This document shows positions 1-64,000 of a stretch of 64,000 nt of DNA, piece by piece. The notes beneath the pieces were generated by a model. The model ran no database searches. It had not been told where the DNA came from and saw only the letters and a program-made list of their open reading frames with translations. This DNA comes from Clostridia bacterium. Lineage in GTDB: Bacteria; Bacillota; Clostridia; UMGS1810. The stretch lies in NCBI GenBank assembly GCA_017436905.1, contig JAFSCF010000014.1, positions 1-64,000 of the forward strand, read 5' to 3'. The position numbers and the translations under genes were made by a program. Within the stretch, counting starts at the first letter, position 1. The number at the start of each line of letters is the position of its first letter.

Positions 1-271
1 AGTACATACCAACTCTTTCAGCCTCTTCTTTGATAGAGTCCTGAGCCTGTTTCTTTGTACCAACGAAAAGGATTTCCTCGCCGCTTTCTGCAACTTCTTT
101 AATGAAGTTGTATGCTTCGATTACTTTTTTAACGGTTTTCTGCAAGTTGATGATGTAGATACCGTTTCTTTCTGTGAAGATGTACTCAGCCATTTTGGGG
201 TTCCATCTTCTTGTCTGGTGTCCGAAGTGAACACCTGCTTCTAAAAGCTGTTTCATTGAAATTACTGACAT
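1..271 (-). CDS. rpsB: 30S ribosomal protein S2, N-terminal part (runs off window)
   Basis: The first 90 residues of ribosomal protein S2, a component of the small subunit that assembles late and helps hold S1 or mRNA. The translation begins [13 protein letters not shown] and continues with the family hallmarks [14 protein letters not shown] and FVGTKKQAQ. The ATG at 269-271 follows a strong ribosome binding site (AAGGAGG, 280-286). The C-terminal two thirds and any downstream tsf lie outside the window. It has its own promoter and a leader of about 100 nt. Confidence 0.97.
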
Positions 272-380
272 TTTTTATGCCTCCTTGTTTTTTTATACCT
301 CCGCACACCTCATTTTTACGGAAAACCGCACATTTTTGACGGCAACCTCCCGCAAATCGGCATACGTGTGTATTTTTACC
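272..380 (-). promoter_or_regulatory. rpsB leader with short overlapping reading frames
   Basis: A leader of about 108 nt. Its start (CACAC) can pair with GTGTG near its end. It contains tiny reading frames MPICGRLPSKMCGFP (ending in TAA) and MRCAEV, the latter overlapping an internal GGAGG. Ribosomal-protein mRNAs are often autoregulated through such leaders, but I do not recognise this as a named S2 leader. Function is inference only. Confidence 0.35.
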
Positions 381-386
381 TTAGAT

Positions 387-415
387 ATTTTAACACACTT
401 ACCAATAAAATGCAA
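387..415 (-). promoter_or_regulatory. Sigma-A promoter of rpsB
   Basis: On the minus strand, TTGCAT (410-415) and TAAAAT (387-392) are separated by exactly 17 bp. The predicted start near 380 leaves an untranslated leader of about 110 nt before rpsB. Confidence 0.8.
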
Positions 416-434
416 GTGTTTTTTTCATTTATTT

Positions 435-1610
435 TTATTTTAATTCCTGTACTGCTCTTTGCAGTTGATAATCACGTTCATAAGGAATTTGCGTAACTGC
501 TTTCTGACTCATTTCCTCATCTAAACCAACTTCGATTTGTGGGGTTATACCCACCTTATCTATACAAGTACCACCGGGGGTGTAGTACTTTGCGGTGGTG
601 AGTTTAAATGCGGTGCCGTCGCCCATCTCAAATATAGACTGCACTATACCTTTACCGAAACTTTTTTCGCCTATAAGTATACCTCTGCCGTTATCTGCTA
701 TTGCGCCGGCAAGTGCCTCTGACGCACTTGCGCTGTATTTATTTATAAGCACGCACAAGGGCAAATCGTTGTAGTCAGAGTCGGAATCATATTTTTTCTC
801 GTTACCCTGTTTATCTTTTATAGTAATTATGTTTGCCTCGGGCAAGAGATAATCCGCTACTTTCACCACGCTGTCGAGCGTGCCGCCGGGGTTATTGCGA
901 AGGTCTATAACAATGCCCTTTACCCCGTATGCTTTAAGATTATCAAGGCATTTTGTAAATTCGTCTGCAGTGTGGTCGCCAAAGTTTGATATACGTATAT
1001 ATCCTACTCCGTTTTCAAGCATACGCTCTTTTGCTGTAGTTATTATAACCTTTTCACGTTCTACGATTATATCCATATTCTCATCGCCACGCTTTACGGT
1101 TAACGTAATGCGTTTACCGGCACTGCTGCCGTCACCTTTTATCATACTGATTGCTTCGTTATAGTTTTGAGCGCTGACGTTTACTCCGTCAACTTTAACT
1201 ATTTTATCGCCGGGCAGTATGCCGGCACGTGCGGCGGGTGAATCGTCAAACGGTGCAATAACAGTTATATCGTCTTGGTCCACGGTTACCTCAACACCTA
1301 TTCCTACATAGTCGCCCTCAACACTTTGCATCATTTCTTTAAAATCTTCTTTATTAATATACTGGGTGTACGGGTCGCCAACCTCCGCCGCAAAGGCAGA
1401 AAGTGCGCTGTCCATCATTTTTTCTTTATCATAATCGTAGATATAATACCCGTCTATAAGAGTTTCTATCCTTTGCAATTTCTGCGCACCCGTATCGGCA
1501 AATTGCGGCAAAAGCAGAATCAGACCGCCGCCAACAACAAAAATCATCAGCGCAGCCGTTACAAAAAATGTGATAACCGCTGTTATAATTATATGTTTTT
1601 TATTTATCAT
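435..1610 (-). CDS. ctpB: C-terminal processing serine protease (S41 family, CtpA/CtpB type)
   Basis: A membrane-anchored, outward-facing protease. One N-terminal transmembrane helix (about residues 8-33) is followed by a PDZ domain (about 95-175, with VGIGVEV and AGILPGDKIVKVDG) and the S41 catalytic domain. The catalytic serine lies in SASASEALAGAI and the lysine in GEKSFGKGIVQ, the usual Ser-Lys dyad. At 391 aa it is full length. The ATG follows GGGAGGG. It ends the ftsE-ftsX-M23 gene run, an order also seen in Bacilli, where CtpB cleaves envelope or sporulation substrates. A terminator-like hairpin separates it from the M23 gene, so its transcription may be partly independent. Confidence 0.93.
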   Translation of the reverse strand: MINKKHIIITAVITFFVTAALMIFVVGGGLILLLPQFADTGAQKLQRIETLIDGYYIYDYDKEKMMDSALSAFAAEVGDPYTQYINKEDFKEMMQSVEGDYVGIGVEVTVDQDDITVIAPFDDSPAARAGILPGDKIVKVDGVNVSAQNYNEAISMIKGDGSSAGKRITLTVKRGDENMDIIVEREKVIITTAKERMLENGVGYIRISNFGDHTADEFTKCLDNLKAYGVKGIVIDLRNNPGGTLDSVVKVADYLLPEANIITIKDKQGNEKKYDSDSDYNDLPLCVLINKYSASASEALAGAIADNGRGILIGEKSFGKGIVQSIFEMGDGTAFKLTTAKYYTPGGTCIDKVGITPQIEVGLDEEMSQKAVTQIPYERDYQLQRAVQELK

Positions 1611-1671
1611 TGCAAAAGCACCCTCCCCTGATATATATTATTCGCAGAGAAAATCTTTATTCAAAGATAAG

Positions 1672-1696
1672 AACAGAACGCCATTGGCGTTCTGTT
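1672..1696 (-). terminator. Hairpin between M23 hydrolase and ctp genes
   Basis: A perfect 11-bp stem (AACAGAACGCC / GGCGTTCTGTT) with a 3-nt loop. The minus-strand 3' flank is only moderately T-rich, so it may attenuate rather than fully terminate before ctp. Confidence 0.6.
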
Positions 1697-1704
1697 TTTA
1701 AATT

Positions 1705-2853
1705 TTATTGTAAGTACGACATCGGGTTTACGGGACTGCCGTTTACCTGAACCTCAAAATGTATATGAGGGCCAGTTGAATACCCCGTTGAACCAACCTT
1801 GGCTATAACCTGACCTCGTGAAACTTTTTGCCCTTTACTTACGGTTAAACTGCTGTTATGACCGTAAAGCGTAGTCACTCCGCCGCCGTGATTTATAACT
1901 ACGTAATTGCCGTACGCATTGTTCCAGCCTGCAATAATTACAGTGCCGTCTGCCGCAGCAAGTACGTTTGTGCCGTACGATGCACCGATATCTATACCCG
2001 TATGCTGTTTATACACACCGAGAGTCGGGTGAACACGCATACTGTAAGGTGATGTTATTCTGTATGAATTTGTAGACGGCCACAGGAACTTTCCACCAAC
2101 ATAACGGCTGCCGTCGCCCGATACTAATCTTGCAATCTCATTACGTGCGGCATTTTCGGCTTCTTTGGCTTTTTTAAGTTCCTGAGTTATCTCTTTTTCC
2201 GTCTGCGCAAGGTCATTTAAAATCTTCTGACTTGCTGCCTGCTTCTGCGCCAACTGCCTTTTCTTGGCAAGGCTCTGCTCCATAATGGACATTACCTGTG
2301 CACGTTCGTTTTCAATCTCTATTTTGATTGCCTCTATAACCTGTTCGTTCTCTTTAAGTTCGGTAAGCAGCGTATTGTCGTAATCGGCAATCTGCTCCAT
2401 AACGTCCATGCGGATGAAGAAATCCTCTAAAGAGTGTGCCTTTGCAATTACCTCTAAATAAGTGATTGAGCCTTTTTCAACAATCAATTTAACACGGTCT
2501 TTATAAGACTCGTACTGCCTGCTGCTGAGTTCGTGTGCAGCGGCAAGTTCTGCGTCTTTCTGCTCAATTCTGTCGTTGATTTCTTCAACCTGAGCATCAA
2601 GAGCATTAATTTCAGCCTCAATTTCGGCTATCTGGCTGTCGAGTATATCTTTATTACTTTGTTCAGCCTTTTTCTTAGCCTTATTGGCATTGAGTTTTTT
2701 ATTAAGTTCTGTCTGTTGCTGCTGTGCTTTGTTAAGCCTTTGCTGAGCAGATTCTGCACGTACACCGAACGGAACTACTGTAAGCAGGCTTACACCTATA
2801 AATGCAACAAGAGCCACCCAAGCCAGAATCCTTACTAAACCTTTATTTTTCAT
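1705..2853 (-). CDS. Murein hydrolase activator/endopeptidase, coiled coil plus M23 (LytM) domain
   Basis: A secreted EnvC/PcsB-like protein of 382 aa. An N-terminal signal or anchor helix (about 10-32) precedes a long Gln/Lys/Glu-rich coiled coil (about 33-240) and a C-terminal M23 domain (about 255-380). The M23 zinc ligands are visible in HTGIDIGA (H..D) and GPHIHFEV (HxH), so unlike EnvC the domain appears catalytically intact. It follows ftsE and ftsX directly. In other bacteria FtsEX gates the activity of exactly this kind of coiled-coil hydrolase, so a role as the FtsEX-controlled wall hydrolase at division is a strong contextual inference. The ATG follows GGAG. Confidence 0.92.
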   Translation of the reverse strand: MKNKGLVRILAWVALVAFIGVSLLTVVPFGVRAESAQQRLNKAQQQQTELNKKLNANKAKKKAEQSNKDILDSQIAEIEAEINALDAQVEEINDRIEQKDAELAAAHELSSRQYESYKDRVKLIVEKGSITYLEVIAKAHSLEDFFIRMDVMEQIADYDNTLLTELKENEQVIEAIKIEIENERAQVMSIMEQSLAKKRQLAQKQAASQKILNDLAQTEKEITQELKKAKEAENAARNEIARLVSGDGSRYVGGKFLWPSTNSYRITSPYSMRVHPTLGVYKQHTGIDIGASYGTNVLAAADGTVIIAGWNNAYGNYVVINHGGGVTTLYGHNSSLTVSKGQKVSRGQVIAKVGSTGYSTGPHIHFEVQVNGSPVNPMSYLQ

Positions 2854-2868
2854 AAAAATCTCCGTGAA

Positions 2869-3768
2869 TTACACCTTTAAATATTTACGTATTGAAAGCG
2901 CACTGCCTATTGCACCGATTAACACTCCCACACCGATAAACGGTAAAAGTATCAGGTGCCATATCTCGTCGAAACCACGTATTGCCATAATTGCACTTAC
3001 GGCAGGCGCAGTACTGAGGCTTGACGAAATTGCTATATAGCACGACTGTATAATGAAAAATGCCGCAATTGCGCCAGCAAATCCCACTATCATACCTTCA
3101 ATCATAAACGGCCATCTTATAAATGCATCGGTTGCGCCGACATATTTCATAATATTTATCTCTTTACGTCTTGCATAGAGTGCCAGTTTAATTGTGTTTG
3201 AAATAATAAATATGCTTATAAACATAAATATAAGTATTATCCATACAGATATATGACGGATTGCGTTAGTTAAAGAATAGATTATATTTATCATATCCTG
3301 TCTGTTCTCTACACGCAGAACGCCTTCTATTTTGCCTATCTTTTCCGCAACTGTCTGCGATTCGGATATATCGTGGAGTGTTACTTTGAATGAGTCGTCA
3401 ATAATATCGTCGGGCAGGCCGCTGAACGATACTAATTCTTCTTCACTTAATCCCTCTTTGAATTTAGCAAATGTATCTTCACCACGTTCAAAAGCAACAC
3501 CGCTGATACCGTCAATTTTTTTGATTGCATCACTGATGCCTTGTATCTTACCGCCATGACTTGCTTCGTCTGTAATATACGCCACAATCTGGCATTGGTC
3601 TGCCATCTGGTCACCAAGGTAATTAATATTTATAGTAAACACCAAAAATACACCCAGCACAAACAGGCACGCAATTATAATAAACAAAGAAGCCAAACTC
3701 ATAAGTCCGTTTTTAAAGATATTACCCATAGCCTCATAAGTAAATCTTTTAGCAAATCTAATTAGCAT
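2869..3768 (-). CDS. ftsX: Cell-division permease-like protein FtsX
   Basis: A polytopic membrane partner of FtsE. An N-terminal transmembrane helix is followed by an extracellular domain (about residues 50-160) and three C-terminal helices, matching the FtsX fold; the C-terminus ends IRKYLKV. I start it at MLIRFAKRFTYEAMGN (3768), because GGTGGG sits nine bases upstream and this gives the usual length of about 299 aa. The longer reading from 3801 would extend into ftsE. It overlaps ftsE by 11 bp, indicating translational coupling. Its extracellular loop probably engages the M23 hydrolase encoded next. Confidence 0.95.
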   Translation of the reverse strand: MLIRFAKRFTYEAMGNIFKNGLMSLASLFIIIACLFVLGVFLVFTININYLGDQMADQCQIVAYITDEASHGGKIQGISDAIKKIDGISGVAFERGEDTFAKFKEGLSEEELVSFSGLPDDIIDDSFKVTLHDISESQTVAEKIGKIEGVLRVENRQDMINIIYSLTNAIRHISVWIILIFMFISIFIISNTIKLALYARRKEINIMKYVGATDAFIRWPFMIEGMIVGFAGAIAAFFIIQSCYIAISSSLSTAPAVSAIMAIRGFDEIWHLILLPFIGVGVLIGAIGSALSIRKYLKV

Positions 3769-4444
3769 AACTATACCCACCTTTTTTGTCATCATGGGCA
3801 ATAGCGCCGCCCTCTACGTGAATTACACGTTTCTGCATAGTGTTCACTATATTTTCAGCATGAGTTGCCATAACCACCGTCGTACCTCGACGATTAATAG
3901 TTTCCATAAGTTCCATAATGCCGTGTGCCGTTTCGGGGTCAAGGTTTCCGGTGGGCTCGTCTGCTATCAAAACAGCAGGGTTATTAACTATAGCACGTGC
4001 AATAGAAATTCTTTGCTGTTCGCCGCCGGAAAGTTCGTTAGGATACATCTTCGCTTTATGGGTTAATCCCACCATACTGAGCACCGTAGGTACCTGACGG
4101 CGGATTTCTCTGCGTGAAGCACCCACGATTTCCATAGCATAAGCTATGTTATCATAAGCGGTTTTGTTCGGCAGAAGTCTGTAATCCTGAAACACCACTC
4201 CGATAGTACGTCTGAAATAAGGAATCTCTTTACGGGTGAGCGAGCACACATCAACACCGTTTATAACGATATTCCCCTCGCTTGGTTTAATTTCTTTCAT
4301 CATAAGTCTGATAAGCGTAGATTTTCCCGCAGCAGATGAACCAACTAGGAACACAAACTCGCCTTTTTCAATAAAAAGATTAACATCGTGAAGTGCCACA
4401 ACACCGTTTTCGTATGTTTTGGACACATTTTCAAATAAAATCAT
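3758..4444 (-). CDS. ftsE: Cell-division ATP-binding protein FtsE
   Basis: An ABC ATPase of 228 aa that powers FtsX. Walker A is GSSAAGKST (about 36-44; GPSGAGKST is commoner), the signature is LSGGEQQR and Walker B is VLIADEPTGNLD, with the switch histidine in VVMATHAE. GAGG lies upstream of the ATG. It starts 10 bp after the stop of the regulator gene, so the four or five genes probably share the promoter at 5574-5601. Confidence 0.96.
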   Translation of the reverse strand: MILFENVSKTYENGVVALHDVNLFIEKGEFVFLVGSSAAGKSTLIRLMMKEIKPSEGNIVINGVDVCSLTRKEIPYFRRTIGVVFQDYRLLPNKTAYDNIAYAMEIVGASRREIRRQVPTVLSMVGLTHKAKMYPNELSGGEQQRISIARAIVNNPAVLIADEPTGNLDPETAHGIMELMETINRRGTTVVMATHAENIVNTMQKRVIHVEGGAIAHDDKKGGYSYAN

Positions 4445-4454
4445 TTATGTTACC

Positions 4455-5543
4455 TCAGATTTTTAAAGATGTAGTTTTCAAATATTTATTTACCATCATT
4501 GCAACTTTGAATATAATGGCTTCGTCAAATATTCTAAGGTCAAGACCGGTAATTTTCTGGATTTTATCAAGACGATACACAAGTGTGTTTCTGTGAACGT
4601 ATAACTGTCTTGATGTTTCAGATACGTTAAGGTTATTTTCAAAGAATTTCTTGATGGTTTCGATAATCTCGCCGTCAAGTTCGTTGATAGAGCCTTTTTT
4701 GAACACTTCGCTCAAGAATAACTGGCAGAGTGTTGTGGGCAACTGATATATAAGACGGCCTATGCCGAGGTCTTCGTAACTGATAATATTTTTTTCGTCT
4801 TCAAATACTTTGCCCACCTCTAAAGCAACCTGTGCTTCCTTATATGATGTTGCGATTTCTTTAATGTTGGAAATAACTGTACCAATACCAACAGAAACCT
4901 TTTTAACAAGCGCTTCCGCAGTGATATTGTCAACCATTTCGGTTGCAAGTGTCTGCAGTTCTTTAAGAGAAACATCGCCGGGGAATTCTTTAACAAGTGC
5001 GATGTCGTTTTCATCAATACTAACAACATAATCGCTCTGTTTATTGGGGAACATATTCTCCAAAATTTCCAGCACGGAAAAATCACCCGTATTTTCTGCA
5101 CGGATTAAAAATACAGCGCGTTTTGCTTCTATCGGCAGATGCAGTTCTGCAGCCTTTGCCAAAACATCACCGGGTAAGATATTATCCAAAAGGAAGTTTT
5201 TGATGAAGTTTATATGGTTGTACTTATCATCATAAAGTGCCTTTACAGATGTAAAGTTAATCTTTAAAATTTCTGCATAACTGCGTGCAAGCGCATCGTC
5301 ACCACGTACAAAAGATATAAAGTCTACTTTGCCCATCTCCTGAACTGAACGATATGTATAGCCGTTGTACGCAAAGGTGTCCAGATTGTCATTAGCAAAA
5401 TTGAGTACACACTCTAAATCGTTTTCAGAAATCTGCACATTGGAACTTGAAATAACGGTGCCGTTATCTAAAATAACACCTACATCTCTGCCCATTGCAT
5501 CTCTGAATTGCTGTGTAATTTGCTGGAAATAACGTATATTCAA
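4455..5543 (-). CDS. PucR/CdaR-family helix-turn-helix transcriptional regulator
   Basis: A 362-aa regulator. The C-terminal 60-70 residues hold the PucR-type HTH, with FFENNLNVSETSRQLYVHRN and TLVYRLDKIQKITGLDLR. The middle part resembles the GGDEF-like fold typical of CdaR proteins (VSVGIGTVISNIKEIATSYK). The inducer is unknown. Start is TTG (5541-5543) with GAGGTGAT just upstream. The gene begins the operon that continues into ftsE, an unusual partner for a PucR-like protein. Whether it controls ftsEX or merely shares the transcript cannot be told from sequence. Confidence 0.85.
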   Translation of the reverse strand: MNIRYFQQITQQFRDAMGRDVGVILDNGTVISSSNVQISENDLECVLNFANDNLDTFAYNGYTYRSVQEMGKVDFISFVRGDDALARSYAEILKINFTSVKALYDDKYNHINFIKNFLLDNILPGDVLAKAAELHLPIEAKRAVFLIRAENTGDFSVLEILENMFPNKQSDYVVSIDENDIALVKEFPGDVSLKELQTLATEMVDNITAEALVKKVSVGIGTVISNIKEIATSYKEAQVALEVGKVFEDEKNIISYEDLGIGRLIYQLPTTLCQLFLSEVFKKGSINELDGEIIETIKKFFENNLNVSETSRQLYVHRNTLVYRLDKIQKITGLDLRIFDEAIIFKVAMMVNKYLKTTSLKI

Positions 5544-5573
5544 AATATCACCTCATTTATAATTTACACCTCT

Positions 5574-5601
5574 AACATACATAATACTATTTTTTTGTCA
5601 A
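5574..5601 (-). promoter_or_regulatory. Promoter of the regulator-ftsEX operon
   Basis: On the minus strand, TTGACA (5596-5601) and TATGTT (5574-5579) are spaced by 16 bp, followed by a leader of about 25 nt. Confidence 0.65.
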
Positions 5602-5713
5602 TTTTGCAAGGTTAAAAAGTTAATTTCCATAAAATTTTGTAGATTTTTTTGTGTTAGTAGCGCAAATGTGCATTTTTATAGTGAAAAATCACAATAAAAA
5701 TGCACAAATTCAG

Positions 5714-5739
5714 AAAGGCGCCCCTTTTTGAGCGCCTTT
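5714..5739 (-). terminator. Terminator of the VanW-domain gene
   Basis: Stem AAAGGCGC / GCGCCTTT, 8 bp, T-rich on both sides. It lies just past the stop of the minus-strand gene ending at 5751. Confidence 0.7.
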
Positions 5740-5750
5740 TAAATTTTATG

Positions 5751-7481
5751 TTATTCGATTTCTGACGGTTGATTTTCCGTTATTTCTTCTCCAATAACCT
5801 CTTCCGCAACGGGGGGGTGTTCTTCCTCTGTGGGTGACTGCTGCTCAGGCGGTGTTGCAACGGGATAACCTGCCGTCGGGTCTGTGACTTCGGGTGCAGG
5901 CTCAACTGTTTCGGGAATTTCGGCCGGCGGAACTTCCTCAACCGGTGTTTCGGGCACGGGCGGAACATGAACTATTTTGTTTATAGGACTGTAACGACTG
6001 GTGTGTATCATTTTGTTTGAGATAACTTTACCGTTTTCAGTAACTTTTTTATATGTGTTTACAACTGCGCCGTTTGAGCCGGTCTGTTTAACCTTGGTTA
6101 TGCCTTCTGCAATAGTTTCGTCAGGCTGCTCTATTGTGGTAAACGGCGTACTGCTTACATACTGAGTGGAGATTTCCACTTTTTTATCGCTGGTCTTTTT
6201 ACCGTAGATTGATATGGTAAGCACTCCGCCGCCAACAGATGACAAAACCTTAACGGGAGAATCGTACTGGTTTTTGAATTTAAAATCTATAGAACCGTAT
6301 GCAACGGTAGCATCTCTTCCAAGTGGCACATATGCAACCGGCAGAGAATGACACGTACGTGACACAATCTCTAAGTCAGCATACAAAACTGCGTTGTACA
6401 AAGTGGAGGAAACCTGACATATACCTCCGCCAAGGCCTTCCACAACCTCGCCGTTTGCATATACCTTTGCACCGGCATAACCGCGTGCTGTGCTTCGCTC
6501 ACCGACTATTCCGTTGTACGAGAACACCTGTCCTTTTTCCAGAACTATATTGTTGATTGCCCTTGCAGCCAGAGTAACATTTTTAGTTCTGCCAACCTCG
6601 CCTGCGTTATATCTGGTAGTATATGTACCAAGGCAATCTCCGAAAAGCGATTTATCGAGTTCTTCGGTAGTCATTTCCGGTTCTGTTATGGTAAGCGGAA
6701 TGGCATACTCGTGTGAGTTTTTAAGATTGTCAGTTATAATCTTTTCAGCCTCGGCAATATCAAAATCTATACCATTTTCGCTTTCTGTATAAGTGATGCG
6801 CATATTTGATATTGAATGGGCAGCCTCTACAACCTCTTTTGCGTACTGTTCGTGCAGGCTTTCTGCAGAAATCGGTGTGGGGTTAACTGTTTCAATCAGC
6901 AATTCTATTTTATTCTCGTCACCTGCGGCAACAAGTTGCAAATCGGCACGGAGTTTGTCTTTATTTACATCTAATCCCTGACTGCCGTTTTTAATATACA
7001 GTTTATCGCCCTCTACACGGATTTCCGGTTCCACAGAGGGAGTGCGCAAATCGCCTATCTGCTCGTCGAAAATCGCATTGAGTTTTTCCTCATCATACGA
7101 TATTTCTATTGGCAAATCCTCGCCGTTAAACATCACATTAAATATATTGCCTATACGGTAAAATATGTTTGCATCTCTACCGTATGCGTGGGCAATCTCC
7201 GCAGTTTTGTCAGCATCGCATTTTAAAGATATATCTTCGGCTTCAATTTCAAACTCTCTGTCGTCACACACAAACGCAGGCAGTTTATCAAAGAAATCTT
7301 CGTTTGATAAAAACTTCTCGGCAGCGTCAACTGTCATTCCGCCTAAATTCACACCTGATACAGAAACACCGTTGTAAATTTTATTGCTGCAAGCCAATGC
7401 TGTCAGGCACGCAATAATTGCCGCCAGTACAAAGGCAACACATGCGATGATGATTTTTGTTTTTAATTTCATATCTTTCAT
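5751..7481 (-). CDS. Cell-wall-associated VanW-family protein with PG-binding-like and G5 domains
   Basis: A 576-aa exported protein (YoaR-like). A transmembrane segment or signal (about 8-30) is followed by a peptidoglycan-binding-like region (about 38-200, NGVSVSGVNLGGMTVDAA), a VanW domain (about 295-420, with GQVFSYNG, GGGICQVSSTLYNA and GRDATVAYGS), a G5 domain (about 430-500, PFTTIEQPDETI and GSNGAVVNTYKK) and a Pro/Glu-rich tail (505-576). G5 domains bind glycans. The reaction catalysed by VanW domains is not settled, so the role in wall binding or modification is inference. The ATG follows GGAG. It is transcribed alone, between two terminators. Confidence 0.88.
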   Translation of the reverse strand: MKDMKLKTKIIIACVAFVLAAIIACLTALACSNKIYNGVSVSGVNLGGMTVDAAEKFLSNEDFFDKLPAFVCDDREFEIEAEDISLKCDADKTAEIAHAYGRDANIFYRIGNIFNVMFNGEDLPIEISYDEEKLNAIFDEQIGDLRTPSVEPEIRVEGDKLYIKNGSQGLDVNKDKLRADLQLVAAGDENKIELLIETVNPTPISAESLHEQYAKEVVEAAHSISNMRITYTESENGIDFDIAEAEKIITDNLKNSHEYAIPLTITEPEMTTEELDKSLFGDCLGTYTTRYNAGEVGRTKNVTLAARAINNIVLEKGQVFSYNGIVGERSTARGYAGAKVYANGEVVEGLGGGICQVSSTLYNAVLYADLEIVSRTCHSLPVAYVPLGRDATVAYGSIDFKFKNQYDSPVKVLSSVGGGVLTISIYGKKTSDKKVEISTQYVSSTPFTTIEQPDETIAEGITKVKQTGSNGAVVNTYKKVTENGKVISNKMIHTSRYSPINKIVHVPPVPETPVEEVPPAEIPETVEPAPEVTDPTAGYPVATPPEQQSPTEEEHPPVAEEVIGEEITENQPSEIE

Positions 7482-7559
7482 ATACGGCTCCTATATATAT
7501 GTAATAAAATTTTTAAGATACATATTTTTTTAAAACAGACAACGACTTTTGTCCGTTTT

Positions 7560-7594
7560 AAAAAAATGGCGAGAGTACATCGAGTACTCTCGCC
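7560..7594 (-). terminator. Terminator of nifJ
   Basis: Minus strand: stem GGCGAGAGTAC with its complement (7568-7594), loop of about 5 nt, then ATTTTTTT. A textbook intrinsic terminator. Confidence 0.92.
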
Positions 7595-7626
7595 TAAAAC
7601 TACAAAGTACTCATTAAAGATTAAAA

Positions 7627-10600
7627 TCAATCACGAGCCTGTTTTTTGTAAGTTTCATATCTCTCTGCTAAATCTTTTTCAGCCTTGTCGAAGAGTTTTT
7701 CTGCTGCTTCGGGGAATGCTTTCTTCAGCATGAGGTATCTGTTTTCGCCCTCTAAGAAGTCTTTAACATTGCCTGTGGGTTCTTTAGAATCCAAAATGAA
7801 TGGGTTCTTGCCCTCTTCTTTAAGGAGAGGATTGTATCTCCACAAGTGCCAGTAGCCTGTTTCAACCGCTTTCTTCTCTTCAGCGATAGAGTTGCCCATA
7901 CCGCCTTTTGCTTTGATACCGTGGTTGATACATGGAGCATAAGCAATGATAAGTGAAGGACCTGGATATGCTTCTGCCTCTTTGATTGCTTTAAGAGCCT
8001 GAGCCATGTCAGCACCGAGTGCAATCTGAGCAACATATACATAACCGTAGGTTGTACCAATCATACCAAGGTCTTTCTTCTTAACTTTCTTACCTGCTGC
8101 AGCGAACTTAGCGATAGCAGCGGTAGGTGTAGCCTTAGAAGACTGACCGCCTGTGTTTGAGTAAACCTCAGTATCTACAACGAAGATGTTTACGTCTTCG
8201 CCCGATGCAATAACGTGGTCTAAACCGCCGTAACCGATATCGTATGCCCAACCGTCACCACCGAAGATCCACTGTGATTTCTTAACTAAGAAATCTGTTC
8301 TGTCAGCAATTTCTTTGATAGCAGCGTTGCTCATATCAGCGTCTTTGATAAGTGCTTCGATCTTATCAGCAGCAGCCTTAGAGCCTTTAGCGCAATCTTT
8401 AGCGTCAATCCACTCTTTGAATGCGTCAGCAAGTTCAGGAGATACTTTATCCATAGCCTCGTTCATTCTTGCAACGAGAGTGTTTCTAACTTTCTTGTTA
8501 GCGATTGCCATACCAAGACCGAACTCAGCGTTGTCCTCGAACAATGAGTTAGCCCAAGCGGGACCTCTGCCGTTTTCGTCTTTGCAATAAGGCATTGAAG
8601 GAGCAGAACCACCCCAGATTGAAGTACAACCTGTAGCGTTAGCAACCATCATTCTGTCACCGAACAACTGTGTGATGAGTTTGATATAAGGTGTTTCACC
8701 ACAGCCTGCGCAAGCGCCAGAGAATTCAAGGTAAGGCTGAGCAAACTGTGAATTTTTAATGTTAGAAGATTTGTCAACGAGGTGTGCTTTGTTAGCAACT
8801 TTTTCGATACCATATGTCCAGTTTTCAGCCTGAACTTCAGATACCTCGTCGATGGGTTTCATAACGAGAGCCTTGCCCTTAGGAGCAGGACATACGTTAG
8901 CACAAACACCGCAGCCTAAGCAGTCAAGAGGTGATACCTGCATTCTGAACTCAAGACCTGCGAAGTCTTTACCGATTGCTTTGAGTGTTTCAAAGTTTGC
9001 AGGAGCAGCAGCTTTTTCAGCCTCGTCAACGAGTACGGGACGGATAGCAGCGTGAGGGCAAACGAGTGAACACTGGTTACACTGGATACATGTGTCTTTC
9101 TGCCAATCGGGAACCATAACGGCAACACCGCGTTTTTCGTATCTTGATGTGCCTGTTTCGAAAGTACCGTCTTCTCTGCCTAAGAATGTGCTTACGGGAA
9201 GTTTGTTACCACGCTGTGCGTTAACAGGGTCAACAACTTTTGTGATAAATTCGGGACGGTTGCTATCTACTGCAACATCGTCTTTAGCATCTTTCCAGTC
9301 AGCAGGAACATCAATCTTAACAAGTGCGTCGATAGCACCGTCAACTGCTGCGCAGTTCATGTTAACGATTTCGTCACCTTTTTTGCCGTAGGTCTTTTTG
9401 ATAGCCTCTTTAATAAGAACTACTGCCTCGTCAAAAGGAATAACGTTAGCGAGTTTAAAGAAAGCACTCTGGGTTACCATGTTAATACGTGTTGAACCCA
9501 GACCAACTTTAACTGCTACGTCAACAGCATTGATGGTGTAGAAGTTGATTTCGTTCTCAGCAATGTAACGTTTTACATGACCGGGAAGTCTGTCATTTAA
9601 CTCTTCAGGTGACCATACGCAGTTAAGCAGGAATGTTCCGCCTTTTTTAAGGCCCTCAAGTACATCGTACTGATATACGTATGCAGGTTTGTGACATGCA
9701 ATATAATCAGCCTCGTCAAGCAGGTAAGTTGATTTGATAGGAGTTTTACCAAATCTCAAGTGAGACATGGTAACACCGCCTGATTTTTTAGAGTCATAAT
9801 CAAAATATGCCTGAGCATAGAGGTCGGTATTGTCACCGATGATTTTGATAGCGTCTTTGTTAGCACCAACGGTACCGTCTGAGCCAAATCCCCAGAATTT
9901 ACAACGTGTAGCACCTTCGGGAGCAGCGTTTACTCTCTCGCCAAGTTCAAGTGAAAGGTTTGTAACGTCGTCTTTGATACCGATTGTAAAGCCGTTTTTA
10001 GGCTCTGCAGCATCGAGGTTGTTAAATACAGCAACCAACTGTGTAGGAGTTGTATCTTTTGAACCAAGACCGAAACGACCGCCAACAATTTTAGGAGCGT
10101 TAGCGCAATCTTTGTAAAGGTTGCAAACGTCAAGGTACAAAGGCTCACCAAGTGAACCGGGTTCTTTTGTTCTGTCAAGAACAGCGATTTTTTCAACTGT
10201 TTTTGGCATTACATCGAAGAAGTATTTAGCAGAGAAAGGTCTGTAAAGGTGAACTTCAAGTACACCGACTTTTTCGCCTTTAGCGTTGAGGTAATCAACT
10301 GTTTCTTCCAATGCCTGGCATACGCTACCCATAGCAACGATAACCTTTTTAGCATCAGCAGCACCGTAGTAGTTGAAAGGTTTGTACTCACGGCCTGTAA
10401 TTTTGGTGATTTCTTTCATATAATCAGCAACGATATCGGGGATTGCATCGTAGAACTTGTTGCAAGCCTCTCTGCCCTGGAAGTAGATATCGCCGTTCTG
10501 AGCAGTACCACGAAGTACTGGGTGCTCAGGATTGAGTGCTCTGTCTTTAAACTCTTTTAATGCTTCCCAATCCACAAGACCTTTTAAGTCTTCGTAATCC

Positions 10601-11157
10601 ATAACTTCAATCTTCTGGATTTCGTGTGATGTGCGGAAACCATCGAAGAAGTGGAGGAAAGGTACTCTGCCTTTGATAGATGCTAAGTGAGCAACACCGC
10701 CGAGGTCCATAGTTTCCTGTACGCTGCCTGATGCCAGCATAGCAAAGCCTGTCTGACGGCAAGCCATAACGTCCTGATGGTCACCGAAGATGTTGAGCGC
10801 ATGAGCAGCAAGTGCACGTGCACTAACGTGGAAAACTGTAGGCAGAAGTTCGCCTGCAATTTTGTACATATTAGGAATCATAAGGAGCAAGCCCTGTGAT
10901 GCGGTGAATGTGGTTGTCATAGCACCAGCCTGCAATGATCCGTGTACAGCACCTGCTGCACCGGCCTCAGACTGCATCTCTACAACTTCTACAGTTTCGC
11001 CGTAAATGTTTTTCAGGCCTTTTGCGCTCCATTCATCAACATATTCAGCCATAGTTGATGAAGGTGTGATGGGGTAAATGGCTGCAACTTCAGTAAACGC
11101 ATACGCGCAATGTGCGGCAGCACAGTTACCGTCCATGGTTTTAAATGTTTTTGCCAT
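7627..11157 (-). CDS. nifJ: Pyruvate:ferredoxin (flavodoxin) oxidoreductase
   Basis: Cytoplasmic homodimeric PFOR of 1176 aa: pyruvate + CoA + oxidised ferredoxin to acetyl-CoA + CO2 + reduced ferredoxin. Visible parts in order are the substrate domain (YPITPSSTMAEYVDEW), the two-cluster ferredoxin domain (CIQCNQCSLVCPHAAI and CLGCGVCANVCPAP, about 690-760), the proximal-cluster cysteines (CAGCGETPY, NATGCTSIWGG) and the TPP site (GGDGWAYDIGYGGLDH with VVDTEVYSNTGGQSSKATPT). I use the ATG at 11155-11157 (MAKTFKTMDGN) because AGGAGG lies 10 bases upstream; the longer GTG reading from 11178 would include the ribosome binding site. It is monocistronic, with a Rex-like site over its promoter. Confidence 0.97.
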   Translation of the reverse strand: MAKTFKTMDGNCAAAHCAYAFTEVAAIYPITPSSTMAEYVDEWSAKGLKNIYGETVEVVEMQSEAGAAGAVHGSLQAGAMTTTFTASQGLLLMIPNMYKIAGELLPTVFHVSARALAAHALNIFGDHQDVMACRQTGFAMLASGSVQETMDLGGVAHLASIKGRVPFLHFFDGFRTSHEIQKIEVMDYEDLKGLVDWEALKEFKDRALNPEHPVLRGTAQNGDIYFQGREACNKFYDAIPDIVADYMKEITKITGREYKPFNYYGAADAKKVIVAMGSVCQALEETVDYLNAKGEKVGVLEVHLYRPFSAKYFFDVMPKTVEKIAVLDRTKEPGSLGEPLYLDVCNLYKDCANAPKIVGGRFGLGSKDTTPTQLVAVFNNLDAAEPKNGFTIGIKDDVTNLSLELGERVNAAPEGATRCKFWGFGSDGTVGANKDAIKIIGDNTDLYAQAYFDYDSKKSGGVTMSHLRFGKTPIKSTYLLDEADYIACHKPAYVYQYDVLEGLKKGGTFLLNCVWSPEELNDRLPGHVKRYIAENEINFYTINAVDVAVKVGLGSTRINMVTQSAFFKLANVIPFDEAVVLIKEAIKKTYGKKGDEIVNMNCAAVDGAIDALVKIDVPADWKDAKDDVAVDSNRPEFITKVVDPVNAQRGNKLPVSTFLGREDGTFETGTSRYEKRGVAVMVPDWQKDTCIQCNQCSLVCPHAAIRPVLVDEAEKAAAPANFETLKAIGKDFAGLEFRMQVSPLDCLGCGVCANVCPAPKGKALVMKPIDEVSEVQAENWTYGIEKVANKAHLVDKSSNIKNSQFAQPYLEFSGACAGCGETPYIKLITQLFGDRMMVANATGCTSIWGGSAPSMPYCKDENGRGPAWANSLFEDNAEFGLGMAIANKKVRNTLVARMNEAMDKVSPELADAFKEWIDAKDCAKGSKAAADKIEALIKDADMSNAAIKEIADRTDFLVKKSQWIFGGDGWAYDIGYGGLDHVIASGEDVNIFVVDTEVYSNTGGQSSKATPTAAIAKFAAAGKKVKKKDLGMIGTTYGYVYVAQIALGADMAQALKAIKEAEAYPGPSLIIAYAPCINHGIKAKGGMGNSIAEEKKAVETGYWHLWRYNPLLKEEGKNPFILDSKEPTGNVKDFLEGENRYLMLKKAFPEAAEKLFDKAEKDLAERYETYKKQARD

Positions 11158-11213
11158 GATTTTTTTGCCTCCTGTCACTTTCTATATATTAAAATAATAA
11201 GACATAAACATAC

Positions 11214-11231
11214 GTGTTAATTATATCACAA
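11214..11231. promoter_or_regulatory. Rex-like operator overlapping the nifJ -10
   Basis: An 18-bp imperfect palindrome GTGTTAA-TTAT-ATCACAA, close to the Rex patterns TTGTTAA-N4-TTAACAA and TTGTGAA-N4-TTCACAA. It covers the -10 hexamer, the position expected for NADH-responsive repression by Rex. No rex gene lies in the window. Confidence 0.5.
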
Positions 11232-11248
11232 TATTTTCAGTTTTTCAA
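11220..11248 (-). promoter_or_regulatory. Promoter of nifJ
   Basis: TTGAAA (11243-11248) and TATAAT (11220-11225) on the minus strand, 17 bp apart. Confidence 0.8.
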
Positions 11249-11379
11249 ATACTATTTTCACTTTTTTGATATTTGTCGAAATTTTATAAATATGGATAGT
11301 TTTTGAAGGCGTGTTTTGTGTAAGAATAAGGTCAGTTTCGCCCTATTTTAAGCACTGATTTTTGTTATAATGTTTTTAA

Positions 11380-11395
11380 CACAACATATGTTGTG
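11380..11395. promoter_or_regulatory. Perfect 16-bp palindrome upstream of nifJ
   Basis: CACAACATATGTTGTG reads identically on both strands. It lies about 130 bp upstream of the nifJ -35 and between nifJ and the rnf terminator. It does not match Rex. It could be a dimeric regulator site; no regulator is assigned. Confidence 0.4.
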
Positions 11396-11414
11396 CTCAA
11401 ACGTCGCCAAACAA

Positions 11415-11455
11415 AAATAAAAGATAGCCAAATAAAATCGGCTATCTTTTATTTT
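11415..11455 (-). terminator. Terminator of the rnf operon
   Basis: Stem AAAAGATAGCC (11419-11429) / GGCTATCTTTT (11440-11450) with T-runs on both strands, just past the rnfB stop. Confidence 0.85.
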
Positions 11456-11458
11456 TAA

Positions 11459-12247
11459 TTACATTATTTCAATTATCTTTTTAGGACACGCTTCTACACA
11501 TACTCCGCAGCCAGTACATTTATCTGCATCAACTTTTGCGAGGTTATCCTCTACGCGTATAGCGTCAAACTCACACTTTTTCTCGCATATTTTACAACCG
11601 ATACAGCCGGCTTCGCAAACATTTTTTACAACTGCGCCTTTGTCATGCGATTTGCAGTTTACAAATGCTTGTGGCTTATCCTCCACAATGGCTATAAGAC
11701 CTTTCGGGCAGATATTTGCACACGCACCGCAGCCAACGCATTTTTCTTTATCTACTACGGCAATGCCGTCTACTATGCTGATAGCACCGAACGGACATTT
11801 TTCAGCACAAGAGCCGAGTCCTAAACAACCATACACACAAGCCTTTGCACCGCCGCCGAGTTGAGATGCGGTAACGCAATCTGCAAGTCCGTAATATTCA
11901 TATTTATTTTTGGCAACATCGCAAGTACCTCTGCACGCAATGTGAGCCACTTTTTTAATCTTTTTACCTGCCTTTACACCCATAATTGCTGAAATCTCTG
12001 CAAGTTTTTCATCGGTCATCAGATTACATTTAGTAATCTCGGCTCCCTCTGAAACTATCGCCTTTGCAAAAGCTGAACAACCTGCATACCCGCATCCGCC
12101 ACAGTTTGCACCGGGCAGAATTTGGGCAATCTTTTCTTCACGCTCGTCGACTTCCACTTTAAAAACTATTGAAGCAAAGGCAAGCAAGCCGCCAAGCAGA
12201 AGCGATATAGCACCTATGGCAAGCGCAGGATATAAAATATCAAACAT
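11459..12247 (-). CDS. rnfB: Rnf electron transport complex subunit RnfB
   Basis: Entry-side iron-sulfur subunit of the Rnf complex, which transfers electrons from reduced ferredoxin to NAD+ while pumping Na+ or H+. It has an N-terminal membrane helix (about 4-27), the characteristic cluster motif NCGGCGYAGCSAF (about 48-60), and several further CxxCxxCxxxCP motifs, for example CVGCGACANICPKG and CTGCGVCVEACPKK at the C-terminus. At 262 aa it is of normal size. A GGGGGTAGAGG ribosome binding site precedes the ATG. Last gene of the rnfCDGEAB order used by Clostridia. Confidence 0.96.
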   Translation of the reverse strand: MFDILYPALAIGAISLLLGGLLAFASIVFKVEVDEREEKIAQILPGANCGGCGYAGCSAFAKAIVSEGAEITKCNLMTDEKLAEISAIMGVKAGKKIKKVAHIACRGTCDVAKNKYEYYGLADCVTASQLGGGAKACVYGCLGLGSCAEKCPFGAISIVDGIAVVDKEKCVGCGACANICPKGLIAIVEDKPQAFVNCKSHDKGAVVKNVCEAGCIGCKICEKKCEFDAIRVEDNLAKVDADKCTGCGVCVEACPKKIIEIM

Positions 12248-12264
12248 TAACCTCTACCCCCTTT

Positions 12265-12846
12265 TTAAAATGACAATCCCTGGAATCCCAAAAACGCAAT
12301 TGAAAGCAGTCCTGCTGAAATAAGTGCAATAGGAAATCCTTTTAAATACTTGGGAATTTTGGCAGTTTCCAGTCTTTCACGAACACCGGCAAACAGTACA
12401 ATTGCCAACATAAAACCAAGTGCTGCCGCAAATGAATACCAAAGCGATGTGCCAAACGAATAGTCACGCTGAACGTTAATCATAGTAACACCAAGCACCG
12501 CACAGTTTGTTGTTATAAGCGGCAGATATATACCAAGCGCCGCATAAAGCGCCGGAACAGCCTTTTTAACAAACATCTCTGCAAACTGCACAAGTGCGGC
12601 AATAACCAAAATAAACGATATTGTCTGCAGATACTCTGCACCTGCAATAACATATTTATTTACAACCCAAGTAAGCGCCGATGCGGCAACCATTACAAAC
12701 GTAACCGCTATACCCATACCGGCAGCAGTTTCAATTTTTTTCGATACGCCAAGGAACGGGCATATCCCCATAAACTTAACCAACACAAAGTTTTCAACAA
12801 GCATCGCTGTGATGGCAAGCACTAAAAAGTCTTTAATCAATCCCAT
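12265..12846 (-). CDS. rnfA: Rnf complex integral membrane subunit RnfA
   Basis: A 193-aa protein with six predicted transmembrane helices. Motifs include ENFVLVKFMGICPFLGVSKK and LITTNCAVLGV, where the conserved cysteines ligate the intramembrane [2Fe-2S] cluster shared with RnfE. Its ATG overlaps the rnfE stop in TAATG, so the two are translationally coupled. An AGGAGG site lies upstream. Confidence 0.97.
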   Translation of the reverse strand: MGLIKDFLVLAITAMLVENFVLVKFMGICPFLGVSKKIETAAGMGIAVTFVMVAASALTWVVNKYVIAGAEYLQTISFILVIAALVQFAEMFVKKAVPALYAALGIYLPLITTNCAVLGVTMINVQRDYSFGTSLWYSFAAALGFMLAIVLFAGVRERLETAKIPKYLKGFPIALISAGLLSIAFLGFQGLSF

Positions 12847-13457
12847 TATTTGCCTGCCTCCTTTGTATTTTTCTTATCGGTTATCATATTGATAACTGCA
12901 ATAATCATACCTAGCACCAAAAACGCTCCGGGAGGGAGTATGAATATAAGCGCCGGATTATACGATGCTCCGAAAATGGAAAATCCAAGTATTGTGCCGT
13001 TGCCTAAAAGTTCACGAACAGCGCCGATAATGGTAAGCGCACCGGTAAAGCCTAATCCCATACTGATACCGTCGAGTGCACTTGGCAGGGGCGCATTTTT
13101 TGCAGCAAAACTTTCTGCTCGGGCAAGGATAATGCAGTTTACAACTATAAGCGGCACAAACATACCAAGCGACTCTGATAGTGCAGGCAGGTATGCCTTT
13201 AAAAGCATTTCAATTATAGAAACGAATGTTGCAATAATTACTATGTATGCCGCAATTCTTATTTTATTCGGAATAACTTTACGCACCAGCGAAATAACAA
13301 AGTTTGAACACATCAGAACAAACGTAGCAGAAAGCCCCATACCTATTGAATTACTTACAGATGTGGTTACCGCCAAAGTCGGGCACATACCTAAAAGTTG
13401 CACGAATGTGGGGTTTTCTTCTATAACACCATTTTTAAAAATATCTCTGTATCTCAA
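12846..13457 (-). CDS. rnfE: Rnf complex integral membrane subunit RnfE
   Basis: A 203-aa paralogue of RnfA with six helices in inverted topology. It carries NPTFVQLLGMCPTLAVT and LIVVNCIILARAE, holding the partner cysteines for the intramembrane cluster. The gene sits between rnfG and rnfA in the standard clostridial order and shares a TAATG junction with rnfA. Confidence 0.96.
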   Translation of the reverse strand: MRYRDIFKNGVIEENPTFVQLLGMCPTLAVTTSVSNSIGMGLSATFVLMCSNFVISLVRKVIPNKIRIAAYIVIIATFVSIIEMLLKAYLPALSESLGMFVPLIVVNCIILARAESFAAKNAPLPSALDGISMGLGFTGALTIIGAVRELLGNGTILGFSIFGASYNPALIFILPPGAFLVLGMIIAVINMITDKKNTKEAGK

Positions 13458-13469
13458 TTCAACCCCTCC

Positions 13470-14030
13470 TTATCGCAAACTTTCAGTAGCAGCAATGGCG
13501 GCATTTACACCTGAAGTTACTGCTTTTGATGTAACGGTAGCACCTGAAATCGCAGATATTTCATCGTCGTTAGGTGCACCTGATTTTCTTACCTTAATGC
13601 CTGCACCTTTGCCAATAAATCCGTTTGTAAACTCTGGCTCGTTTGCTTTAGCACCAAGTCCGGGAGTTTCGCTCATACTTACAATGTCAACTCCGGTTAC
13701 TTTGCCGTCTGTATCAATGCCAACAATCATAGATATAGCACCGCCGTATCCTATAGGCTCTACCTTAACACAATGACCGACAACAGTTTTATCTTCGTTC
13801 TTGCCCTCGTAAACAGCAGTAACAATTCCGCCACCATCATATTTAAGTTTTACAAACTTATCTGCTATCGGCAATGTAGATGACATAGCCTCCTGCTCTG
13901 CACTCGCTGCAAGGGAAGCAATTCTGTCTTTAGTCATACTGTTGCACAATGCCAGAAGCAACGTACATACAAATCCTATTACTAAAAGTATAGCACCTGT
14001 TTTGATGATTGAACGTATATTCTCTTTCAT
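13470..14030 (-). CDS. rnfG: Rnf complex FMN-binding subunit RnfG
   Basis: A 186-aa periplasm-facing flavoprotein: one N-terminal transmembrane helix, then an FMN-binding domain. SGATVTSKAV near residues 162-171 contains the threonine that carries covalent FMN in this family. GYGGAISMIVGID is also typical. Its ATG overlaps the rnfD stop by one base (ATAATG). Confidence 0.95.
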   Translation of the reverse strand: MKENIRSIIKTGAILLVIGFVCTLLLALCNSMTKDRIASLAASAEQEAMSSTLPIADKFVKLKYDGGGIVTAVYEGKNEDKTVVGHCVKVEPIGYGGAISMIVGIDTDGKVTGVDIVSMSETPGLGAKANEPEFTNGFIGKGAGIKVRKSGAPNDDEISAISGATVTSKAVTSGVNAAIAATESLR

Positions 14031-15004
14031 TATGCCACACCCCTTCCTGTGCCGAACACTCTGGGACGGACATATTTATCGATAATGGGTGTAACTATAT
14101 TCATAATGAGTATTGCGTATGTAACACCCTCGGGGTATCCGCCGAAAAGCCTGATAACGCCCGTTATAACACCTGCACCAAGTGCATATATGAATTCGCC
14201 TTTTGCAGTAGTGGGACTTGTTACATAGTCTGTAGCCATAAAGAATCCCGCAAGCATTACTCCGCCGGTTAAAGTATGATACAGAAAATCGCCTGCTAAA
14301 AATCCACCGTCAAACAAATACCCGAAAAGTCCTACTGTGATTATGTATGTAAAAGGTATTATCGGTCGGATAACTTTTTTAAATATAAGATACATACCGC
14401 CGATTAAAATAAGCAATGCAGAAACCTCGCCTATGCAGCCAGGAATATTGCCAAAGAACAAATCTGTATAACTTGCCGCTTCTGCACCTTCTATGTCTTT
14501 AATGTAAGCAAGCGGAGTTGCGCTCGTTACGGCATCTGCATTGGACGAAAATATTTTAAGTTTTGTCATAGGTGCAACGAACGAGGTCATTGCAACCGGC
14601 CAACTGGCAAGCAAAAATCCGCGTGCCGCAAGCGCAGGGTTTACAAAGTTCTGACCTATACCGCCGAAGAACATCTTAACAACAATAATGGCAAATATGC
14701 CTCCCACCGCCGCCATATAATAAGGAATGGTAACCGGCAGAGTGAACGAAAGCAGCATACCGGTAACAACGGCGCTTAAATCGCCCGTGGTGTTTTCTTT
14801 ACCGGTCAACTTGTCCCATACATACTCTGAAAGTACGCACGCCATTACCGTAACAGCACAAACTGCAAGTGCTCGGAATCCAAAGTAATACACACCGCCT
14901 GCAAGTGCAGGCACAAGTGCGATTATAACCTCAAGCATAGTAGACGCTACACTTTCGTAACCTCGTACATGCGGTGAGTATGATACTGTAAGTTTCTTTT
15001 CCAT
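14030..15004 (-). CDS. rnfD: Rnf complex integral membrane subunit RnfD
   Basis: A 324-aa membrane protein of about ten helices that carries a covalently bound flavin. The flavinylation region is visible as DAVTSATPLAYIK (about 163-175). TGMLLSFTLPVTIPYY and NPALAARGFLLASWP are conserved in RnfD/NqrB. It starts four bases after rnfC. Together with RnfG it passes electrons across the membrane. Confidence 0.96.
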   Translation of the reverse strand: MEKKLTVSYSPHVRGYESVASTMLEVIIALVPALAGGVYYFGFRALAVCAVTVMACVLSEYVWDKLTGKENTTGDLSAVVTGMLLSFTLPVTIPYYMAAVGGIFAIIVVKMFFGGIGQNFVNPALAARGFLLASWPVAMTSFVAPMTKLKIFSSNADAVTSATPLAYIKDIEGAEAASYTDLFFGNIPGCIGEVSALLILIGGMYLIFKKVIRPIIPFTYIITVGLFGYLFDGGFLAGDFLYHTLTGGVMLAGFFMATDYVTSPTTAKGEFIYALGAGVITGVIRLFGGYPEGVTYAILIMNIVTPIIDKYVRPRVFGTGRGVA

Positions 15005-15008
15005 CTGC

Positions 15009-16331
15009 TTATTTCACCTGCTTTCTGCGACGGATAATTTCGTCTTTTATGAGTTTGATATTCTGGCTGGGCAGTTGCTCACACTGGCAAGTGTATGAGC
15101 AAACTCCGCAACTGATGCAATCCATAATGTTGTATTCAAGGCATTTTTCAACATCACGTGCCTGAGCATAAGCGTTTATATAAAGCGGCATAAGCCCCAT
15201 AGGGCAGTTACGCACGCACTTACCGCAACGTATGCACGGCGAATAATTTTTCGGTTTAACCTCGTCCTCGGTAAATGCCAGTATGCCCGACGTACCTTTA
15301 ACTACGGGAACAGACAAATCAAACTGTGCAATACCCATCATAGGTCCGCCCATAACGACCTTTGCAACGTCCTCTTTCAAGCCGCCAGCAGAATCTATAA
15401 CATATTCAAACGGAGTACCGATAAGCACACGATAGTTTGCAGGTTCTTTAATACCTGCACCTGAAACAGTTACAACACGTGAAATAAGCGGTCTGCGGTA
15501 TGCAATGGCATTATAAACCGCTGTACAGGTGTCTATATTATTAACAACCACACCAACGTCTGCGGGCAGTTTGCCGGACGGCACCTCTCTGCCGGTAAGC
15601 GCTTTTATAAGGTGTTTTTCACTGCCCTGAGGGTATTTGGTTTTTAAAACCTTAACCTCTATTCCATCATAGCCTTTTGCACATTCCGTCATTGATGAAA
15701 TTGCCTCAGGCTTGTTTTCTTCAATACCTATGTACGCTTTATCCACACCGAGGATTTTCATAATAAGTTTAGTACCGTCTAAAACTACTTTCGGTGTTTC
15801 TATCATAACACGGTGGTCAGAGGTAAGGTAAGGCTCACACTCGGCACCGTTTACTATGCAAATGTCAATATTTTTGTCTGCAGGCGGATTTAACTTTACG
15901 TGAGTCGGAAATCCCGCACCACCCATACCAGATATACCTGCCTTACGGACAAGCGCAATCATCTCATCTTTAGTTAGTGCGTCAATATCGTCATATGCGT
16001 GGATATCTTCGTGCATAGTATTCAAGCCGTCATTTTCTATGATAACGCACTCAACCACAGAGCCGTTCGGGTGACGTCTTTTTTCTATCGCTTTAACTGT
16101 ACCCGAAACGCTGGAATGAACAGGCACCGATACAAAAGCATCGCTATCGCCTATCTTCTGTCCAACCTTTACGGCATCACCAACTGCCACACACGGCGAA
16201 CATGGTGCTCCTATATGCTGTACCATAGGAAATACCAGTTCCTCTGGCGCAGCAAGTTGAACTATTGGCTTGTTCTCCGTAGCGGCTTTACCGTCGTTCG
16301 GGTGAATACCGCCTTTAAATGTATACTTCAC
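15009..16331 (-). CDS. rnfC: Rnf complex NADH-side subunit RnfC
   Basis: A 440-aa peripheral subunit that holds FMN and binds NAD(H). It shows a glycine-rich nucleotide site (GISGMGGAGFPTHVKL), ECEPYLTSDHR, and two [4Fe-4S] motifs near the C-terminus (CIRCGKCVRNCPMGL and CISCGVCSYTCQCEQLP). It begins 13 bp after the rqcP stop, and I see no convincing promoter in between, so rnf may be transcribed from further upstream. Confidence 0.97.
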   Translation of the reverse strand: MKYTFKGGIHPNDGKAATENKPIVQLAAPEELVFPMVQHIGAPCSPCVAVGDAVKVGQKIGDSDAFVSVPVHSSVSGTVKAIEKRRHPNGSVVECVIIENDGLNTMHEDIHAYDDIDALTKDEMIALVRKAGISGMGGAGFPTHVKLNPPADKNIDICIVNGAECEPYLTSDHRVMIETPKVVLDGTKLIMKILGVDKAYIGIEENKPEAISSMTECAKGYDGIEVKVLKTKYPQGSEKHLIKALTGREVPSGKLPADVGVVVNNIDTCTAVYNAIAYRRPLISRVVTVSGAGIKEPANYRVLIGTPFEYVIDSAGGLKEDVAKVVMGGPMMGIAQFDLSVPVVKGTSGILAFTEDEVKPKNYSPCIRCGKCVRNCPMGLMPLYINAYAQARDVEKCLEYNIMDCISCGVCSYTCQCEQLPSQNIKLIKDEIIRRRKQVK

Positions 16332-16344
16332 CTATTTGTCCTCC

Positions 16345-16584
16345 TTATATTACCTCATACATATCAACTGCATCGCTTTTCATTACATGTTCGCTTATTT
16401 TAAGCACTCTTACTTTTATAACTTTATCGCCCAAAGTAAGTTCTATTATATCGCCCTCTTTAACATCGGCGGCAGGTTTGGCAACTCTGCCGTTAAGAAC
16501 GATTTTTCCATTTTCGCAAGCCTCATTGGCAACTGTACGCCGTTTTATAAGACGTGATACTTTTAAATATTTATCGAGTCGCAT
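16345..16584 (-). CDS. rqcP: S4-domain RNA-binding protein RqcP
   Basis: A 79-aa protein consisting of one S4 fold (MRLDKYLKVSRLIKRRTVAN, NGRVAKPAADVKEGDII). In Bacillus this protein (formerly YabO) binds stalled 50S subunits with RqcH and drives poly-alanine tailing in ribosome quality control. The partner rqcH is not in the window. It sits four bases downstream of the spoVB-like gene, matching the yabM-yabN-yabO neighbourhood, though the mazG-like yabN is missing here. Confidence 0.93.
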   Translation of the reverse strand: MRLDKYLKVSRLIKRRTVANEACENGKIVLNGRVAKPAADVKEGDIIELTLGDKVIKVRVLKISEHVMKSDAVDMYEVI

Positions 16585-16588
16585 ATTT

Positions 16589-18190
16589 TTATCTCCTGAT
16601 TAATTTTAATTTTTCCATAACGGGAATAAATTTTTCTGATTTTGGCAGCATCTCGACATCGTCACGAGTGATAGCGCCAAGTATAAACAGCATTGTAAGA
16701 TACATAACCGCCGCAACACCGATAGATATAACCGTAGCAAAGGTGTTACCCAAAAATGCAGTGTAATTATATACAGCCAACGCAGTAACCGCCATAACCG
16801 CTACTGAAAGAACGGGCTTTACTACAGACTGTACAATGCCGAATTTTACGCCGATAACCTTTTTGATAGAGAATATATTAAGTGTTAAAATTACAATATA
16901 GCAAAGGTTAGAACCTATAGGCGCACCGTTTATATTAATCTCGGGCATACCTACAAGTGTATAGTTTACAACTATTTTTATAATTCCGCCGATTATCATA
17001 TTGCGCACGGGAATATTTTCTTTGCCTACCGCCTGCAGCATAGCGTTTGTTACCATTACCAATGAAACAAAAACTATGGCAATTGCTAAAAGCATCAGCG
17101 AACGCTCTGCAAATTTAGTATGATACACAAGCATAAGTATCGGTCCTGCAAGAGTCGACATACCTATAGCACACGGCAAAGCAAACAAAGTTGTTATTCT
17201 AACAGCGGTAGAAGCAGTTTTTCTTGCAAATGGCATATCGCCTTTTGCAACCGCCGCTGTGATTGCAGGCACTATGCTTATGCTGATAGCCGTTATAAGC
17301 GTCGGCGGCATATTGAAAAGCGGTGTGGCATAGCCTGAATAACTTCCCCAAAGTGCCTGAGCCTGGTCATAAGAAAAACCTGCGCTCATCTGTAATCTGC
17401 GCATTATCATTATCATATCAATTACGCTCGTTAAACTGAAAACAGATGCACCGATAGTAATCGGTATAGCAATTTTAGCAAGGTCAAAAACTATTCTGCC
17501 AGTGCTTCGTTGAGGGCCAAAGTCTGCGATTGTGTTTAGGTTATTATCTTTATTGCGTTTAAACAGATACACTATAACAAGCAGCAATGCACCTAAAAAC
17601 GCACCAACCGTAACGCCTGAAACCGCACCGGCTGAAGCATATGGCAAACCTTGCGGAAGAAGCATCCATGCAAGTGCAAAGCCTGCAACCAGTTTACCGA
17701 GTGCCTCTATAACCTCGCTGAGTGCAGTAGGCATCATATCCTGCTTGCCCTGGAAATATCCACGGAAAACACTCATTATAGAAACAAAGAAAAGCGCAGG
17801 CGCAACAGACGCAATACCGAATTTAGCATCGGGGTTTTTCATAATATCCGAAAACGGACCTGCACCGAAATACAGTACTGCCGTACCCACTATGCCGATT
17901 ACCGTCATAAGAATTAAACTGCCCCGCAGTATTCTTTTAACCTCGGTATGGTTACCTTTGGCACGGCTTTCCGAAACCATTCTCGATATAGCCACGGGAA
18001 ATCCCGCCGTTGCAACTACAAACATCCACGCATACATATTGTATGATGACGAAAAAAGTCCCATCCCCTCTTCGCCGAGAACATATGTCAGCGGTATTTT
18101 AAATACAGCACCGATAACCTTAACAAGTGCATTTGCAATAATAAGTATAAGTGCGCCTTTCATAAATGCCTGATTTTTATTTTCGCTCAA
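16589..18190 (-). CDS. SpoVB/YabM-family lipid flippase (MOP superfamily)
   Basis: A 533-aa polytopic protein (about 14 helices) of the oligosaccharidyl-lipid flippase superfamily, beginning MSENKNQAFMKGALILIIAN. SpoVB proteins move lipid-linked wall precursors across the membrane, some specifically for the spore cortex. The genomic order with rqcP points to the YabM branch. The precise substrate is not visible in the sequence. TTG start at 18188-18190, supported by AAGGAAG seven bases upstream. Confidence 0.9.
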   Translation of the reverse strand: MSENKNQAFMKGALILIIANALVKVIGAVFKIPLTYVLGEEGMGLFSSSYNMYAWMFVVATAGFPVAISRMVSESRAKGNHTEVKRILRGSLILMTVIGIVGTAVLYFGAGPFSDIMKNPDAKFGIASVAPALFFVSIMSVFRGYFQGKQDMMPTALSEVIEALGKLVAGFALAWMLLPQGLPYASAGAVSGVTVGAFLGALLLVIVYLFKRNKDNNLNTIADFGPQRSTGRIVFDLAKIAIPITIGASVFSLTSVIDMIMIMRRLQMSAGFSYDQAQALWGSYSGYATPLFNMPPTLITAISISIVPAITAAVAKGDMPFARKTASTAVRITTLFALPCAIGMSTLAGPILMLVYHTKFAERSLMLLAIAIVFVSLVMVTNAMLQAVGKENIPVRNMIIGGIIKIVVNYTLVGMPEININGAPIGSNLCYIVILTLNIFSIKKVIGVKFGIVQSVVKPVLSVAVMAVTALAVYNYTAFLGNTFATVISIGVAAVMYLTMLFILGAITRDDVEMLPKSEKFIPVMEKLKLIRR

Positions 18191-18228
18191 TTTCTCACTT
18201 CCTTAGAATTTGTCTTCATACTATTCTA

Positions 18229-19071
18229 TTAAAATATAAGTCCCGCTATGACTGCCACAACGTATATAATCCCCATAATAGAAAAGTTTGATTTCATCGG
18301 TCTGTTCTCTTTAAAAAGCACCGCTAAACCTACGCCTGCACCGGTGCAAAGCCCTGCCACAACAGAGCCGAAACTGAGTGTTCCCTCAATGTATAGTTGC
18401 GTTAAAAGCACCGAAGCCGCACAATTTGGAATAAATCCTATAAGTGCCGCAACAAACGGTTGGAACAGATTATTCGCCATAAAAATGGAAGAAAATCTTT
18501 CTTCGCCAAGCCACTCCATAGCAGCCCCCAATGCAACCGATATTATAAATATAAATATATAAGTACCGAGCGTATGCTTTACCGCAGCAAAAATCATACT
18601 TCCGCCGTTTTTTTCGCCATGGCAGCAATCAGCGTGTTTGGCATGGATTTGTGTTTTAGATAAATCAGGTGCAGATTTAAAAACAAAATCAAGTACAAAT
18701 CCGACTATAGCGGCTATGGCAATTTTAATTCCGAGCAGTTTTAAAATAACTCCGCTGTGCTCAGGATTTGAAAGAAGAAGCGGAACAGCCTCGTCAGACG
18801 TAGCAATAAACACCGCCACAAGCGTACCGACCGTTATAACCTTGTTAGAGTAAAAATTTGCAGCCGCAGCAGAAAACCCGCATTGCGGAATGCAACCTAA
18901 AACCGCACCGCCAAACGGACCGAATTTGCCGAAACCCGTCATTAATCTCTGCATTTTTTCCGATGAATATTGCTCTATGTATTCAATTACAAAATATGCC
19001 ACAAACAGAAACGGCACCATTTTTATGCTGTCTTCAAACGCATGATGCAATATGTGTAAAATTTCAGTCAT
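18229..19071 (-). CDS. Putative 10-TM heavy-metal (manganese/arsenic-type) exporter
   Basis: A 280-aa membrane protein with about eight to ten hydrophobic helices. Two similar halves each carry a conserved small-residue and proline motif: GAVLGCIPQCGFSAAAA (about 55-71) and GFIPNCAASVLLTQLY (about 212-227). A His/Cys-bearing loop (HAKHADCCHG, about 143-152) could touch metal. This resembles the ArsP_2 family, annotated elsewhere as putative manganese or arsenic efflux proteins; the substrate is unproven. GGGAGG lies before the ATG. It has its own promoter and precedes the flippase gene by 38 bp. Confidence 0.75.
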   Translation of the reverse strand: MTEILHILHHAFEDSIKMVPFLFVAYFVIEYIEQYSSEKMQRLMTGFGKFGPFGGAVLGCIPQCGFSAAAANFYSNKVITVGTLVAVFIATSDEAVPLLLSNPEHSGVILKLLGIKIAIAAIVGFVLDFVFKSAPDLSKTQIHAKHADCCHGEKNGGSMIFAAVKHTLGTYIFIFIISVALGAAMEWLGEERFSSIFMANNLFQPFVAALIGFIPNCAASVLLTQLYIEGTLSFGSVVAGLCTGAGVGLAVLFKENRPMKSNFSIMGIIYVVAVIAGLIF

Positions 19072-19128
19072 TTAAAATATCCTCCCAAAAACAACCCACA
19101 GTTGCACTATATTACACATTATCACTTT

Positions 19129-19157
19129 ATTATATACTATTTTTTTGTCGAATACAA
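19129..19157 (-). promoter_or_regulatory. Promoter of the metal-exporter gene
   Basis: Minus strand: TTGTAT (19152-19157), 17 bp, TATAAT (19129-19134). The leader of about 50 nt shows no known metal riboswitch. Confidence 0.75.
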
Positions 19158-19220
19158 TACGTTTTCCAAAAGTTAATTATTTAACATTCTCAAGGCTTTG
19201 CGTATATTTTTGTGTATAAA

Positions 19221-19260
19221 AAACTTCATACGCAGCCATAATTGACTGCGTATGAAGTTT
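19221..19260 (-). terminator. Terminator after the split CHAP/InlB gene
   Basis: A 15-bp stem (AAACTTCATACGCAG and complement) followed on the minus strand by TTTTTTAT. It closes the accessory island. Confidence 0.85.
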
Positions 19261-19272
19261 ATAAAAATATAA

Positions 19273-20067
19273 TTATTGTATTATCCATTCACTGCTTGAA
19301 ATGTTTTCTTCCTTACATAACGGATTTAAAGATGTTAAACTTTCAAATGAAATTACTCTTATTTCGTCAATATCTCCGCTAAGGGTGGTTGTTTGTCCTG
19401 CAGAATTATATTGACATTTTTTAAAATCTGCCATCTTTCCGCCTTTGTAACCGCAAATAAATATTTTACAACTTTCATCCATATCATACATATTTGTTTT
19501 TACTGTATATGTATTTCCGCTTTTAGTAACAATTGACGAGGTGGATGAATTTCTTTTCCTCCAATGTGCGTATAGTGTAATATCTTCAGTTGCGGTAACA
19601 ATTGTATCACTTTCTATTTTAGTTCCATCGGTAGCAGAGGTATACCATCCGTCAAAAACATATCCGCTTCTTGTTGGAATCGGCAATGTTCCGTAAGGAT
19701 TGCTGAACTGCACCTTTTTATTTACAAACAAATACTCGTTTTCATTATATATAGAAACAGTATTACTGCTTTCGTCATACAAAACATAGTCTCCTACAGA
19801 AACATTTTCTTCAATCCAATATTGAGCATTTCGATTTCCTGAAAGAATAAATCCACCCGAAGGAACAGTAGCATTCCCAACACGTACTATAACTTCTTGT
19901 ACTTGGTTGTTTGAATCAACAAGCGCTTCTGTACCATAAATATTTGTTCCCGTACTGCTTCCACCCTGATTAAATATTACTAATTGGTCTACCCCTCTAA
20001 TTCCGTTTATGCTATTAACGGAATAACTTGTTTTAGAAACTGCATTTATTGTTTTACCATTAGATTC
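19273..20067 (-). pseudogene. 3' portion of the CHAP protein gene in the -1 frame (InlB-like repeat and C-terminal module)
   Basis: A continuous 264-codon frame with no start of its own, joined in the -1 frame to the upstream CHAP gene. It encodes a beta-sandwich-like module (GIRGVDQLVIFNQGGSSTG ... VPSGGFILSGNRNA ... VSVGDYVLYDE), similar to N-terminal modules of some secreted glycosidases. Next come one InlB/Flg_new repeat (PTRSGYVFDGWYTSATDG ... ITLYAHW) and a C-terminal module with GDIDEIRVISFESL, of a kind common in clostridial surface proteins. A restart at TTG/ATG near 19782 lacks a good ribosome binding site. I read it as the tail of the 20046-21416 gene, lost by frameshift or reached by programmed frameshifting. 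Confidence 0.75.
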
Positions 20068-21416
20068 AAATTTACAGACAGCAAAGATGGTAAATCAAGT
20101 TTATTAACCGAAAAAACTTGATTTGCTCCGGAATTAAGTTTCCACAACTGCAAATTATCTCCATCATTTCCTGAGCCGCTTATATCTAAAGCATAATCAC
20201 ATACTTTGGAAGTCAAAACCATTCCGTCTACAGGACCATTTAACCACCAATCCTGATTTTCAGAACTTTCTTTTTTACGGAATTCGACATTTGCTCCATT
20301 TCCTGTTCCATCTGCGTGTAAATATGTAGAAGTACTTAATGATTTTATTTTGTAACTATCATCTTTATTTTTCTCAAATAAATATTTTTGATTTTGAGAA
20401 TCTAAAAAAACATTCAAAACAGCATTTTCATTATTATTTGTTACACAAAGATTTTCATAATATGGCGATATCATTGTAGCATAAAAATTTGTTCCTATGT
20501 CAACTCCTGAAATTTCATCTATTTTTTTGATTTCAAATTGCTGGTTTACAGTTGAATTTTTAACCCATAGTTGAACATTATCTCCGTTATTTCCATATCC
20601 GCTTATATCAAGTACATTTTCGCTTTCTTTCGATGTAATTATATATGCTCCGTTTTGCTTACTCAAATTCCATCTTTGGCTATCAGAATTGTCTTCTACT
20701 TGTGTACAAATATTTGCGCCTTTTGTTGTTCCCGAAGTATCTAAACATTGTTTATCACTTCTATTTGTAATCTTGTAATTACCATCCGTATCTCTTGAAA
20801 AATGCCAAATCTGATTTTTTCCACCAGAATAATTTTTCATTAGAACATTAGAACTTATGTTCGTAACATACAAATCATCATAATGAGGCGACATAATATA
20901 GGCATCAAAATCATCACCGATATTTAAATAAGAATTGGTAACCAAATCTTTTATATGTATAAATCCTGTAATACTTGATGCTAATACTCTTCTTTCACTA
21001 TATTCCCCCGTTAATTTTTGATTATACTCGTCTATTATAACATAATTTCCTTCTATTGCCTTCACCCATGCCACATGACAAGATGACCACCAGGCAACAG
21101 AACCAATAGCAGGTACATTATCAACTGCAATACCAAGTTTTTTAGCAACTGCCCCCCATTCATTTGCATTACCCCATCTTGCAACACCGCCATATTGATT
21201 TGTAAAACTCACTCCATTCCGACTATTTAAACACCATGCAACAAATGACGTACATTCTCTGTTATAAAAATTCCACTCATCGACAACGTCATCTAACGGT
21301 AATTTTTTATATTTTTCTGGATAATCATCGCCTGTGTTATATGCGCTAACTGAACTAACACAAAACATTGATAACAGAATTGTCAATACAATCAATACAC
21401 TTAAAAACCTCTTCAT
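20046..21416 (-). CDS. Secreted CHAP-domain hydrolase with ricin-type lectin repeats (frame-broken)
   Basis: A signal peptide (MKRFLSVLIVLTILLSMFCV) precedes a CHAP amidase/peptidase domain (about 35-145) with the catalytic cysteine in NRECTSFVAWCLNS and a histidine in SSCHVAWVKAIEG. Two ricin-B-like lectin modules follow (about 155-300 and 305-445), with QIWHF, QRWNL and NGDNVQLW-type repeats. It probably cleaves peptidoglycan or attaches to glycans outside the cell. I start at 21416, where GGGGGT lies seven bases upstream; the reading from 21494 would begin inside the leader hairpins. The frame ends at 20046, but coding continues in the -1 frame to 19273, giving 714 aa if joined. The segment is more AT-rich than its neighbours. 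Confidence 0.85.
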   Translation of the reverse strand: MKRFLSVLIVLTILLSMFCVSSVSAYNTGDDYPEKYKKLPLDDVVDEWNFYNRECTSFVAWCLNSRNGVSFTNQYGGVARWGNANEWGAVAKKLGIAVDNVPAIGSVAWWSSCHVAWVKAIEGNYVIIDEYNQKLTGEYSERRVLASSITGFIHIKDLVTNSYLNIGDDFDAYIMSPHYDDLYVTNISSNVLMKNYSGGKNQIWHFSRDTDGNYKITNRSDKQCLDTSGTTKGANICTQVEDNSDSQRWNLSKQNGAYIITSKESENVLDISGYGNNGDNVQLWVKNSTVNQQFEIKKIDEISGVDIGTNFYATMISPYYENLCVTNNNENAVLNVFLDSQNQKYLFEKNKDDSYKIKSLSTSTYLHADGTGNGANVEFRKKESSENQDWWLNGPVDGMVLTSKVCDYALDISGSGNDGDNLQLWKLNSGANQVFSVNKLDLPSLLSVNLNLMVKQ

Positions 21417-21435
21417 TTTTTTACCCCCTAAAATT

Positions 21436-21472
21436 AAAAAAGTGCACCAACCGAAGTCGGTGCACAAAAAAA
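21436..21472 (-). terminator. Terminator inside the CHAP leader, upstream of its start codon
   Basis: Stem GTGCACCGAC / GTTGGTGCAC closed by a TTCG tetraloop (21442-21465), then TTTTTT. It precedes the start codon by about 20 nt and so would act as an attenuator. Confidence 0.85.
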
Positions 21473-21473
21473 C

Positions 21474-21644
21474 GCAAACTCCGGTTGCTGTCACACAAAC
21501 TTAATTAGAACGGGGTATAATTTCGTACTCTAACTAATGGAATTTGCATTTTTATGTAAATTCAAAGTTAAAGTACAAAAAGGCGCAGTTATCCCTATAA
21601 AATAGAAAAACCCCTCATTTTTTATTAAATTAAGTTTATGTGAC
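21474..21644 (-). ncRNA. Structured 5' leader (candidate riboswitch/attenuator) of the CHAP gene
   Basis: A leader of about 170 nt between the promoter and the terminator. P1 pairs GCAAATTCC (21539-21547) with GGAGTTTGC (21474-21482) and is itself followed by seven T residues. P2 pairs TTAGTTAGA (21529-21537) with TCTAATTAA (21501-21509). The 5' arm of P1 can instead pair with an upstream GAATTT (21558-21563), giving mutually exclusive folds. I could not match it to c-di-GMP, c-di-AMP, SAM, T-box, purine, TPP or cobalamin classes. Confidence 0.55.
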
Positions 21645-21650
21645 TTTATT

Positions 21651-21679
21651 ATTCTATCACAATCTTCAAATTTTATCAA
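21651..21679 (-). promoter_or_regulatory. Promoter of the CHAP gene
   Basis: Minus strand: TTGATA (21674-21679), 17 bp, TAGAAT (21651-21656). It implies a leader of roughly 228 nt. Confidence 0.75.
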
Positions 21680-21733
21680 TAGACAATATAAATAATTTTA
21701 TTTTCACCTCAAATTCGTGCCGTTCCCCCACTC

Positions 21734-21762
21734 TTGACAATTTAAAATATGCATGCTATACT
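21734..21762 (+). promoter_or_regulatory. Strong promoter of veg
   Basis: TTGACA (21734-21739), 17 bp, TATACT (21757-21762). Pveg of Bacillus is likewise an unusually strong sigma-A promoter. Confidence 0.9.
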
Positions 21763-21825
21763 GAGATGTAATCTACATAAGTGACACATCTTGGTTTTAT
21801 ATTAATTAAAACGGAGTGTGGGTGT

Positions 21826-22086
21826 ATGGACACCATAAATAAAATAGAAGAGATTAAAGAGTCTTTGGCATCATATATAGGCAGACGTGTGCATGTAACT
21901 GTTAAAAAAGGCAGAAAAATGCGTTTTGCACGCAGAGGCGTGCTGGAACACGTGTACCCCAACATATTTGTTGTTCTGCTTGATGCAAAAGGCGACGAGG
22001 AAAATGAACGCAGGGTTTCTTTCAGTTATGCAGATGTTCTTACCAGAACAGTTGAAATAGTAGTATTTAAAAGTACATCTGAGTAA
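21826..22086 (+). CDS. veg: Veg protein
   Basis: An 86-aa basic protein of the Veg family, beginning MDTINKIEEIKESLASYIGR and containing VHVTVKKGRKM and YPNIFVV. In Bacillus subtilis Veg stimulates biofilm-matrix gene expression; its biochemical activity is unclear. I choose the ATG at 21826, after a GGAG-containing purine tract, rather than the upstream in-frame GTG at 21781. It is followed by recR after 40 bp, probably on one transcript. Confidence 0.92.
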   Translation: MDTINKIEEIKESLASYIGRRVHVTVKKGRKMRFARRGVLEHVYPNIFVVLLDAKGDEENERRVSFSYADVLTRTVEIVVFKSTSE

Positions 22087-22126
22087 AGGTGTACTTTATT
22101 TATATAAACAAGAAAGGATTATCATT

Positions 22127-22723
22127 ATGGTTTACTCTACCGCATTTGCAAAATTAATAGATATATTCCGTGCTCTGCCGGGGGTAGGTCAAAAATCAGC
22201 TGTAAGAATGGCGTATCATATCCTCTCTCTTTCAGACGAACAGGTGAAATATATTGCTGATACTATTATATCGGTTAAGGCTAAAACTCATTACTGCCCC
22301 ATATGTAAAAACATCACAGAAGAAGACGTTTGTGAAATATGTGCAAACGTAAACAGAGATAAATCTATCATATGCGTTGTGGAACGTCCAAGGGACGTTA
22401 TATCAATGGAAAAAACGGGCGAGTTTGGCGGAACATACCACGTACTTCACGGCGCTATATCGCCCGTTGACGGAATAAGCCCCGACGATTTAACCATAGA
22501 AGAACTTCTCGACCGTGTAAAACAAGGTGGCGTAAGCGAGGTTATTATGGCAAACAATCCCAGTATAGACGGCGAGGCAACTGCAATGTATATATCTCGC
22601 ATGCTAAAACCCTATAACGTAAAAGTAACACGTATTGCATACGGATTGCCGGTTGGTGGAGATTTGGAATATGCCGACCAGGTAACACTTGCCAAAGCGT
22701 TAGAGGGCAGAACAGAAATATAA
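22127..22723 (+). CDS. recR: Recombination mediator protein RecR
   Basis: A 198-aa RecR: N-terminal helix-hairpin-helix (FRALPGVGQKSAVRMAYHIL), a four-cysteine zinc finger (CPICKNITEEDVCEIC), and a Toprim domain with VVERPRDVISMEKT and TYHVLHGAISPVDGI. With RecO and RecF it loads RecA onto gapped DNA. The usual neighbour dnaX is absent; veg occupies the upstream place. A good AAGAAAGGA site precedes the ATG. Confidence 0.97.
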   Translation: MVYSTAFAKLIDIFRALPGVGQKSAVRMAYHILSLSDEQVKYIADTIISVKAKTHYCPICKNITEEDVCEICANVNRDKSIICVVERPRDVISMEKTGEFGGTYHVLHGAISPVDGISPDDLTIEELLDRVKQGGVSEVIMANNPSIDGEATAMYISRMLKPYNVKVTRIAYGLPVGGDLEYADQVTLAKALEGRTEI

Positions 22724-22730
22724 ATTTAAA

Positions 22731-22758
22731 AGCCAAGATTTTAAATCTTGGCTTTTTT
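22731..22758. terminator. Bidirectional terminator between recR and the glycosidase gene
   Basis: Stem AGCCAAGAT / ATCTTGGCT with T-runs on both strands, shared by the convergent genes. Confidence 0.9.
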
Positions 22759-22760
22759 AA

Positions 22761-24743
22761 TTATTCTACTGAAACTAACTGATGGCAGGTAAACTCGGGA
22801 ACAGTAAATGTAATATAATCACCATTCTGTTCAAACGGCAGTTCTGCTCCATCGGGAACAAGCGCCACCCTTTTTATTTTTTTATTAACTTTAAGTTTTA
22901 CGGTTGTATTGTATACAGGCAGAACGTCTTCTATAACCTGAACACCGTTGCCTCGTTTAACCGGTGCAGCATACAAAAGATGCACTATGCGTCTTTCGAC
23001 TTGGTCTGCAACCGCCACAACGCCCTGCGCAGGTAGATTTGTAGAAATGGTCTTCTCATCGTTCAAAAGCATATCAAGGGCATAGCATACAATGCGTTTT
23101 GCAATAGTTGTACCTGATGCGGCATATTCTTCAAAAATATTCCAGCTAATATAAATACCGTCGTCACCCGATACCATACCTGCCTCTGCATCATCATAAT
23201 TTGCACAGGCATGCCCCTGAGAGCCAAAATGTATCCACTCGTTTTTAAAATACGGATTTAATCGCTTTGCCATAACTTTACCGCCGTTTTCTTTTATACG
23301 TATACCGCCGGCGTACATAACAAATGCAGATTTTTCAAAATCGGCAATTTCAAATTCGGGATAAATGTAATCTTCCGGATATTTCTGCTCGCCTGCGTAC
23401 TTAACACCAAAGTCGAGTGCAAATGTATCCTCATCATATTTAAGTCCTGATTTACCCGTAGCAAGAATTTTACCGCCGCCGGTTATGTATGCTTTAAACT
23501 TTTCTTCAAGAGTTTTATCTAAACGTACTTCATCAGGTAAAATTATAACTTTATATTTGGAAAGGTCGGTATCTGCTCCTACAGTATCAAACAGATAATT
23601 CCCCTCAAGAAGCATTCGCACACAGCCGGCATCGCAATCGCCTTTATTTTCGCCGCCCTGCGAAATAGAAAATGCTCTTGAAGTGCCATAATAATTCTGC
23701 GAAATCTCTGCACCGAACACACCTATATCAGCAGCATTTTTTTCGCCTTTGAGCCAAGGTTCGGCTTTTTCAAGTTCAGCATACGCTTTACCTATAAGCG
23801 AAAAAGTGGCATTGTCCATAATGCCCGTAGGCGACATTCCACAACCTACACTGCTGCCGGCACCACACGCAGCAGATAAAAAGACCTCATAACGCATAGC
23901 ATCAGGATGCTTAAACCCGCCGACGTCTGACCACGAAAGATGGTACATTGCCGTCATACCCACAAAATCCATACCCAATGTACGTGCATAAGATGCTGAA
24001 AGCGGAAAATGGTCGTACCCCCATTTACCGGTAGGCAGACTTTCAAGTTCGAGATGTGTATTAAGATGCGCCAAGTCGCTGCGGCCACGTCTTACATGAC
24101 CGCCGTTTAAAAACAGCGACAGTTCGGGATTGTATTTATCTAATGTTTCACGAAGTCTTTTTGCACACTTAACGTAAACGCTTTCTGCATAGGCTACTAC
24201 GTCAGCCTCATTTTCAACGTCCAATCCTTGCTCAGCCATACCGCGACGGCAATTATCGCAATAACACGGGCGCACGCTGATAATATCTGCAAACAAACCG
24301 TCAATATCGTAATTCTCACATATTTCTTCAATCTGTGAGATATAAAAATCAAAATAGTCCGAATTTACACACAACACATGTGAATATCTTTTTGAGAGTG
24401 TACCCCCCTGAACTTCGCCGTCTTTTGTTCTTGCGTGCCAATCGTGGTGTAACTGAGAAATCCTTTCGTCAAGACCGCACGATACATAAACAGGTGCTTT
24501 TAAACCCAGTTCGTGTGCAACTTCAAGTTCTTCTTTAAGAAGGTCAAATTTAAGCGTAGGATGCATTCCTCCGACTTTAGTGGGATAATAAGCCCATCCA
24601 TGATGGCACTTTGCCATAAGATTTATAGAATCTGCATGACTTGTAATAAGTGCCTGCTTAAACTGTTCTTTGCTGAACTTACTTGCTAAATCAAGATATT
24701 TTTCATCCATTTGAAATTCTAATTGCAAATGTCTGTATCTCAT
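22761..24743 (-). CDS. Putative glycoside hydrolase (GHL6-like TIM barrel, beta-galactosidase-type C-terminal half)
   Basis: A 660-aa protein without a signal peptide. The N-terminal half (about 1-330) is barrel-like, with DGLFADIISVRPCYCDNCRRGM carrying the likely catalytic aspartate region, LNGGHVRRGRSDLAHLNTHLE and YHLSWSDVGGFKHPD. The C-terminal half (about 345-540) resembles the glutamine-amidotransferase-like trimerisation domain of GH42-type enzymes (YKVIILPDEVRLD, YITGGGKILATGKSG), followed by a beta domain. It matches what I know of hypothetical glycosyl hydrolase family 6. Fucosidase-like activity is a guess; the substrate is unknown. Strong GAGGAG site before the ATG. Confidence 0.75.
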   Translation of the reverse strand: MRYRHLQLEFQMDEKYLDLASKFSKEQFKQALITSHADSINLMAKCHHGWAYYPTKVGGMHPTLKFDLLKEELEVAHELGLKAPVYVSCGLDERISQLHHDWHARTKDGEVQGGTLSKRYSHVLCVNSDYFDFYISQIEEICENYDIDGLFADIISVRPCYCDNCRRGMAEQGLDVENEADVVAYAESVYVKCAKRLRETLDKYNPELSLFLNGGHVRRGRSDLAHLNTHLELESLPTGKWGYDHFPLSASYARTLGMDFVGMTAMYHLSWSDVGGFKHPDAMRYEVFLSAACGAGSSVGCGMSPTGIMDNATFSLIGKAYAELEKAEPWLKGEKNAADIGVFGAEISQNYYGTSRAFSISQGGENKGDCDAGCVRMLLEGNYLFDTVGADTDLSKYKVIILPDEVRLDKTLEEKFKAYITGGGKILATGKSGLKYDEDTFALDFGVKYAGEQKYPEDYIYPEFEIADFEKSAFVMYAGGIRIKENGGKVMAKRLNPYFKNEWIHFGSQGHACANYDDAEAGMVSGDDGIYISWNIFEEYAASGTTIAKRIVCYALDMLLNDEKTISTNLPAQGVVAVADQVERRIVHLLYAAPVKRGNGVQVIEDVLPVYNTTVKLKVNKKIKRVALVPDGAELPFEQNGDYITFTVPEFTCHQLVSVE

Positions 24744-24790
24744 ACGGATTTCTCCTCTGCTTTTGGTTTCTGTATTTGATAATTACATTT

Positions 24791-24799
24791 ATTTTATCA
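24791..24799 (-). promoter_or_regulatory. Extended -10 promoter of the glycosidase gene
   Basis: Minus strand TGATAAAAT, an extended -10, without a clear -35. Confidence 0.4.
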
Positions 24800-24852
24800 T
24801 AGTTAGATTGATAAATAAATACAATATTGAGCGAATTTTTTAACAAAATATT

Positions 24853-24885
24853 AAAAAATCCTTGGCCGAATAACCAAGGATATTT
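24853..24885 (-). repeat. Terminator-like hairpin, near copy of the tRNA-Val terminator
   Basis: ATCCTTGGCC ... ACCAAGGAT with flanking A/T runs, nearly identical to the hairpin at 25279-25310. No gene directly precedes it on the minus strand, which suggests it was duplicated. Confidence 0.6.
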
Positions 24886-25002
24886 TGTAAGAGCCAAATG
24901 GTTTAGATGCAAATTATAAATTTCCAAATTTTATAATAATTGTTTTGCGTAAGCAAAACTACCATAATTATCAATTATTCATCAGCCGAAGGCGTCTTCA
25001 TC

Positions 25003-25048
25003 ATTCATTATTCATTAAAAATCCTGTCGAGTTTAATGAATAATGAAT
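25003..25048. repeat. AT-rich inverted repeat, dispersed family
   Basis: Perfect 17-bp arms (25003-25019 and 25032-25048, TTTAATGAATAATGAAT) around a 12-nt loop. The same 17-mer recurs at 57257-57273. It lies in the 570-bp gap between 24744 and 25313, which holds no convincing protein gene. Confidence 0.75.
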
Positions 25049-25074
25049 ATTGAACAATGAAAAATGAATAATAC

Positions 25075-25112
25075 AAACCAAAAACCCTATCTTCCGACAG
25101 GGTTTTTGGTTT
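25075..25112. terminator. 14-bp perfect stem with T-rich arm
   Basis: AAACCAAAAACCCT / AGGGTTTTTGGTTT with a 10-nt loop. It is placed next to the partial tRNA-Val copy exactly as the real tRNA-Val terminator is. Confidence 0.6.
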
Positions 25113-25113
25113 G

Positions 25114-25132
25114 ATGGGAGCAACAGGGCTCG
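25114..25132 (-). pseudogene. tRNA-Val 3'-end remnant
   Basis: 19 bp identical to the 3' end of the functional tRNA-Val (25313-25331). The rest of the tRNA is absent and replaced by unrelated hairpin-rich sequence (25133-25260), including a stem at 25202-25229. Confidence 0.6.
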
Positions 25133-25278
25133 CCGTCTGCTTCGCATACTTGCCGCTTGGCGACCGTGCTTACGCACAGTACCCGCCTGCGCTCACTCGC
25201 TAAAAATCAATCCATCGGATTGATTTTTTTCACGCTCGTGCCTTCGCAGGTTCGATCCCTGGACATTCTGTTATATTA

Positions 25279-25310
25279 AAAAATCCTTGGCCTGATGACC
25301 AAGGATTTTC
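25279..25310 (-). terminator. Terminator of the tRNA operon
   Basis: Minus strand: AAAATCCTTGG ... CCAAGGATTTTTT, immediately 3' of tRNA-Val. Confidence 0.85.
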
Positions 25311-25313
25311 TAA

Positions 25314-25386
25314 TGGGAGCAACAGGGCTCGAACCTGTGACCCTCTGCTTGTAAGGCAGATGCTCTCCCAGCTGAGCTATGCTCCC
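25314..25386 (-). tRNA. tRNA-Val (anticodon UAC)
   Basis: A 73-nt cloverleaf: acceptor GGGAGCA/TGCTCCC, anticodon stem CTGCC...GGCAG-type with loop CTTACAA, T-loop GGTTCGAGCC. CCA is not encoded. Confidence 0.95.
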
Positions 25387-25390
25387 AAAG

Positions 25391-25462
25391 TGACCCGTAG
25401 GGGAGTCGAACCCCTGTTATCGCCGTGAAAGGGCGGTGTCTTAACCACTTGACCAACGGGCC
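25391..25462 (-). tRNA. tRNA-Glu (anticodon UUC)
   Basis: A 72-nt cloverleaf: acceptor GGCCCGT/ACGGGTC, anticodon loop CTTTCAC, T-arm AGGGGTTCGACTCCCCT. CCA is not encoded. Four bases from tRNA-Val. Confidence 0.95.
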
Positions 25463-25517
25463 ATATATATTATCCGGCTTGAGCGTTAGTTGGCTCTCAC
25501 CGGTTGTTTTACTAAAG

Positions 25518-25591
25518 TAGCGGCAGACGGATTTGAACCATCGACACTACGGGTATGAACCGTATGCTCTAGCCAACTGAGCTATGCCGCC
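25518..25591 (-). tRNA. tRNA-Met, elongator (anticodon CAU)
   Basis: A 74-nt cloverleaf: acceptor GGCGGCA/TGCCGCT with a terminal G-U pair, as in the Bacillus elongator tRNA-Met; anticodon loop TTCATAC. tRNA-Ile2 (lysidine) is the alternative, but the body matches elongator Met. First gene of the cluster. Confidence 0.9.
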
Positions 25592-25608
25592 ATACACAAA
25601 CAATAGAC

Positions 25609-25637
25609 ATTATAATACAGAATTTTGAGATTGTCAA
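25609..25637 (-). promoter_or_regulatory. Promoter of the tRNA operon
   Basis: Minus strand: TTGACA (25632-25637), 17 bp, TATAAT (25609-25614). Consensus in both hexamers. Confidence 0.92.
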
Positions 25638-25694
25638 TACTTTTTTCAAAGTTTTTTCAACTTTTTTCTGTTTATGTAAATATACGGCAAAACA

Positions 25695-26477
25695 CTACAT
25701 ATGACAAATACCATCTTTTGGTGCCACCTGAAGCATCACATCTTCGCCGATTTTTATATCGTTTTGAGCAAAACATTCCGCAGCGGCATTATAAGCCGTT
25801 TCGGGTGTATTGTTTTTTTCGCTTAAATGTCCAAGCGTTATACGTTTTGTTCCCCATTTAACCAACTGCGCTGCAAGGTGTGCGGCACATTCGTTTGAAA
25901 GATGTCCTTTGTTGCCCAGTATGCGTTTTTTAAGATAATAGGGATACGGACCGCTATTTAGCATTTGTACATCGTGATTTGACTCTATTAAAACAGATTC
26001 GCTTTTGCAAAGATGTTTTAAAACAGTTTCTGTAACGTAACCTATATCTGTTGCTACTGAGTAGTATGCCCCGTCAAAACGGAATGTATACCCCACAGGA
26101 TCAACAGTATCGTGAGATATAGAAAACGGAAAAATCTCTATATCGCCAACATCAAACTTTTCGTTTGATTTGAATGTATGGATATAATCGTCAAAAATCC
26201 AGCCCGTTATAGCCATGGTTTTTTCAATAGTACCTACATTTGCATATACGGGTATGGAATAATTTCTGCTAAGCACCCCTACGCCAGATATGTGGTCGCG
26301 GTGTTCATGAGTAAGCAGTATTCCGTGTATATCAAAAGGTGAATACCCAATCTCAGCCAAAGCAGCGCAAATCCTTGCCGCACTCACACCTGCATCTATC
26401 AAAAGATTTGTTTTTCCGTCAGAAATAAAAGTGCAGTTACCGCTGCTGCCGCTGAACAACGTGCAAAACTTTGACAT
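25695..26477 (-). CDS. yycJ: Metallo-beta-lactamase-fold hydrolase, YycJ/WalJ type
   Basis: A 260-aa cytoplasmic protein starting MSKFCTLFSGSSGNCTFI, with the zinc-binding motif THEHRDHISG (about 58-67), ATDIGY and a late GHLSEKNNT. YycJ proteins are MBL-fold nucleases or phosphodiesterases linked in Bacilli to the WalRK wall-stress locus and mismatch repair; the exact substrate is not settled. Here it sits directly behind murA: its ATG begins at the base before the murA stop codon, so the two are coupled. Confidence 0.88.
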   Translation of the reverse strand: MSKFCTLFSGSSGNCTFISDGKTNLLIDAGVSAARICAALAEIGYSPFDIHGILLTHEHRDHISGVGVLSRNYSIPVYANVGTIEKTMAITGWIFDDYIHTFKSNEKFDVGDIEIFPFSISHDTVDPVGYTFRFDGAYYSVATDIGYVTETVLKHLCKSESVLIESNHDVQMLNSGPYPYYLKKRILGNKGHLSNECAAHLAAQLVKWGTKRITLGHLSEKNNTPETAYNAAAECFAQNDIKIGEDVMLQVAPKDGICHM

Positions 26478-27734
26478 TTATTCGTCTATCCTCTTAATAT
26501 CTGCACCTAAAGCAGATAACTTTTCTACAATTCTTTCGTAACCTCTGTCTATATGACGGAGTTCAGTAATCTCCGTAACACCCGTTGCAGCAAGTGCCGC
26601 TATAACCATACACGCACCTGCACGCAAATCTGTTGCTTTAACCTGTGCACCCTGAAGTTGTCTGCCGCCCTCTATAACGGCAACTCTGCCATCAACCGTT
26701 ATACGGCAACCCATTTTGTCAAGTTCAGCAGTATATTGATATCGGTTATCCCACACGCCCTCGGTAACAATGCTTGTCCCGTCAACAGTTGCCAAAAGTG
26801 CAACCATGGGCGGCTGCAAATCTGTAGGGAAACCGGGGTAAGGCAATGTTTTTACATTAACTTTATTTAAAGGCTTGTTTGCAACGACTCTTATCTCATC
26901 GTCACCCTCCCATACTTCTATGCCCATTTCCACAAATTTTGCAGAAACGGCTTCCATATGCTTTGGTATAACGTTTTTGATAAGCACATCGCCACGTGTT
27001 GCGGCGGTTGCAAACATATATGTGCCGGCTTCAATCTGGTCGGGAATAACTGCATAAGTTCCGCCGTGGAGTTTCTCAACACCTTTTATTTTAATAACAT
27101 CTGTACCGGCACCACGAATATTGGCACCCATAGAGTTTAAAAAGTTGGCAACATCAACTACGTGCGGCTCTTTAGCGGCATTTTCCATAACTGTATTACC
27201 GGGAGCAAGTGCAGCCGCCAGCATAATATTAATGGTTGCGCCGACGCTTACAACGTCAAGATATACCTGACCGCCACGAAGTTCGGCTCCGTCTGCCTCT
27301 ATGATACCGTTTCTGATATCAACTTTGCACCCTAAAGACTCGAAACCTTTTATATGTTGGTCTATAGGGCGTGTACCAAAATTGCAGCCACCCGGTGGCG
27401 GTACGTGTGCCCTGCCCATTCTGCCCAGAAGAGCACCTATAAGGTAATAAGACGCACGCATTTTTTTGCTCTTTTCCACGTCGGCTACATATGTAGACAG
27501 ATTAGAGCAATCAATTTTATACGTGCTTATATCCAAACGGGTAACCTTGGCACCCAGAGTTTCTATCATATCAATAAGTACGCGGACATCGCTGATATCG
27601 GGAATATTTTCAATAGTAACTTCGCCGTCTACCAGTAAAACAGCGCAAAGTATAGCCACTACAGCATTTTTTGCACCGCTTATGCACACTTCACCATGAA
27701 GAGGCTGACCGCCTTTGATTATTAATTTTTCCAA
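26478..27734 (-). CDS. murA: UDP-N-acetylglucosamine 1-carboxyvinyltransferase MurA
   Basis: A 418-aa enzyme for the first committed step of peptidoglycan synthesis: PEP + UDP-GlcNAc to enolpyruvyl-UDP-GlcNAc. The substrate-binding Lys-Asn is in CISGAKNAVVA (about residue 22). The catalytic cysteine, the fosfomycin target, is present in PPPGGCNFGTRPIDQH (about 117). DLRAGACMVIAALAA and GYERIVEKLSALGA are conserved. At least two -10-like boxes lie upstream. Confidence 0.97.
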   Translation of the reverse strand: MEKLIIKGGQPLHGEVCISGAKNAVVAILCAVLLVDGEVTIENIPDISDVRVLIDMIETLGAKVTRLDISTYKIDCSNLSTYVADVEKSKKMRASYYLIGALLGRMGRAHVPPPGGCNFGTRPIDQHIKGFESLGCKVDIRNGIIEADGAELRGGQVYLDVVSVGATINIMLAAALAPGNTVMENAAKEPHVVDVANFLNSMGANIRGAGTDVIKIKGVEKLHGGTYAVIPDQIEAGTYMFATAATRGDVLIKNVIPKHMEAVSAKFVEMGIEVWEGDDEIRVVANKPLNKVNVKTLPYPGFPTDLQPPMVALLATVDGTSIVTEGVWDNRYQYTAELDKMGCRITVDGRVAVIEGGRQLQGAQVKATDLRAGACMVIAALAATGVTEITELRHIDRGYERIVEKLSALGADIKRIDE

Positions 27735-27853
27735 AATTACACCCCCGTGTACATTCTGTGAAAATTATAGTCATGTGTGCACAAGCACACCTAGTAAAAC
27801 ATTATATCACACTTTTGTGCATTTGAAAAGAGTTATTTTTACAAATTACCGCT

Positions 27854-29095
27854 TTAAAATGTTTCCTTTATGTGCATACGCACCATATTAAGTGCATTTT
27901 TTACGGTAATTCTGCGTATACGCTCGCGGCTTCCGTTTAAACGGAGTTCACGGAATGTAACCGTACCTTTGCTGTCTGCAAGACCAACATATACCAATCC
28001 AACAGGCTTTTCGTCAGTTCCGCCCGTAGGCCCTGCAATACCGGTAATTCCTATGCCGATATCTGCTTCTGATGCTCTAAGCACGCCAACTGCCATTTCT
28101 TTTGCTGTCTGCTCACTTACTGCGCCGTATTTTTCAAGAGTATCGTGTGATACACCTAAAAGTTTTTCTTTCATATCATTGCTATAGGTAACAACGCCCA
28201 TCTCGTAATAAGAAGATATTCCCGAAACAGATGTAAGGAACTCTCCCATCATACCGCCTGTGCACGATTCTGCAGTAGCAATTTTTATGTTTTTTTCTTT
28301 TAAAAGTTTATACACAGCGTCCTGAAGTTGCTCTTCGCCATAGCCAAAGATAATATCGCCTGCTATACGTTTGATTTCTTCCTCTACGGGATTAAATCTA
28401 TCGTCCGCCTCCTGCTGTGTGTGCGCTTTTGTGGTAAGGCGAAGCATAACGCCCGATTCCTTTGCATACGGTGCGATTGTGGGGTCTGTTTGATTTTCCA
28501 TTATAGGCTTTAGCATATCCTCAAGCCTTGATTCGCCTATGCCGAAGGTCTGGATTTCTCTTGAATACAGTTGTTCGGTGCATTTTTCACTTAAATAAGG
28601 ATACACACCCTCTTTATACATAGCAACCATTTCAAAAGGAGGACCTGGCAGAAATACTGCTATTTTGCCGTCTTTTTCTATAATGCCTCCGGGTGCGGTG
28701 CCATTGTTGTTATCAAGTATAATACATCCTTCAGGCATATCTGCCTGCTTGAAATTAGATGGAACAGTGTTTGCATTAATTCTTGAAAAGTAATCTTTTA
28801 TACGCTGTTCACTACGCTTATCACGTATAAGTTTTAAACCGAAATACTCTGCCACGGTTTCTTTGGTAAGGTCGTCTGCAGTTGGGCCTAAACCACCCGT
28901 TAAAATAACCATATCACTGCGATTTAAAGCAATTTTAACTGCATCGGTTAAACGAGCAGGATTATCTCCCACAGTAGTCTGGTAGTATACACTTATGCCA
29001 AGTTTTGCAAGTTCTGTTGCAAGAAACTGTGCATTTGTATTTAAAATCTCGCCGAGCAACAGTTCTGTGCCGACAGATATAAGTTCTGCATTCAT
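27854..29095 (-). CDS. cinA: CinA, competence/damage-inducible protein (NMN deamidase type)
   Basis: A 413-aa two-domain protein. The N-terminal MoCF-like domain (about 1-170; SVGTELLLGEILNTNAQFLA, ILTGGLGPTADDLTKETVAE) has ADP-ribose pyrophosphatase activity in relatives. The C-terminal CinA domain (about 255-413; TAESCTGGMMGEFLTSVSG, GIAGPTGGTDEKPVGLVYVG) is the NMN deamidase that recycles pyridine nucleotides. AAGGAG lies before the ATG. It is 14 bp downstream of thiI, in a tRNA-modification gene run. Confidence 0.95.
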   Translation of the reverse strand: MNAELISVGTELLLGEILNTNAQFLATELAKLGISVYYQTTVGDNPARLTDAVKIALNRSDMVILTGGLGPTADDLTKETVAEYFGLKLIRDKRSEQRIKDYFSRINANTVPSNFKQADMPEGCIILDNNNGTAPGGIIEKDGKIAVFLPGPPFEMVAMYKEGVYPYLSEKCTEQLYSREIQTFGIGESRLEDMLKPIMENQTDPTIAPYAKESGVMLRLTTKAHTQQEADDRFNPVEEEIKRIAGDIIFGYGEEQLQDAVYKLLKEKNIKIATAESCTGGMMGEFLTSVSGISSYYEMGVVTYSNDMKEKLLGVSHDTLEKYGAVSEQTAKEMAVGVLRASEADIGIGITGIAGPTGGTDEKPVGLVYVGLADSKGTVTFRELRLNGSRERIRRITVKNALNMVRMHIKETF

Positions 29096-29109
29096 AAAGA
29101 AATTGCTCC

Positions 29110-30276
29110 TTAAACTATAATTGTTTCAACACCTGCAACCGCATCTTCTATCAGTTTTTCACAATCGAGCAACTGCTGATATTTTACAACTTTTTCAAGA
29201 CGAGGTTTTGTAGCAGGGCGTTTTGGTGTAAACACTGTACAGCAATCCTCATACGGCAGAATAGATGTATCAAACGTGCCGATTTCACGTGCCATTTCCA
29301 CAATATCGTTTTTATCAAGACCGATAAGCGGACGGAAAACGGGCATATCAACTGCGTCGTTTGTAACGCCGAGTGCAAGCATGGTCTGGCTGGCAACCTG
29401 ACCTAAATTCTCACCTGTAATAAGAGCGTCACATCCGTTTTCACGGGCAATGCGCTCTGATATTTCCATCATAAATCTGCGCATGATAAGTGTTAAATAT
29501 TCTTCGGGGCACTTGTCACGTATCTGCACCTGAATTTCTGTAAACGGTACTACGTGTACTTTAATTTTGCCCACATATTCGGAAACAATTCCCGCAAGTT
29601 TAATTACTTTATCTTTAGCACGGTCGCTTGTGTATGGATAACTAAAAAAGTGTATTGCCTCAAGCGCCACACCACGTTTTCCTATCATATAACCTGCAAC
29701 GGGGCTGTCTATGCCGCCGGAGAGCAAAAGCGCCGCCTTGCCGCCCGTACCGACGGGCATACCGCCGATGCCTTTTTCTCTGCCGGTATGGACAAACGCA
29801 TTGTCGTCACGGATTTCTGCGTGTACAACAACCTCAGGATTGTGAACGTCAACCGTGAGATGCGGATAGTTATCTAAGATAAATCCGCCGACTTCTTCGC
29901 AAATCTGCGGTGATTTAAGCGAAAATTTTTTGTCTGAGCGCTTTGCTTCCACTTTAAAAGTTTTAGCATTTTTTAAAATATCACCTATTGACTCGGGAAT
30001 AATATTGTATATTCCCTCCATACTTTTATCTGTTTTATACGCAACAACGATTGACACTATACCGAAAATCTTTTTAAGTTTTTCGTGTATACGGTCTGTC
30101 TGCTCGTCGCCCTCTTTAGGCTCGATGTATATCGTTGCCTGAGATTTATATATTTTATATTCGCCCTCATTACGCAAACGGTGGCGGATATTGCGCACCA
30201 ATGCATCTTCAAATATAGGGCGGTTAAGTCCTTTTAAAATTATTTCGCCGTAGCGCACAAGTAAAACTCTTTCCAT
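29110..30276 (-). CDS. thiI: tRNA 4-thiouridine synthase ThiI
   Basis: A 388-aa enzyme making s4U8 in tRNA: ferredoxin-like domain and THUMP (about 60-165), then a PP-loop ATPase (LLSGGIDSPVAGYMIGKRG, about 183-201). It lacks the C-terminal rhodanese domain of the E. coli enzyme, as in Bacillus, where a dedicated cysteine desulfurase supplies sulfur. The gene directly upstream encodes such a desulfurase, which supports that pairing. GGTAGGAG precedes the ATG. Confidence 0.96.
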   Translation of the reverse strand: MERVLLVRYGEIILKGLNRPIFEDALVRNIRHRLRNEGEYKIYKSQATIYIEPKEGDEQTDRIHEKLKKIFGIVSIVVAYKTDKSMEGIYNIIPESIGDILKNAKTFKVEAKRSDKKFSLKSPQICEEVGGFILDNYPHLTVDVHNPEVVVHAEIRDDNAFVHTGREKGIGGMPVGTGGKAALLLSGGIDSPVAGYMIGKRGVALEAIHFFSYPYTSDRAKDKVIKLAGIVSEYVGKIKVHVVPFTEIQVQIRDKCPEEYLTLIMRRFMMEISERIARENGCDALITGENLGQVASQTMLALGVTNDAVDMPVFRPLIGLDKNDIVEMAREIGTFDTSILPYEDCCTVFTPKRPATKPRLEKVVKYQQLLDCEKLIEDAVAGVETIIV

Positions 30277-30289
30277 TTTATAAAAACTC

Positions 30290-31432
30290 CTACCTCATAA
30301 TTCTACTCAATACCGGAACTTGCTCGGTTAAAACGGCTATTGCCGCATCTGCTTCTTCTATCGTGTTTGAGCCACAAAAACTAAAACGCAGCGAACTGTC
30401 CGTTACATTATCTTTCTTACCCATAGCGGTAAGCACATGACTACGCCCTTTTTTGTGCGACGAACAAGCAGAGCCTGACGATACATATATGCCCTTATCC
30501 TCAAGCACGTGCAAAAGCACCTCTGATTTAACACCCACAAACGAAATATTAAGCACACTGCAAACGCTGTCCTCGGGGGTGTTAACAACTATATTTTCTA
30601 TACTTTCTTTTAACTTATTCGCAAAGTATGCTTTAATCTTGCCCATAGCAGAAACTGCGATGTCAAAGTTATCTGTCATAATATCTACCGCTTTGGCAAA
30701 GCCTGCAATAGCAGGCAGATTTTCTGTAGACGAACGCAGACCTCTCTCCTGCCCTCCGCCGTAGATAACGGGTGATATACGAACAGCCTTTTTTATATAC
30801 AGTGCACCGACTCCTTTTGGTCCGTGAACCTTGTGTGCAGATACTGTAAGCAAATCTGCACCGAGTTTTTTAACATCAATCTTAATTTTGCCGTATGACT
30901 GCACCGCATCTACGTGGAAAACCGCCCCCACGGAATGTACCATGGCGGCAATCTCTTCTACGGGTTGGATTGTGCCAGTTTCGTTATTTACGTGCATAAC
31001 GCTTACTAAAAGAGTGTTTTCATCAAGTTCGGATTTCAACTGTTCAATATCTACTTTGCCAGTTTCGTCAACGTCTAAATACACAGCCTCAAAGCCTGAT
31101 TGTTCAAGGTGTTTTACCGCCTCTAAAACAGCGGGGTGTTCAATTTTAGATGTGATAATTTTATTGCCACGACGCTTGTTAGCCATACAATAACCGATTA
31201 TAGCAGTATTGTCGCTCTCTGTTCCGCCTGATATAAAGATAATTTCATCAGCAGATGCACCGATGCTGCGTGCAACGCTCTCTCGGCAATCGTTAAGTAA
31301 ATCCTCTGCCGCCTTGCCAATTCGGTGCAAAGACGACGGATTTCCGTAAAAGCGGCTCATAGTATCTGCCACAGTTTCGCATACCTCTTTATATGGTGCG
31401 GTGGTGGCACTGTTATCAAAATATATTTCCAT
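30290..31432 (-). CDS. Cysteine desulfurase (NifS/IscS-like), probable sulfur donor for ThiI
   Basis: A 380-aa PLP enzyme, cysteine to alanine plus protein-bound persulfide. EIYFDNSATTAPYKEV at the N-terminus, the PLP lysine in SAHKVHGPKGVGALY, and the sulfur-carrying cysteine in SSGSACSSHKKGRSHVL are all present. Position between metG and thiI suggests it is the NifZ-type partner for 4-thiouridine rather than the main Fe-S cluster enzyme. The ribosome binding site is weak, so translation may depend on coupling to metG 14 bp upstream. Confidence 0.93.
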   Translation of the reverse strand: MEIYFDNSATTAPYKEVCETVADTMSRFYGNPSSLHRIGKAAEDLLNDCRESVARSIGASADEIIFISGGTESDNTAIIGYCMANKRRGNKIITSKIEHPAVLEAVKHLEQSGFEAVYLDVDETGKVDIEQLKSELDENTLLVSVMHVNNETGTIQPVEEIAAMVHSVGAVFHVDAVQSYGKIKIDVKKLGADLLTVSAHKVHGPKGVGALYIKKAVRISPVIYGGGQERGLRSSTENLPAIAGFAKAVDIMTDNFDIAVSAMGKIKAYFANKLKESIENIVVNTPEDSVCSVLNISFVGVKSEVLLHVLEDKGIYVSSGSACSSHKKGRSHVLTAMGKKDNVTDSSLRFSFCGSNTIEEADAAIAVLTEQVPVLSRIMR

Positions 31433-31446
31433 ACTGTAATTACCAA

Positions 31447-33384
31447 TTATTTAATTACTGCGCCGTCGGGGATTTCGTCATCAACAGTGAGTGCGGCAAG
31501 TTTTCCGCCCTCAGATGCGGCAAGAATCATACCCTCGGATAATACTCCACGCAGTTTAACGGGTTTAAGGTTGGTTACAACAGCAACTTTTTTGCCTACA
31601 AATTCTTCGGGGGTGTAATATTTTGCAATACCCGAAACTATCTGACGCACCTCGTCGCCAATTTTAATTTTGGAAACGAGCAGTTTGTCTGCACCCTCAA
31701 CGTGTGCACACTCTAAAACCTTTCCCACTTTAAGTTCTACTTTTGCAAAGTCGTCAATAGAAATCTCTTTATTTTCGGGTTCTTTTACTTCTGCCTCAGC
31801 CTTTTTTGCAGCGTCCATAGCAGCCTGCATTTCAGACTCAAGTTCTGCAAGTTTTTTCTTTTCGTCAATTCTTGCAAAAAGCATCTCAGCCTTACCAACG
31901 GTTATAGCACCGCTTTGCGCAAAAGCATTGAGCGAATCTACACTTGATTCCTTTGCACCGCACTGAGAAATAATTTTATCTGCAGTATCGGGCAGGAAAG
32001 GCGCAATAAGCACGCCAATGAAGCGGATTGCTTCTAAAAGGTTGAAAAGTACTGTCTGCAGTCTGTCTGCTTTTGACTCGTCTTTGGCAAGTGCCCATGG
32101 CTCGGTTTCGTCGATATATTTATTGCTGCGGCGTGCAAGTGATATAATCTCTTCCAAAGCATCTGCCACACGATACTCTTCCATTTTAGCAGCAACTGCA
32201 TCACGTGCTTTGATTGCGGCATTTTTAAGTTCTGCATCAACGGCATCGGTTGCGCCTTTGTGTGCAACTGTTCCGCCGAAATACTTATCTGCCATGGCAA
32301 CTGTACGGTTTACAAGGTTACCGAGTGTATTTGCAAGGTCAGCATTAAATCTCGCAATAATTGTTTCGTATGTGATAGTGCCGTCCTGAGCGAAAGGCAT
32401 CTCACGCAGAACGTAATAACGCACAGCATCTACACCAAAATGACGAACGAGGTCGTCTGCATAGATAACATTGCCTTTTGACTTGCTCATTTTGTCAGCA
32501 CCGAAAAGCAGCCAAGGATGGCCAAATACCTTCTTAGGCAACGGCTCACCCAATGCCATAAGCATAATAGGCCAGTAGATAGTGTGGAATCTCAAAATAT
32601 CTTTACCTATGATATGCACATCTGCAGGCCAGTATTTATTGTATTTATCGTCAGAGCCGTCGGGAGAATAGCCAAGTGCTGTGATGTAGTTTGAAAGTGC
32701 GTCAATCCACACATAAATAACGTGCTTATCGTCAAATGTAACTGGAATACCCCATTTAAAAGACGAACGTGATACGCACAAATCCTGAAGTCCCGGTTTT
32801 AAGAAGTTATTAACCATTTCTTTTTTGCGTGACTCAGGCTGAATAAAGTCAGGATTATCTTCAATATGTTTCATAAGCGCATCCTGATATTTGCTCATTT
32901 TGAAAAAGTATGCTTCTTCATTAGTCTTTTTAACAGGACGACCGCAATCGGGGCATACACCCCCCTCAATCTGTGTATCTGTAAAGAACGATTCACAAGG
33001 CACACAGTACCAGCCTTCGTACTCACCTTTATAAATATCGCCCTGATCGTAGAGTTTTTTGAAAATCTTCTGCACCGTTTCAACGTGCTCTTTATCGGTT
33101 GTGCGGATAAATTTATCGTAACTGGAATTCATCATATCCCATATATTTTTAATCTCGCCCGCAACGCCGTCTACATACTGCTTTGGAGTTACGCCTTGTT
33201 CCTTTGCAATATCTTCAATCTTTTGACCGTGCTCATCAGTACCGGTTAAGAAAAACACATCATAACCCATCTGACGTTTAAATCTTGCAATAGCGTCAGT
33301 TAAGATAACTTCGTATGTGTTACCGATATGCGGCTTGCGAGAGGTATAAGCAATAGCCGTTGTAATGTAAAATTTTTCGCTCAA
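31447..33384 (-). CDS. metG: Methionyl-tRNA synthetase
   Basis: A class I synthetase of about 645 aa: HIGH-type PHIGNTYEV, zinc knuckle CVPCESFF...CPDCGRPV, KMSKS in ADKMSKSKGNVIY, and a C-terminal EMAP-II/Trbp111-like tRNA-binding domain (about 545-645, FAKVELKVGKVLECAHVEGA). I prefer the TTG at 33382-33384 (MSEKFYITTAIAY), because GAGGA lies 10 bases upstream; the GTG at 33391-33393 is only one base from it. No T-box leader is visible. Confidence 0.95.
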   Translation of the reverse strand: MSEKFYITTAIAYTSRKPHIGNTYEVILTDAIARFKRQMGYDVFFLTGTDEHGQKIEDIAKEQGVTPKQYVDGVAGEIKNIWDMMNSSYDKFIRTTDKEHVETVQKIFKKLYDQGDIYKGEYEGWYCVPCESFFTDTQIEGGVCPDCGRPVKKTNEEAYFFKMSKYQDALMKHIEDNPDFIQPESRKKEMVNNFLKPGLQDLCVSRSSFKWGIPVTFDDKHVIYVWIDALSNYITALGYSPDGSDDKYNKYWPADVHIIGKDILRFHTIYWPIMLMALGEPLPKKVFGHPWLLFGADKMSKSKGNVIYADDLVRHFGVDAVRYYVLREMPFAQDGTITYETIIARFNADLANTLGNLVNRTVAMADKYFGGTVAHKGATDAVDAELKNAAIKARDAVAAKMEEYRVADALEEIISLARRSNKYIDETEPWALAKDESKADRLQTVLFNLLEAIRFIGVLIAPFLPDTADKIISQCGAKESSVDSLNAFAQSGAITVGKAEMLFARIDEKKKLAELESEMQAAMDAAKKAEAEVKEPENKEISIDDFAKVELKVGKVLECAHVEGADKLLVSKIKIGDEVRQIVSGIAKYYTPEEFVGKKVAVVTNLKPVKLRGVLSEGMILAASEGGKLAALTVDDEIPDGAVIK

Positions 33385-33419
33385 AATATTCACGTCCTCA
33401 ATTTTTTAATTATTAAATA

Positions 33420-33448
33420 ATTGTACCACAAAATGGTTGTTTTTTCAA
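33420..33448 (-). promoter_or_regulatory. Promoter of metG
   Basis: Minus strand: TTGAAA (33443-33448), 17 bp, TACAAT (33420-33425). Back to back with the promoter at 33467. Confidence 0.75.
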
Positions 33449-33466
33449 GGTTTTTAAAGGTTTATT

Positions 33467-33495
33467 TTGACAACACCCGAAAAACAACTTATAAT
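33467..33495 (+). promoter_or_regulatory. Promoter of the YcdB/SLH gene
   Basis: TTGACA (33467-33472), 17 bp, TATAAT (33490-33495). Full consensus. Confidence 0.88.
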
Positions 33496-33603
33496 ATATG
33501 TATAATTATATCACAAATTCAAAAAAAATCTACGTTTTTTTGAGAATTTATGGAACATTTTATAAGTTTTTACAGTCTAATATTCAAAGAAAGGATGATG
33601 AAT

Positions 33604-35628
33604 ATGAAAAAGTTTTTATCCGTAATGCTTTGTGTACTTATGTGCATATCAGTGTGCACTCCTGCAGGTGCCGACGATGGCGATACAGTTGCAAAACTGA
33701 TACTGTCTGTTAAAGAAAAGTTTTCTATAAGCGACGATGAGTTCGTTTTTGAAAATTATAACAAAGATGACTACGCAGGTGATGTCACATATTCCCTTAC
33801 CTGGAAAAGCAAGAGCGAAGACGAATATTCTTATCAATCTTATATAAGTGTACGCATTGAAGAAGACGGCGATGTGCAGCACTATCGTCTTGGCAGGAGT
33901 TATTCTACAGAGAATTTACTGCCTAAATTCTCCCAGGAAGAGGCTGTTAAAAAAGCCACAGAATTACTTTCAGTTATAGCACCTGACCGTGCGGCAAACG
34001 TATCAGCAGGAAAAGTTGACGAAAATACTTTGTATACAGTAAGGTTTGAAAGAATAGAAAACGGTATTCCCGTTGCAGGCGATTATATTTCAATCAATTT
34101 AGATTCACAGACTTTAGAAATTATCAATTATAACGCAAACTGGACAGAAGCAGAGTTTCCTGCACCACAAAATATATTAACCATACAACAGGCAAAAGAC
34201 GCCTACACACAAAATATAGGCTATGAACTTCTCTATAATATAGTTGCAGAGGACAAGCAGGTTAAAGAAATCTACCTTTCATACAGAGCAAAAGATACTT
34301 CTGCCTACATAGACGCATTCAGCGGTGAAGCTAAAAAATATTTATATGTGGTATACACTTCCGGCTCGGGCGCTGCCATGAACGATATGCTTGTAAAAGA
34401 AGAAGCGGCACTTTCCCCAGAAGAGCAAAAACTCGTGGACGAGATAAACAAAATGATTTCCAAAGAAGATGCCGAAAAAATCGCACGTGGCATTGACGAA
34501 TTTAAAATACGCAAAGATGCCGAGGTTACAGGTTACAGCGTATCACAAAACCGCTACGGCGAATTTATAGCGTCAATCAGTTTTTCTAAAAACTCAAAAA
34601 ACGATTACTACTATGCAAATACATCAATAAACGCAAAAACACGTGAGATAATAAGTTTTAACACATCGCAAAACCATCAGGAACTTACTGAATACGACGT
34701 CGAAAAAGCAAAGGCAAACGCAGACGCATTTTTAAATAAATACTATGCCGAAAAACTTGCACAAACAAAACCAAAGTTTGCAATCGGTGATGGTGATAAA
34801 TATTTATACACATACGACAGATATGTAAACGGCGTGCGTGTAAATAACGACAAACTAAGCGTTTCGGTAAATTCGTACACAGGTGAAATCAGCCGCTTTA
34901 ACTGCACTTGGACCGACACACAGTTCCCGTCTGCAGAAAATGTAATTTCACCGAATATGATATACAAAAACGTACTTACAGATGATAACTTCAGGCTGCA
35001 ATATATAACCGCCACCGAATATATATACGACGAAGAAACTGACAAGGAAACAAAATCCACTAAAGTTGCACTTGCATATGCACTTTGTGAGTACCCTATA
35101 TTCAATGCCGAAACCGGTACAGAGATTAACAATGCGGGTGAGCCCGTAGTAGAAAAATTCAAAGGCTATAACGATATTGAAAATCACTACTGCAAAACCG
35201 CCGCAGAAGAACTTGCAAAAATAGGCATTTACTTTGAGGGCAGCAATTTAAATCCCGACAATGCAGTTTCTCAGGAAGAGTTTTTAAAACTTATGCTCAA
35301 AGCAACAAAAGGTATAAATTATACCAACAAAGAAGACTTATTAAGATACGCCGTACAAGACGGCATAATAACAAATGATGAAATCGGCGCATCGCTCACA
35401 AGAATTAATGCAGTTAAATATTTTATAAATGCACTTGGTTTTAAATCGGCAGCAGAGATTAAAGGCATATACAATTGCCCGTTTGCAGATGTTGATTTGA
35501 ATTTACAAGGCTATGCCGCACTTGCAGGAGGACTTGGCATAGTAAATACGCAAACAGATACTTTAAGAACATATTCTCTTTTGTCAAGAGCAGAATGTCT
35601 TACAATGATATACAATTATCTTAAATAG
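33604..35628 (+). CDS. Secreted protein with repeated YcdB/YcdC (PepSY-like) domains and SLH-type C-terminus
   Basis: A 674-aa protein starting with a signal peptide (MKKFLSVMLCVLMCISVCTPAGA). Two similar regions (about 45-240 and 300-500) each have KAxxLL-type helices, NG(I/V)(P/R)V-type loops and the pattern INLDSQTLEIINYNANWTEAEFP / VSVNSYTGEISRFNCTWTD, the YcdB/YcdC duplication related to PepSY. The C-terminal part (about 540-674) is SLH-like (AAEELAKIGIYFEGSNLNPD, CPFADVDLNLQGYAALAGGL), suggesting attachment to the wall. The function is not known; PepSY-like domains often inhibit proteases. AAGGAT lies seven bases before the chosen ATG. Confidence 0.82.
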   Translation: MKKFLSVMLCVLMCISVCTPAGADDGDTVAKLILSVKEKFSISDDEFVFENYNKDDYAGDVTYSLTWKSKSEDEYSYQSYISVRIEEDGDVQHYRLGRSYSTENLLPKFSQEEAVKKATELLSVIAPDRAANVSAGKVDENTLYTVRFERIENGIPVAGDYISINLDSQTLEIINYNANWTEAEFPAPQNILTIQQAKDAYTQNIGYELLYNIVAEDKQVKEIYLSYRAKDTSAYIDAFSGEAKKYLYVVYTSGSGAAMNDMLVKEEAALSPEEQKLVDEINKMISKEDAEKIARGIDEFKIRKDAEVTGYSVSQNRYGEFIASISFSKNSKNDYYYANTSINAKTREIISFNTSQNHQELTEYDVEKAKANADAFLNKYYAEKLAQTKPKFAIGDGDKYLYTYDRYVNGVRVNNDKLSVSVNSYTGEISRFNCTWTDTQFPSAENVISPNMIYKNVLTDDNFRLQYITATEYIYDEETDKETKSTKVALAYALCEYPIFNAETGTEINNAGEPVVEKFKGYNDIENHYCKTAAEELAKIGIYFEGSNLNPDNAVSQEEFLKLMLKATKGINYTNKEDLLRYAVQDGIITNDEIGASLTRINAVKYFINALGFKSAAEIKGIYNCPFADVDLNLQGYAALAGGLGIVNTQTDTLRTYSLLSRAECLTMIYNYLK

Positions 35629-35638
35629 CATATAAAAA

Positions 35639-35663
35639 AAAGAGGGATTGTCCCTCTTTTTTT
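35639..35663. terminator. Bidirectional terminator between the YcdB/SLH gene and the ger operon
   Basis: Stem AAAGAGGGA / TCCCTCTTT with a 3-nt loop and T-runs on both strands. Confidence 0.92.
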
Positions 35664-35823
35664 ATACCATAAATATTTTTATAAGCGGTATAACAACCGC
35701 CGCAACCGACAATACACATACTGCAACTGCAGCAGATTTATTGGAATTCTTCCATTCCCATACCCCGTATGAAACGGTGTAGATACACGCATACAGCGAT
35801 GCCGCAAGAATAAGATACCACAT
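35662..35823 (-). CDS. Small two-helix membrane protein, candidate germinant-receptor D subunit
   Basis: A 53-aa gene. Translation begins MWYLILAASLYACIYTVSYG and ends PLIKIFMV: two hydrophobic helices (about 2-20 and 31-48) around a polar turn WEWKNSNKS. Its ATG overlaps the gerC stop by one base (TAATG) and GGAGGAG lies five bases upstream, both strong signs of a real coupled gene. In Bacillus, many germinant-receptor operons carry a small two-helix D-subunit gene that modulates germination. The match here is by position, size and topology only. Confidence 0.72.
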   Translation of the reverse strand: MWYLILAASLYACIYTVSYGVWEWKNSNKSAAVAVCVLSVAAVVIPLIKIFMV

Positions 35824-36911
35824 TATGCTCCTCCTGTAATAAGTCCCGTCTTTTCAGGCTTGATTTTTACGCTTAATGAAAACTGCGCTGTTTTATATTT
35901 TTCCCTCCAGTTATATTCCTGCCATTTACCCCACGTAAGAAAGTTTGCTCTGGCGTATTTGTCAAATCCGAATACATCTACCCCCATATCTGCAGAAGAA
36001 AACATAAGTAAATCGAATATCCTCCCCTTTAAAGAAAGTTCTGCCGCAGAGTATAAATCCTCTTTTGCTACATCAGGCTTTGCCGAAGCAACAGAAGCGT
36101 CTAAATTTACTGTTATGCTGATTTTCGGCACATCATAGCAACTTACGGAAACAGTTGGTTTTACACGTTGATTAAGAATAAGCGAACCGCTGTTTTCTAT
36201 ATCGTAGGTAATATCTTCGCCCATACCGCAGAGCAGTTTATAAGACAGTACATCATCAAATGCGCCGGCAAGTGTATCTCCGTCAAAAACAGACATTGCG
36301 CCTACAGTTATACTGTCACCCACAGACATCCGCGGAACCGCAAGTCCGGAGTCGGGATTTTTTGTCCTACATAAAAAATCTCTGCTGTCAATTGCAGCGA
36401 GTGTGAGCGCATCTTTACTTTCAAAAAGTTTTTTAAGATACTTTTCAGGATTGCCCTCAAATTTTGAATTGATGCTCTCAAGCGTGTCTTTCGCCGTGGT
36501 CACCGCCACGGCAGGAATAAGTTTAGGGCGCTGATTCAAGTTCCTTGTAAGTGCATCTATAAAATTATCTACTCCGCCTGCTGCCACTTCTTCCGAAAAC
36601 ACTAAAAGTTCTGCGTGAGAAAAATTTATCTCTTGTCCCACTCTTGCACTCACGGCATCACCTGCAGAAAATATACTTTCGCCGGTTTCCGTTTCAAATA
36701 TAAGCACATTGCTGTCGCCACCGCCGGCATCTTCTCCTCCGCCTCCGTTTATGCTGTTTGGATTGCCTATAGCAAATGTAAAATCATAAGCACCGCCCTC
36801 TGTGGCATCTATGCCTATAGCCACAACGTATGCCATATCGTCAATCTCTTTACCGCCGCATCCACTAAGCATAACGACACATATACATATAACAAAAATC
36901 AGTTTTTTCAT
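35823..36911 (-). CDS. gerC: Spore germination lipoprotein, GerAC-family C subunit
   Basis: A 362-aa lipoprotein: signal peptide with lipobox (VVMLSGCGGKEIDD, cysteine about 18), then the three-domain GerAC fold with VVAIGIDATEGGAYDFTFAI and GQEINFSHAELLVFSEE. It forms the outer-leaflet part of the GerA-type germinant receptor in the spore inner membrane. GGAG precedes the ATG, one base from the gerB stop. Confidence 0.93.
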   Translation of the reverse strand: MKKLIFVICICVVMLSGCGGKEIDDMAYVVAIGIDATEGGAYDFTFAIGNPNSINGGGGEDAGGGDSNVLIFETETGESIFSAGDAVSARVGQEINFSHAELLVFSEEVAAGGVDNFIDALTRNLNQRPKLIPAVAVTTAKDTLESINSKFEGNPEKYLKKLFESKDALTLAAIDSRDFLCRTKNPDSGLAVPRMSVGDSITVGAMSVFDGDTLAGAFDDVLSYKLLCGMGEDITYDIENSGSLILNQRVKPTVSVSCYDVPKISITVNLDASVASAKPDVAKEDLYSAAELSLKGRIFDLLMFSSADMGVDVFGFDKYARANFLTWGKWQEYNWREKYKTAQFSLSVKIKPEKTGLITGGA

Positions 36912-36912
36912 A

Positions 36913-37980
36913 CTATCTCCTTAACCGTTTTATGCCAAACACTATAGGTGGCAGTATAAACGCAACAGCAGTAAACACCTTATAAAACGCAGTATAAACT
37001 TCGCTTTTCAAAGACGATGTGTCAGCGCATAGAGCAATACATACGGCAATCAGTAAAAACACACCTATTACAGCACGTCTGTCCGAAAGATTGAATGTTC
37101 TTTCAAAAGACAAAACAGAAAAACTCAAATACGCACCAATTAATATAAAGCCTGAAAATATCCATAAAAACAAAAACAGACCCTCTGCCCTTTGGAATAT
37201 TACATCTAAATTAACATCAAACGCAATTTCCAAAATCGGCAATGCAAATCCCGACGAAGCCGGATACGGCACCGTTAGTATATAAAGAAACGTAGTAACG
37301 GTAATAACAATACCTGATATAATTATCGCTTTAACACCGCTCTTTTTTACAGACTCGCCTTTTTTAAAATAAACAGACATTAAAAACACAAGAAAAATAT
37401 CTGCATATACGTTTATACCGCCTATGCCGGATAAAATTTTATCTCCCCCGTTACCAAGCAGTGGGTAGATATTGGATAAAGTGTAGTTGGGTATATTTAA
37501 AACCAGTATCAGCGCAAGAGATGATACCAGTACAATGCCCGCAATATAAGCATACGATGCCAGCGTGCCGACTCCGGCGAACGCAGCAACTCCTGCAGCA
37601 AGTATAAGCAAAAGTATTATAAAAAAATCCGATGAATCAGGCAAAGCAATTGACGCTATAATATCGGCATATACCCTGAACATAACACCGGCATCAAGCA
37701 GCAGCAAAGCAGATATCAATATTCCTACACTTTTCATACCAACATTACCAAGTGCTGCATATGATGCAGAAAATATATCATCCCCCCCAGAAAGGTAAGA
37801 TGTTACAACAAAAAGCACCAAAGTTGCAAATGCGCACCAGGCAGTTTGTATATATGCGGCTGTTCCCGAAAAATTTATATATTCATTTATATCGGCAAAC
37901 AGTATCTTTGAAACAAAAAGTATAACTAAAAACCACGTCGCCTCTCTGCTGCCGATTTTTCGAACATTGCTGTCGGACAA
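36913..37980 (-). CDS. gerB: Spore germination protein, GerAB-family B subunit
   Basis: A 355-aa integral membrane protein (about ten helices) of the amino-acid permease-like GerAB family; the B subunit binds the germinant in characterised receptors. Start is TTG (37978-37980), with GAGGTGA six bases upstream. SREATWFLVILFVSKILF at the N-terminus is typical. Which germinant it senses cannot be read from the sequence. Confidence 0.92.
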   Translation of the reverse strand: MSDSNVRKIGSREATWFLVILFVSKILFADINEYINFSGTAAYIQTAWCAFATLVLFVVTSYLSGGDDIFSASYAALGNVGMKSVGILISALLLLDAGVMFRVYADIIASIALPDSSDFFIILLLILAAGVAAFAGVGTLASYAYIAGIVLVSSLALILVLNIPNYTLSNIYPLLGNGGDKILSGIGGINVYADIFLVFLMSVYFKKGESVKKSGVKAIIISGIVITVTTFLYILTVPYPASSGFALPILEIAFDVNLDVIFQRAEGLFLFLWIFSGFILIGAYLSFSVLSFERTFNLSDRRAVIGVFLLIAVCIALCADTSSLKSEVYTAFYKVFTAVAFILPPIVFGIKRLRR

Positions 37981-37986
37981 ATATTA

Positions 37987-39591
37987 TCACCTCTTTTTGT
38001 ATTTCCACGTGCGGCTTATTTTTGCACTATCGTGTTTGTCTTTAGGTTCTAAATAATCAGGACGTCTTCCGCCTTTCCATATAGGCTCAGTAAAGAATAA
38101 ATTTGTAATTTTTGCTTTTGTTCTCGGTGCAAGAGGGGCTGCATATGCTGCACCGAAAGATTTGGTATTTACAATAAGCAATGTGTCTATAAACATAACT
38201 GTAAATATACCGAAAAATCCCGCAACTGCCGCAGCAAAAGTATAAATAAAACGCATAAATCTGAACGAAAACGAAAGTTGGTAACTCGGTATTGCAAAAG
38301 ATGCTATACCCGTAACCGCTACCACTATTATCATAATAGGGCTTACAATATTTGCCGAAACCGCCGCCTGCCCTAAAATAAGTCCGCCGACAATTCCTAG
38401 TGTAGAGCCTACCGGCCCCGGAACGCGTATGCCAGCCTCTTTAATAAGTTCAAACGAAAGTTCCATTAAAAGCAGTTCTATAAGTGATGAAAACGGCACC
38501 GCCGAACGTGCTTTTGAAAGTGCAAATAAAATGTCTGTGAGTATAAGTTCCTGATGAAAGTTCATAACCGCCAAAAATACAGCCGGTGCCAAAAGCGACA
38601 ACACTATTGCCGCCATACGCACTATGCGTATTAAAAACGAATACGGCAGGCGCAGATACGTATCCTCGGGCGAGGTTGCCATATCAAAAATAGTTGTCGG
38701 CACTATAAGCACCTGCGGACTTCCGCTTACAACTATTGCCACTCTGCCCTCAACAAGTGCATTGCACACACGGTCGGGCCGTTCTGTTGCAACCACCTGA
38801 GGTATGGAAAGGTAGGTAGACTCCTCTATATACTGCGCAAGATTGAGCGATGACAAAATATACTCAACATCAATATTGTTAAGTCTGTACCGCACCTCGT
38901 CTACAAGTGATGAATTTGCCACATTTTTAAGATAGCATATTGATGCATATGTCTGGCTGGTTTTACCGAGAGTCGCCGTTTCCATAACAAGATTGGGCGT
39001 GTTTAGCGTTTTTCGTATAAGTGCAGTATTTGCACGGAGCATCTCGTTAAAGCCCTCATGCGGACCTTGTATAACAGTTTCGTTGGCAGGCTCTCCAATA
39101 CCTCTGTGCGCCCACGCTTTTACGTCTATGCTGAACCCTACGTCCAGAGTGTCCACAAACACAGCACAGTTGCCGTAGTTGACGGGTTTTAAAAGTTTGT
39201 TTATATCACGCTCACGTGTAAGGCGCACGTGCGGTATTAAGCGGCGGTATATATAATCGTGCGTGCTCTCACCGTGACGACGCTCTAAGTCTGAAAGGCA
39301 CATCAGCGGCAAAAGCACGCTTTCGTTAATAAGCGCACTCCCGGCAAGCCCGTCAGCACATATTACAAACCCACGCAAAAGTTCACCCTCAACGCTTATG
39401 TCAAACTCACGGATAACAATGTCGCTGTTTTTCGGGAACGAAAAAAGTTCCTTTGTATATTTTAAATTAACGTTTATATCGTTGCTGACATTCTCCATTG
39501 GTTGGGGCGATGGACTTGCTGTATTGTCTGCCGTTATTTCAAACTGGTACTTATCGGCAGGCTCTTTGTATAAAAACAGATTTCTTATCAT
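37987..39591 (-). CDS. gerA: Spore germination protein, GerAA-family A subunit
   Basis: A 534-aa protein with a cytoplasmic N-terminal region and about five C-terminal helices. The family signatures are RGIGEPANETVIQGPHEGF (about 165-183) and ATERPDRVCNALVEGRVAIV (about 275-295), with LTDILFALSKARSAVPF in the membrane part. GerAA subunits oligomerise into the ion channel opened by germinants. I use the ATG at 39589-39591, since GGAG lies eight bases upstream; the longer GTG reading has none. First gene of gerA-B-C and the small downstream gene. Confidence 0.95.
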   Translation of the reverse strand: MIRNLFLYKEPADKYQFEITADNTASPSPQPMENVSNDINVNLKYTKELFSFPKNSDIVIREFDISVEGELLRGFVICADGLAGSALINESVLLPLMCLSDLERRHGESTHDYIYRRLIPHVRLTRERDINKLLKPVNYGNCAVFVDTLDVGFSIDVKAWAHRGIGEPANETVIQGPHEGFNEMLRANTALIRKTLNTPNLVMETATLGKTSQTYASICYLKNVANSSLVDEVRYRLNNIDVEYILSSLNLAQYIEESTYLSIPQVVATERPDRVCNALVEGRVAIVVSGSPQVLIVPTTIFDMATSPEDTYLRLPYSFLIRIVRMAAIVLSLLAPAVFLAVMNFHQELILTDILFALSKARSAVPFSSLIELLLMELSFELIKEAGIRVPGPVGSTLGIVGGLILGQAAVSANIVSPIMIIVVAVTGIASFAIPSYQLSFSFRFMRFIYTFAAAVAGFFGIFTVMFIDTLLIVNTKSFGAAYAAPLAPRTKAKITNLFFTEPIWKGGRRPDYLEPKDKHDSAKISRTWKYKKR

Positions 39592-39653
39592 GCACTTCAC
39601 TCCATTTACGTATATTTTTACCGTGTTTTCATAAAAAATACATTTTAAAAATG

Positions 39654-39682
39654 TTGCTTTATCACGAGATAAATGTTATAAT
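39654..39682 (+). promoter_or_regulatory. Promoter of mnmE with internal inverted repeat
   Basis: TTGCTT (39654-39659), 17 bp, TATAAT (39677-39682). The spacer contains TTTATC-ACGA-GATAAA, a 6-bp-arm inverted repeat that might bind a regulator. Confidence 0.7.
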
Positions 39683-39713
39683 ATAATGTATATAATTTTT
39701 GGTGAGGTTTATC

Positions 39714-41069
39714 ATGGACTACGATACAATAGCAGCCGTTTCCACCCCTTATGGCAGAGGCGGCATATCAGTAATACGCATCAGCGGCAGCGAAGCCGTT
39801 CAAACGGCGGATAAAGTTTTTCGTGCCAAAAGCGGAAAAACGCTTACTGATGCACCAAACCGCAGTATTAACTACGGTCATATAATATCAAACGGCGAGG
39901 TAATAGACGAAGTTCTTGTAAGTGTTATGCGTGCACCGCACACATTTACAGCAGAGGACGTGGTGGAAATTAACTGCCACGGCGGTCTTTATGTTACAAA
40001 AGCCGTGTTGGGCGCAGTTTACGATGCGGGCGCACGTCCTGCCGAAGCAGGCGAGTTTACCAAGCGTGCCTTTTTAAACGGCAGAGTAGACTTAACCTAT
40101 GCAAGTTCTGTTATGGATATGATAAACGCAAAAACCAAACTTCAGCATAAAATGGCGCTCAACCACTTAAACGGTAAACTGGCAGAGCGCATCCGCAATA
40201 TACGTGAGAGTTTAATGGAAACTGCTGCTTATATTCAGGCTTCGTTTGACTTTCCTGAAGAACTCGACGAGGCAGAAGACGACAGAATTGAACATTCGCT
40301 TGAAAAAGCCTTGTCTATGATGGACAACCTTTTGGAAAATGCCGACAAAGGCATAGTTGCAAAAGAGGGCATACCAACTGTAATAGTCGGCAAGCCAAAC
40401 GTAGGCAAATCTTCGCTTATGAATCTGCTTGCTCAATGCGACAGAGCAATAGTAACCGATATCCCCGGCACTACACGTGATACTATTGAAGAAGTGGTAA
40501 CAGTAGGCAACCTTATGTTAAAACTTACCGATACTGCCGGCATACGTGAAACAGGCGATACCGTTGAAAGCATAGGCGTTGAAAGGGCAAAAAACTTAGC
40601 AGAGATTGCAGAACTGGTGCTCTTTGTAGTGGATTGCTCAAAGCCTTTAGATGATGCTGATATGCAGATATATGATATGGTCAAGGATAAAAACACAGTT
40701 ATAATTGCAAACAAGTGCGACCTTGCAGATAACTTTGAGTTGCCGTTTGAAATTGATGCAATAAAATTCTGCGCAAAAAGCGGCGATGGACTTAAAGCAC
40801 TTACAGATAAAATTGAGCAGATTTATATAAGCGGCATAGAAGAATGTACCGAGTCTGATACGCTTCTTTCTGGCGAGAGGGAAAAAGACGCAGTTAAAAA
40901 AGCACGTGCTTTTACAAACAGCGCACTTACCACTATAAAAGTTTTATCGTCAGATATGGCGATAGACGACATACATTCAGCGGCTAACGCTCTTAACTTA
41001 ATTGACGGTACAGAAATTTCTGACGATATTATAAATACAATTTTTGAAACATACTGCGTTGGAAAATGA
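39714..41069 (+). CDS. mnmE: tRNA modification GTPase MnmE
   Basis: A 451-aa protein: N-terminal tetrahydrofolate-binding domain (MDYDTIAAVSTPYGRGGISV), helical domain, and an inserted G domain (about 215-375: GKPNVGKSSL, DIPGTTRDT, DTAGIRET, NKCD), ending in the CxGK catalytic tail (ETYCVGK). With MnmG it installs cmnm5U at U34 of certain tRNAs. ATG at 39714 follows GTGAGG; the upstream TTG reading has no separate site. mnmG follows 21 bp on. Confidence 0.97.
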   Translation: MDYDTIAAVSTPYGRGGISVIRISGSEAVQTADKVFRAKSGKTLTDAPNRSINYGHIISNGEVIDEVLVSVMRAPHTFTAEDVVEINCHGGLYVTKAVLGAVYDAGARPAEAGEFTKRAFLNGRVDLTYASSVMDMINAKTKLQHKMALNHLNGKLAERIRNIRESLMETAAYIQASFDFPEELDEAEDDRIEHSLEKALSMMDNLLENADKGIVAKEGIPTVIVGKPNVGKSSLMNLLAQCDRAIVTDIPGTTRDTIEEVVTVGNLMLKLTDTAGIRETGDTVESIGVERAKNLAEIAELVLFVVDCSKPLDDADMQIYDMVKDKNTVIIANKCDLADNFELPFEIDAIKFCAKSGDGLKALTDKIEQIYISGIEECTESDTLLSGEREKDAVKKARAFTNSALTTIKVLSSDMAIDDIHSAANALNLIDGTEISDDIINTIFETYCVGK

Positions 41070-41090
41070 CAGGAAGGATTTGTTATATAA

Positions 41091-42995
41091 ATGGGCAATA
41101 ATTTTCATATGGGAACATACGATGTTGCAGTAGTGGGTGGCGGTCACGCAGGATGCGAGGCAGCCTTTGCCGCTGCACGTCTTGGTTGCAAGACAATAAT
41201 GTTTGCCACAAATTTAGACTTTATAGCCAATATGGCGTGCAATCCGTGTATTGGCGGAACTGCAAAGGGCCAACTTGTGCGTGAGATTGACGCCCTCGGC
41301 GGCGAGATGGGTAAAGTGGCAGACTTTGCCGCAATACAGTCCAGAATATTAAACAGGGGCAAAGGACCTGCTGTATACTCTCCTCGTGCTCAGGCAGACA
41401 GACGCGCCTACTCAGACGAAATGAAAAAACGCATTGAACATCAGGAAAATCTGGAATTCAAACAGGCAGAAATTGTAAATATAGGTTTTGACGACAATGG
41501 TGCCGTATGTTCAGTAACTACACACCTTGGTGCACGTTTTGATGTTAAAGCGGTAATAATCGCCACGGGCACATTTTTAAAAGGAAAAATCATTGTAGGT
41601 GATGTTGCATACTCCGGCGGTCCTGACGGGGTGTTCCCTGCAAACGAACTCTCTTCATGCCTTGCAGAAAACGGCATCAAACTTATGCGTTTTAAAACAG
41701 GTACACCTGCAAGGGTTGCAAAAAGCAGTATAGATTTTTCTAAAATGGAAATACAAAATGGTGACGAGGTTATCACACCATTTTCGTTTGAAACAACTAA
41801 TCCCAATCCAAATGCCGTTTGCTGCCATATGACATACACAAACGAACGTACACACAAAATAATACTCGACAATATGCACCGTTCTCCACTTTTTAACGGA
41901 CTTATCGAAGGCATCGGTCCAAGGTACTGCCCGTCTATAGAAGATAAAATAAGACGCTTTCCCGATAAAGAAAGACACCAACTCTTTATTGAACCGCTGG
42001 GGCTCAATACTGACGAGATGTACATTCAGGGGTTATCGTCATCATTGCCCGAAGATGTTCAGGTTGAGGTTATACACTCTATAGCAGGTTTGGAAAATGC
42101 AATAATTACCCGCACTGCATACGCTATAGAATACGATTGCATAGACAGCACTATGCTCTACCCCACATTGGAATTCAAAGACCACTCAGGTCTTTACGGA
42201 GCAGGTCAGTTCAACGGCAGTTCCGGCTATGAAGAAGCCGCCGCACAGGGGCTTATGGCAGGTATAAACGCCGCACGCAAAATTAAAGGCTTAGAGCCCG
42301 TAGTGCTTGAGCGTTCGCAGGGGTATATCGGCACACTTATTGACGACCTTACATCTAAAGGCACAAACGAGCCGTACAGAATGATGACCTCACGAAGCGA
42401 ATACAGACTTCTTTTAAGGCAGGACAACGCTGATTTACGCTTAACCGAAATCGGTCACGAAATCGGTCTTATAAGCGATGAACGATATGAGAAGTTCTTA
42501 ACAAAAAAATCGCAAATTGAAAATGAAATTGAGCGTATTAATGCTATTAACATCGGTCCATCGGACAAAGTTAACAAACTTTTAAAAAGCCACGGCACAT
42601 CCCCCATTACAACGGGTGTAAAACTTGCCGAACTTATCCGCCGACCTGAACTTGACTATTTCTTGGTTGAAGAAATAGATGCTGAAAGAGAGCCTCTCCC
42701 TCTTGATGTTGCCGAGCAGGTTAATATCCAGATTAAGTACGAGGGATATATCCAGAAGCAGGAGGCGCAAGCGAAGAAATCTGCCAAAACCGAAAAAGTG
42801 CGCATACCTGAGGGAACGAACTTTTTAGACATTGACGGATTAAGGCTTGAAGCAAGGCAGAAACTTGACCAGATTAAACCGCTTACTCTCGGTCAGGCAT
42901 CGAGAATTTCGGGCGTCTCGCCTGCGGATATTGACGTACTTTTTATTCATCTGTCGAAGAAAACGAGGGAAGAAAATCCAAAAGTTGAAAAATAA
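41091..42995 (+). CDS. mnmG: tRNA uridine-5-carboxymethylaminomethyl enzyme MnmG
   Basis: A 634-aa FAD enzyme, partner of MnmE. FAD-binding [17 protein letters not shown] near the N-terminus, [21 protein letters not shown], the catalytic-cysteine region [14 protein letters not shown], and a C-terminal helical domain (about 555-634, [20 protein letters not shown]). AGGAAGGA precedes the ATG by 12 bases; an ATG six codons later (MGTYDVAVV) is possible. The noc gene often found alongside is absent. Confidence 0.97.
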
Positions 42996-43008
42996 TTACA
43001 ATTTTATA

Positions 43009-43037
43009 TTGCAAAACAAAGATTTATGTGATATTAT
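43009..43037 (+). promoter_or_regulatory. Promoter of secG
   Basis: TTGCAA (43009-43014), 17 bp, TATTAT (43032-43037). Confidence 0.75.
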
Positions 43038-43065
43038 ATAAATTAGTATTGGAGGTGCTTAAAAT

Positions 43066-43296
43066 ATGGTTATCGCATTGACTGTTGTTCATGTAATTCT
43101 TGCGCTGATTTTGATTGCAGTAGTTCTGCTTCAGTCAAGTAAAAACGCAGGTCTTTCAGGAAGTATCGGCGGTGGCGCTGAAACATTCTTTGGTAAGAAT
43201 AAAGCAAGAACTTTAGACGGTATGCTTTCAAGAGCAACCACAGTTGTGGCTATACTGTTCGTAGTTACATCTTTTGTATTAGCATTGTTAGTTTAA
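43066..43296 (+). CDS. secG: Preprotein translocase subunit SecG
   Basis: A 76-aa protein with two transmembrane helices (about 3-23 and 54-75) and the conserved loop LLQSSKNAGLSGSIGGGAETFFGKNK. Accessory subunit of SecYEG that speeds protein export. GGAGG lies before the ATG. The usual downstream genes rnr and smpB are not here; a terminator follows at once. Confidence 0.95.
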   Translation: MVIALTVVHVILALILIAVVLLQSSKNAGLSGSIGGGAETFFGKNKARTLDGMLSRATTVVAILFVVTSFVLALLV

Positions 43297-43308
43297 TATC
43301 AAAAATCA

Positions 43309-43333
43309 AAGCCGGGCGGTTGCCCGGCTTTTT
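43309..43333 (+). terminator. Terminator of secG
   Basis: Stem AAGCCGGGC / GCCCGGCTT with a GGTT loop, then TTTTT. Confidence 0.93.
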
Positions 43334-43351
43334 AATTTGCAAAAATACCAT

Positions 43352-43378
43352 AAAAAACGAGGTCCATAAGGACCTCGT
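43352..43378 (-). terminator. Terminator of the large SLH-protein gene
   Basis: Stem ACGAGGTCC / GGACCTCGT, then TTTTTT on the minus strand. Confidence 0.92.
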
Positions 43379-43392
43379 CTTAAATTTACGTA

Positions 43393-46167
43393 TTATTCGT
43401 AGATAATGATACCTTTGTATGTACCATCGCCGTCTTTGCTAATTACAAGTACTTTGGATTCAGAACCAACCTCGTCATAAATAGCATCACGTGATGCCTT
43501 TAAGAAGAACTCATTATCTGTAGCATCTCCATCATAACTGTATACAACAGCGTCTGTAACATTTACATATGTCTGAGTTACTTCAGCATCTTCAGCACCT
43601 ATGTATTTAACTTCCATAATTCCGTTACCTTTAGACTCAGCAGGACTCAAAGCAACTGTACCAAATGTCACATAATATGTATTATCGCCGTTAATTGCAT
43701 ACTTAACTCTTCCATCGCCTATTACAGCACCATAGTTGTTGGTCATTTCAGCACCTGAGTAAATAGTAAGTTCACTTGAATCAAAAATAGGAAGTACCTT
43801 TTCTACTACGCCACCATCAAGAAGAACTTTGATAATATCACCGGGCTCTACGCCGTCAAGTGTAGTTGATTCTTTGGTAAGAACTGTCTTAGACTCTCCG
43901 CCAACTGTACTGAATGTATCATATGTAAGTTCTTGAACCGGCTCATTTGCAGAATTATTTTTGCTAAGAATCTTCTTAACAAGAATTGTTTCTGCAGTAG
44001 GTTTAATCTTAACATCCTGACCATAAACAACAACGGCTTTTGCGATATTGTTTTCTATATCAAAAGCGTGAGCATAGTATGTTTCGCCATTTGTAAGATT
44101 TCCTTTACCCATTTTGTAACTTGACTGTACAGTTCTGTCTTTAGGTACCAGGAATACTTTTGTAGTATCGTTAATTGTTATTTTATCAGGACTCTTTGTA
44201 AATACGTTTGAAGAATATGAAAATGCATCAGCAATCATTACTGTATTAGCAGAATCTAAAGTAGTAACTGCTTTTAACTGGCCATTGTTTGCAAGTTCGT
44301 ATTTAACAAGAACTGCTTTTTCAGCATTAACTTTTTTATCAGATGCAAGTTGTGCGTTTACTGTTGTAGCAGAATTAGTTACTGCAGTAACTAAATCAGC
44401 AGGTTCTGCAGGTGAACCGTTAATCTTGAAACCTGTTTTTGATACAATTAATTTCTTGATGCCATTGTTATAGAGTAAAACTTCATAAGTATCAGAATCC
44501 ATATCATTTGAAGCAGCCGCAACATTGATTATATAACCATAGTTCACAGCAACTTCTTTCTTATCAACTGCAGCAATTTTACCTGTAAAATCAAGGTAGA
44601 CTGAGCATACATCGCCAACACTTAATACTTGCGGATATGTAGCGTTATCTATGTTGTTAAGATAGAAATCGCTCATAACAAATTCTTTATTGCCGAATGT
44701 TACAGTCTGCGCTGTATCGTTCAAGCCTTTTACTTCGCTTGTTGAAGAACTTCCTGATGCAGTTTTCTTAGAAACGATAATTTCAACATCATCATCATTG
44801 ATTGCATAAGAAATGATATTGTTTGTAGCAATACTTGCAAGTGTTCCGTCTGCGAGTGTGTCAGAATTGTTGTTTGCAACTTTAACTGTGATATTCTGGG
44901 TATCTTCGTTGAATGTTACGTTTGTACCTGCAAATTTGTCATATACAGTATAAGCGTTCTTATTCTTTGTAACGCTTTTTACATACATATTTGTATAACT
45001 CTTAACAAAAGCCACATCCATATTGCCATCGTCGTTATAGTCTATAAATGTAATGTTTCCGCAATTCAGTTGAAGGTCACTAACCCAGCCTGATGCTTTT
45101 GCACCGCCATTTACTAAAACTTTCATATCATCGGCAAAGTCAAGTTCTGCAATACCGTTTCTTGAGTTTTCATCATAATATTCCATAGATGAAGTTGTAA
45201 CGCTTGCTTTGTTGATATCGATATCTTCAACAAAATAAACTTCGTTAGAAGATGTTTTGCTGATTCTTTCTATTACGTATCTGCCGGAGTCGTCTTCAGA
45301 GTAAGCAATGTTTACTTCATAGCCCAAAAACTCAGCAAGATCATCCATAGAATATGCACCGATATTAAATAAAACTTCTGTACCGTTGTAGTTCAATTTA
45401 ACCTGATTGTTAGCAACGCCATCGCTGTTGCCATTAAGTGCTTTTCTGAACACTGCAATAAGTTGACCTTCAAGTTCCTGAGTACCTTTGGTCTGTTCTT
45501 CATAAGTGCCGCTACCTGCAGAGTATTTGGGGTTGCCGTTTTCGTCAACACCTGTCTGTACCGCGGGAGCAGTATTGTTCATATTATATACAAGTTGTGC
45601 TACCAGACCGCGGATAGCGGGGAGTTCAGCACTGCCAAACGCATTTTTGGTAAGTTTTAAAGCGTTTGCAATTTCAAGGTATGTATTATACCAAGGAGTT
45701 GTTGCCTCGGCGGCATAACCGTAGTTAAGTGCGCAAACAATCATTTTAATTGCCTGAGCATATGTAACAGGGTCATTTGGAGCGAAAATGCCATCACCCA
45801 TACCATTTACGATTTTGCGACTTACTGCATACTCAACATACGGAGATGCCCAGTTATCTGCAGCAACATCAGTAAAACTTGATTTTGTGCTTACAAAATT
45901 GTAACCTGTGGGAGCATCTGCTCTTGAGATAATCGCGCAGAACTCTGCCCTTGTAATGTTACCGTCAGATTTAAAACTGTATGTACCGTCTTCATTCTGA
46001 TAACCATTGATAATGCCTTTTCCCACTAAATCCATGATTGCTTTGTAATATGGATTATCTGTTGTAACGTCATTCATTTCAGCAGCGAAAACTACTGATG
46101 AAAACGCACATGACATAATCATAGCCAAAGAAATCACGATAGCGGATATTCTTTTGAATGTTTTCAT
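43393..46167 (-). CDS. Large S-layer-homology-domain protein (candidate S-layer protein)
   Basis: A 924-aa secreted protein: signal peptide (about 1-28, ending VVFAA), then two to three SLH modules (about 32-200; YYKAIMDLVGKGIINGYQ, NITRAEFCAIISRA, ASPYVEYAVSRKIVNGMGDG) that hold it to pyruvylated wall polymers. The rest is a long beta-rich, Asn/Thr/Ser-rich region with no enzyme motif. A consensus promoter, a 5' hairpin and AGGAGG fit high expression, as for a major surface protein. Adhesin or scaffold roles are alternatives. Confidence 0.88.
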   Translation of the reverse strand: MKTFKRISAIVISLAMIMSCAFSSVVFAAEMNDVTTDNPYYKAIMDLVGKGIINGYQNEDGTYSFKSDGNITRAEFCAIISRADAPTGYNFVSTKSSFTDVAADNWASPYVEYAVSRKIVNGMGDGIFAPNDPVTYAQAIKMIVCALNYGYAAEATTPWYNTYLEIANALKLTKNAFGSAELPAIRGLVAQLVYNMNNTAPAVQTGVDENGNPKYSAGSGTYEEQTKGTQELEGQLIAVFRKALNGNSDGVANNQVKLNYNGTEVLFNIGAYSMDDLAEFLGYEVNIAYSEDDSGRYVIERISKTSSNEVYFVEDIDINKASVTTSSMEYYDENSRNGIAELDFADDMKVLVNGGAKASGWVSDLQLNCGNITFIDYNDDGNMDVAFVKSYTNMYVKSVTKNKNAYTVYDKFAGTNVTFNEDTQNITVKVANNNSDTLADGTLASIATNNIISYAINDDDVEIIVSKKTASGSSSTSEVKGLNDTAQTVTFGNKEFVMSDFYLNNIDNATYPQVLSVGDVCSVYLDFTGKIAAVDKKEVAVNYGYIINVAAASNDMDSDTYEVLLYNNGIKKLIVSKTGFKINGSPAEPADLVTAVTNSATTVNAQLASDKKVNAEKAVLVKYELANNGQLKAVTTLDSANTVMIADAFSYSSNVFTKSPDKITINDTTKVFLVPKDRTVQSSYKMGKGNLTNGETYYAHAFDIENNIAKAVVVYGQDVKIKPTAETILVKKILSKNNSANEPVQELTYDTFSTVGGESKTVLTKESTTLDGVEPGDIIKVLLDGGVVEKVLPIFDSSELTIYSGAEMTNNYGAVIGDGRVKYAINGDNTYYVTFGTVALSPAESKGNGIMEVKYIGAEDAEVTQTYVNVTDAVVYSYDGDATDNEFFLKASRDAIYDEVGSESKVLVISKDGDGTYKGIIIYE

Positions 46168-46200
46168 AATATGTATCCTCCTAAAATAGTATACTTATGT

Positions 46201-46224
46201 AAGCAGATGGTGGCACAACTGCTT
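46201..46224 (-). promoter_or_regulatory. 5' UTR hairpin of the SLH gene
   Basis: AAGCAG / CTGCTT arms at the predicted 5' end of the mRNA, with no T-run. It could stabilise the transcript. Confidence 0.45.
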
Positions 46225-46230
46225 ATTATA

Positions 46231-46259
46231 ATTTTATCATTTAACAAAATATTAGTCAA
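46231..46259 (-). promoter_or_regulatory. Promoter of the large SLH gene
   Basis: Minus strand: TTGACT (46254-46259), 17 bp, TAAAAT (46231-46236). Confidence 0.85.
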
Positions 46260-46362
46260 TAGAAATAATTTCTTGAGTACGTTTTTTGGGCAATTTGTAA
46301 TCTCACAGTAACATTACTGCAAAAAACATAGATTTTAATACAAAATATGTGGAATATTATAC

Positions 46363-46393
46363 AAAAACCCGCCGCACAAGCGACGGGTTTTTA
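46363..46393 (-). terminator. Terminator of the hydCBA operon
   Basis: AAAAACCCG(T/C)CGC stem (one mismatch or wobble) and complement around AAG, then T-rich sequence on the minus strand. Confidence 0.88.
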
Positions 46394-46401
46394 AAATTTA
46401 A

Positions 46402-48141
46402 TTATACGTCAGATCTGTCTGTATAGTGAGTATGCAGCAATTCGTGAGATTTGTGTCCGCAAGGCTCGCCGAGGAACTCAGAATAAAGTTCTTTTATTGC
46501 AGGGTTCTCGTGAGATTTACGTAAAGTTGACGCTCTGTCTTCATCATAAAGTGCTTTTGCACGGAGCGCTTTAACATCTACCTGAGCCTGAACTTTTGCA
46601 GATACGATAGGCTGACCGCCACCTGTTACACAGCCACCGGGGCAGCCCATAATTTCGATGAACTCGTAGTTCTTCTCGCCTGATTTGATGCTATCGAGAA
46701 GTTTGCGTGCATTTCCAAGACCGTGAGCAACAGCAACACGAACTTTTTTGCCTGCAACTTCAACTTCAGCCTCTTTGATACCTTCTGTACCACGTACAGC
46801 AGCAAATTCAATGTTATCCATTGCTTTGCCTTCGAGGATTTCGTATACTGTTCTGATAGCCGCTTCCATAACACCGCCGGTTGCACCGAAGATAACGCCG
46901 GCACCTGTAGCAGGACCGAAAGGATTGTCAAACTCTTCATCAGCGAGTTTAACGAAATCGATACCGCACTCTTTAATCATTTTAGCAAGTTCTCTTGTAG
47001 TGATAACTGCGTCAACGTCACGGTAACCAGTACCTTTCATCTCTTCTCTCTGTGCTTCGTACTTTTTAGCAGTACATGGCATTACAGATACAACGTAGAT
47101 ATCAGCAGGGTTAATACCCATCTTTTCTGCGTAGTAAGATTTAATAATGGCACCAAACATCTCGTGAGGAGATTTGCATGATGACAGATTGTCTAAGAAA
47201 TCAGGATAGTTGTGTTCGCAGAACTTAATCCAACCGGGGCTGCATGAAGTAATCATAGGCAGTTTGCCGCCGTTTTTAATTCTGTTAATGAACTCTGTGC
47301 CCTCTTCCATAATGGTAAGGTCAGCACCGGTATCCGTATCGAACACTTTGTCTACGCCGATTCTCTTAATAGCGGCAACCATTTTGCCGGTAGCACGTGT
47401 GCCGATTTCCATGCCGAACTCTTCGCCGATAGCAGCACGAACAGCAGGAGCAACCTGAACAACAACGTGTTTGGTTTCGTCGTGGATAGCATTCCAAACG
47501 TCTTTTGTAGAGTCTTTTTCGCTGAGTGCACCAACGGGGCAGGCAGCAATACACTGACCACACATTACACAGGATACATCATTGAGAGATTTCTCAAAGA
47601 TGCTGCCGATGTGAGTGTTGATACCTCTGTCGATAGCACCGATAGCGTTAACTGTCTGTACTTTTGAACATACTGCGGTACAACGTCTGCAAAGTATACA
47701 TTTATTGTTATCACGAACAATTGATGGTGAGAAATCGTCGATAGCGTAAACTTTGTTTTCGCCGTCGTAACGGATATCGTCAACGCCCAATTCTTCGCAC
47801 ATTGTCTGAAGTTCGCAGTTTCTGTTTCTTACGCAAGTAAGACATTTGCGATCGTGGTTTGAAAGGATAAGTTCAAGGTTAGCCTTTCTTGCAGCACGTA
47901 CTTTAGGAGAGTTTGTGAAAACTTCCATACCCTCAGATACGGGGTATACACACGCTGCCTGAAGCGCTCTTGCGCCTTTGATTTCAACGAGGCACATTCT
48001 GCAGGCACCGATTTCGTTTACATTCTTAAGGTAGCAAAGAGTAGGGATATGAATATTCGCATCTCTTGCTGCGTCAAGAACTGTATATGTTGACGGTACG
48101 CTATATTCGCCGCCGTTGATTTTTATATTTACCATGTTCAT
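46402..48141 (-). CDS. hydA: [FeFe] hydrogenase catalytic subunit HydA (NADH/ferredoxin-linked multimeric type)
   Basis: A 579-aa subunit: N-terminal [2Fe-2S] domain (CYLKNVNEIGACRMCLVEIKG; third ligand in ALQAACVYP), the His-Cys3 motif (HDRKCLTCVRNRNCELQ), two [4Fe-4S] clusters (CILCRRCTAVCSK, CVMCGQCIAACPVG), then the H-cluster domain with L1 TSCSPGW, L2 MPCTAKKYE and L3 GCPGGCVTGGGQP. It makes or consumes H2. With HydB and HydC it forms the soluble trimer that in relatives oxidises NADH and ferredoxin together (bifurcation). The final gene of the operon, 19 bp after hydB. Confidence 0.96.
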   Translation of the reverse strand: MNMVNIKINGGEYSVPSTYTVLDAARDANIHIPTLCYLKNVNEIGACRMCLVEIKGARALQAACVYPVSEGMEVFTNSPKVRAARKANLELILSNHDRKCLTCVRNRNCELQTMCEELGVDDIRYDGENKVYAIDDFSPSIVRDNNKCILCRRCTAVCSKVQTVNAIGAIDRGINTHIGSIFEKSLNDVSCVMCGQCIAACPVGALSEKDSTKDVWNAIHDETKHVVVQVAPAVRAAIGEEFGMEIGTRATGKMVAAIKRIGVDKVFDTDTGADLTIMEEGTEFINRIKNGGKLPMITSCSPGWIKFCEHNYPDFLDNLSSCKSPHEMFGAIIKSYYAEKMGINPADIYVVSVMPCTAKKYEAQREEMKGTGYRDVDAVITTRELAKMIKECGIDFVKLADEEFDNPFGPATGAGVIFGATGGVMEAAIRTVYEILEGKAMDNIEFAAVRGTEGIKEAEVEVAGKKVRVAVAHGLGNARKLLDSIKSGEKNYEFIEIMGCPGGCVTGGGQPIVSAKVQAQVDVKALRAKALYDEDRASTLRKSHENPAIKELYSEFLGEPCGHKSHELLHTHYTDRSDV

Positions 48142-48160
48142 TGGTTTATTCTCCTCCTAC

Positions 48161-49954
48161 TTATTTAGAAATTGCTTTGAACTTACAAGCGCTCTCGCAG
48201 ACGCCGCACTTAATACATTTATCAGTATCGATTACGTAAGGTTCTTTAATCTTACCTGAAATTGCACCAACAGGGCAGTTTCTTGCACAGAGGCTGCAGC
48301 CTTTACATTTTTCGGGGTCAATCTTGTAAGAAACAAGTGCTTTACATACGCCTGCAGGACATTTTTTATCTACAACGTGAGCAATATACTCATCTCTGAA
48401 ATATTTAAGTGTACTTAAAATCGGGTTAGGCGCTGTCTGACCGAGACCGCAGAACGCAGAGTCTTTGATAGCGTAGCACAACTCTTCAAGTTTGTCGATA
48501 TCTTCGAGTGTGCCCTTACCCTCTGTGATTTTGTTAAGAATTTCAAGCAATCTCTTTGTACCTACACGGCAGGGAGTACATTTACCGCAGGACTCATCAA
48601 CTGTAAATTCAAGGAAGAATTTAGCGATGTCAACCATACAGGTATCCTCGTCCATAACTATAAGACCGCCAGAACCCATCATTGAGCCGATAGCAGTTAA
48701 GTTATCGTAATCAATGGGAGTGTCGATAAGGTGAGCAGGGATACATCCGCCTGAAGGACCACCTGTCTGTGCTGCTTTAAACTGTTTGCCATTGGGGATA
48801 CCGCCGCCGATGTCATAAACAACTTCGCGCAGTGTTGTACCCATAGGAACTTCAACCAGACCTGTGTTGTTAATTTTACCACCTACAGCGAATACCTTTG
48901 TACCTTTGCTCTTTTCAGTACCGATTGTGTTGAACCAATCAGCGCCGTTATTAATAATAGCAGTAATATTTGCGTAAGTTTCAACGTTATTTAAAAGTGT
49001 TGGTTTCTGCCACAGACCTTTAACAGCCGGGAACGGAGGACGGGGACGTGGCTCACCACGGTGACCTTCGATACTGGTCATAAGCGCAGTTTCCTCACCG
49101 CAAACGAACGCACCAGCACCAAGACGGAGTTCCATATCAAAACTAAAGTCTGTGCCGAAGATGTTTTTACCGAGAAGTCCGTATTCTCTTGCCTGCTCAA
49201 TAGCAATGTTAAGACGTTTAACAGCGATGGGGTACTCTGCACGGATATATACGAAACCTCTGTCAGCACCTACTGCATAAGCAGCGATAGCCATAGCCTC
49301 GATAAGTGAGTGCGGGTCACCTTCAAGAACAGATCTGTCCATGAACGCACCGGGGTCACCCTCGTCTGCGTTACAAGCAACGAATTTCTGCTCGCCCGGA
49401 GCATCAGCAGTAAACTGCCATTTCATACCTGTTGAGAAACCTGCACCACCACGGCCACGAAGACCGGATTTTTTAATCTCGTCGATTACTTCCTGAGGTT
49501 TCATTTCTGTTAAAACTTTACCCAATGCTTTGTAACCGTCGTATGCGATATACTCTTCGATATCTTCGGGGTTGATAACACCGCAGTTACGCAGTGCGAT
49601 TCTCATCTGGTTTTTGTAGAAGTCAACTTCGTTAAGTGATTTAACACCCTCATCTTCTGTAAGAGTTTCTTTGTAAACAAGACGTTTTACAACTCTACCC
49701 TTTAAGAAGTGCTCTTCAACAATTTCAGGAATATCCTCGGGAGTAACCATACTATAGAATACGCCCTCGGGATATACAATCATAATAGGTCCTAAAGCGC
49801 AAAGACCGAAGCAACCGGTTCTTACTACTTTAATTTCATTTTCAAGATTTTTTTCTTTAAGGCTTGCTTCAAGTGCGTTGATAATTTTTTCACTTCCGGA
49901 GGAAGTACATCCGGTACCACCGCAGACAAGCACATGTGCTCTTGCTAATTCCAT
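48161..49954 (-). CDS. hydB: HydB, NuoF-like NADH-binding hydrogenase subunit
   Basis: A 597-aa flavoprotein: N-terminal thioredoxin-like [2Fe-2S] domain (CGGTGCTSSGS...CFGLCALGP), central NuoF core with NADH and FMN sites (LRGRGGAGFSTGMKW, CNADEGDPGAFMDR, GAGAFVCGEETALM), the [4Fe-4S] motif ESCGKCTPCRVG, and two C-terminal ferredoxin clusters (CKGCSLCARNCPVG, CIKCGVCESACKF). It passes electrons from NADH to HydA or gates bifurcation. Confidence 0.96.
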   Translation of the reverse strand: MELARAHVLVCGGTGCTSSGSEKIINALEASLKEKNLENEIKVVRTGCFGLCALGPIMIVYPEGVFYSMVTPEDIPEIVEEHFLKGRVVKRLVYKETLTEDEGVKSLNEVDFYKNQMRIALRNCGVINPEDIEEYIAYDGYKALGKVLTEMKPQEVIDEIKKSGLRGRGGAGFSTGMKWQFTADAPGEQKFVACNADEGDPGAFMDRSVLEGDPHSLIEAMAIAAYAVGADRGFVYIRAEYPIAVKRLNIAIEQAREYGLLGKNIFGTDFSFDMELRLGAGAFVCGEETALMTSIEGHRGEPRPRPPFPAVKGLWQKPTLLNNVETYANITAIINNGADWFNTIGTEKSKGTKVFAVGGKINNTGLVEVPMGTTLREVVYDIGGGIPNGKQFKAAQTGGPSGGCIPAHLIDTPIDYDNLTAIGSMMGSGGLIVMDEDTCMVDIAKFFLEFTVDESCGKCTPCRVGTKRLLEILNKITEGKGTLEDIDKLEELCYAIKDSAFCGLGQTAPNPILSTLKYFRDEYIAHVVDKKCPAGVCKALVSYKIDPEKCKGCSLCARNCPVGAISGKIKEPYVIDTDKCIKCGVCESACKFKAISK

Positions 49955-49975
49955 TTTAACGTAATCCTCCTTCTA

Positions 49976-50350
49976 TTATTTATCTGAGCCGATTGTAAAC
50001 TCAGCAACAACATTACCGTTTACAATATGCTCGTTAATTACACGAACTGCTTTTGCAGCGTCCATCTTGATATATGTGGTTTTGGTGCCGTCAGCGCCAT
50101 AAACCTCAACGATGGGCTCGTATTTGCACATACCTACGCAACCTGTCTGTGTAACGTATGCATTTGTGATGTTTCTCTTTTCGATTTCTTCCATCATAGC
50201 GGTAAGAACGGGACGTGCGCCTGCTGCAATACCGCAGGTAGCCATACCTACAACAATTCTTGTGTTGCCTTCTTCGCCGGCTTCGTTTCTTACGTTTATT
50301 TTATTAGCCATTCTGTTTCTTATCTGTTCAAGTTCAGCCAAACTTTTCAT
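49976..50350 (-). CDS. Small [2Fe-2S] thioredoxin-like ferredoxin in the hydrogenase operon
   Basis: A 124-aa protein with the cysteine pattern ATCGIAAGA ... TQTGCVGMCKYEP of thioredoxin-like [2Fe-2S] ferredoxins. It resembles a free-standing copy of the HydB N-terminal domain. Such genes commonly sit between hydC and hydB in Clostridia; it may be an extra electron carrier or a redox switch for the neighbouring ATPase. AGGAGG precedes the ATG. Confidence 0.85.
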   Translation of the reverse strand: MKSLAELEQIRNRMANKINVRNEAGEEGNTRIVVGMATCGIAAGARPVLTAMMEEIEKRNITNAYVTQTGCVGMCKYEPIVEVYGADGTKTTYIKMDAAKAVRVINEHIVNGNVVAEFTIGSDK

Positions 50351-50374
50351 ATCAATATCCTCCTGTTAGGTTAT

Positions 50375-50926
50375 TCATATATTCTCTGCAACAATCTCTT
50401 GCAGTCCCTCTTCGATGTAGCCGTTAATCCATGCCAGCACCTCAGGGGTGTTTATAGCAACGTCGCCCAAGATTTCCTTAACCTGCACGGTGGAAAACTC
50501 AAACACATTGCCGTTAAAATCATGCCTGTACACAAAATCCGTACTTTCGCTTCCGCTTACTAATGTAACCATAGTAGACGCCATATCACCCAAAGGCTGG
50601 CGGTCAATGCTGTCACGCACAAACACAGCCTTTACAACCGTGCCCTCGCCCACTTTAGAGGTTATATCAAACGTTCCTCCGGTAAGTTCGGCAGCAGTTT
50701 TAAAAAGCGATAATCCCATACCGACCTTACGTGTGGTACGTGTAGTTTTAAAAGGGTCTGTAACGCCTTTTAAAAATTCCTCGTCCATGCCGCAGCCGTT
50801 GTCGGTAATGGTTATCTCAATCACATTACGCGCGGTGCTTTCGGTTATATCCACCTCAACTAAGGCAGCGCCCGCTTTAGTAGAATTTTTAACAATATCT
50901 AAAATGTGTAAGGATAACTCTGTCAT
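50375..50926 (-). CDS. GHKL-fold ATP-binding protein (anti-sigma/histidine-kinase-like) inside hydCBA
   Basis: A 183-aa protein made only of an HATPase domain. The N box (LHILDIVKNSTKAGA), G1 box (ITDNGCGMDEE) and G2 box (RKVGMGLSLFKTAAELTGG) are visible. No histidine phosphoacceptor, membrane segment or sensor domain is present, so it is more like SpoIIAB/RsbW kinases than a full sensor kinase. I start at MTELSLHILD (50926), just after the hydC stop. Co-transcription with hydrogenase subunits suggests it reports or tunes redox state. Confidence 0.85.
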   Translation of the reverse strand: MTELSLHILDIVKNSTKAGAALVEVDITESTARNVIEITITDNGCGMDEEFLKGVTDPFKTTRTTRKVGMGLSLFKTAAELTGGTFDITSKVGEGTVVKAVFVRDSIDRQPLGDMASTMVTLVSGSESTDFVYRHDFNGNVFEFSTVQVKEILGDVAINTPEVLAWINGYIEEGLQEIVAENI

Positions 50927-50927
50927 A

Positions 50928-51422
50928 TTAGTCCATATATTTAGCCAGAATACCCTCAACGTCGTCTACTACCAGACGGCCGTAAACATCGTCGTTAACG
51001 GTAAATACAGGTGCAAGACCGCACGCACCGATGCAACGTGTAGCCTCTAAAGAGAACTTGCCGTCTGCAGTGCACTCACCAACGTCAATGCCGATAATCT
51101 GCTTAATTTTTTCAAGGATATCGCCGGAGCCTTTAACATAGCATGCAGTACCAAGGCACACACCGATTTTATACTTACCCTTGGGATTGATAGAGAACTG
51201 TGTGTAGAATGTTACAACACCGTAAATCTCTGAAACGGGAACCCCAATTCCCTCTGAAATAACCTTCTGAACCTCCAGAGGCAGATAACCTATAATTTCC
51301 TGAACCTCGTGGAGAACAGGTATCAATGCGCCGTCAGTATCTTTGTACTTTGCAATGACCTGCTGTACCTTTTCTTCCTGCTCTTTTGTCATAACGAAAG
51401 CAGGAGTTGCTTTTTCGCTCAT
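50928..51422 (-). CDS. hydC: HydC, NuoE-like [2Fe-2S] hydrogenase subunit
   Basis: A 164-aa thioredoxin-fold protein: helical N-terminus (ALIPVLHEVQEIIGYLP), VYGVVTFYTQF-type core (YGVVTFYTQF), and the four cluster cysteines in CLGTAC...CIGACGLAP. It couples NADH oxidation at HydB to the other subunits. First gene of the operon, with AGGAGG before the ATG and a promoter region carrying Rex-like sites. Confidence 0.95.
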   Translation of the reverse strand: MSEKATPAFVMTKEQEEKVQQVIAKYKDTDGALIPVLHEVQEIIGYLPLEVQKVISEGIGVPVSEIYGVVTFYTQFSINPKGKYKIGVCLGTACYVKGSGDILEKIKQIIGIDVGECTADGKFSLEATRCIGACGLAPVFTVNDDVYGRLVVDDVEGILAKYMD

Positions 51423-51447
51423 TTGTCATCCTCCTAATTTATTTTGA

Positions 51448-51465
51448 TTGTTACTTTTTTAACAA
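51448..51465. promoter_or_regulatory. Rex-like operator 1 upstream of hydC
   Basis: TTGTTAC-TTTT-TTAACAA: 13 of 14 informative positions of the clostridial Rex consensus TTGTTAA-N4-TTAACAA. Lies just downstream of the transcription start, a position suited to repression. Confidence 0.7.
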
Positions 51466-51475
51466 TATTACAAAC

Positions 51476-51493
51476 ATATTAATTATAACACAA
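51476..51493. promoter_or_regulatory. Rex-like operator 2 overlapping the hydC -10
   Basis: Minus strand TTGTGTT-ATAA-TTAATAT, a weaker match covering the -10 hexamer. Its placement on the -10 resembles that of the nifJ site. Confidence 0.4.
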
Positions 51494-51510
51494 TTTTCGT
51501 GGTATTTCCA
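51482..51510 (-). promoter_or_regulatory. Promoter of hydCBA
   Basis: Minus strand: TGGAAA (51505-51510), 17 bp, TATAAT (51482-51487). Confidence 0.65.
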
Positions 51511-51564
51511 CTAAATTTTTAATTTTTCATTGCTTAAATTAATTATTATACATTATATACAAAA

Positions 51565-52272
51565 TTACTGTCCAAGAATGTTAATTATTACCTCAGCATT
51601 TAATTTTTCTGCCTCTAAAAAGTGCTCTTTTTCCGATATATCCCAAAGATAATGTGCATCAGACGAGTGAATTATGGCAAATCTATCAAGCCCTTTATCA
51701 TCATACATAGCATCTGCTTTGGAAAGGTCTTTCACCTCTACAGTTTTAAATCCCCAACTGTCGTCTATAAATCCGAGGTTGGATATAACGCTGTATGCAG
51801 ATTTGTCTATGTGCGCAGGGATTGCAACACCGCCGAACGCCAAAGCAAGTTCCGCCACTTTGTCCACAGAAAGAGTCGTAGCAGTAACAAGCAGATTTTC
51901 TTCGTACTCTACAATGTTGTCGTCCTCATCCATAACCGCCTGATGGCCGAATATATCAGGACGGTTTTTTATTTTAGGCAGATGTGCTTTAACCTGCTCC
52001 TCCATTTTAAGCGCCGCATCAAGATTTGGAAATATGCACACTATATGGCACTCCTCTGCACTTTCAACCTCCATACCGGGCAGAACAAGCAGGTCTGTGC
52101 TCTCTGCGCATTTGATGCACGCAGCAGCATTACGGCAAGTGTTATGGTCAGTAATTGCTATAACATCAAGTCCCTTTAACACCGCCATATTGACAATATT
52201 ATTGGGTGTCATATCGTCATCACCACACGGAGAAAGCGCAGTATGAATATGTAAATCATACGCTATTTTCAT
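51565..52272 (-). CDS. PHP-domain phosphoesterase
   Basis: A 235-aa protein with the metal-binding PHP motifs: DLHIHTALSPCG (about 6-17), AITDHNTCRNAAA (about 39-51), a histidine in PAHIDKSAYS and SSDAHYL near the end. PHP proteins hydrolyse phosphoester or nucleotide substrates. It overlaps the preceding DRTGG gene by 4 bp and is the last gene of the hydS cluster. Removing a phosphate or nucleotide signal within this cluster is a possible role, by inference only. Confidence 0.85.
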   Translation of the reverse strand: MKIAYDLHIHTALSPCGDDDMTPNNIVNMAVLKGLDVIAITDHNTCRNAAACIKCAESTDLLVLPGMEVESAEECHIVCIFPNLDAALKMEEQVKAHLPKIKNRPDIFGHQAVMDEDDNIVEYEENLLVTATTLSVDKVAELALAFGGVAIPAHIDKSAYSVISNLGFIDDSWGFKTVEVKDLSKADAMYDDKGLDRFAIIHSSDAHYLWDISEKEHFLEAEKLNAEVIINILGQ

Positions 52273-52598
52273 AATAGTTTTCCTATCGCAACGGCAGCGG
52301 CAAATGCACTCATTTGTGTACGGAGTATCACAACGCCTTCGTTGTTTGCTTTTGCAATAACGCTGTCTTCAATATGCATACCCTCTGCAACCAGTACGCA
52401 CGCAGCCTCGGTAAGCACGGCAACAGCGGCAATGTTTACATTAGCCTGAACGGTAATCCACACATCACCTGCGCACACTTTAGACATTGCAAGGCTTAAA
52501 AGGTCACAAACATAACAACCGGTTGCATCTTTTGTACTGATGTCGGCATTTGTTAAAACCTCTGCCGAAGTGGCTTTTATAATATCATTCAATGTCAT
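52269..52598 (-). CDS. DRTGG-domain protein (second copy)
   Basis: A 109-aa protein beginning MTLNDIIKATSAEVLTNAD, with YVCDLLSLAMSKVCAGDVWIT and ILRTQMSAFAAAVAIGKL, the DRTGG fold also found next to HPr-kinase-like and CBS domains; DRTGG may bind a nucleotide or mediate protein contact. ATG at 52596-52598 follows GGAGA; a longer reading from 52622 overlaps hydS. Paralogous to the gene at 54352. Confidence 0.82.
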   Translation of the reverse strand: MTLNDIIKATSAEVLTNADISTKDATGCYVCDLLSLAMSKVCAGDVWITVQANVNIAAVAVLTEAACVLVAEGMHIEDSVIAKANNEGVVILRTQMSAFAAAVAIGKLL

Positions 52599-52618
52599 AT
52601 GTATCTCTCCTAATGCTA

Positions 52619-53887
52619 TCAATGTTTATCTATGTTCATCATCTCTTGTGCAAGTTCGGCTATTTTTTCCCTTAACTTGAATATGCAGTCAGTTTCTTTA
52701 GCAAAACCTCGTACAATATCTTCAGAAAGAGTTTTGCACGACGGTGAGCCGCACGAGCCGCAGTCGAGTTTTGGAAGTTCGTCGTAAATCTTATACATCT
52801 GCTCCATCTTCTGCATAGCAACAATTATATCATCGTCTAAATTCATAGCGGTATTTTGCACAACGGGTATATCCCACATAACGTCCACGCTTTCGGGGAT
52901 AACGGCTTTTTTATCTATTGATGCACGCAGTTTTTTAATGCGGCTTTTGGCAACGAAATTGTTTTCCACGTTAAGCGGACCGCCAACGCAACCGCCAACA
53001 CAGGCAACCCCCTCAACAAAATCAATATCGTTCATCTTGCCGTCTTCGATAGCCTCCATAACCTCTATTACATTATGTATGCCGTCAACCGCAATATAAT
53101 TCTCAGTAGCAAGTCCTGAAGCCTCGCCGCCGCTGACCGCCCAGCATACGCCGTTAAAGTCTGCCTTTGAAAGTTCGTCAAGACTTTCTTTACTACTCAG
53201 GTGAGGCAGCACTTTAAGGTACATATCTTTAATAGAAAATGTTCCGTTAATATATGTTTTTGCAGCACCAATCGGAATGTGAGCGCAAGTTGCCTTGGCA
53301 GCACACGGGGTGATGAAAAACACACCTATTTGGGCATCGCTTAAACCGGTGTGTTCTTTTGCCACCTCTCTTGCCAGCCTTGCCGCCAGATTCATAGGCG
53401 ATATAACCGGCAGGATATGGTTAATAAGACTCGGAAAACGCGAGCATATAAGTTTTACAACCGTAGGGCACGCAGAACTTATAACGGGTTTTTCAAGTTC
53501 ACCCATTTCCATCAGTTTGCGTGTTTCGTTTGTTATAATCTGCGCTGCATACGCCACCTCGAATATATCGTCGAATCCAACTTTTTTAAGTGCATTGAGC
53601 AATACATTTATATCTTTAACTTTAGCAAACTGCCCGTAAAATGTGGGCGCTGGCAAAGCAATATTATATTTAAAGTCATTAAGTATTTCCAAAGAATCCG
53701 TTATGGCTTTTTTCGCATGATACGGACACACACGTATGCACTCACCGCAATCTATACAGCGTTCTTTAATAATCTTTGCCTTTCCGTCACGCACACGGAT
53801 AGCCTGCGTTGGGCAAAGTTTTATACAGTTGGTGCAACCGTGACATTTATCCTTATCAAGGGTAACTGAATGGAATATCTCACTCAT
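52619..53887 (-). CDS. hydS: HydS-like [Fe] hydrogenase-domain protein, probable redox/H2 sensor
   Basis: A 422-aa protein: two N-terminal [4Fe-4S] clusters (CHGCTNCIKLCPTQAI, CIDCGECIRVCPYHA), an H-cluster domain (L1 SSACPTVVKL, L2 TPCAAKA, L3 ACVGGCVGGPL), and a C-terminal cysteine-rich domain (LDCGSCGSPSCKTL ... DCIF). In L1 the residue before the cluster cysteine is Ala, where catalytic enzymes keep a proton-relay Cys, as in sensory hydrogenases. It lies with DRTGG, ATPase and PHP genes rather than electron-transfer subunits, which supports sensing over H2 production. Confidence 0.88.
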   Translation of the reverse strand: MSEIFHSVTLDKDKCHGCTNCIKLCPTQAIRVRDGKAKIIKERCIDCGECIRVCPYHAKKAITDSLEILNDFKYNIALPAPTFYGQFAKVKDINVLLNALKKVGFDDIFEVAYAAQIITNETRKLMEMGELEKPVISSACPTVVKLICSRFPSLINHILPVISPMNLAARLAREVAKEHTGLSDAQIGVFFITPCAAKATCAHIPIGAAKTYINGTFSIKDMYLKVLPHLSSKESLDELSKADFNGVCWAVSGGEASGLATENYIAVDGIHNVIEVMEAIEDGKMNDIDFVEGVACVGGCVGGPLNVENNFVAKSRIKKLRASIDKKAVIPESVDVMWDIPVVQNTAMNLDDDIIVAMQKMEQMYKIYDELPKLDCGSCGSPSCKTLSEDIVRGFAKETDCIFKLREKIAELAQEMMNIDKH

Positions 53888-53905
53888 ATATTCTTCCCCC
53901 TTGTT

Positions 53906-54337
53906 TTATTTATTTATATTGACGTGCATTTCAATAGTAGTACCCACACCAACAACAGAATCCACATTCATATAATCAGTGTACTTGCGCATATTAGGCA
54001 ATCCCATACCTGCGCCGAAACCAAGATTGCGCACCTCGTCAGATGCGGTGGAGTACCCCTCCTGCATAGCCTGGTCAACGCTGGCAATACCGGGGCCTCG
54101 GTCTTTTAAAAGGATTTTGATGCATTCAGGAGTAACCTCTACATCTATAGTGCCACCATCTGCGTGGATTACCATATTAATCTCGCCCTCGTACGTGGCA
54201 ACGGCAACCTTGCGCACAACATCAGGTGCAACGCCCAATTTACTGAGCACTTTTTTAATATTGCTGGACGCCTCGCCCGCTACGGAAAAATCCTCACCGT
54301 CAATATCAAAATGTAATTTATATGAATTATCCGCCAT
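53906..54337 (-). CDS. GHKL-fold ATP-binding protein (SpoIIAB/RsbW-like)
   Basis: A 143-aa HATPase domain protein: N box region VRKVAVATYEGEINMVIHA, G1 LLKDRGPGIASV and G2 GFGAGMGLPNMRKYTD. This is the layout of anti-sigma-factor serine kinases. No sigma factor or STAS antagonist is adjacent, so its partner may be one of the DRTGG proteins or HydS. It starts 14 bp after the first DRTGG gene and ends 18 bp before hydS. Confidence 0.87.
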   Translation of the reverse strand: MADNSYKLHFDIDGEDFSVAGEASSNIKKVLSKLGVAPDVVRKVAVATYEGEINMVIHADGGTIDVEVTPECIKILLKDRGPGIASVDQAMQEGYSTASDEVRNLGFGAGMGLPNMRKYTDYMNVDSVVGVGTTIEMHVNINK

Positions 54338-54351
54338 AGGTTACACCTCCG

Positions 54352-54690
54352 TCACCATTTTAATCCTTCACCATAAAGTTTGCCGCAAGAAATATACATG
54401 GGCAGGTCAGTTGCCATAACGGCAATACCTGCATCTTTGGCAAGTTGCAGAACTTCGTCATCAGGCTCTTTGCCACGCACAAAAACAATAGCTTTCATAT
54501 CCATCATTTCAGCAGTACGCACCACCTGCGGATTTACAAGCCCCGTAAGCAACATACACTGGTTTTCAACAAACGCCAGCACATCACTCATAAGATCGCA
54601 GGCATATGCAGACAAAACTTCAGTTTCAAGCAAATGCTCTCCGCAAAGAACTTTTGCATCAATAACATTTATAATATCTTTTAGTTTCAT
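54352..54690 (-). CDS. DRTGG-domain protein (first copy)
   Basis: A 112-aa protein beginning MKLKDIINVIDAKVLCGEHL, with SAYACDLMSDVLAFV and KAIVFVRGKEPDDEVLQLAKDAG. Paralogue of 52269-52598. It opens the hydS cluster; AAAGGAGA precedes the ATG. Only about 30 bp separate it from the tyrS hairpin, and no promoter is visible there, so transcription may depend on read-through from tyrS. Confidence 0.85.
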   Translation of the reverse strand: MKLKDIINVIDAKVLCGEHLLETEVLSAYACDLMSDVLAFVENQCMLLTGLVNPQVVRTAEMMDMKAIVFVRGKEPDDEVLQLAKDAGIAVMATDLPMYISCGKLYGEGLKW

Positions 54691-54720
54691 TTATTCTCTT
54701 CTCCTTTAAAAAACCTCAAA

Positions 54721-54761
54721 AGCACCCCACCATAGGCTGATATGGCCTATGGCAAAGTGCT
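54721..54761 (-). terminator. Hairpin between tyrS and the hydS cluster
   Basis: Minus strand: inner stem CCATAGGC / GCCTATGG and outer AGCAC / GTGCT, followed by TTTTGAGGTTTTTT. The T-run is interrupted, so it may be an attenuator. Confidence 0.65.
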
Positions 54762-54772
54762 GTTTGCGCAAA

Positions 54773-55996
54773 TTATTTAAGTACTACTCTGTGGAATACT
54801 TTTTTACCTTTTTTAATGATAACTTCGCCGTCTGTAAAATCTGCCGCAGTAACCATACGATCGATAGCAGCAACTTTTTCGTTGCCAATGCTTACGCCGC
54901 CCTGCTGAATAAGACGTCTGCCCTCACCTTTCGACGGGATAAGACCGCAAGTCATCAGAAGGTCGAGAATGTTAATGCCCTCGCCCAACTCGTCTGCTGA
55001 TATATCTGTGCTTGGCATATTGGCAGAACTTGCACCGCCGAACGCCGCCTCTGCAGCATCTTTTGCTTTGGCTGCCTCTTGCTCGCCGTGTACAAGTTTT
55101 GTAACCTCAAACGCCAGTATCTTTTTGGCGGTGTTGAGATCGGCACCTTCAAGTTTTTCAAGTTCGTGAATTTCCTCCATAGGCAGGAATGTAAGAAGTT
55201 TTAAACACTTGATAACATCGGCATCGTCAACATTGCGCCAGTACTGATAAAATTCGTAAGGAGTAGTTTTTGCAGGGTCAAGCCACAGAGCACCGCTTTG
55301 TGTTTTCCCCATCTTTTTACCCTCGCTGTTTGTAAGCAGGGTAAATGTCATTCCGTAAACCTGTTTCTGGTCTTTTCTGCGGCAAAGGTCTATACCGCCA
55401 AGGATATTGCTCCACTGGTCGTCGCCGCCCAACTCGATTTTACAGTCGTACTTACGGTTGAGCATCAAAAAGTCGTAACTCTGCATAAGCATATAGTTAA
55501 ATTCAAGGAAGGACAAACCTTTTTCCAATCTCTGTTTAAAGCACTCGGCAGAAAGCATTTTATTAACCGAGAAGCACGAGCCTATATCTCTTAAAAACTC
55601 TACATAATTAAGATCTAAAAGCCAGTCGGCATTGTTTACCATAACTGCTTTGTCGTCAGTAAAATCTATAACCCTTGAAAGTTGCTCTTTAAATCTTTCG
55701 CAGTTGTAGTCGATGATTTCTTTAGTCATCATCTGGCGCATATCGGTTCTGCCCGATGGGTCGCCAATGTGACCTGTTCCGCCGCCTACAAGCGCAATCG
55801 GTCTGTGACCGTGCATCTGCATATGGCGCATAACTACCATCTGCAAAAAGTGACCTACGTGCAGGCTGTCTGCAGTAGGGTCAAAGCCTATATAAAAGGT
55901 AACCTTTTCCTTACCGAGTAACTCTCTTATTTCTTCTTCGTGTGTTACCTGAGCGATTAAACCTCTTTCGCTCAACACATCGTAAACATTTCTCAT
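54773..55996 (-). CDS. tyrS: Tyrosyl-tRNA synthetase
   Basis: A 407-aa class I synthetase: [21 protein letters not shown] (HIGH-type), the tyrosine pocket ([13 protein letters not shown]), KMSKS-type [13 protein letters not shown], and a C-terminal S4 RNA-binding domain (about 345-407, [16 protein letters not shown]). GGGAGG precedes the ATG. A -10 TATAAT with a weak -35 lies upstream. No T-box is present. Confidence 0.96.
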
Positions 55997-56053
55997 ATGT
56001 TTGTGTCCTCCCGTACAAGTACAATTATATACATTTTAATTGTACCAGTAAAA

Positions 56054-57130
56054 TCAAATAAATTCAAGTACTTCTTTCATAGTTTTTTCAATCACTTCGT
56101 CGAGTTTTGAAAAATCCATAGCGGGAATATAGTATTTTTCAAGTTCATCGTGATATTGCTTTGCAACAGCAATGGTTGAAACAGCACGATTTATAAGGCG
56201 TTCTATCTCATACAAGGCAAACTCACGCTCGTCTTTGTATTTTTCAAGAATATATTTGCTTGCAAACTCGTCAAAATCAACTACTTCGCCCTTATCGTAG
56301 GTGTGATATGCGTTAGAAACGGTAAATGCAAGATTGAGTTTCGGTACGATAAGATGGTCTATTCGCTCATCAGGCGCAAACGGGCAATAGTATGCCTCAA
56401 CATCAAATCCACGGTTTACTGCAATGTCGCAAATGCGTTTAATGCAGTTTGAGCCGTACCCTTTAATAATGTATGTTTTGTAGCCGTCAAGAATGGTGTC
56501 TGTAAAGTTTACAAGTCCTTTTGGAGTTATTCCACTTGCAAAAAGTTTTCGTACATTGCCCCTCACCTCTGAAACGGGGATTTCTGCAAATTCCTGAAAA
56601 ATTATGTTTTCCTCAAACGTAGCATGAACGTTTCCTTTCATACTTTTAGCATAGATGGTGTCTAAATCGTTCTGCAAAAGTTTTGCCGATGCAAGGTACA
56701 CATATGCACGTTTAAATTGCTCACCAATCCTTTGATTTGTTTTAATAATCCCCTCTTTGTGGCGATTAAGTGCATCTGCGTCCCAACAATCGCCCATATA
56801 AAGTATCTGGTCTACTGCTCCGGGGGTTTTAGGGTCTACTATGTGGGGAGATGTGCCGTCTACAAATGCAATGTTTGCAGGTTTTATAATTACTCCGTCC
56901 AAAGAGTCAGGGTCGGACGAGCAATGCGCAAATTCAACATCTGCACCTTTTTTAACCGCCACAGCGGAAATCTTTTTCATAAGAGTGGATTTGCCCGTAC
57001 CGGGACCGCCTTTTATGCAATAAATTTTACGTGCACTTTCCTGCGGAAGCAGATAGTCGTAATACGAATAAAACCCTTTCGGTGTGTTTCCGCCGAGGAA
57101 AAAGTGCTTTTCTCTGCCTTTAAATGCCAT
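56054..57130 (-). CDS. P-loop ATPase of unknown role (PRK06851-like)
   Basis: A 358-aa soluble protein conserved in spore-forming Firmicutes. Walker A GGPGTGKSTLMKKI lies near residues 41-54; a second half (from about 205, TPKGLVNFTDTILDGYKTYI IKGYG) looks like a degenerate repeat of the first, so it may be a duplicated NTPase. No membrane segment or partner domain is visible and no function is established to my knowledge. ATG at 57128-57130, eight bases after GGAGGG; the GTG three codons earlier is too close. Confidence 0.75.
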   Translation of the reverse strand: MAFKGREKHFFLGGNTPKGFYSYYDYLLPQESARKIYCIKGGPGTGKSTLMKKISAVAVKKGADVEFAHCSSDPDSLDGVIIKPANIAFVDGTSPHIVDPKTPGAVDQILYMGDCWDADALNRHKEGIIKTNQRIGEQFKRAYVYLASAKLLQNDLDTIYAKSMKGNVHATFEENIIFQEFAEIPVSEVRGNVRKLFASGITPKGLVNFTDTILDGYKTYIIKGYGSNCIKRICDIAVNRGFDVEAYYCPFAPDERIDHLIVPKLNLAFTVSNAYHTYDKGEVVDFDEFASKYILEKYKDEREFALYEIERLINRAVSTIAVAKQYHDELEKYYIPAMDFSKLDEVIEKTMKEVLEFI

Positions 57131-57256
57131 AAGTACCACCCTCCTTATATAATCATATTATTTTATGATTATGCGGTGTAAGTGGTGACAGACACAAATA
57201 TATTTTTTGTGACCTTGTAGGGGACGATATTATCAACAGATGTGAGCATTTTTAGT

Positions 57257-57390
57257 TTTAATGAATAATGAATGATGAATAATGAAAAATTAATAATTTC
57301 GGAATAAATACTTACGCATTTAAAAATAAAAAGAAAATCACTTTGTGATTTTCTAACCATAATTATTCATTATTCACTATTCATTTTTTC
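57257..57390. repeat. AT-rich dispersed inverted-repeat element
   Basis: Left arm rich in ATGAATAATGAATGATG, right arm its approximate complement (57361-57390), with an internal perfect hairpin GAAAATCAC / GTGATTTTC (57333-57353). Shares a 17-mer with the repeat at 25032-25048. It occupies the first part of the 596-bp gap before gpmI. Confidence 0.7.
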
Positions 57391-57459
57391 ATCGCCCCTA
57401 AGAAAACCCCTTTTAAATCACCTCTTGCCAAATATTAATTGTTGTGTTATAATATTCCT

Positions 57460-57591
57460 AACCACGTAATAAGCAAGTATTTTCATTATAATTATAATGG
57501 CAGTGTATTTTTTTACTTTTTTGGTAAAAATACATGGCTTTTTTCACATTGCTATTATAATGGTATGAAAATACACTTGAATTACGTGGTT
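57460..57591. mobile_element. MITE-like 132-bp inverted-repeat element
   Basis: Perfect 11-bp ends AACCACGTAAT / ATTACGTGGTT continue as imperfect arms containing GTATTTTCAT and TATAAT, so the element folds into one long hairpin. No transposase is encoded. No clear target duplication is visible. Confidence 0.55.
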
Positions 57592-57602
57592 GTATTCAAG
57601 GT

Positions 57603-57662
57603 CATGTATTTTTCGTGCGTGGCCTTGTGCTACGCACTTTTTATTTGCGCGGAAAATACATG
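57603..57662. repeat. Nested stem-loop next to the MITE-like element
   Basis: Outer perfect stem CATGTATTTT / AAAATACATG, inner stem GTGCGTGGC / GCTACGCAC with one wobble and a 5-nt loop. Could be a small RNA or part of the same element. No T-run follows. Confidence 0.5.
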
Positions 57663-57682
57663 GCGTTACCACACAAAACCAA

Positions 57683-57717
57683 GAAAAGCGTTCAACTTTT
57701 TTTGTTGAACGCTTTTC
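57683..57717 (-). terminator. Terminator of the pgk-tpiA-gpmI operon
   Basis: A 14-bp perfect stem (GAAAAGCGTTCAAC and complement) around a T7 loop, ending in TTTTC on the minus strand. Confidence 0.85.
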
Positions 57718-57735
57718 GCCTTTTACTTACAATAA

Positions 57736-59265
57736 TTATTTTTCGATAATGCTCTCGCCTGACATCTGTGCAGGTTTTTCCACGCCCATAATATCGAGCA
57801 TTGTGGGGGCAAGGTCTGCAAGTCTGCCTTTTTTAAGTTTCACATCTCCCATACCTGTTACGATTAACGGCACAACGTTTGTGCTATGTGCAGTAAACAC
57901 ATCGCCGGTTACGGGGTCAATCATCTGCTCTGCATTGCCGTGGTCGGCTGTTATAAGCATTACACCGCCCATTTCGGCAACTTTGTCTGCAACTTTACCA
58001 ACGCAGGTATCAACTGCCTCAACTGCGGCAACGGCAGCCTCCATAACGCCTGTATGGCCTACCATATCGCAGTTAGCATAGTTTAAGATAACTACGTCGT
58101 ATTTATTGGTATCAAGCGCTTCTAAAAGTTTTTCTGTAACTTCGTATGCACTCATTTCGGGTTTCATATCGTAAGTTGCAACTTTAGGTGATGCAACAAG
58201 AATTCTGTCTTCGCCCTCGTATGTTTTTTCAACACCGCCGTTAAAGAAGAATGTTACGTGTGCATATTTTTCTGTTTCGGCAATGCGCAACTGTTTCATA
58301 CCGAGATTGCTGATATATTCACCAAAAGTATTTTCCAAAGATTCAGGCTTGAACGCAACCTCAACATTGGGCATAGACGCGTCGTACTGAGTCATACATA
58401 CATAGTAAAGGTCAAGCAGTTCTCTTTCAAAGCCGTTAAATTCAGGGTCAACCAAAGTTCTTGTAATCTCACGTGCACGGTCAGGACGGAAGTTATAGAA
58501 AATAACAGAATCGCCTGATGTAATTTTGCCTGTAGGTGCGCCGTCTTTGGTGATAACTGTAGGAACTACAAACTCGTCTGTAATGTCGTTGTTATAAGAT
58601 GTTTCTATAGCGGTAACGGCAGAGTCGCACATTTCGCCCTCGCCTTTTACCATAGCATCATATGCTTTAACAACCCTCTCCCAACGGTTGTCACGGTCCA
58701 TAGCGTAGTATCTGCCCATAACGGTTGCAATTTCGCCTGCGCCGATATCACGAATTTTGTTTACAAGTGCTTTTGCAAAATCAACACCGCTTGTAGGTGA
58801 TACGTCACGACCATCCAAGAAGCAATGGATATAGATTTTATCCAGTCCTTTGTCCTTTGCAAGTTTAATAAGTGCGTACATATGCTCGTTGTGGCTGTGA
58901 ACACCGCCGTCTGAAAGCAAGCCCATAATGTGAAGTGCGCTTCCTTTTGCTTTGCAGTTGTCGCAAGCCGCATTGAATGCCGCATTTTCAAAGAAATCAC
59001 CGTCGGATATTGATTTGGTAATTCTGGTGAGTTCCTGATAAACAATTCTGCCCGCACCGATATTGGTGTGACCAACCTCGGAGTTACCCATCTGACCGTC
59101 GGGCAGACCAACGTCCAAGCCGCTTGCGTGTATAACTGTTGTGGGGTTTTGTGCTGTCAGTTTATCAAGATTAGGGGTTTTAGCAGCAAGCACCGCATTA
59201 CCCTCAACTAAATCGCTTTTGCCGTAACCGTCTAAGATTGCCAGCACGATAGGTTTTTTGCTCAT
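57736..59265 (-). CDS. gpmI: 2,3-bisphosphoglycerate-independent phosphoglycerate mutase
   Basis: A 509-aa Mn-dependent enzyme of the alkaline phosphatase superfamily, converting 3-PG to 2-PG in glycolysis. The metal site begins in VLAILDGYG; the phosphoserine is in GQMGNSEVGHTNIGAG (about 60); later metal ligands are in TADHGNAEQM and AHSTNVVP. Last gene of pgk-tpiA-gpmI. Confidence 0.97.
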   Translation of the reverse strand: MSKKPIVLAILDGYGKSDLVEGNAVLAAKTPNLDKLTAQNPTTVIHASGLDVGLPDGQMGNSEVGHTNIGAGRIVYQELTRITKSISDGDFFENAAFNAACDNCKAKGSALHIMGLLSDGGVHSHNEHMYALIKLAKDKGLDKIYIHCFLDGRDVSPTSGVDFAKALVNKIRDIGAGEIATVMGRYYAMDRDNRWERVVKAYDAMVKGEGEMCDSAVTAIETSYNNDITDEFVVPTVITKDGAPTGKITSGDSVIFYNFRPDRAREITRTLVDPEFNGFERELLDLYYVCMTQYDASMPNVEVAFKPESLENTFGEYISNLGMKQLRIAETEKYAHVTFFFNGGVEKTYEGEDRILVASPKVATYDMKPEMSAYEVTEKLLEALDTNKYDVVILNYANCDMVGHTGVMEAAVAAVEAVDTCVGKVADKVAEMGGVMLITADHGNAEQMIDPVTGDVFTAHSTNVVPLIVTGMGDVKLKKGRLADLAPTMLDIMGVEKPAQMSGESIIEK

Positions 59266-59291
59266 AGTAATCTGCCTTTCTTATACAAAGT

Positions 59292-59321
59292 AACGTTCCC
59301 CTTTGTAAGCAAAGAGGAACG
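59292..59321 (-). other. Intercistronic hairpin tpiA-gpmI
   Basis: CGTTCCTCTTTG pairs with CAAAGGGGAACG around a 4-nt loop. No T-run, so more likely an mRNA-processing or stability element than a terminator. Confidence 0.55.
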
Positions 59322-59342
59322 CATAATTTAATTAAAGTTCAA

Positions 59343-60089
59343 TCAACTGTTTACGATAATGCTGAAGTCTTCTGCTTTAAGGCTTGCACCGCCAACAAGA
59401 CCGCCGTCGATATCCTCTTTAGCAAAGAGTTCTGCAGAGTTTTTAGCGTTTACGCTGCCGCCGTACTGAACTGTAACTGCGTCTGCTGCGTCTGCGCCGA
59501 ATACTTCTGCAACGGTTGCACGGATTTTAGCACAAACTTCCTGAGCCTGCTCGCTTGTAGCAGTTTTGCCAGTACCGATTGCCCAGATAGGCTCGTATGC
59601 GATAATAGTTTTCTTAACCTGCTCAGCAGTCAAGCCTAAAAGTGCAATTTTTGTCTGCATAGAAACGAGGTCGTTTGTGATACCCTGTTCTCTCTGCTCT
59701 AAACTTTCGCCAACGCAAACGATTGGGATAAGGTCGTGTTCAAAAGCCTTTTTAACTTTTAAGTTTACAGTTTCGTCTGTTTCAGCAAAGTACTGTCTGC
59801 GCTCGCTGTGACCGATGATAACATATTTAACACCGAGTTCGCAAAGCATTGAAGGAGCAATCTCGCCTGTGAAAGCGCCGCTTTCTTCAAAATACATATT
59901 CTGTGCGCCAACTTTGATGTTAGAGCCTTCGCAAGCCTTAACTGCTTCGCTTAAAGAAGTAAAAGGCACGCAGATAACGCAATCGTTTTTAGCGTTTGCA
60001 ACCAATGGTTTAAGTTCTTCTATAAGTTTAACTGTTTCAGCAGGAGTTTTGTTCATTTTCCAGTTACCTGCTACTGTGATTTTTCTCAT
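59343..60089 (-). CDS. tpiA: Triosephosphate isomerase
   Basis: A 248-aa TIM barrel: catalytic lysine in AGNWKMNKT, histidine in [10 protein letters not shown], glutamate in [14 protein letters not shown], phosphate-binding YGGSVNAKN and [14 protein letters not shown] start at [13 protein letters not shown] (60089), nine bases after GAGG, the usual N-terminus. Confidence 0.97.
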
Positions 60090-60120
60090 TTTTATCGTCC
60101 TCTCAAAAGTTATTTTCAAG

Positions 60121-60148
60121 TATAGCCCTTCCGTCTGAAAGGGCTATA
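60121..60148 (-). other. Intercistronic hairpin pgk-tpiA
   Basis: ATAGCCCTT / AAGGGCTAT stem with a loop of about 8 nt and no T-run. It may set relative mRNA stability of the glycolytic genes. Confidence 0.5.
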
Positions 60149-60153
60149 GTTTA

Positions 60154-61338
60154 TTATTTGTCGTTAAGTGCTGCGATACCGGGGAGTTCAATACCCTCTA
60201 AGAATTCCAGTGAAGCACCGCCGCCGGTTGAGATGTGAGTCATCTTATCAGCGTAGCCTAACTGCTCTACTGCTGCTGCACTGTCGCCGCCGCCAATGAT
60301 TGTGATAGCATCAGCCTCAGCAACTGCTTTAGCGATTTCTTTAGTACCATTAGCAAATGCAGGCATCTCGAATACGCCCATAGGACCGTTCCAGATAACT
60401 GTTTTAGCCTTTTTGATAACCTCAGAGAACAGTTCGATTGTTTTAGGACCGATATCCATACCCATAAAGTCATCAGGAATCTGTTCAGAAGCAACAACTT
60501 TGCTTTCAGCGTCAGCCTTGAACTCAGCCGCAACTACGTTTTCGATAGGCAGGAGAAGTTCAACGCCTTTCTGCTGTGCTTTTTCCATAAGGCTGCGTGC
60601 GAGGTCGAGTTTTTCAACTTCGCAGATAGAAGTACCTACGCTGTAACCTTTAGCAGCGAGGAAAGTATAAGCCATACCACCGCCGATAATGAGGTAGTCA
60701 ACTTTTTCGAGTAAGTTTTCGATTACGCCGATTTTGTCAGAAACCTTAGCACCACCCAAGATTGCAACAAAGGGACGCTCGGGGTTAGAAAGTGCTTTAC
60801 CCATAATTTCAATTTCTTTCTGGATAAGGTAACCGCATACTGCAGGAATATATGCAGCAACGACTGCAGTTGAAGCGTGTGCACGGTGAGCAGTACCGAA
60901 TGCATCGTTTACATAAACGTCTGCAAAGTCAGCAAGTTTTTTAGAGAATTCGGGGTCGTTTTTCTCTTCCTCTTTATGATAACGAACATTTTCCAAAAGA
61001 ACGATTTCGCCGTCTTTTAATTCTGCTACGCATTTAGCAGCGCTTTCGCCGATAACGTCTTCTGCCATTTTAACTTCCTGACCTAAAAGTTCAGAGAGTC
61101 TTGCAGCAACGGGTTTAAGGCTGTATTTTTCGTTGAATTCGCCCTTTGGTCTGCCGAGGTGTGAGCAAAGGATAACCTTAGCACCCTGAGCAACCAGATA
61201 TTTGATTGTGGGCAGAGCACCGATGAGTCTGTTTTCATCAGTGATTTTTTTCTCGTCGTTGAGCGGAACGTTAAAGTCGCAACGAACCAGAACTTTTTTG
61301 CCGGCTACGGCAATATCTTCGATAGTTTTTTTGTTCAT
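60154..61338 (-). CDS. pgk: Phosphoglycerate kinase
   Basis: A 394-aa enzyme: 1,3-BPG + ADP to 3-PG + [15 protein letters not shown] and [10 protein letters not shown] in the N-domain bind the substrate; [19 protein letters not shown] and [13 protein letters not shown] in the C-domain bind nucleotide. First gene of the glycolytic operon. gapA, which often precedes pgk, is not here. Confidence 0.97.
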
Positions 61339-61405
61339 GACATTATCTCCATTCCCGCATAAAATCTATGCGTAAAATTATAAAACAGTTTAAACATACA
61401 TAATT

Positions 61406-61434
61406 ATTTTAACCCAATTATGATCATTTTGCAA
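61406..61434 (-). promoter_or_regulatory. Promoter of the pgk operon
   Basis: Minus strand: TTGCAA (61429-61434), 17 bp, TAAAAT (61406-61411). A further TATAAT lies nearer the gene, and a GCATAGATTTTATGC hairpin is in the leader. Confidence 0.72.
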
Positions 61435-61491
61435 GTACATTTTTATTTTTTGTTAAAAATTTGTCAGTTTGTATAAAATAAAGCATTTTAA

Positions 61492-63837
61492 CTATTTAAG
61501 TTCGGCTATTGTTACACCTGCGTCGCCCTCGCCAAAACCGCCCAAGCGGAAACTTTTAACTCTCTTCTGGCGCTTTAAAAACGAGTGTATGCCGGCTCTT
61601 AATGCACCAGTGCCTTTGCCATGGATAATGCGCACTTCGTGAAGTGATGACAAAACTGCATCGTCTATAAACTTTTCAACCAGCAGGATTGCGCTTTCAA
61701 CGTCTTCGCCACGGATATCGAGTTCTGTGCCAACCGTCATTGATTTAATTCCCACAGACGACTTTGCGCCGCCTTTTGGTTTATCGGATTTTTCTTCAAC
61801 AATACGTAGGTCGTTTAAATTAAGTTTCATTTTCATAATACCCACATTCACCATAAGGCTGCCTTTGGTGTCGGGCAAAGTAACAACCGTACCACGTTGG
61901 TTAAGGTGCGGAACGTCAACCTCCTGACCGAGTTTAACGGTCTTTGGCGGAGTACCCGCCTGAGGTTTAGGAGCAGATTTTACGTTATGCTTTTTGCCGC
62001 CGGCTATTACCTGCTGACGCACCTGTTCAACGGCACGGTTAGCCTCTTTTAAATCTTTCTTTTTCATAGCGGCACGGATGTCGGCAAGTGCAAGTTCACT
62101 CTCAGCACGAGCATCTTCAATAATCTTCTGCGCCTCTTTGTGTGCTGCTTCTATTATTTTATCCGTTCTGCTCTCTAACGATTTATTTTTATTGGCAATT
62201 CTGTCTTTTAAAAGTTCAATCTCCTGCTTGTATGCCAGGGCATTATCACGCTCACGCTCGGTATCACGGCGTGCGTTCTCCAAACTTGAAAGAACATCTT
62301 CAAAATGCAGATTTTCACCGGCGATGCGTGATTTGGCATCTTCTATAATATCGCTGCTGATACCAAGTTTCTGTGATATTGCAAAAGCATTACTCTTACC
62401 CGGTATACCGATTAGCAGTTTATAAGTAGGCGCAAGAGTTTCCACATCAAACTCGCACGACGCATTTTCTACTCTTGGGTTTGAAAGTGCATACGATTTA
62501 AGTTCGCTGTAGTGGGTGGTAGCGGCAGACTTTGCACCTCGCAGGCGGATATTTTCGAGTATGCTTACGGCAAGTGCCGCACCCTCTACGGGGTCAGTAC
62601 CTGCGCCAAGTTCGTCAAACAGACAAAGCGAACGATATGTTGCCTGCTCTAAAATCTTAACGATATTCACCATATGCGATGAAAACGTGCTAAGGCTTTG
62701 CTCTATGCTCTGCTCGTCACCGATATCTGCAAAAACATCGTCAAATACTGATACCACAGAGCCCTCTTTAGCAGTTATGTGCATACCGGACTGCGCCATC
62801 AATGTCATAATGCCGATTGTTTTTAGCACAACAGTTTTACCGCCGGTATTAGGACCGGTAATAACGAGTGTGTCAAAATCTTTACCGAGGTAGATGTCTG
62901 TTGGCACAACCTTTTTGCGGTCGAGTAAAGGGTGTCGTGCCTGAATAAGATTTATATATCCGTCATCATTTAATATAGGTCTGAATGCATCATATTTAAG
63001 CGCAAATTTTGCCTTTGCAAATATAAGGTCAAGGTCTGCAATGCAGTTGTATGTCATCTCTAACAGTTGGCAATAGCCTGCAATTTCGCCCGAAAGTTCC
63101 CTTAAAATGCGCTCAATTTCTTCTTTCTCTTTGTTTTTGAGCATGCGGATTTCATTGTCTGCCTCAACAACTGCATCAGGCTCTATAAAAAGGGTAATTC
63201 CGCTTGACGATGTATCGTGCACAATACCACGTATACTTCCCTTGTGCTCTGCTTTTACAGGCACAACGTATCTATCAGAACGCATAGTTATAATCGGCTC
63301 TTGCAGATACTTTGAATTCTTTGCAATAATATTATGCAGAATTTCTTTAACTTTACCCTCGGTAGAACGGATTTTTCTGCGTATTGCAGAAAGTTCGCTG
63401 CTGGCGGTATCAGAAATGGTTTCTTCGTCTTCTATACAATCGAAAATTTTGCTTTCGAGTTTTTTATCTTCAAAAAGTGCCTCGATGTATTCCTCTATTG
63501 CTTCACATTCAATATCATCAGGATAAGATTTTAACTTGCGTGATGTTTTTAAAACCTTTCCAATATCAAGTATATCAGCAGGAGAAAGCACACCGCCCAT
63601 ATCGGCACGTTTTAAACTGCTGCGTATGTCCGATTTACAGTAAACGGGCGGATTTCCCTTTTTGACAATAAGGTTCATAGCGCAGGCAGTCTGCTCCTGC
63701 ATCATATTAATTTCTTTTATGTCGGAAGACGGCTCAAGCGAGAATGCACGCATACGTGAAAGTTCAATTACGGCAAATTCGCTTAGCATAGAACGTATTT
63801 TATCAAATTCCAAAGTTGTATATACTTTTTCGTTCAC
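61492..63837 (-). CDS. mutS2: MutS2 (RqcU) ATPase/endonuclease
   Basis: A 781-aa protein: MutS-type clamp and ATPase (Walker A ITGPNTGGKTVVLKT about 330-345, LFDELGAGTDPVEGAAL), a long coiled coil (about 510-620), a KOW-like segment and a C-terminal Smr domain (DIRGEDVES, IIHGKGTGALRAGI). MutS2 proteins suppress recombination and, in Bacillus, sense collided ribosomes; RqcP elsewhere in the window belongs to the same quality-control pathway. I prefer the GTG at 63835-63837, eight bases after AAAGGA, over the reading from 63882, which overlaps the upstream terminator. Confidence 0.94.
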   Translation of the reverse strand: MNEKVYTTLEFDKIRSMLSEFAVIELSRMRAFSLEPSSDIKEINMMQEQTACAMNLIVKKGNPPVYCKSDIRSSLKRADMGGVLSPADILDIGKVLKTSRKLKSYPDDIECEAIEEYIEALFEDKKLESKIFDCIEDEETISDTASSELSAIRRKIRSTEGKVKEILHNIIAKNSKYLQEPIITMRSDRYVVPVKAEHKGSIRGIVHDTSSSGITLFIEPDAVVEADNEIRMLKNKEKEEIERILRELSGEIAGYCQLLEMTYNCIADLDLIFAKAKFALKYDAFRPILNDDGYINLIQARHPLLDRKKVVPTDIYLGKDFDTLVITGPNTGGKTVVLKTIGIMTLMAQSGMHITAKEGSVVSVFDDVFADIGDEQSIEQSLSTFSSHMVNIVKILEQATYRSLCLFDELGAGTDPVEGAALAVSILENIRLRGAKSAATTHYSELKSYALSNPRVENASCEFDVETLAPTYKLLIGIPGKSNAFAISQKLGISSDIIEDAKSRIAGENLHFEDVLSSLENARRDTERERDNALAYKQEIELLKDRIANKNKSLESRTDKIIEAAHKEAQKIIEDARAESELALADIRAAMKKKDLKEANRAVEQVRQQVIAGGKKHNVKSAPKPQAGTPPKTVKLGQEVDVPHLNQRGTVVTLPDTKGSLMVNVGIMKMKLNLNDLRIVEEKSDKPKGGAKSSVGIKSMTVGTELDIRGEDVESAILLVEKFIDDAVLSSLHEVRIIHGKGTGALRAGIHSFLKRQKRVKSFRLGGFGEGDAGVTIAELK

Positions 63838-63858
63838 TTTATCATTCCTTTCAAAATG

Positions 63859-63885
63859 GTAAAAAAGGCGTAGCATTGCCACGCC
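63859..63885 (-). terminator. Terminator between the rdgB-like gene and mutS2
   Basis: Stem AAGGCGT / ACGCCTT, then TTTTTT on the minus strand. Confidence 0.85.
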
Positions 63886-63895
63886 TTGCGTATCA

Positions 63896-64000
63896 TTATT
63901 TATTCAAAAATTCCGCCAATGCTTTAAGTGCTTTTGCTCTGTGGCTGATTTCGTCTTTTATGCTGCTGCTAAGTTGACCAAATGTTTTGTCGTAGCCGTC
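63896..64000 (-). CDS. rdgB: XTP/dITP diphosphatase (RdgB/Ham1), C-terminal end only
   Basis: The last 34 residues of a gene entering from the right edge: GYDKTFGQLSSSIKDEISHR followed by AKALKALAEFLNK and a TAA stop. FxxLSxxxKxxISHRxxAL is the C-terminal signature of the non-canonical purine NTP pyrophosphatase, which cleans XTP and ITP from the nucleotide pool. The rest is outside the window. Confidence 0.88.
   Translation of the reverse strand, partial: DGYDKTFGQLSSSIKDEISHRAKALKALAEFLNK

What the first reader, a model, noticed from the sequence alone, without database searches (positions are those of the whole stretch)
21417..21656. Unidentified leader RNA with competing folds and two terminator-like stems before the CHAP gene
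The roughly 228-nt leader forms P1 (21539-21547 with 21474-21482) followed by seven Ts, then a TTCG-capped hairpin followed by six Ts, both upstream of the start codon. The 5' arm of P1 can pair instead with 21558-21563 (GAATTT/AAATTC, extended by CAU/AUG past one mismatch). AGGGG near 21613 could also pair with ACCCC in the P2 loop (21512-21516). This is the architecture of a riboswitch or attenuator. Wall hydrolases are often controlled by cyclic-dinucleotide riboswitches, but none of the known classes I compared fits.
Basis: partly seen in the sequence, partly recalled or inferred. Interest (0 to 1): 0.65.

Follow-up and report, generated by a model that had tools for sequence, protein, structure and literature searches.

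The report
Unlisted multi-copy Clostridial attenuator RNA family
The stretch in front of this cell-wall enzyme gene is one of about ten copies per genome of an unlisted RNA switch that seems to decide whether many unrelated genes in gut Clostridia are read; the signal it responds to is unknown.

Summary
The minus-strand leader of the CHAP/ricin-lectin gene (about 21644-21417) is a highly structured RNA (fold z = -7.3). It belongs to a family with no Rfam 15 match, not even a credible sub-threshold one. A covariance model built here finds it in 49 of 196 sampled genomes of the same class, often about 10 copies each. A sampled survey of the whole phylum found only the window's own genome, and an exact core pattern found nothing in viral contigs.

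Covariation is decisive: 44 of 52 modelled pairs have two-sided changes, with 0 of 500 shuffles reaching any observed measure. The RNA starts at a sigma-A start site with its first base in a 16-bp closing helix (P1). An apical-loop strand (K5) pairs with the tail (K3) as a pseudoknot. K3 overlaps the 5' half of a covarying antiterminator that competes with a UUCG terminator just before the Shine-Dalgarno. Best reading: a pseudoknot-gated transcription attenuator.

Downstream genes are very diverse (surface proteins, wall hydrolases, lipoproteins, AbrB-like regulators, small proteins), which suggests a global signal. c-di-GMP is unlikely (a 97%-complete, 12-copy genome lacks GGDEF). Roughly a quarter of copies lack an adjacent gene. 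Signal and polarity remain untested.

The parts
21651..21679 (-). Sigma-A type promoter TTGATA-17-TAGAAT
   Evidence: -10-like element best placed 6 or 7 nt before the first RNA base in 148 of 153 family members; 129 of 153 match TATAAT at 5 or more of 6 positions
21436..21644 (-). Whole structured leader RNA from predicted start (G at 21644) to the end of the terminator U run
   Evidence: fold z -7.3; model R2 hit 177 bits, E 2.5e-35; the window RNA is one of the model's seeds
21628..21644 (-). Helix P1, 5' arm (GTCACATAAACTTAATT)
   Evidence: 13 of 16 P1 pairs have two-sided changes across 72 homologues
21490..21506 (-). Helix P1, 3' arm (AATTAAGTTTGTGTGAC)
21610..21614 (-). Helix P2, 5' arm (GGGGT)
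   Evidence: 8 of 8 modelled P2 pairs have two-sided changes
21512..21516 (-). Helix P2, 3' arm (ACCCC)
   Evidence: MFE pairing
21566..21576 (-). Helix P4, 5' arm (GTACTTTAACT)
   Evidence: 11 of 11 pairs have two-sided changes
21525..21535 (-). Helix P4, 3' arm (AGTTAGAGTAC)
21540..21563 (-). Local apical hairpin P5 (GAATTT...AAATTC), alternative partner of K5
   Evidence: 94.1% of cells paired; median local energy -4.4 kcal/mol over 155 members
21539..21553 (-). K5: 5' arm of the loop-tail pseudoknot (AAAAATGCAAATTCC)
   Evidence: 99.1% paired with K3 in 72 sequences; covaries in the short subtype
21468..21482 (-). K3: 3' arm of the pseudoknot (GGAGTTTGCGTTTTT)
21478..21487 (-). Antiterminator 5' arm (CAACCGGAGT), overlaps K3
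   Evidence: 24 compensatory cells, 0/500 shuffles; cognate pairing stronger than all 5000 random re-pairings
21448..21457 (-). Antiterminator 3' arm (ACTTCGGTTG), inside the terminator hairpin
21436..21465 (-). Intrinsic terminator GTGCACCGAC-TTCG-GTTGGTGCAC-TTTTTT
   Evidence: 98.9% of cells paired, 9 of 10 pairs with two-sided changes
21424..21429 (-). Shine-Dalgarno AGGGGG directly after the terminator
   Evidence: sequence; the next start codon is a median 28.5 nt after the terminator in 130 members
20049..21416 (-). Regulated gene: secreted CHAP domain plus ricin-type lectin repeats
   Evidence: Pfam PF05257, PF14200, PF00652
57464..57642 (+). Second copy of the RNA in the window (short subtype), with own promoter-like sequence and terminator and no gene directly downstream
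   Evidence: R2 hit 31.3 bits; fold z -8.7; P1, K5/K3 and terminator visible in the sequence

Best explanation
This is a member of a previously unlisted family of cis-acting transcription attenuators. Transcription starts at the first base of P1. P1, P2 and P4 fold into a rod that presents strand K5 near its tip. Two folds then compete. In the ON fold K5 stays in its local hairpin P5, the tail CNAUCGGAGU pairs with ACUUCGGUUG, and the terminator cannot form, so RNA polymerase continues into the gene. In the OFF fold K5 pairs with K3 as a loop-tail pseudoknot, this removes the GGAG half of the antiterminator, and the UUCG terminator forms and releases an RNA of about 205 nt. A signal common to the whole cell shifts the choice at about ten loci per genome. 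Shown by comparative sequence evidence: the RNA, its helices, the pseudoknot, the antiterminator, the terminator, and its position before Shine-Dalgarno sequences. Inferred: that a signal controls the choice, that the pseudoknot state is OFF, and that the signal is a ligand rather than a protein or trans RNA.
For: Fold z -7.3. 44 of 52 pairs have two-sided changes, 748 compensatory cells against 219 in shuffles, 93.4% paired against 31-43% when slid. Pseudoknot 99.1% paired in the long type; covaries in the short type, 0/500 shuffles on covariation score and 0/5000 swaps. Antiterminator covaries, 0/500 shuffles; cognate energy -18.0 against -14.9 kcal/mol swapped, 0/5000. In 85% of 155 members the isolated tail folds as antiterminator rather than terminator, while K5-K3 is worth about -18 kcal/mol before any pseudoknot penalty, so a gate is needed to terminate. 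-10-like element best placed exactly 6 nt before P1 in 128 of 153. Start codons a median 28.5 nt after the terminator, in 130 of the 139 distinct members with an assignable ORF.
Against: No expression, 3'-end or probing data. K5/K3 sequence is nearly invariant in the long subtype, so its pairing there rests on consistency and on the short subtype. About a quarter of copies (41 of 151) have no gene directly downstream, which a purely cis regulator does not explain. No conserved unpaired ligand pocket is obvious.
Confidence: 0.75

Rival explanations
1. A classical metabolite riboswitch in the strict sense: P1-P5 with the pseudoknot binds one small molecule or second messenger.
For: Loop-tail pseudoknot coupled to an antiterminator, with many unrelated genes under one RNA, as expected for a signalling ligand.
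Against: No Rfam class matches. Conserved letters lie mostly in the switching strands rather than in an evident pocket. c-di-GMP is unlikely because carriers G007 and G008 lack GGDEF.
Confidence: 0.45
2. A protein- or trans-RNA-controlled attenuator: a factor binds P1-P5 or one of the switching strands and biases the choice.
For: The conserved elements are complementary strands that a trans RNA or RNA-binding protein could invade. Gene-less copies carry antitails complementary to family tails.
Against: No partner gene is linked. The LoaP-type antiterminator is absent above cut-off from the carriers tested.
Confidence: 0.35
3. A multi-copy trans-acting small RNA with its own promoter and terminator; the downstream gene is read by leakage.
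For: Nearly every unit has a promoter and terminator, P1 protects the 5' end, some loci hold tandem copies, and about a quarter have no gene next to them.
Against: Most copies are followed at once by a Shine-Dalgarno and start codon, and a covarying antiterminator has no purpose in a simple small RNA.
Confidence: 0.2
4. A mobile or repeat element that spreads copies of itself, without regulatory role.
For: Many dispersed copies, inverted-repeat antitails at some loci, and tandem units.
Against: No transposase or integrase family among the 25 Pfam families most often found downstream; none of the core pattern in viral contigs. Copies diverge strongly while keeping pairing, and most sit between promoter and Shine-Dalgarno.
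Confidence: 0.05

Closest known systems
preQ1-I and fluoride riboswitches (loop-tail pseudoknot aptamers with transcriptional platforms; from general knowledge)
   Same: A hairpin-loop to tail pseudoknot whose tail overlaps an expression-platform strand, so that pseudoknot formation decides between terminator and antiterminator.
   Different: Those are compact aptamers of a few dozen nt. Here a 16-bp closing helix, P2 and P4 separate the loop strand from its tail partner by about 55 nt, inside an RNA of about 205 nt. No sequence or covariance-model match.
c-di-GMP-I/II riboswitches (Rfam; from general knowledge)
   Same: Many copies per genome controlling diverse, often surface-associated, genes.
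   Different: No Rfam match. Carriers G007 and G008 have no GGDEF protein.
T-box leaders (from general knowledge)
   Same: Multi-copy leaders in Bacillota with terminator/antiterminator choice.
   Different: No T-box match in the Rfam scans, no amino-acid gene association, and the antiterminator is a simple strand pairing.
trpB and similar riboswitch candidates of Narunsky et al. 2024 (PMC11109978)
   Same: Orphan leaders with an intrinsic terminator and a proposed antiterminator.
   Different: Those are tied to particular gene types. The trpB model scores only 20.7 bits, below its 59-bit threshold, on a short-type member.
Candidate structured RNAs of the human microbiome, Fremin and Bhatt 2021 (PMC8040213)
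   Same: Uncharacterised structured RNAs from gut bacteria, some cis-acting.
   Different: 3161 candidates in supplementary tables that could not be read here. Overlap with this family is not excluded.

Membership tests
Any of the 4227 Rfam 15 families | Score at or above the family's gathering threshold | tested here: not met
   Only tRNAs in the window. 18 homologous loci gave no family match over the RNA itself. Sub-threshold scans of three members gave only implausible hits.
Transcription attenuator (works like) | Intrinsic terminator between promoter and start codon | tested here: met
Transcription attenuator (works like) | Mutually exclusive antiterminator supported by covariation | tested here: met
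Transcription attenuator (works like) | Condition-dependent premature termination | not testable with these tools
   Needs Term-seq or in vitro transcription
Riboswitch | Conserved aptamer that binds a small ligand directly | not testable with these tools
   Needs in-line probing or calorimetry; no known aptamer matched
c-di-GMP riboswitch | Host makes c-di-GMP (GGDEF protein) | tested here: not met
   No GGDEF in carriers G007 (97% complete), G008 (93%), G000 (89%)
c-di-AMP (ydaO) riboswitch | Match to the ydaO model | tested here: not met
c-di-AMP (ydaO) riboswitch | Host makes c-di-AMP (DAC domain) | tested here: inconclusive
   14 of 14 well-completed carriers have it; the window's own incomplete genome shows none
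LoaP-dependent antitermination | LoaP gene in the genome | tested here: not met
   No carrier above the NF033641 cut-off; only weaker NusG-like matches
Mobile or phage element | Occurrence in viral contigs or linkage to mobility genes | tested here: not met
   0 viral contigs with the core pattern; no mobility families among the 25 commonest downstream families

The most novel reading that the evidence does not exclude
A global RNA regulon: one unknown signal, read by about ten copies of one pseudoknot-gated RNA per cell, switches dozens of unrelated accessory and surface genes. Some gene-less copies make extended RNAs whose antitails pair with the tails of other copies, so the copies regulate one another in trans.
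Probability: 0.2. Interest if true: 0.9.

Novelty: new variant of a known kind. Interest (0 to 1): 0.74.

Why it matters
About a quarter of the class genomes sampled carry this RNA, often in ten or more copies, yet it is absent from Rfam 15. If the mechanism holds, it is a large hidden regulon of gut Clostridia covering cell-surface proteins, wall hydrolases and small accessory proteins. Finding its signal would identify a cell-wide cue in poorly cultured animal-gut bacteria.

Tried and rejected
A short uORF in K5 (AUG CAA AUU ...) was rejected because the AUG is often ACG, or the letters differ, in homologues. c-di-GMP as ligand was rejected on GGDEF absence. LoaP-dependent antitermination was rejected. 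A phage or mobile origin found no support. Integron attC-like ends were considered because of GCCAAAC...GTTTGGC and dropped: P1 varies freely to GTCACA, GCGACA and ACCACA with compensation. Alignment A1 contained one mistyped base in one sequence and was not used for any model. Model R1 had helix P4 shifted by one column and was replaced by R2. The helix counts come from an alignment fitted to R2, so they lean towards it; the PK and AT counts do not, as those helices were not modelled. Literature searches found no description of this family; the supplement of PMC8040213 could not be read.

Full report
What was checked. The CHAP gene lies on the minus strand (window 21416-20049; Pfam CHAP plus ricin-type lectin), divergent from veg and recR. 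Its leader is the reverse complement of about 21644-21417.

It is a family. A DNA search of the own and 60 related genomes gave many partial matches. A covariance model (R2) built from 12 aligned members finds the RNA in 19 of 20 selected relatives and in 49 of 196 genomes drawn from the class (34 of 132 genera), with up to 14 copies per genome. Of 300 genomes drawn across the phylum, only the own genome matched at E <= 1e-4, which also shows that false positives are rare. The exact core pattern GRCWAYYGGAGTTTGCGTTTTT hit at least 119 stretches in genome contigs. The 80 records returned are almost all Clostridia MAGs, mostly from animal guts, with two records that are not labelled MAGs (Pumilibacter intestinalis, Lachnospiraceae bacterium MD329). 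All 80 overlap strong model matches, full-length except where the stored stretch cuts the RNA. The pattern was absent from 2.9 million viral contigs. No Rfam 15 family matches.

Structure. On 72 long-type members the five modelled helices (P1, P2, P4, P5, terminator) are 93.4% paired, against 31-43% when the partners are slid by 1-3 columns. 44 of 52 pairs show two-sided changes, with 748 compensatory cells against 219 expected. Two helices that were not in the model were then tested. The loop-tail pseudoknot K5-K3 (AAAAAUGCAAAUUCC with GGAGUUUGCGUUUUU) is 99.1% paired in the long type but almost invariant there. In 27 short-type members it has 6 pairs with two-sided changes and exceeds all 500 shuffles on covariation score. 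The antiterminator (CNAUCGGAGU with ACUUCGGUUG) has 24 compensatory cells against 9.4 expected, with 0/500 shuffles reaching it. Randomly re-pairing partners between members gives a weaker mean pairing in every one of 5000 permutations, for both helices. These shuffle counts do not correct for relatedness.

Mechanism. K3 and the 5' half of the antiterminator share GGAG(U), and the antiterminator shares its 3' half with the terminator, so pseudoknot and antiterminator exclude one another, as do antiterminator and terminator. The isolated tail prefers the antiterminator in 85% of 155 members (median duplex -18.4 against -15.8 kcal/mol for the terminator hairpin), while K5-K3 offers about -18 kcal/mol before a pseudoknot penalty and the competing P5 only -4.4. 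The simplest reading is a default ON tail that is switched OFF when the pseudoknot captures GGAG. The direction is inferred. The -10-like element is best placed exactly 6 nt before the first P1 base in 128 of 153 copies, and start codons lie a median 28.5 nt after the terminator, so most copies are leaders.

Regulon. 109 downstream proteins matched 60 Pfam families. The most frequent are BspA-type leucine-rich repeats (9), AbrB/MazE-type regulators (5), zinc ribbons (5), copper amine oxidase N-terminal domains (4), DUF6809 (4), acyl-CoA ligases (3) and dockerins (3), with CHAP, NlpC/P60, ricin lectin, lipoprotein-like sequences and many short unknown proteins as well. Such breadth points to a global cue. 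GGDEF proteins are missing from G007 (97% complete, 12 RNA copies), G008 and the own genome, so c-di-GMP is unlikely. DAC (c-di-AMP) is common but uninformative. LoaP is absent from the carriers above its cut-off.

Second copy and gene-less copies. The window holds another copy at 57464-57642 on the plus strand (31.3 bits; fold z -8.7) without an adjacent gene. Of 151 copies examined, 41 had no recognisable gene directly downstream. 12 of these 41, but none of the 110 with a gene, had a strong complement of the consensus tail (z < -3) within 170 nt after the terminator. A few of the 12 are plainly the next tandem RNA or weak matches; the clear cases (for example L248, L250, L252, L046, L077) read GTCGCC(A/G)AAC and are followed at once by a terminator-like hairpin, in some cases of a convergent gene. 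In five genomes, every WWGTCGCCRAACAA site outside an RNA lay there, except one after a spoVAE-like gene. This is unexplained.

Limits. All evidence is comparative and computed. Polarity, signal and expression are untested. Copy numbers come from draft genomes with strict filters and are lower bounds. Novelty is judged against Rfam 15 and an open-access library only; one large candidate set (PMC8040213) could not be read in full.

Noticed in passing
window 57464-57700 (+); L248, L250-L253, L046, L074, L077: Gene-less copies of the RNA are followed by a reverse-complement-like 'antitail' (K5-like plus P1-5'-like, often GTCGCCRAAC) and then a terminator-like hairpin. The antitail of the window's second copy (GTTACCACACAAAACC) is perfectly complementary over 16 nt to the tail of another copy, G000:C7:52522.
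   Followed up: partly
L246 (G012:C138), L247, L248, L249, L133: Tandem copies of the RNA, each with its own promoter and terminator, two or three within about 600 bp, sometimes with a small gene between or after them.
   Followed up: partly
window 19273-20079 and 20049-21416 (-): The reading frame of the CHAP/lectin gene ends at 20046-20049, but a 268-codon open frame (with a Listeria-Bacteroides repeat domain) continues at once in another frame, so the gene looks interrupted by a frameshift (real or an assembly error).
   Followed up: partly
RNA family, 5' half of long-type members: A small internal hairpin (P3) followed by a short U run often sits between the P2 and P4 5' arms (e.g. GGGTATTTTATACCCTTTTTT in L050) and looks like a weak terminator or pause site.
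   Followed up: no
L044, L048, L054, L073 (G009); L047, L060, L064, L133, L140, L149, L254, L259: Two groups of paralogous small downstream proteins (a secreted-looking family starting MNK; a Cys-rich family with LTPG..CLGNG..CCC.ECDY) recur under separate copies of the RNA, suggesting RNA and gene duplicate as a unit.
   Followed up: no
L268 1500-1540: A tail-like sequence (TTGTTTGGCGACAATCAGAGAGAATGCATTT) directly after a spoVAE-like gene, with no P1 5' arm or terminator nearby.
   Followed up: no
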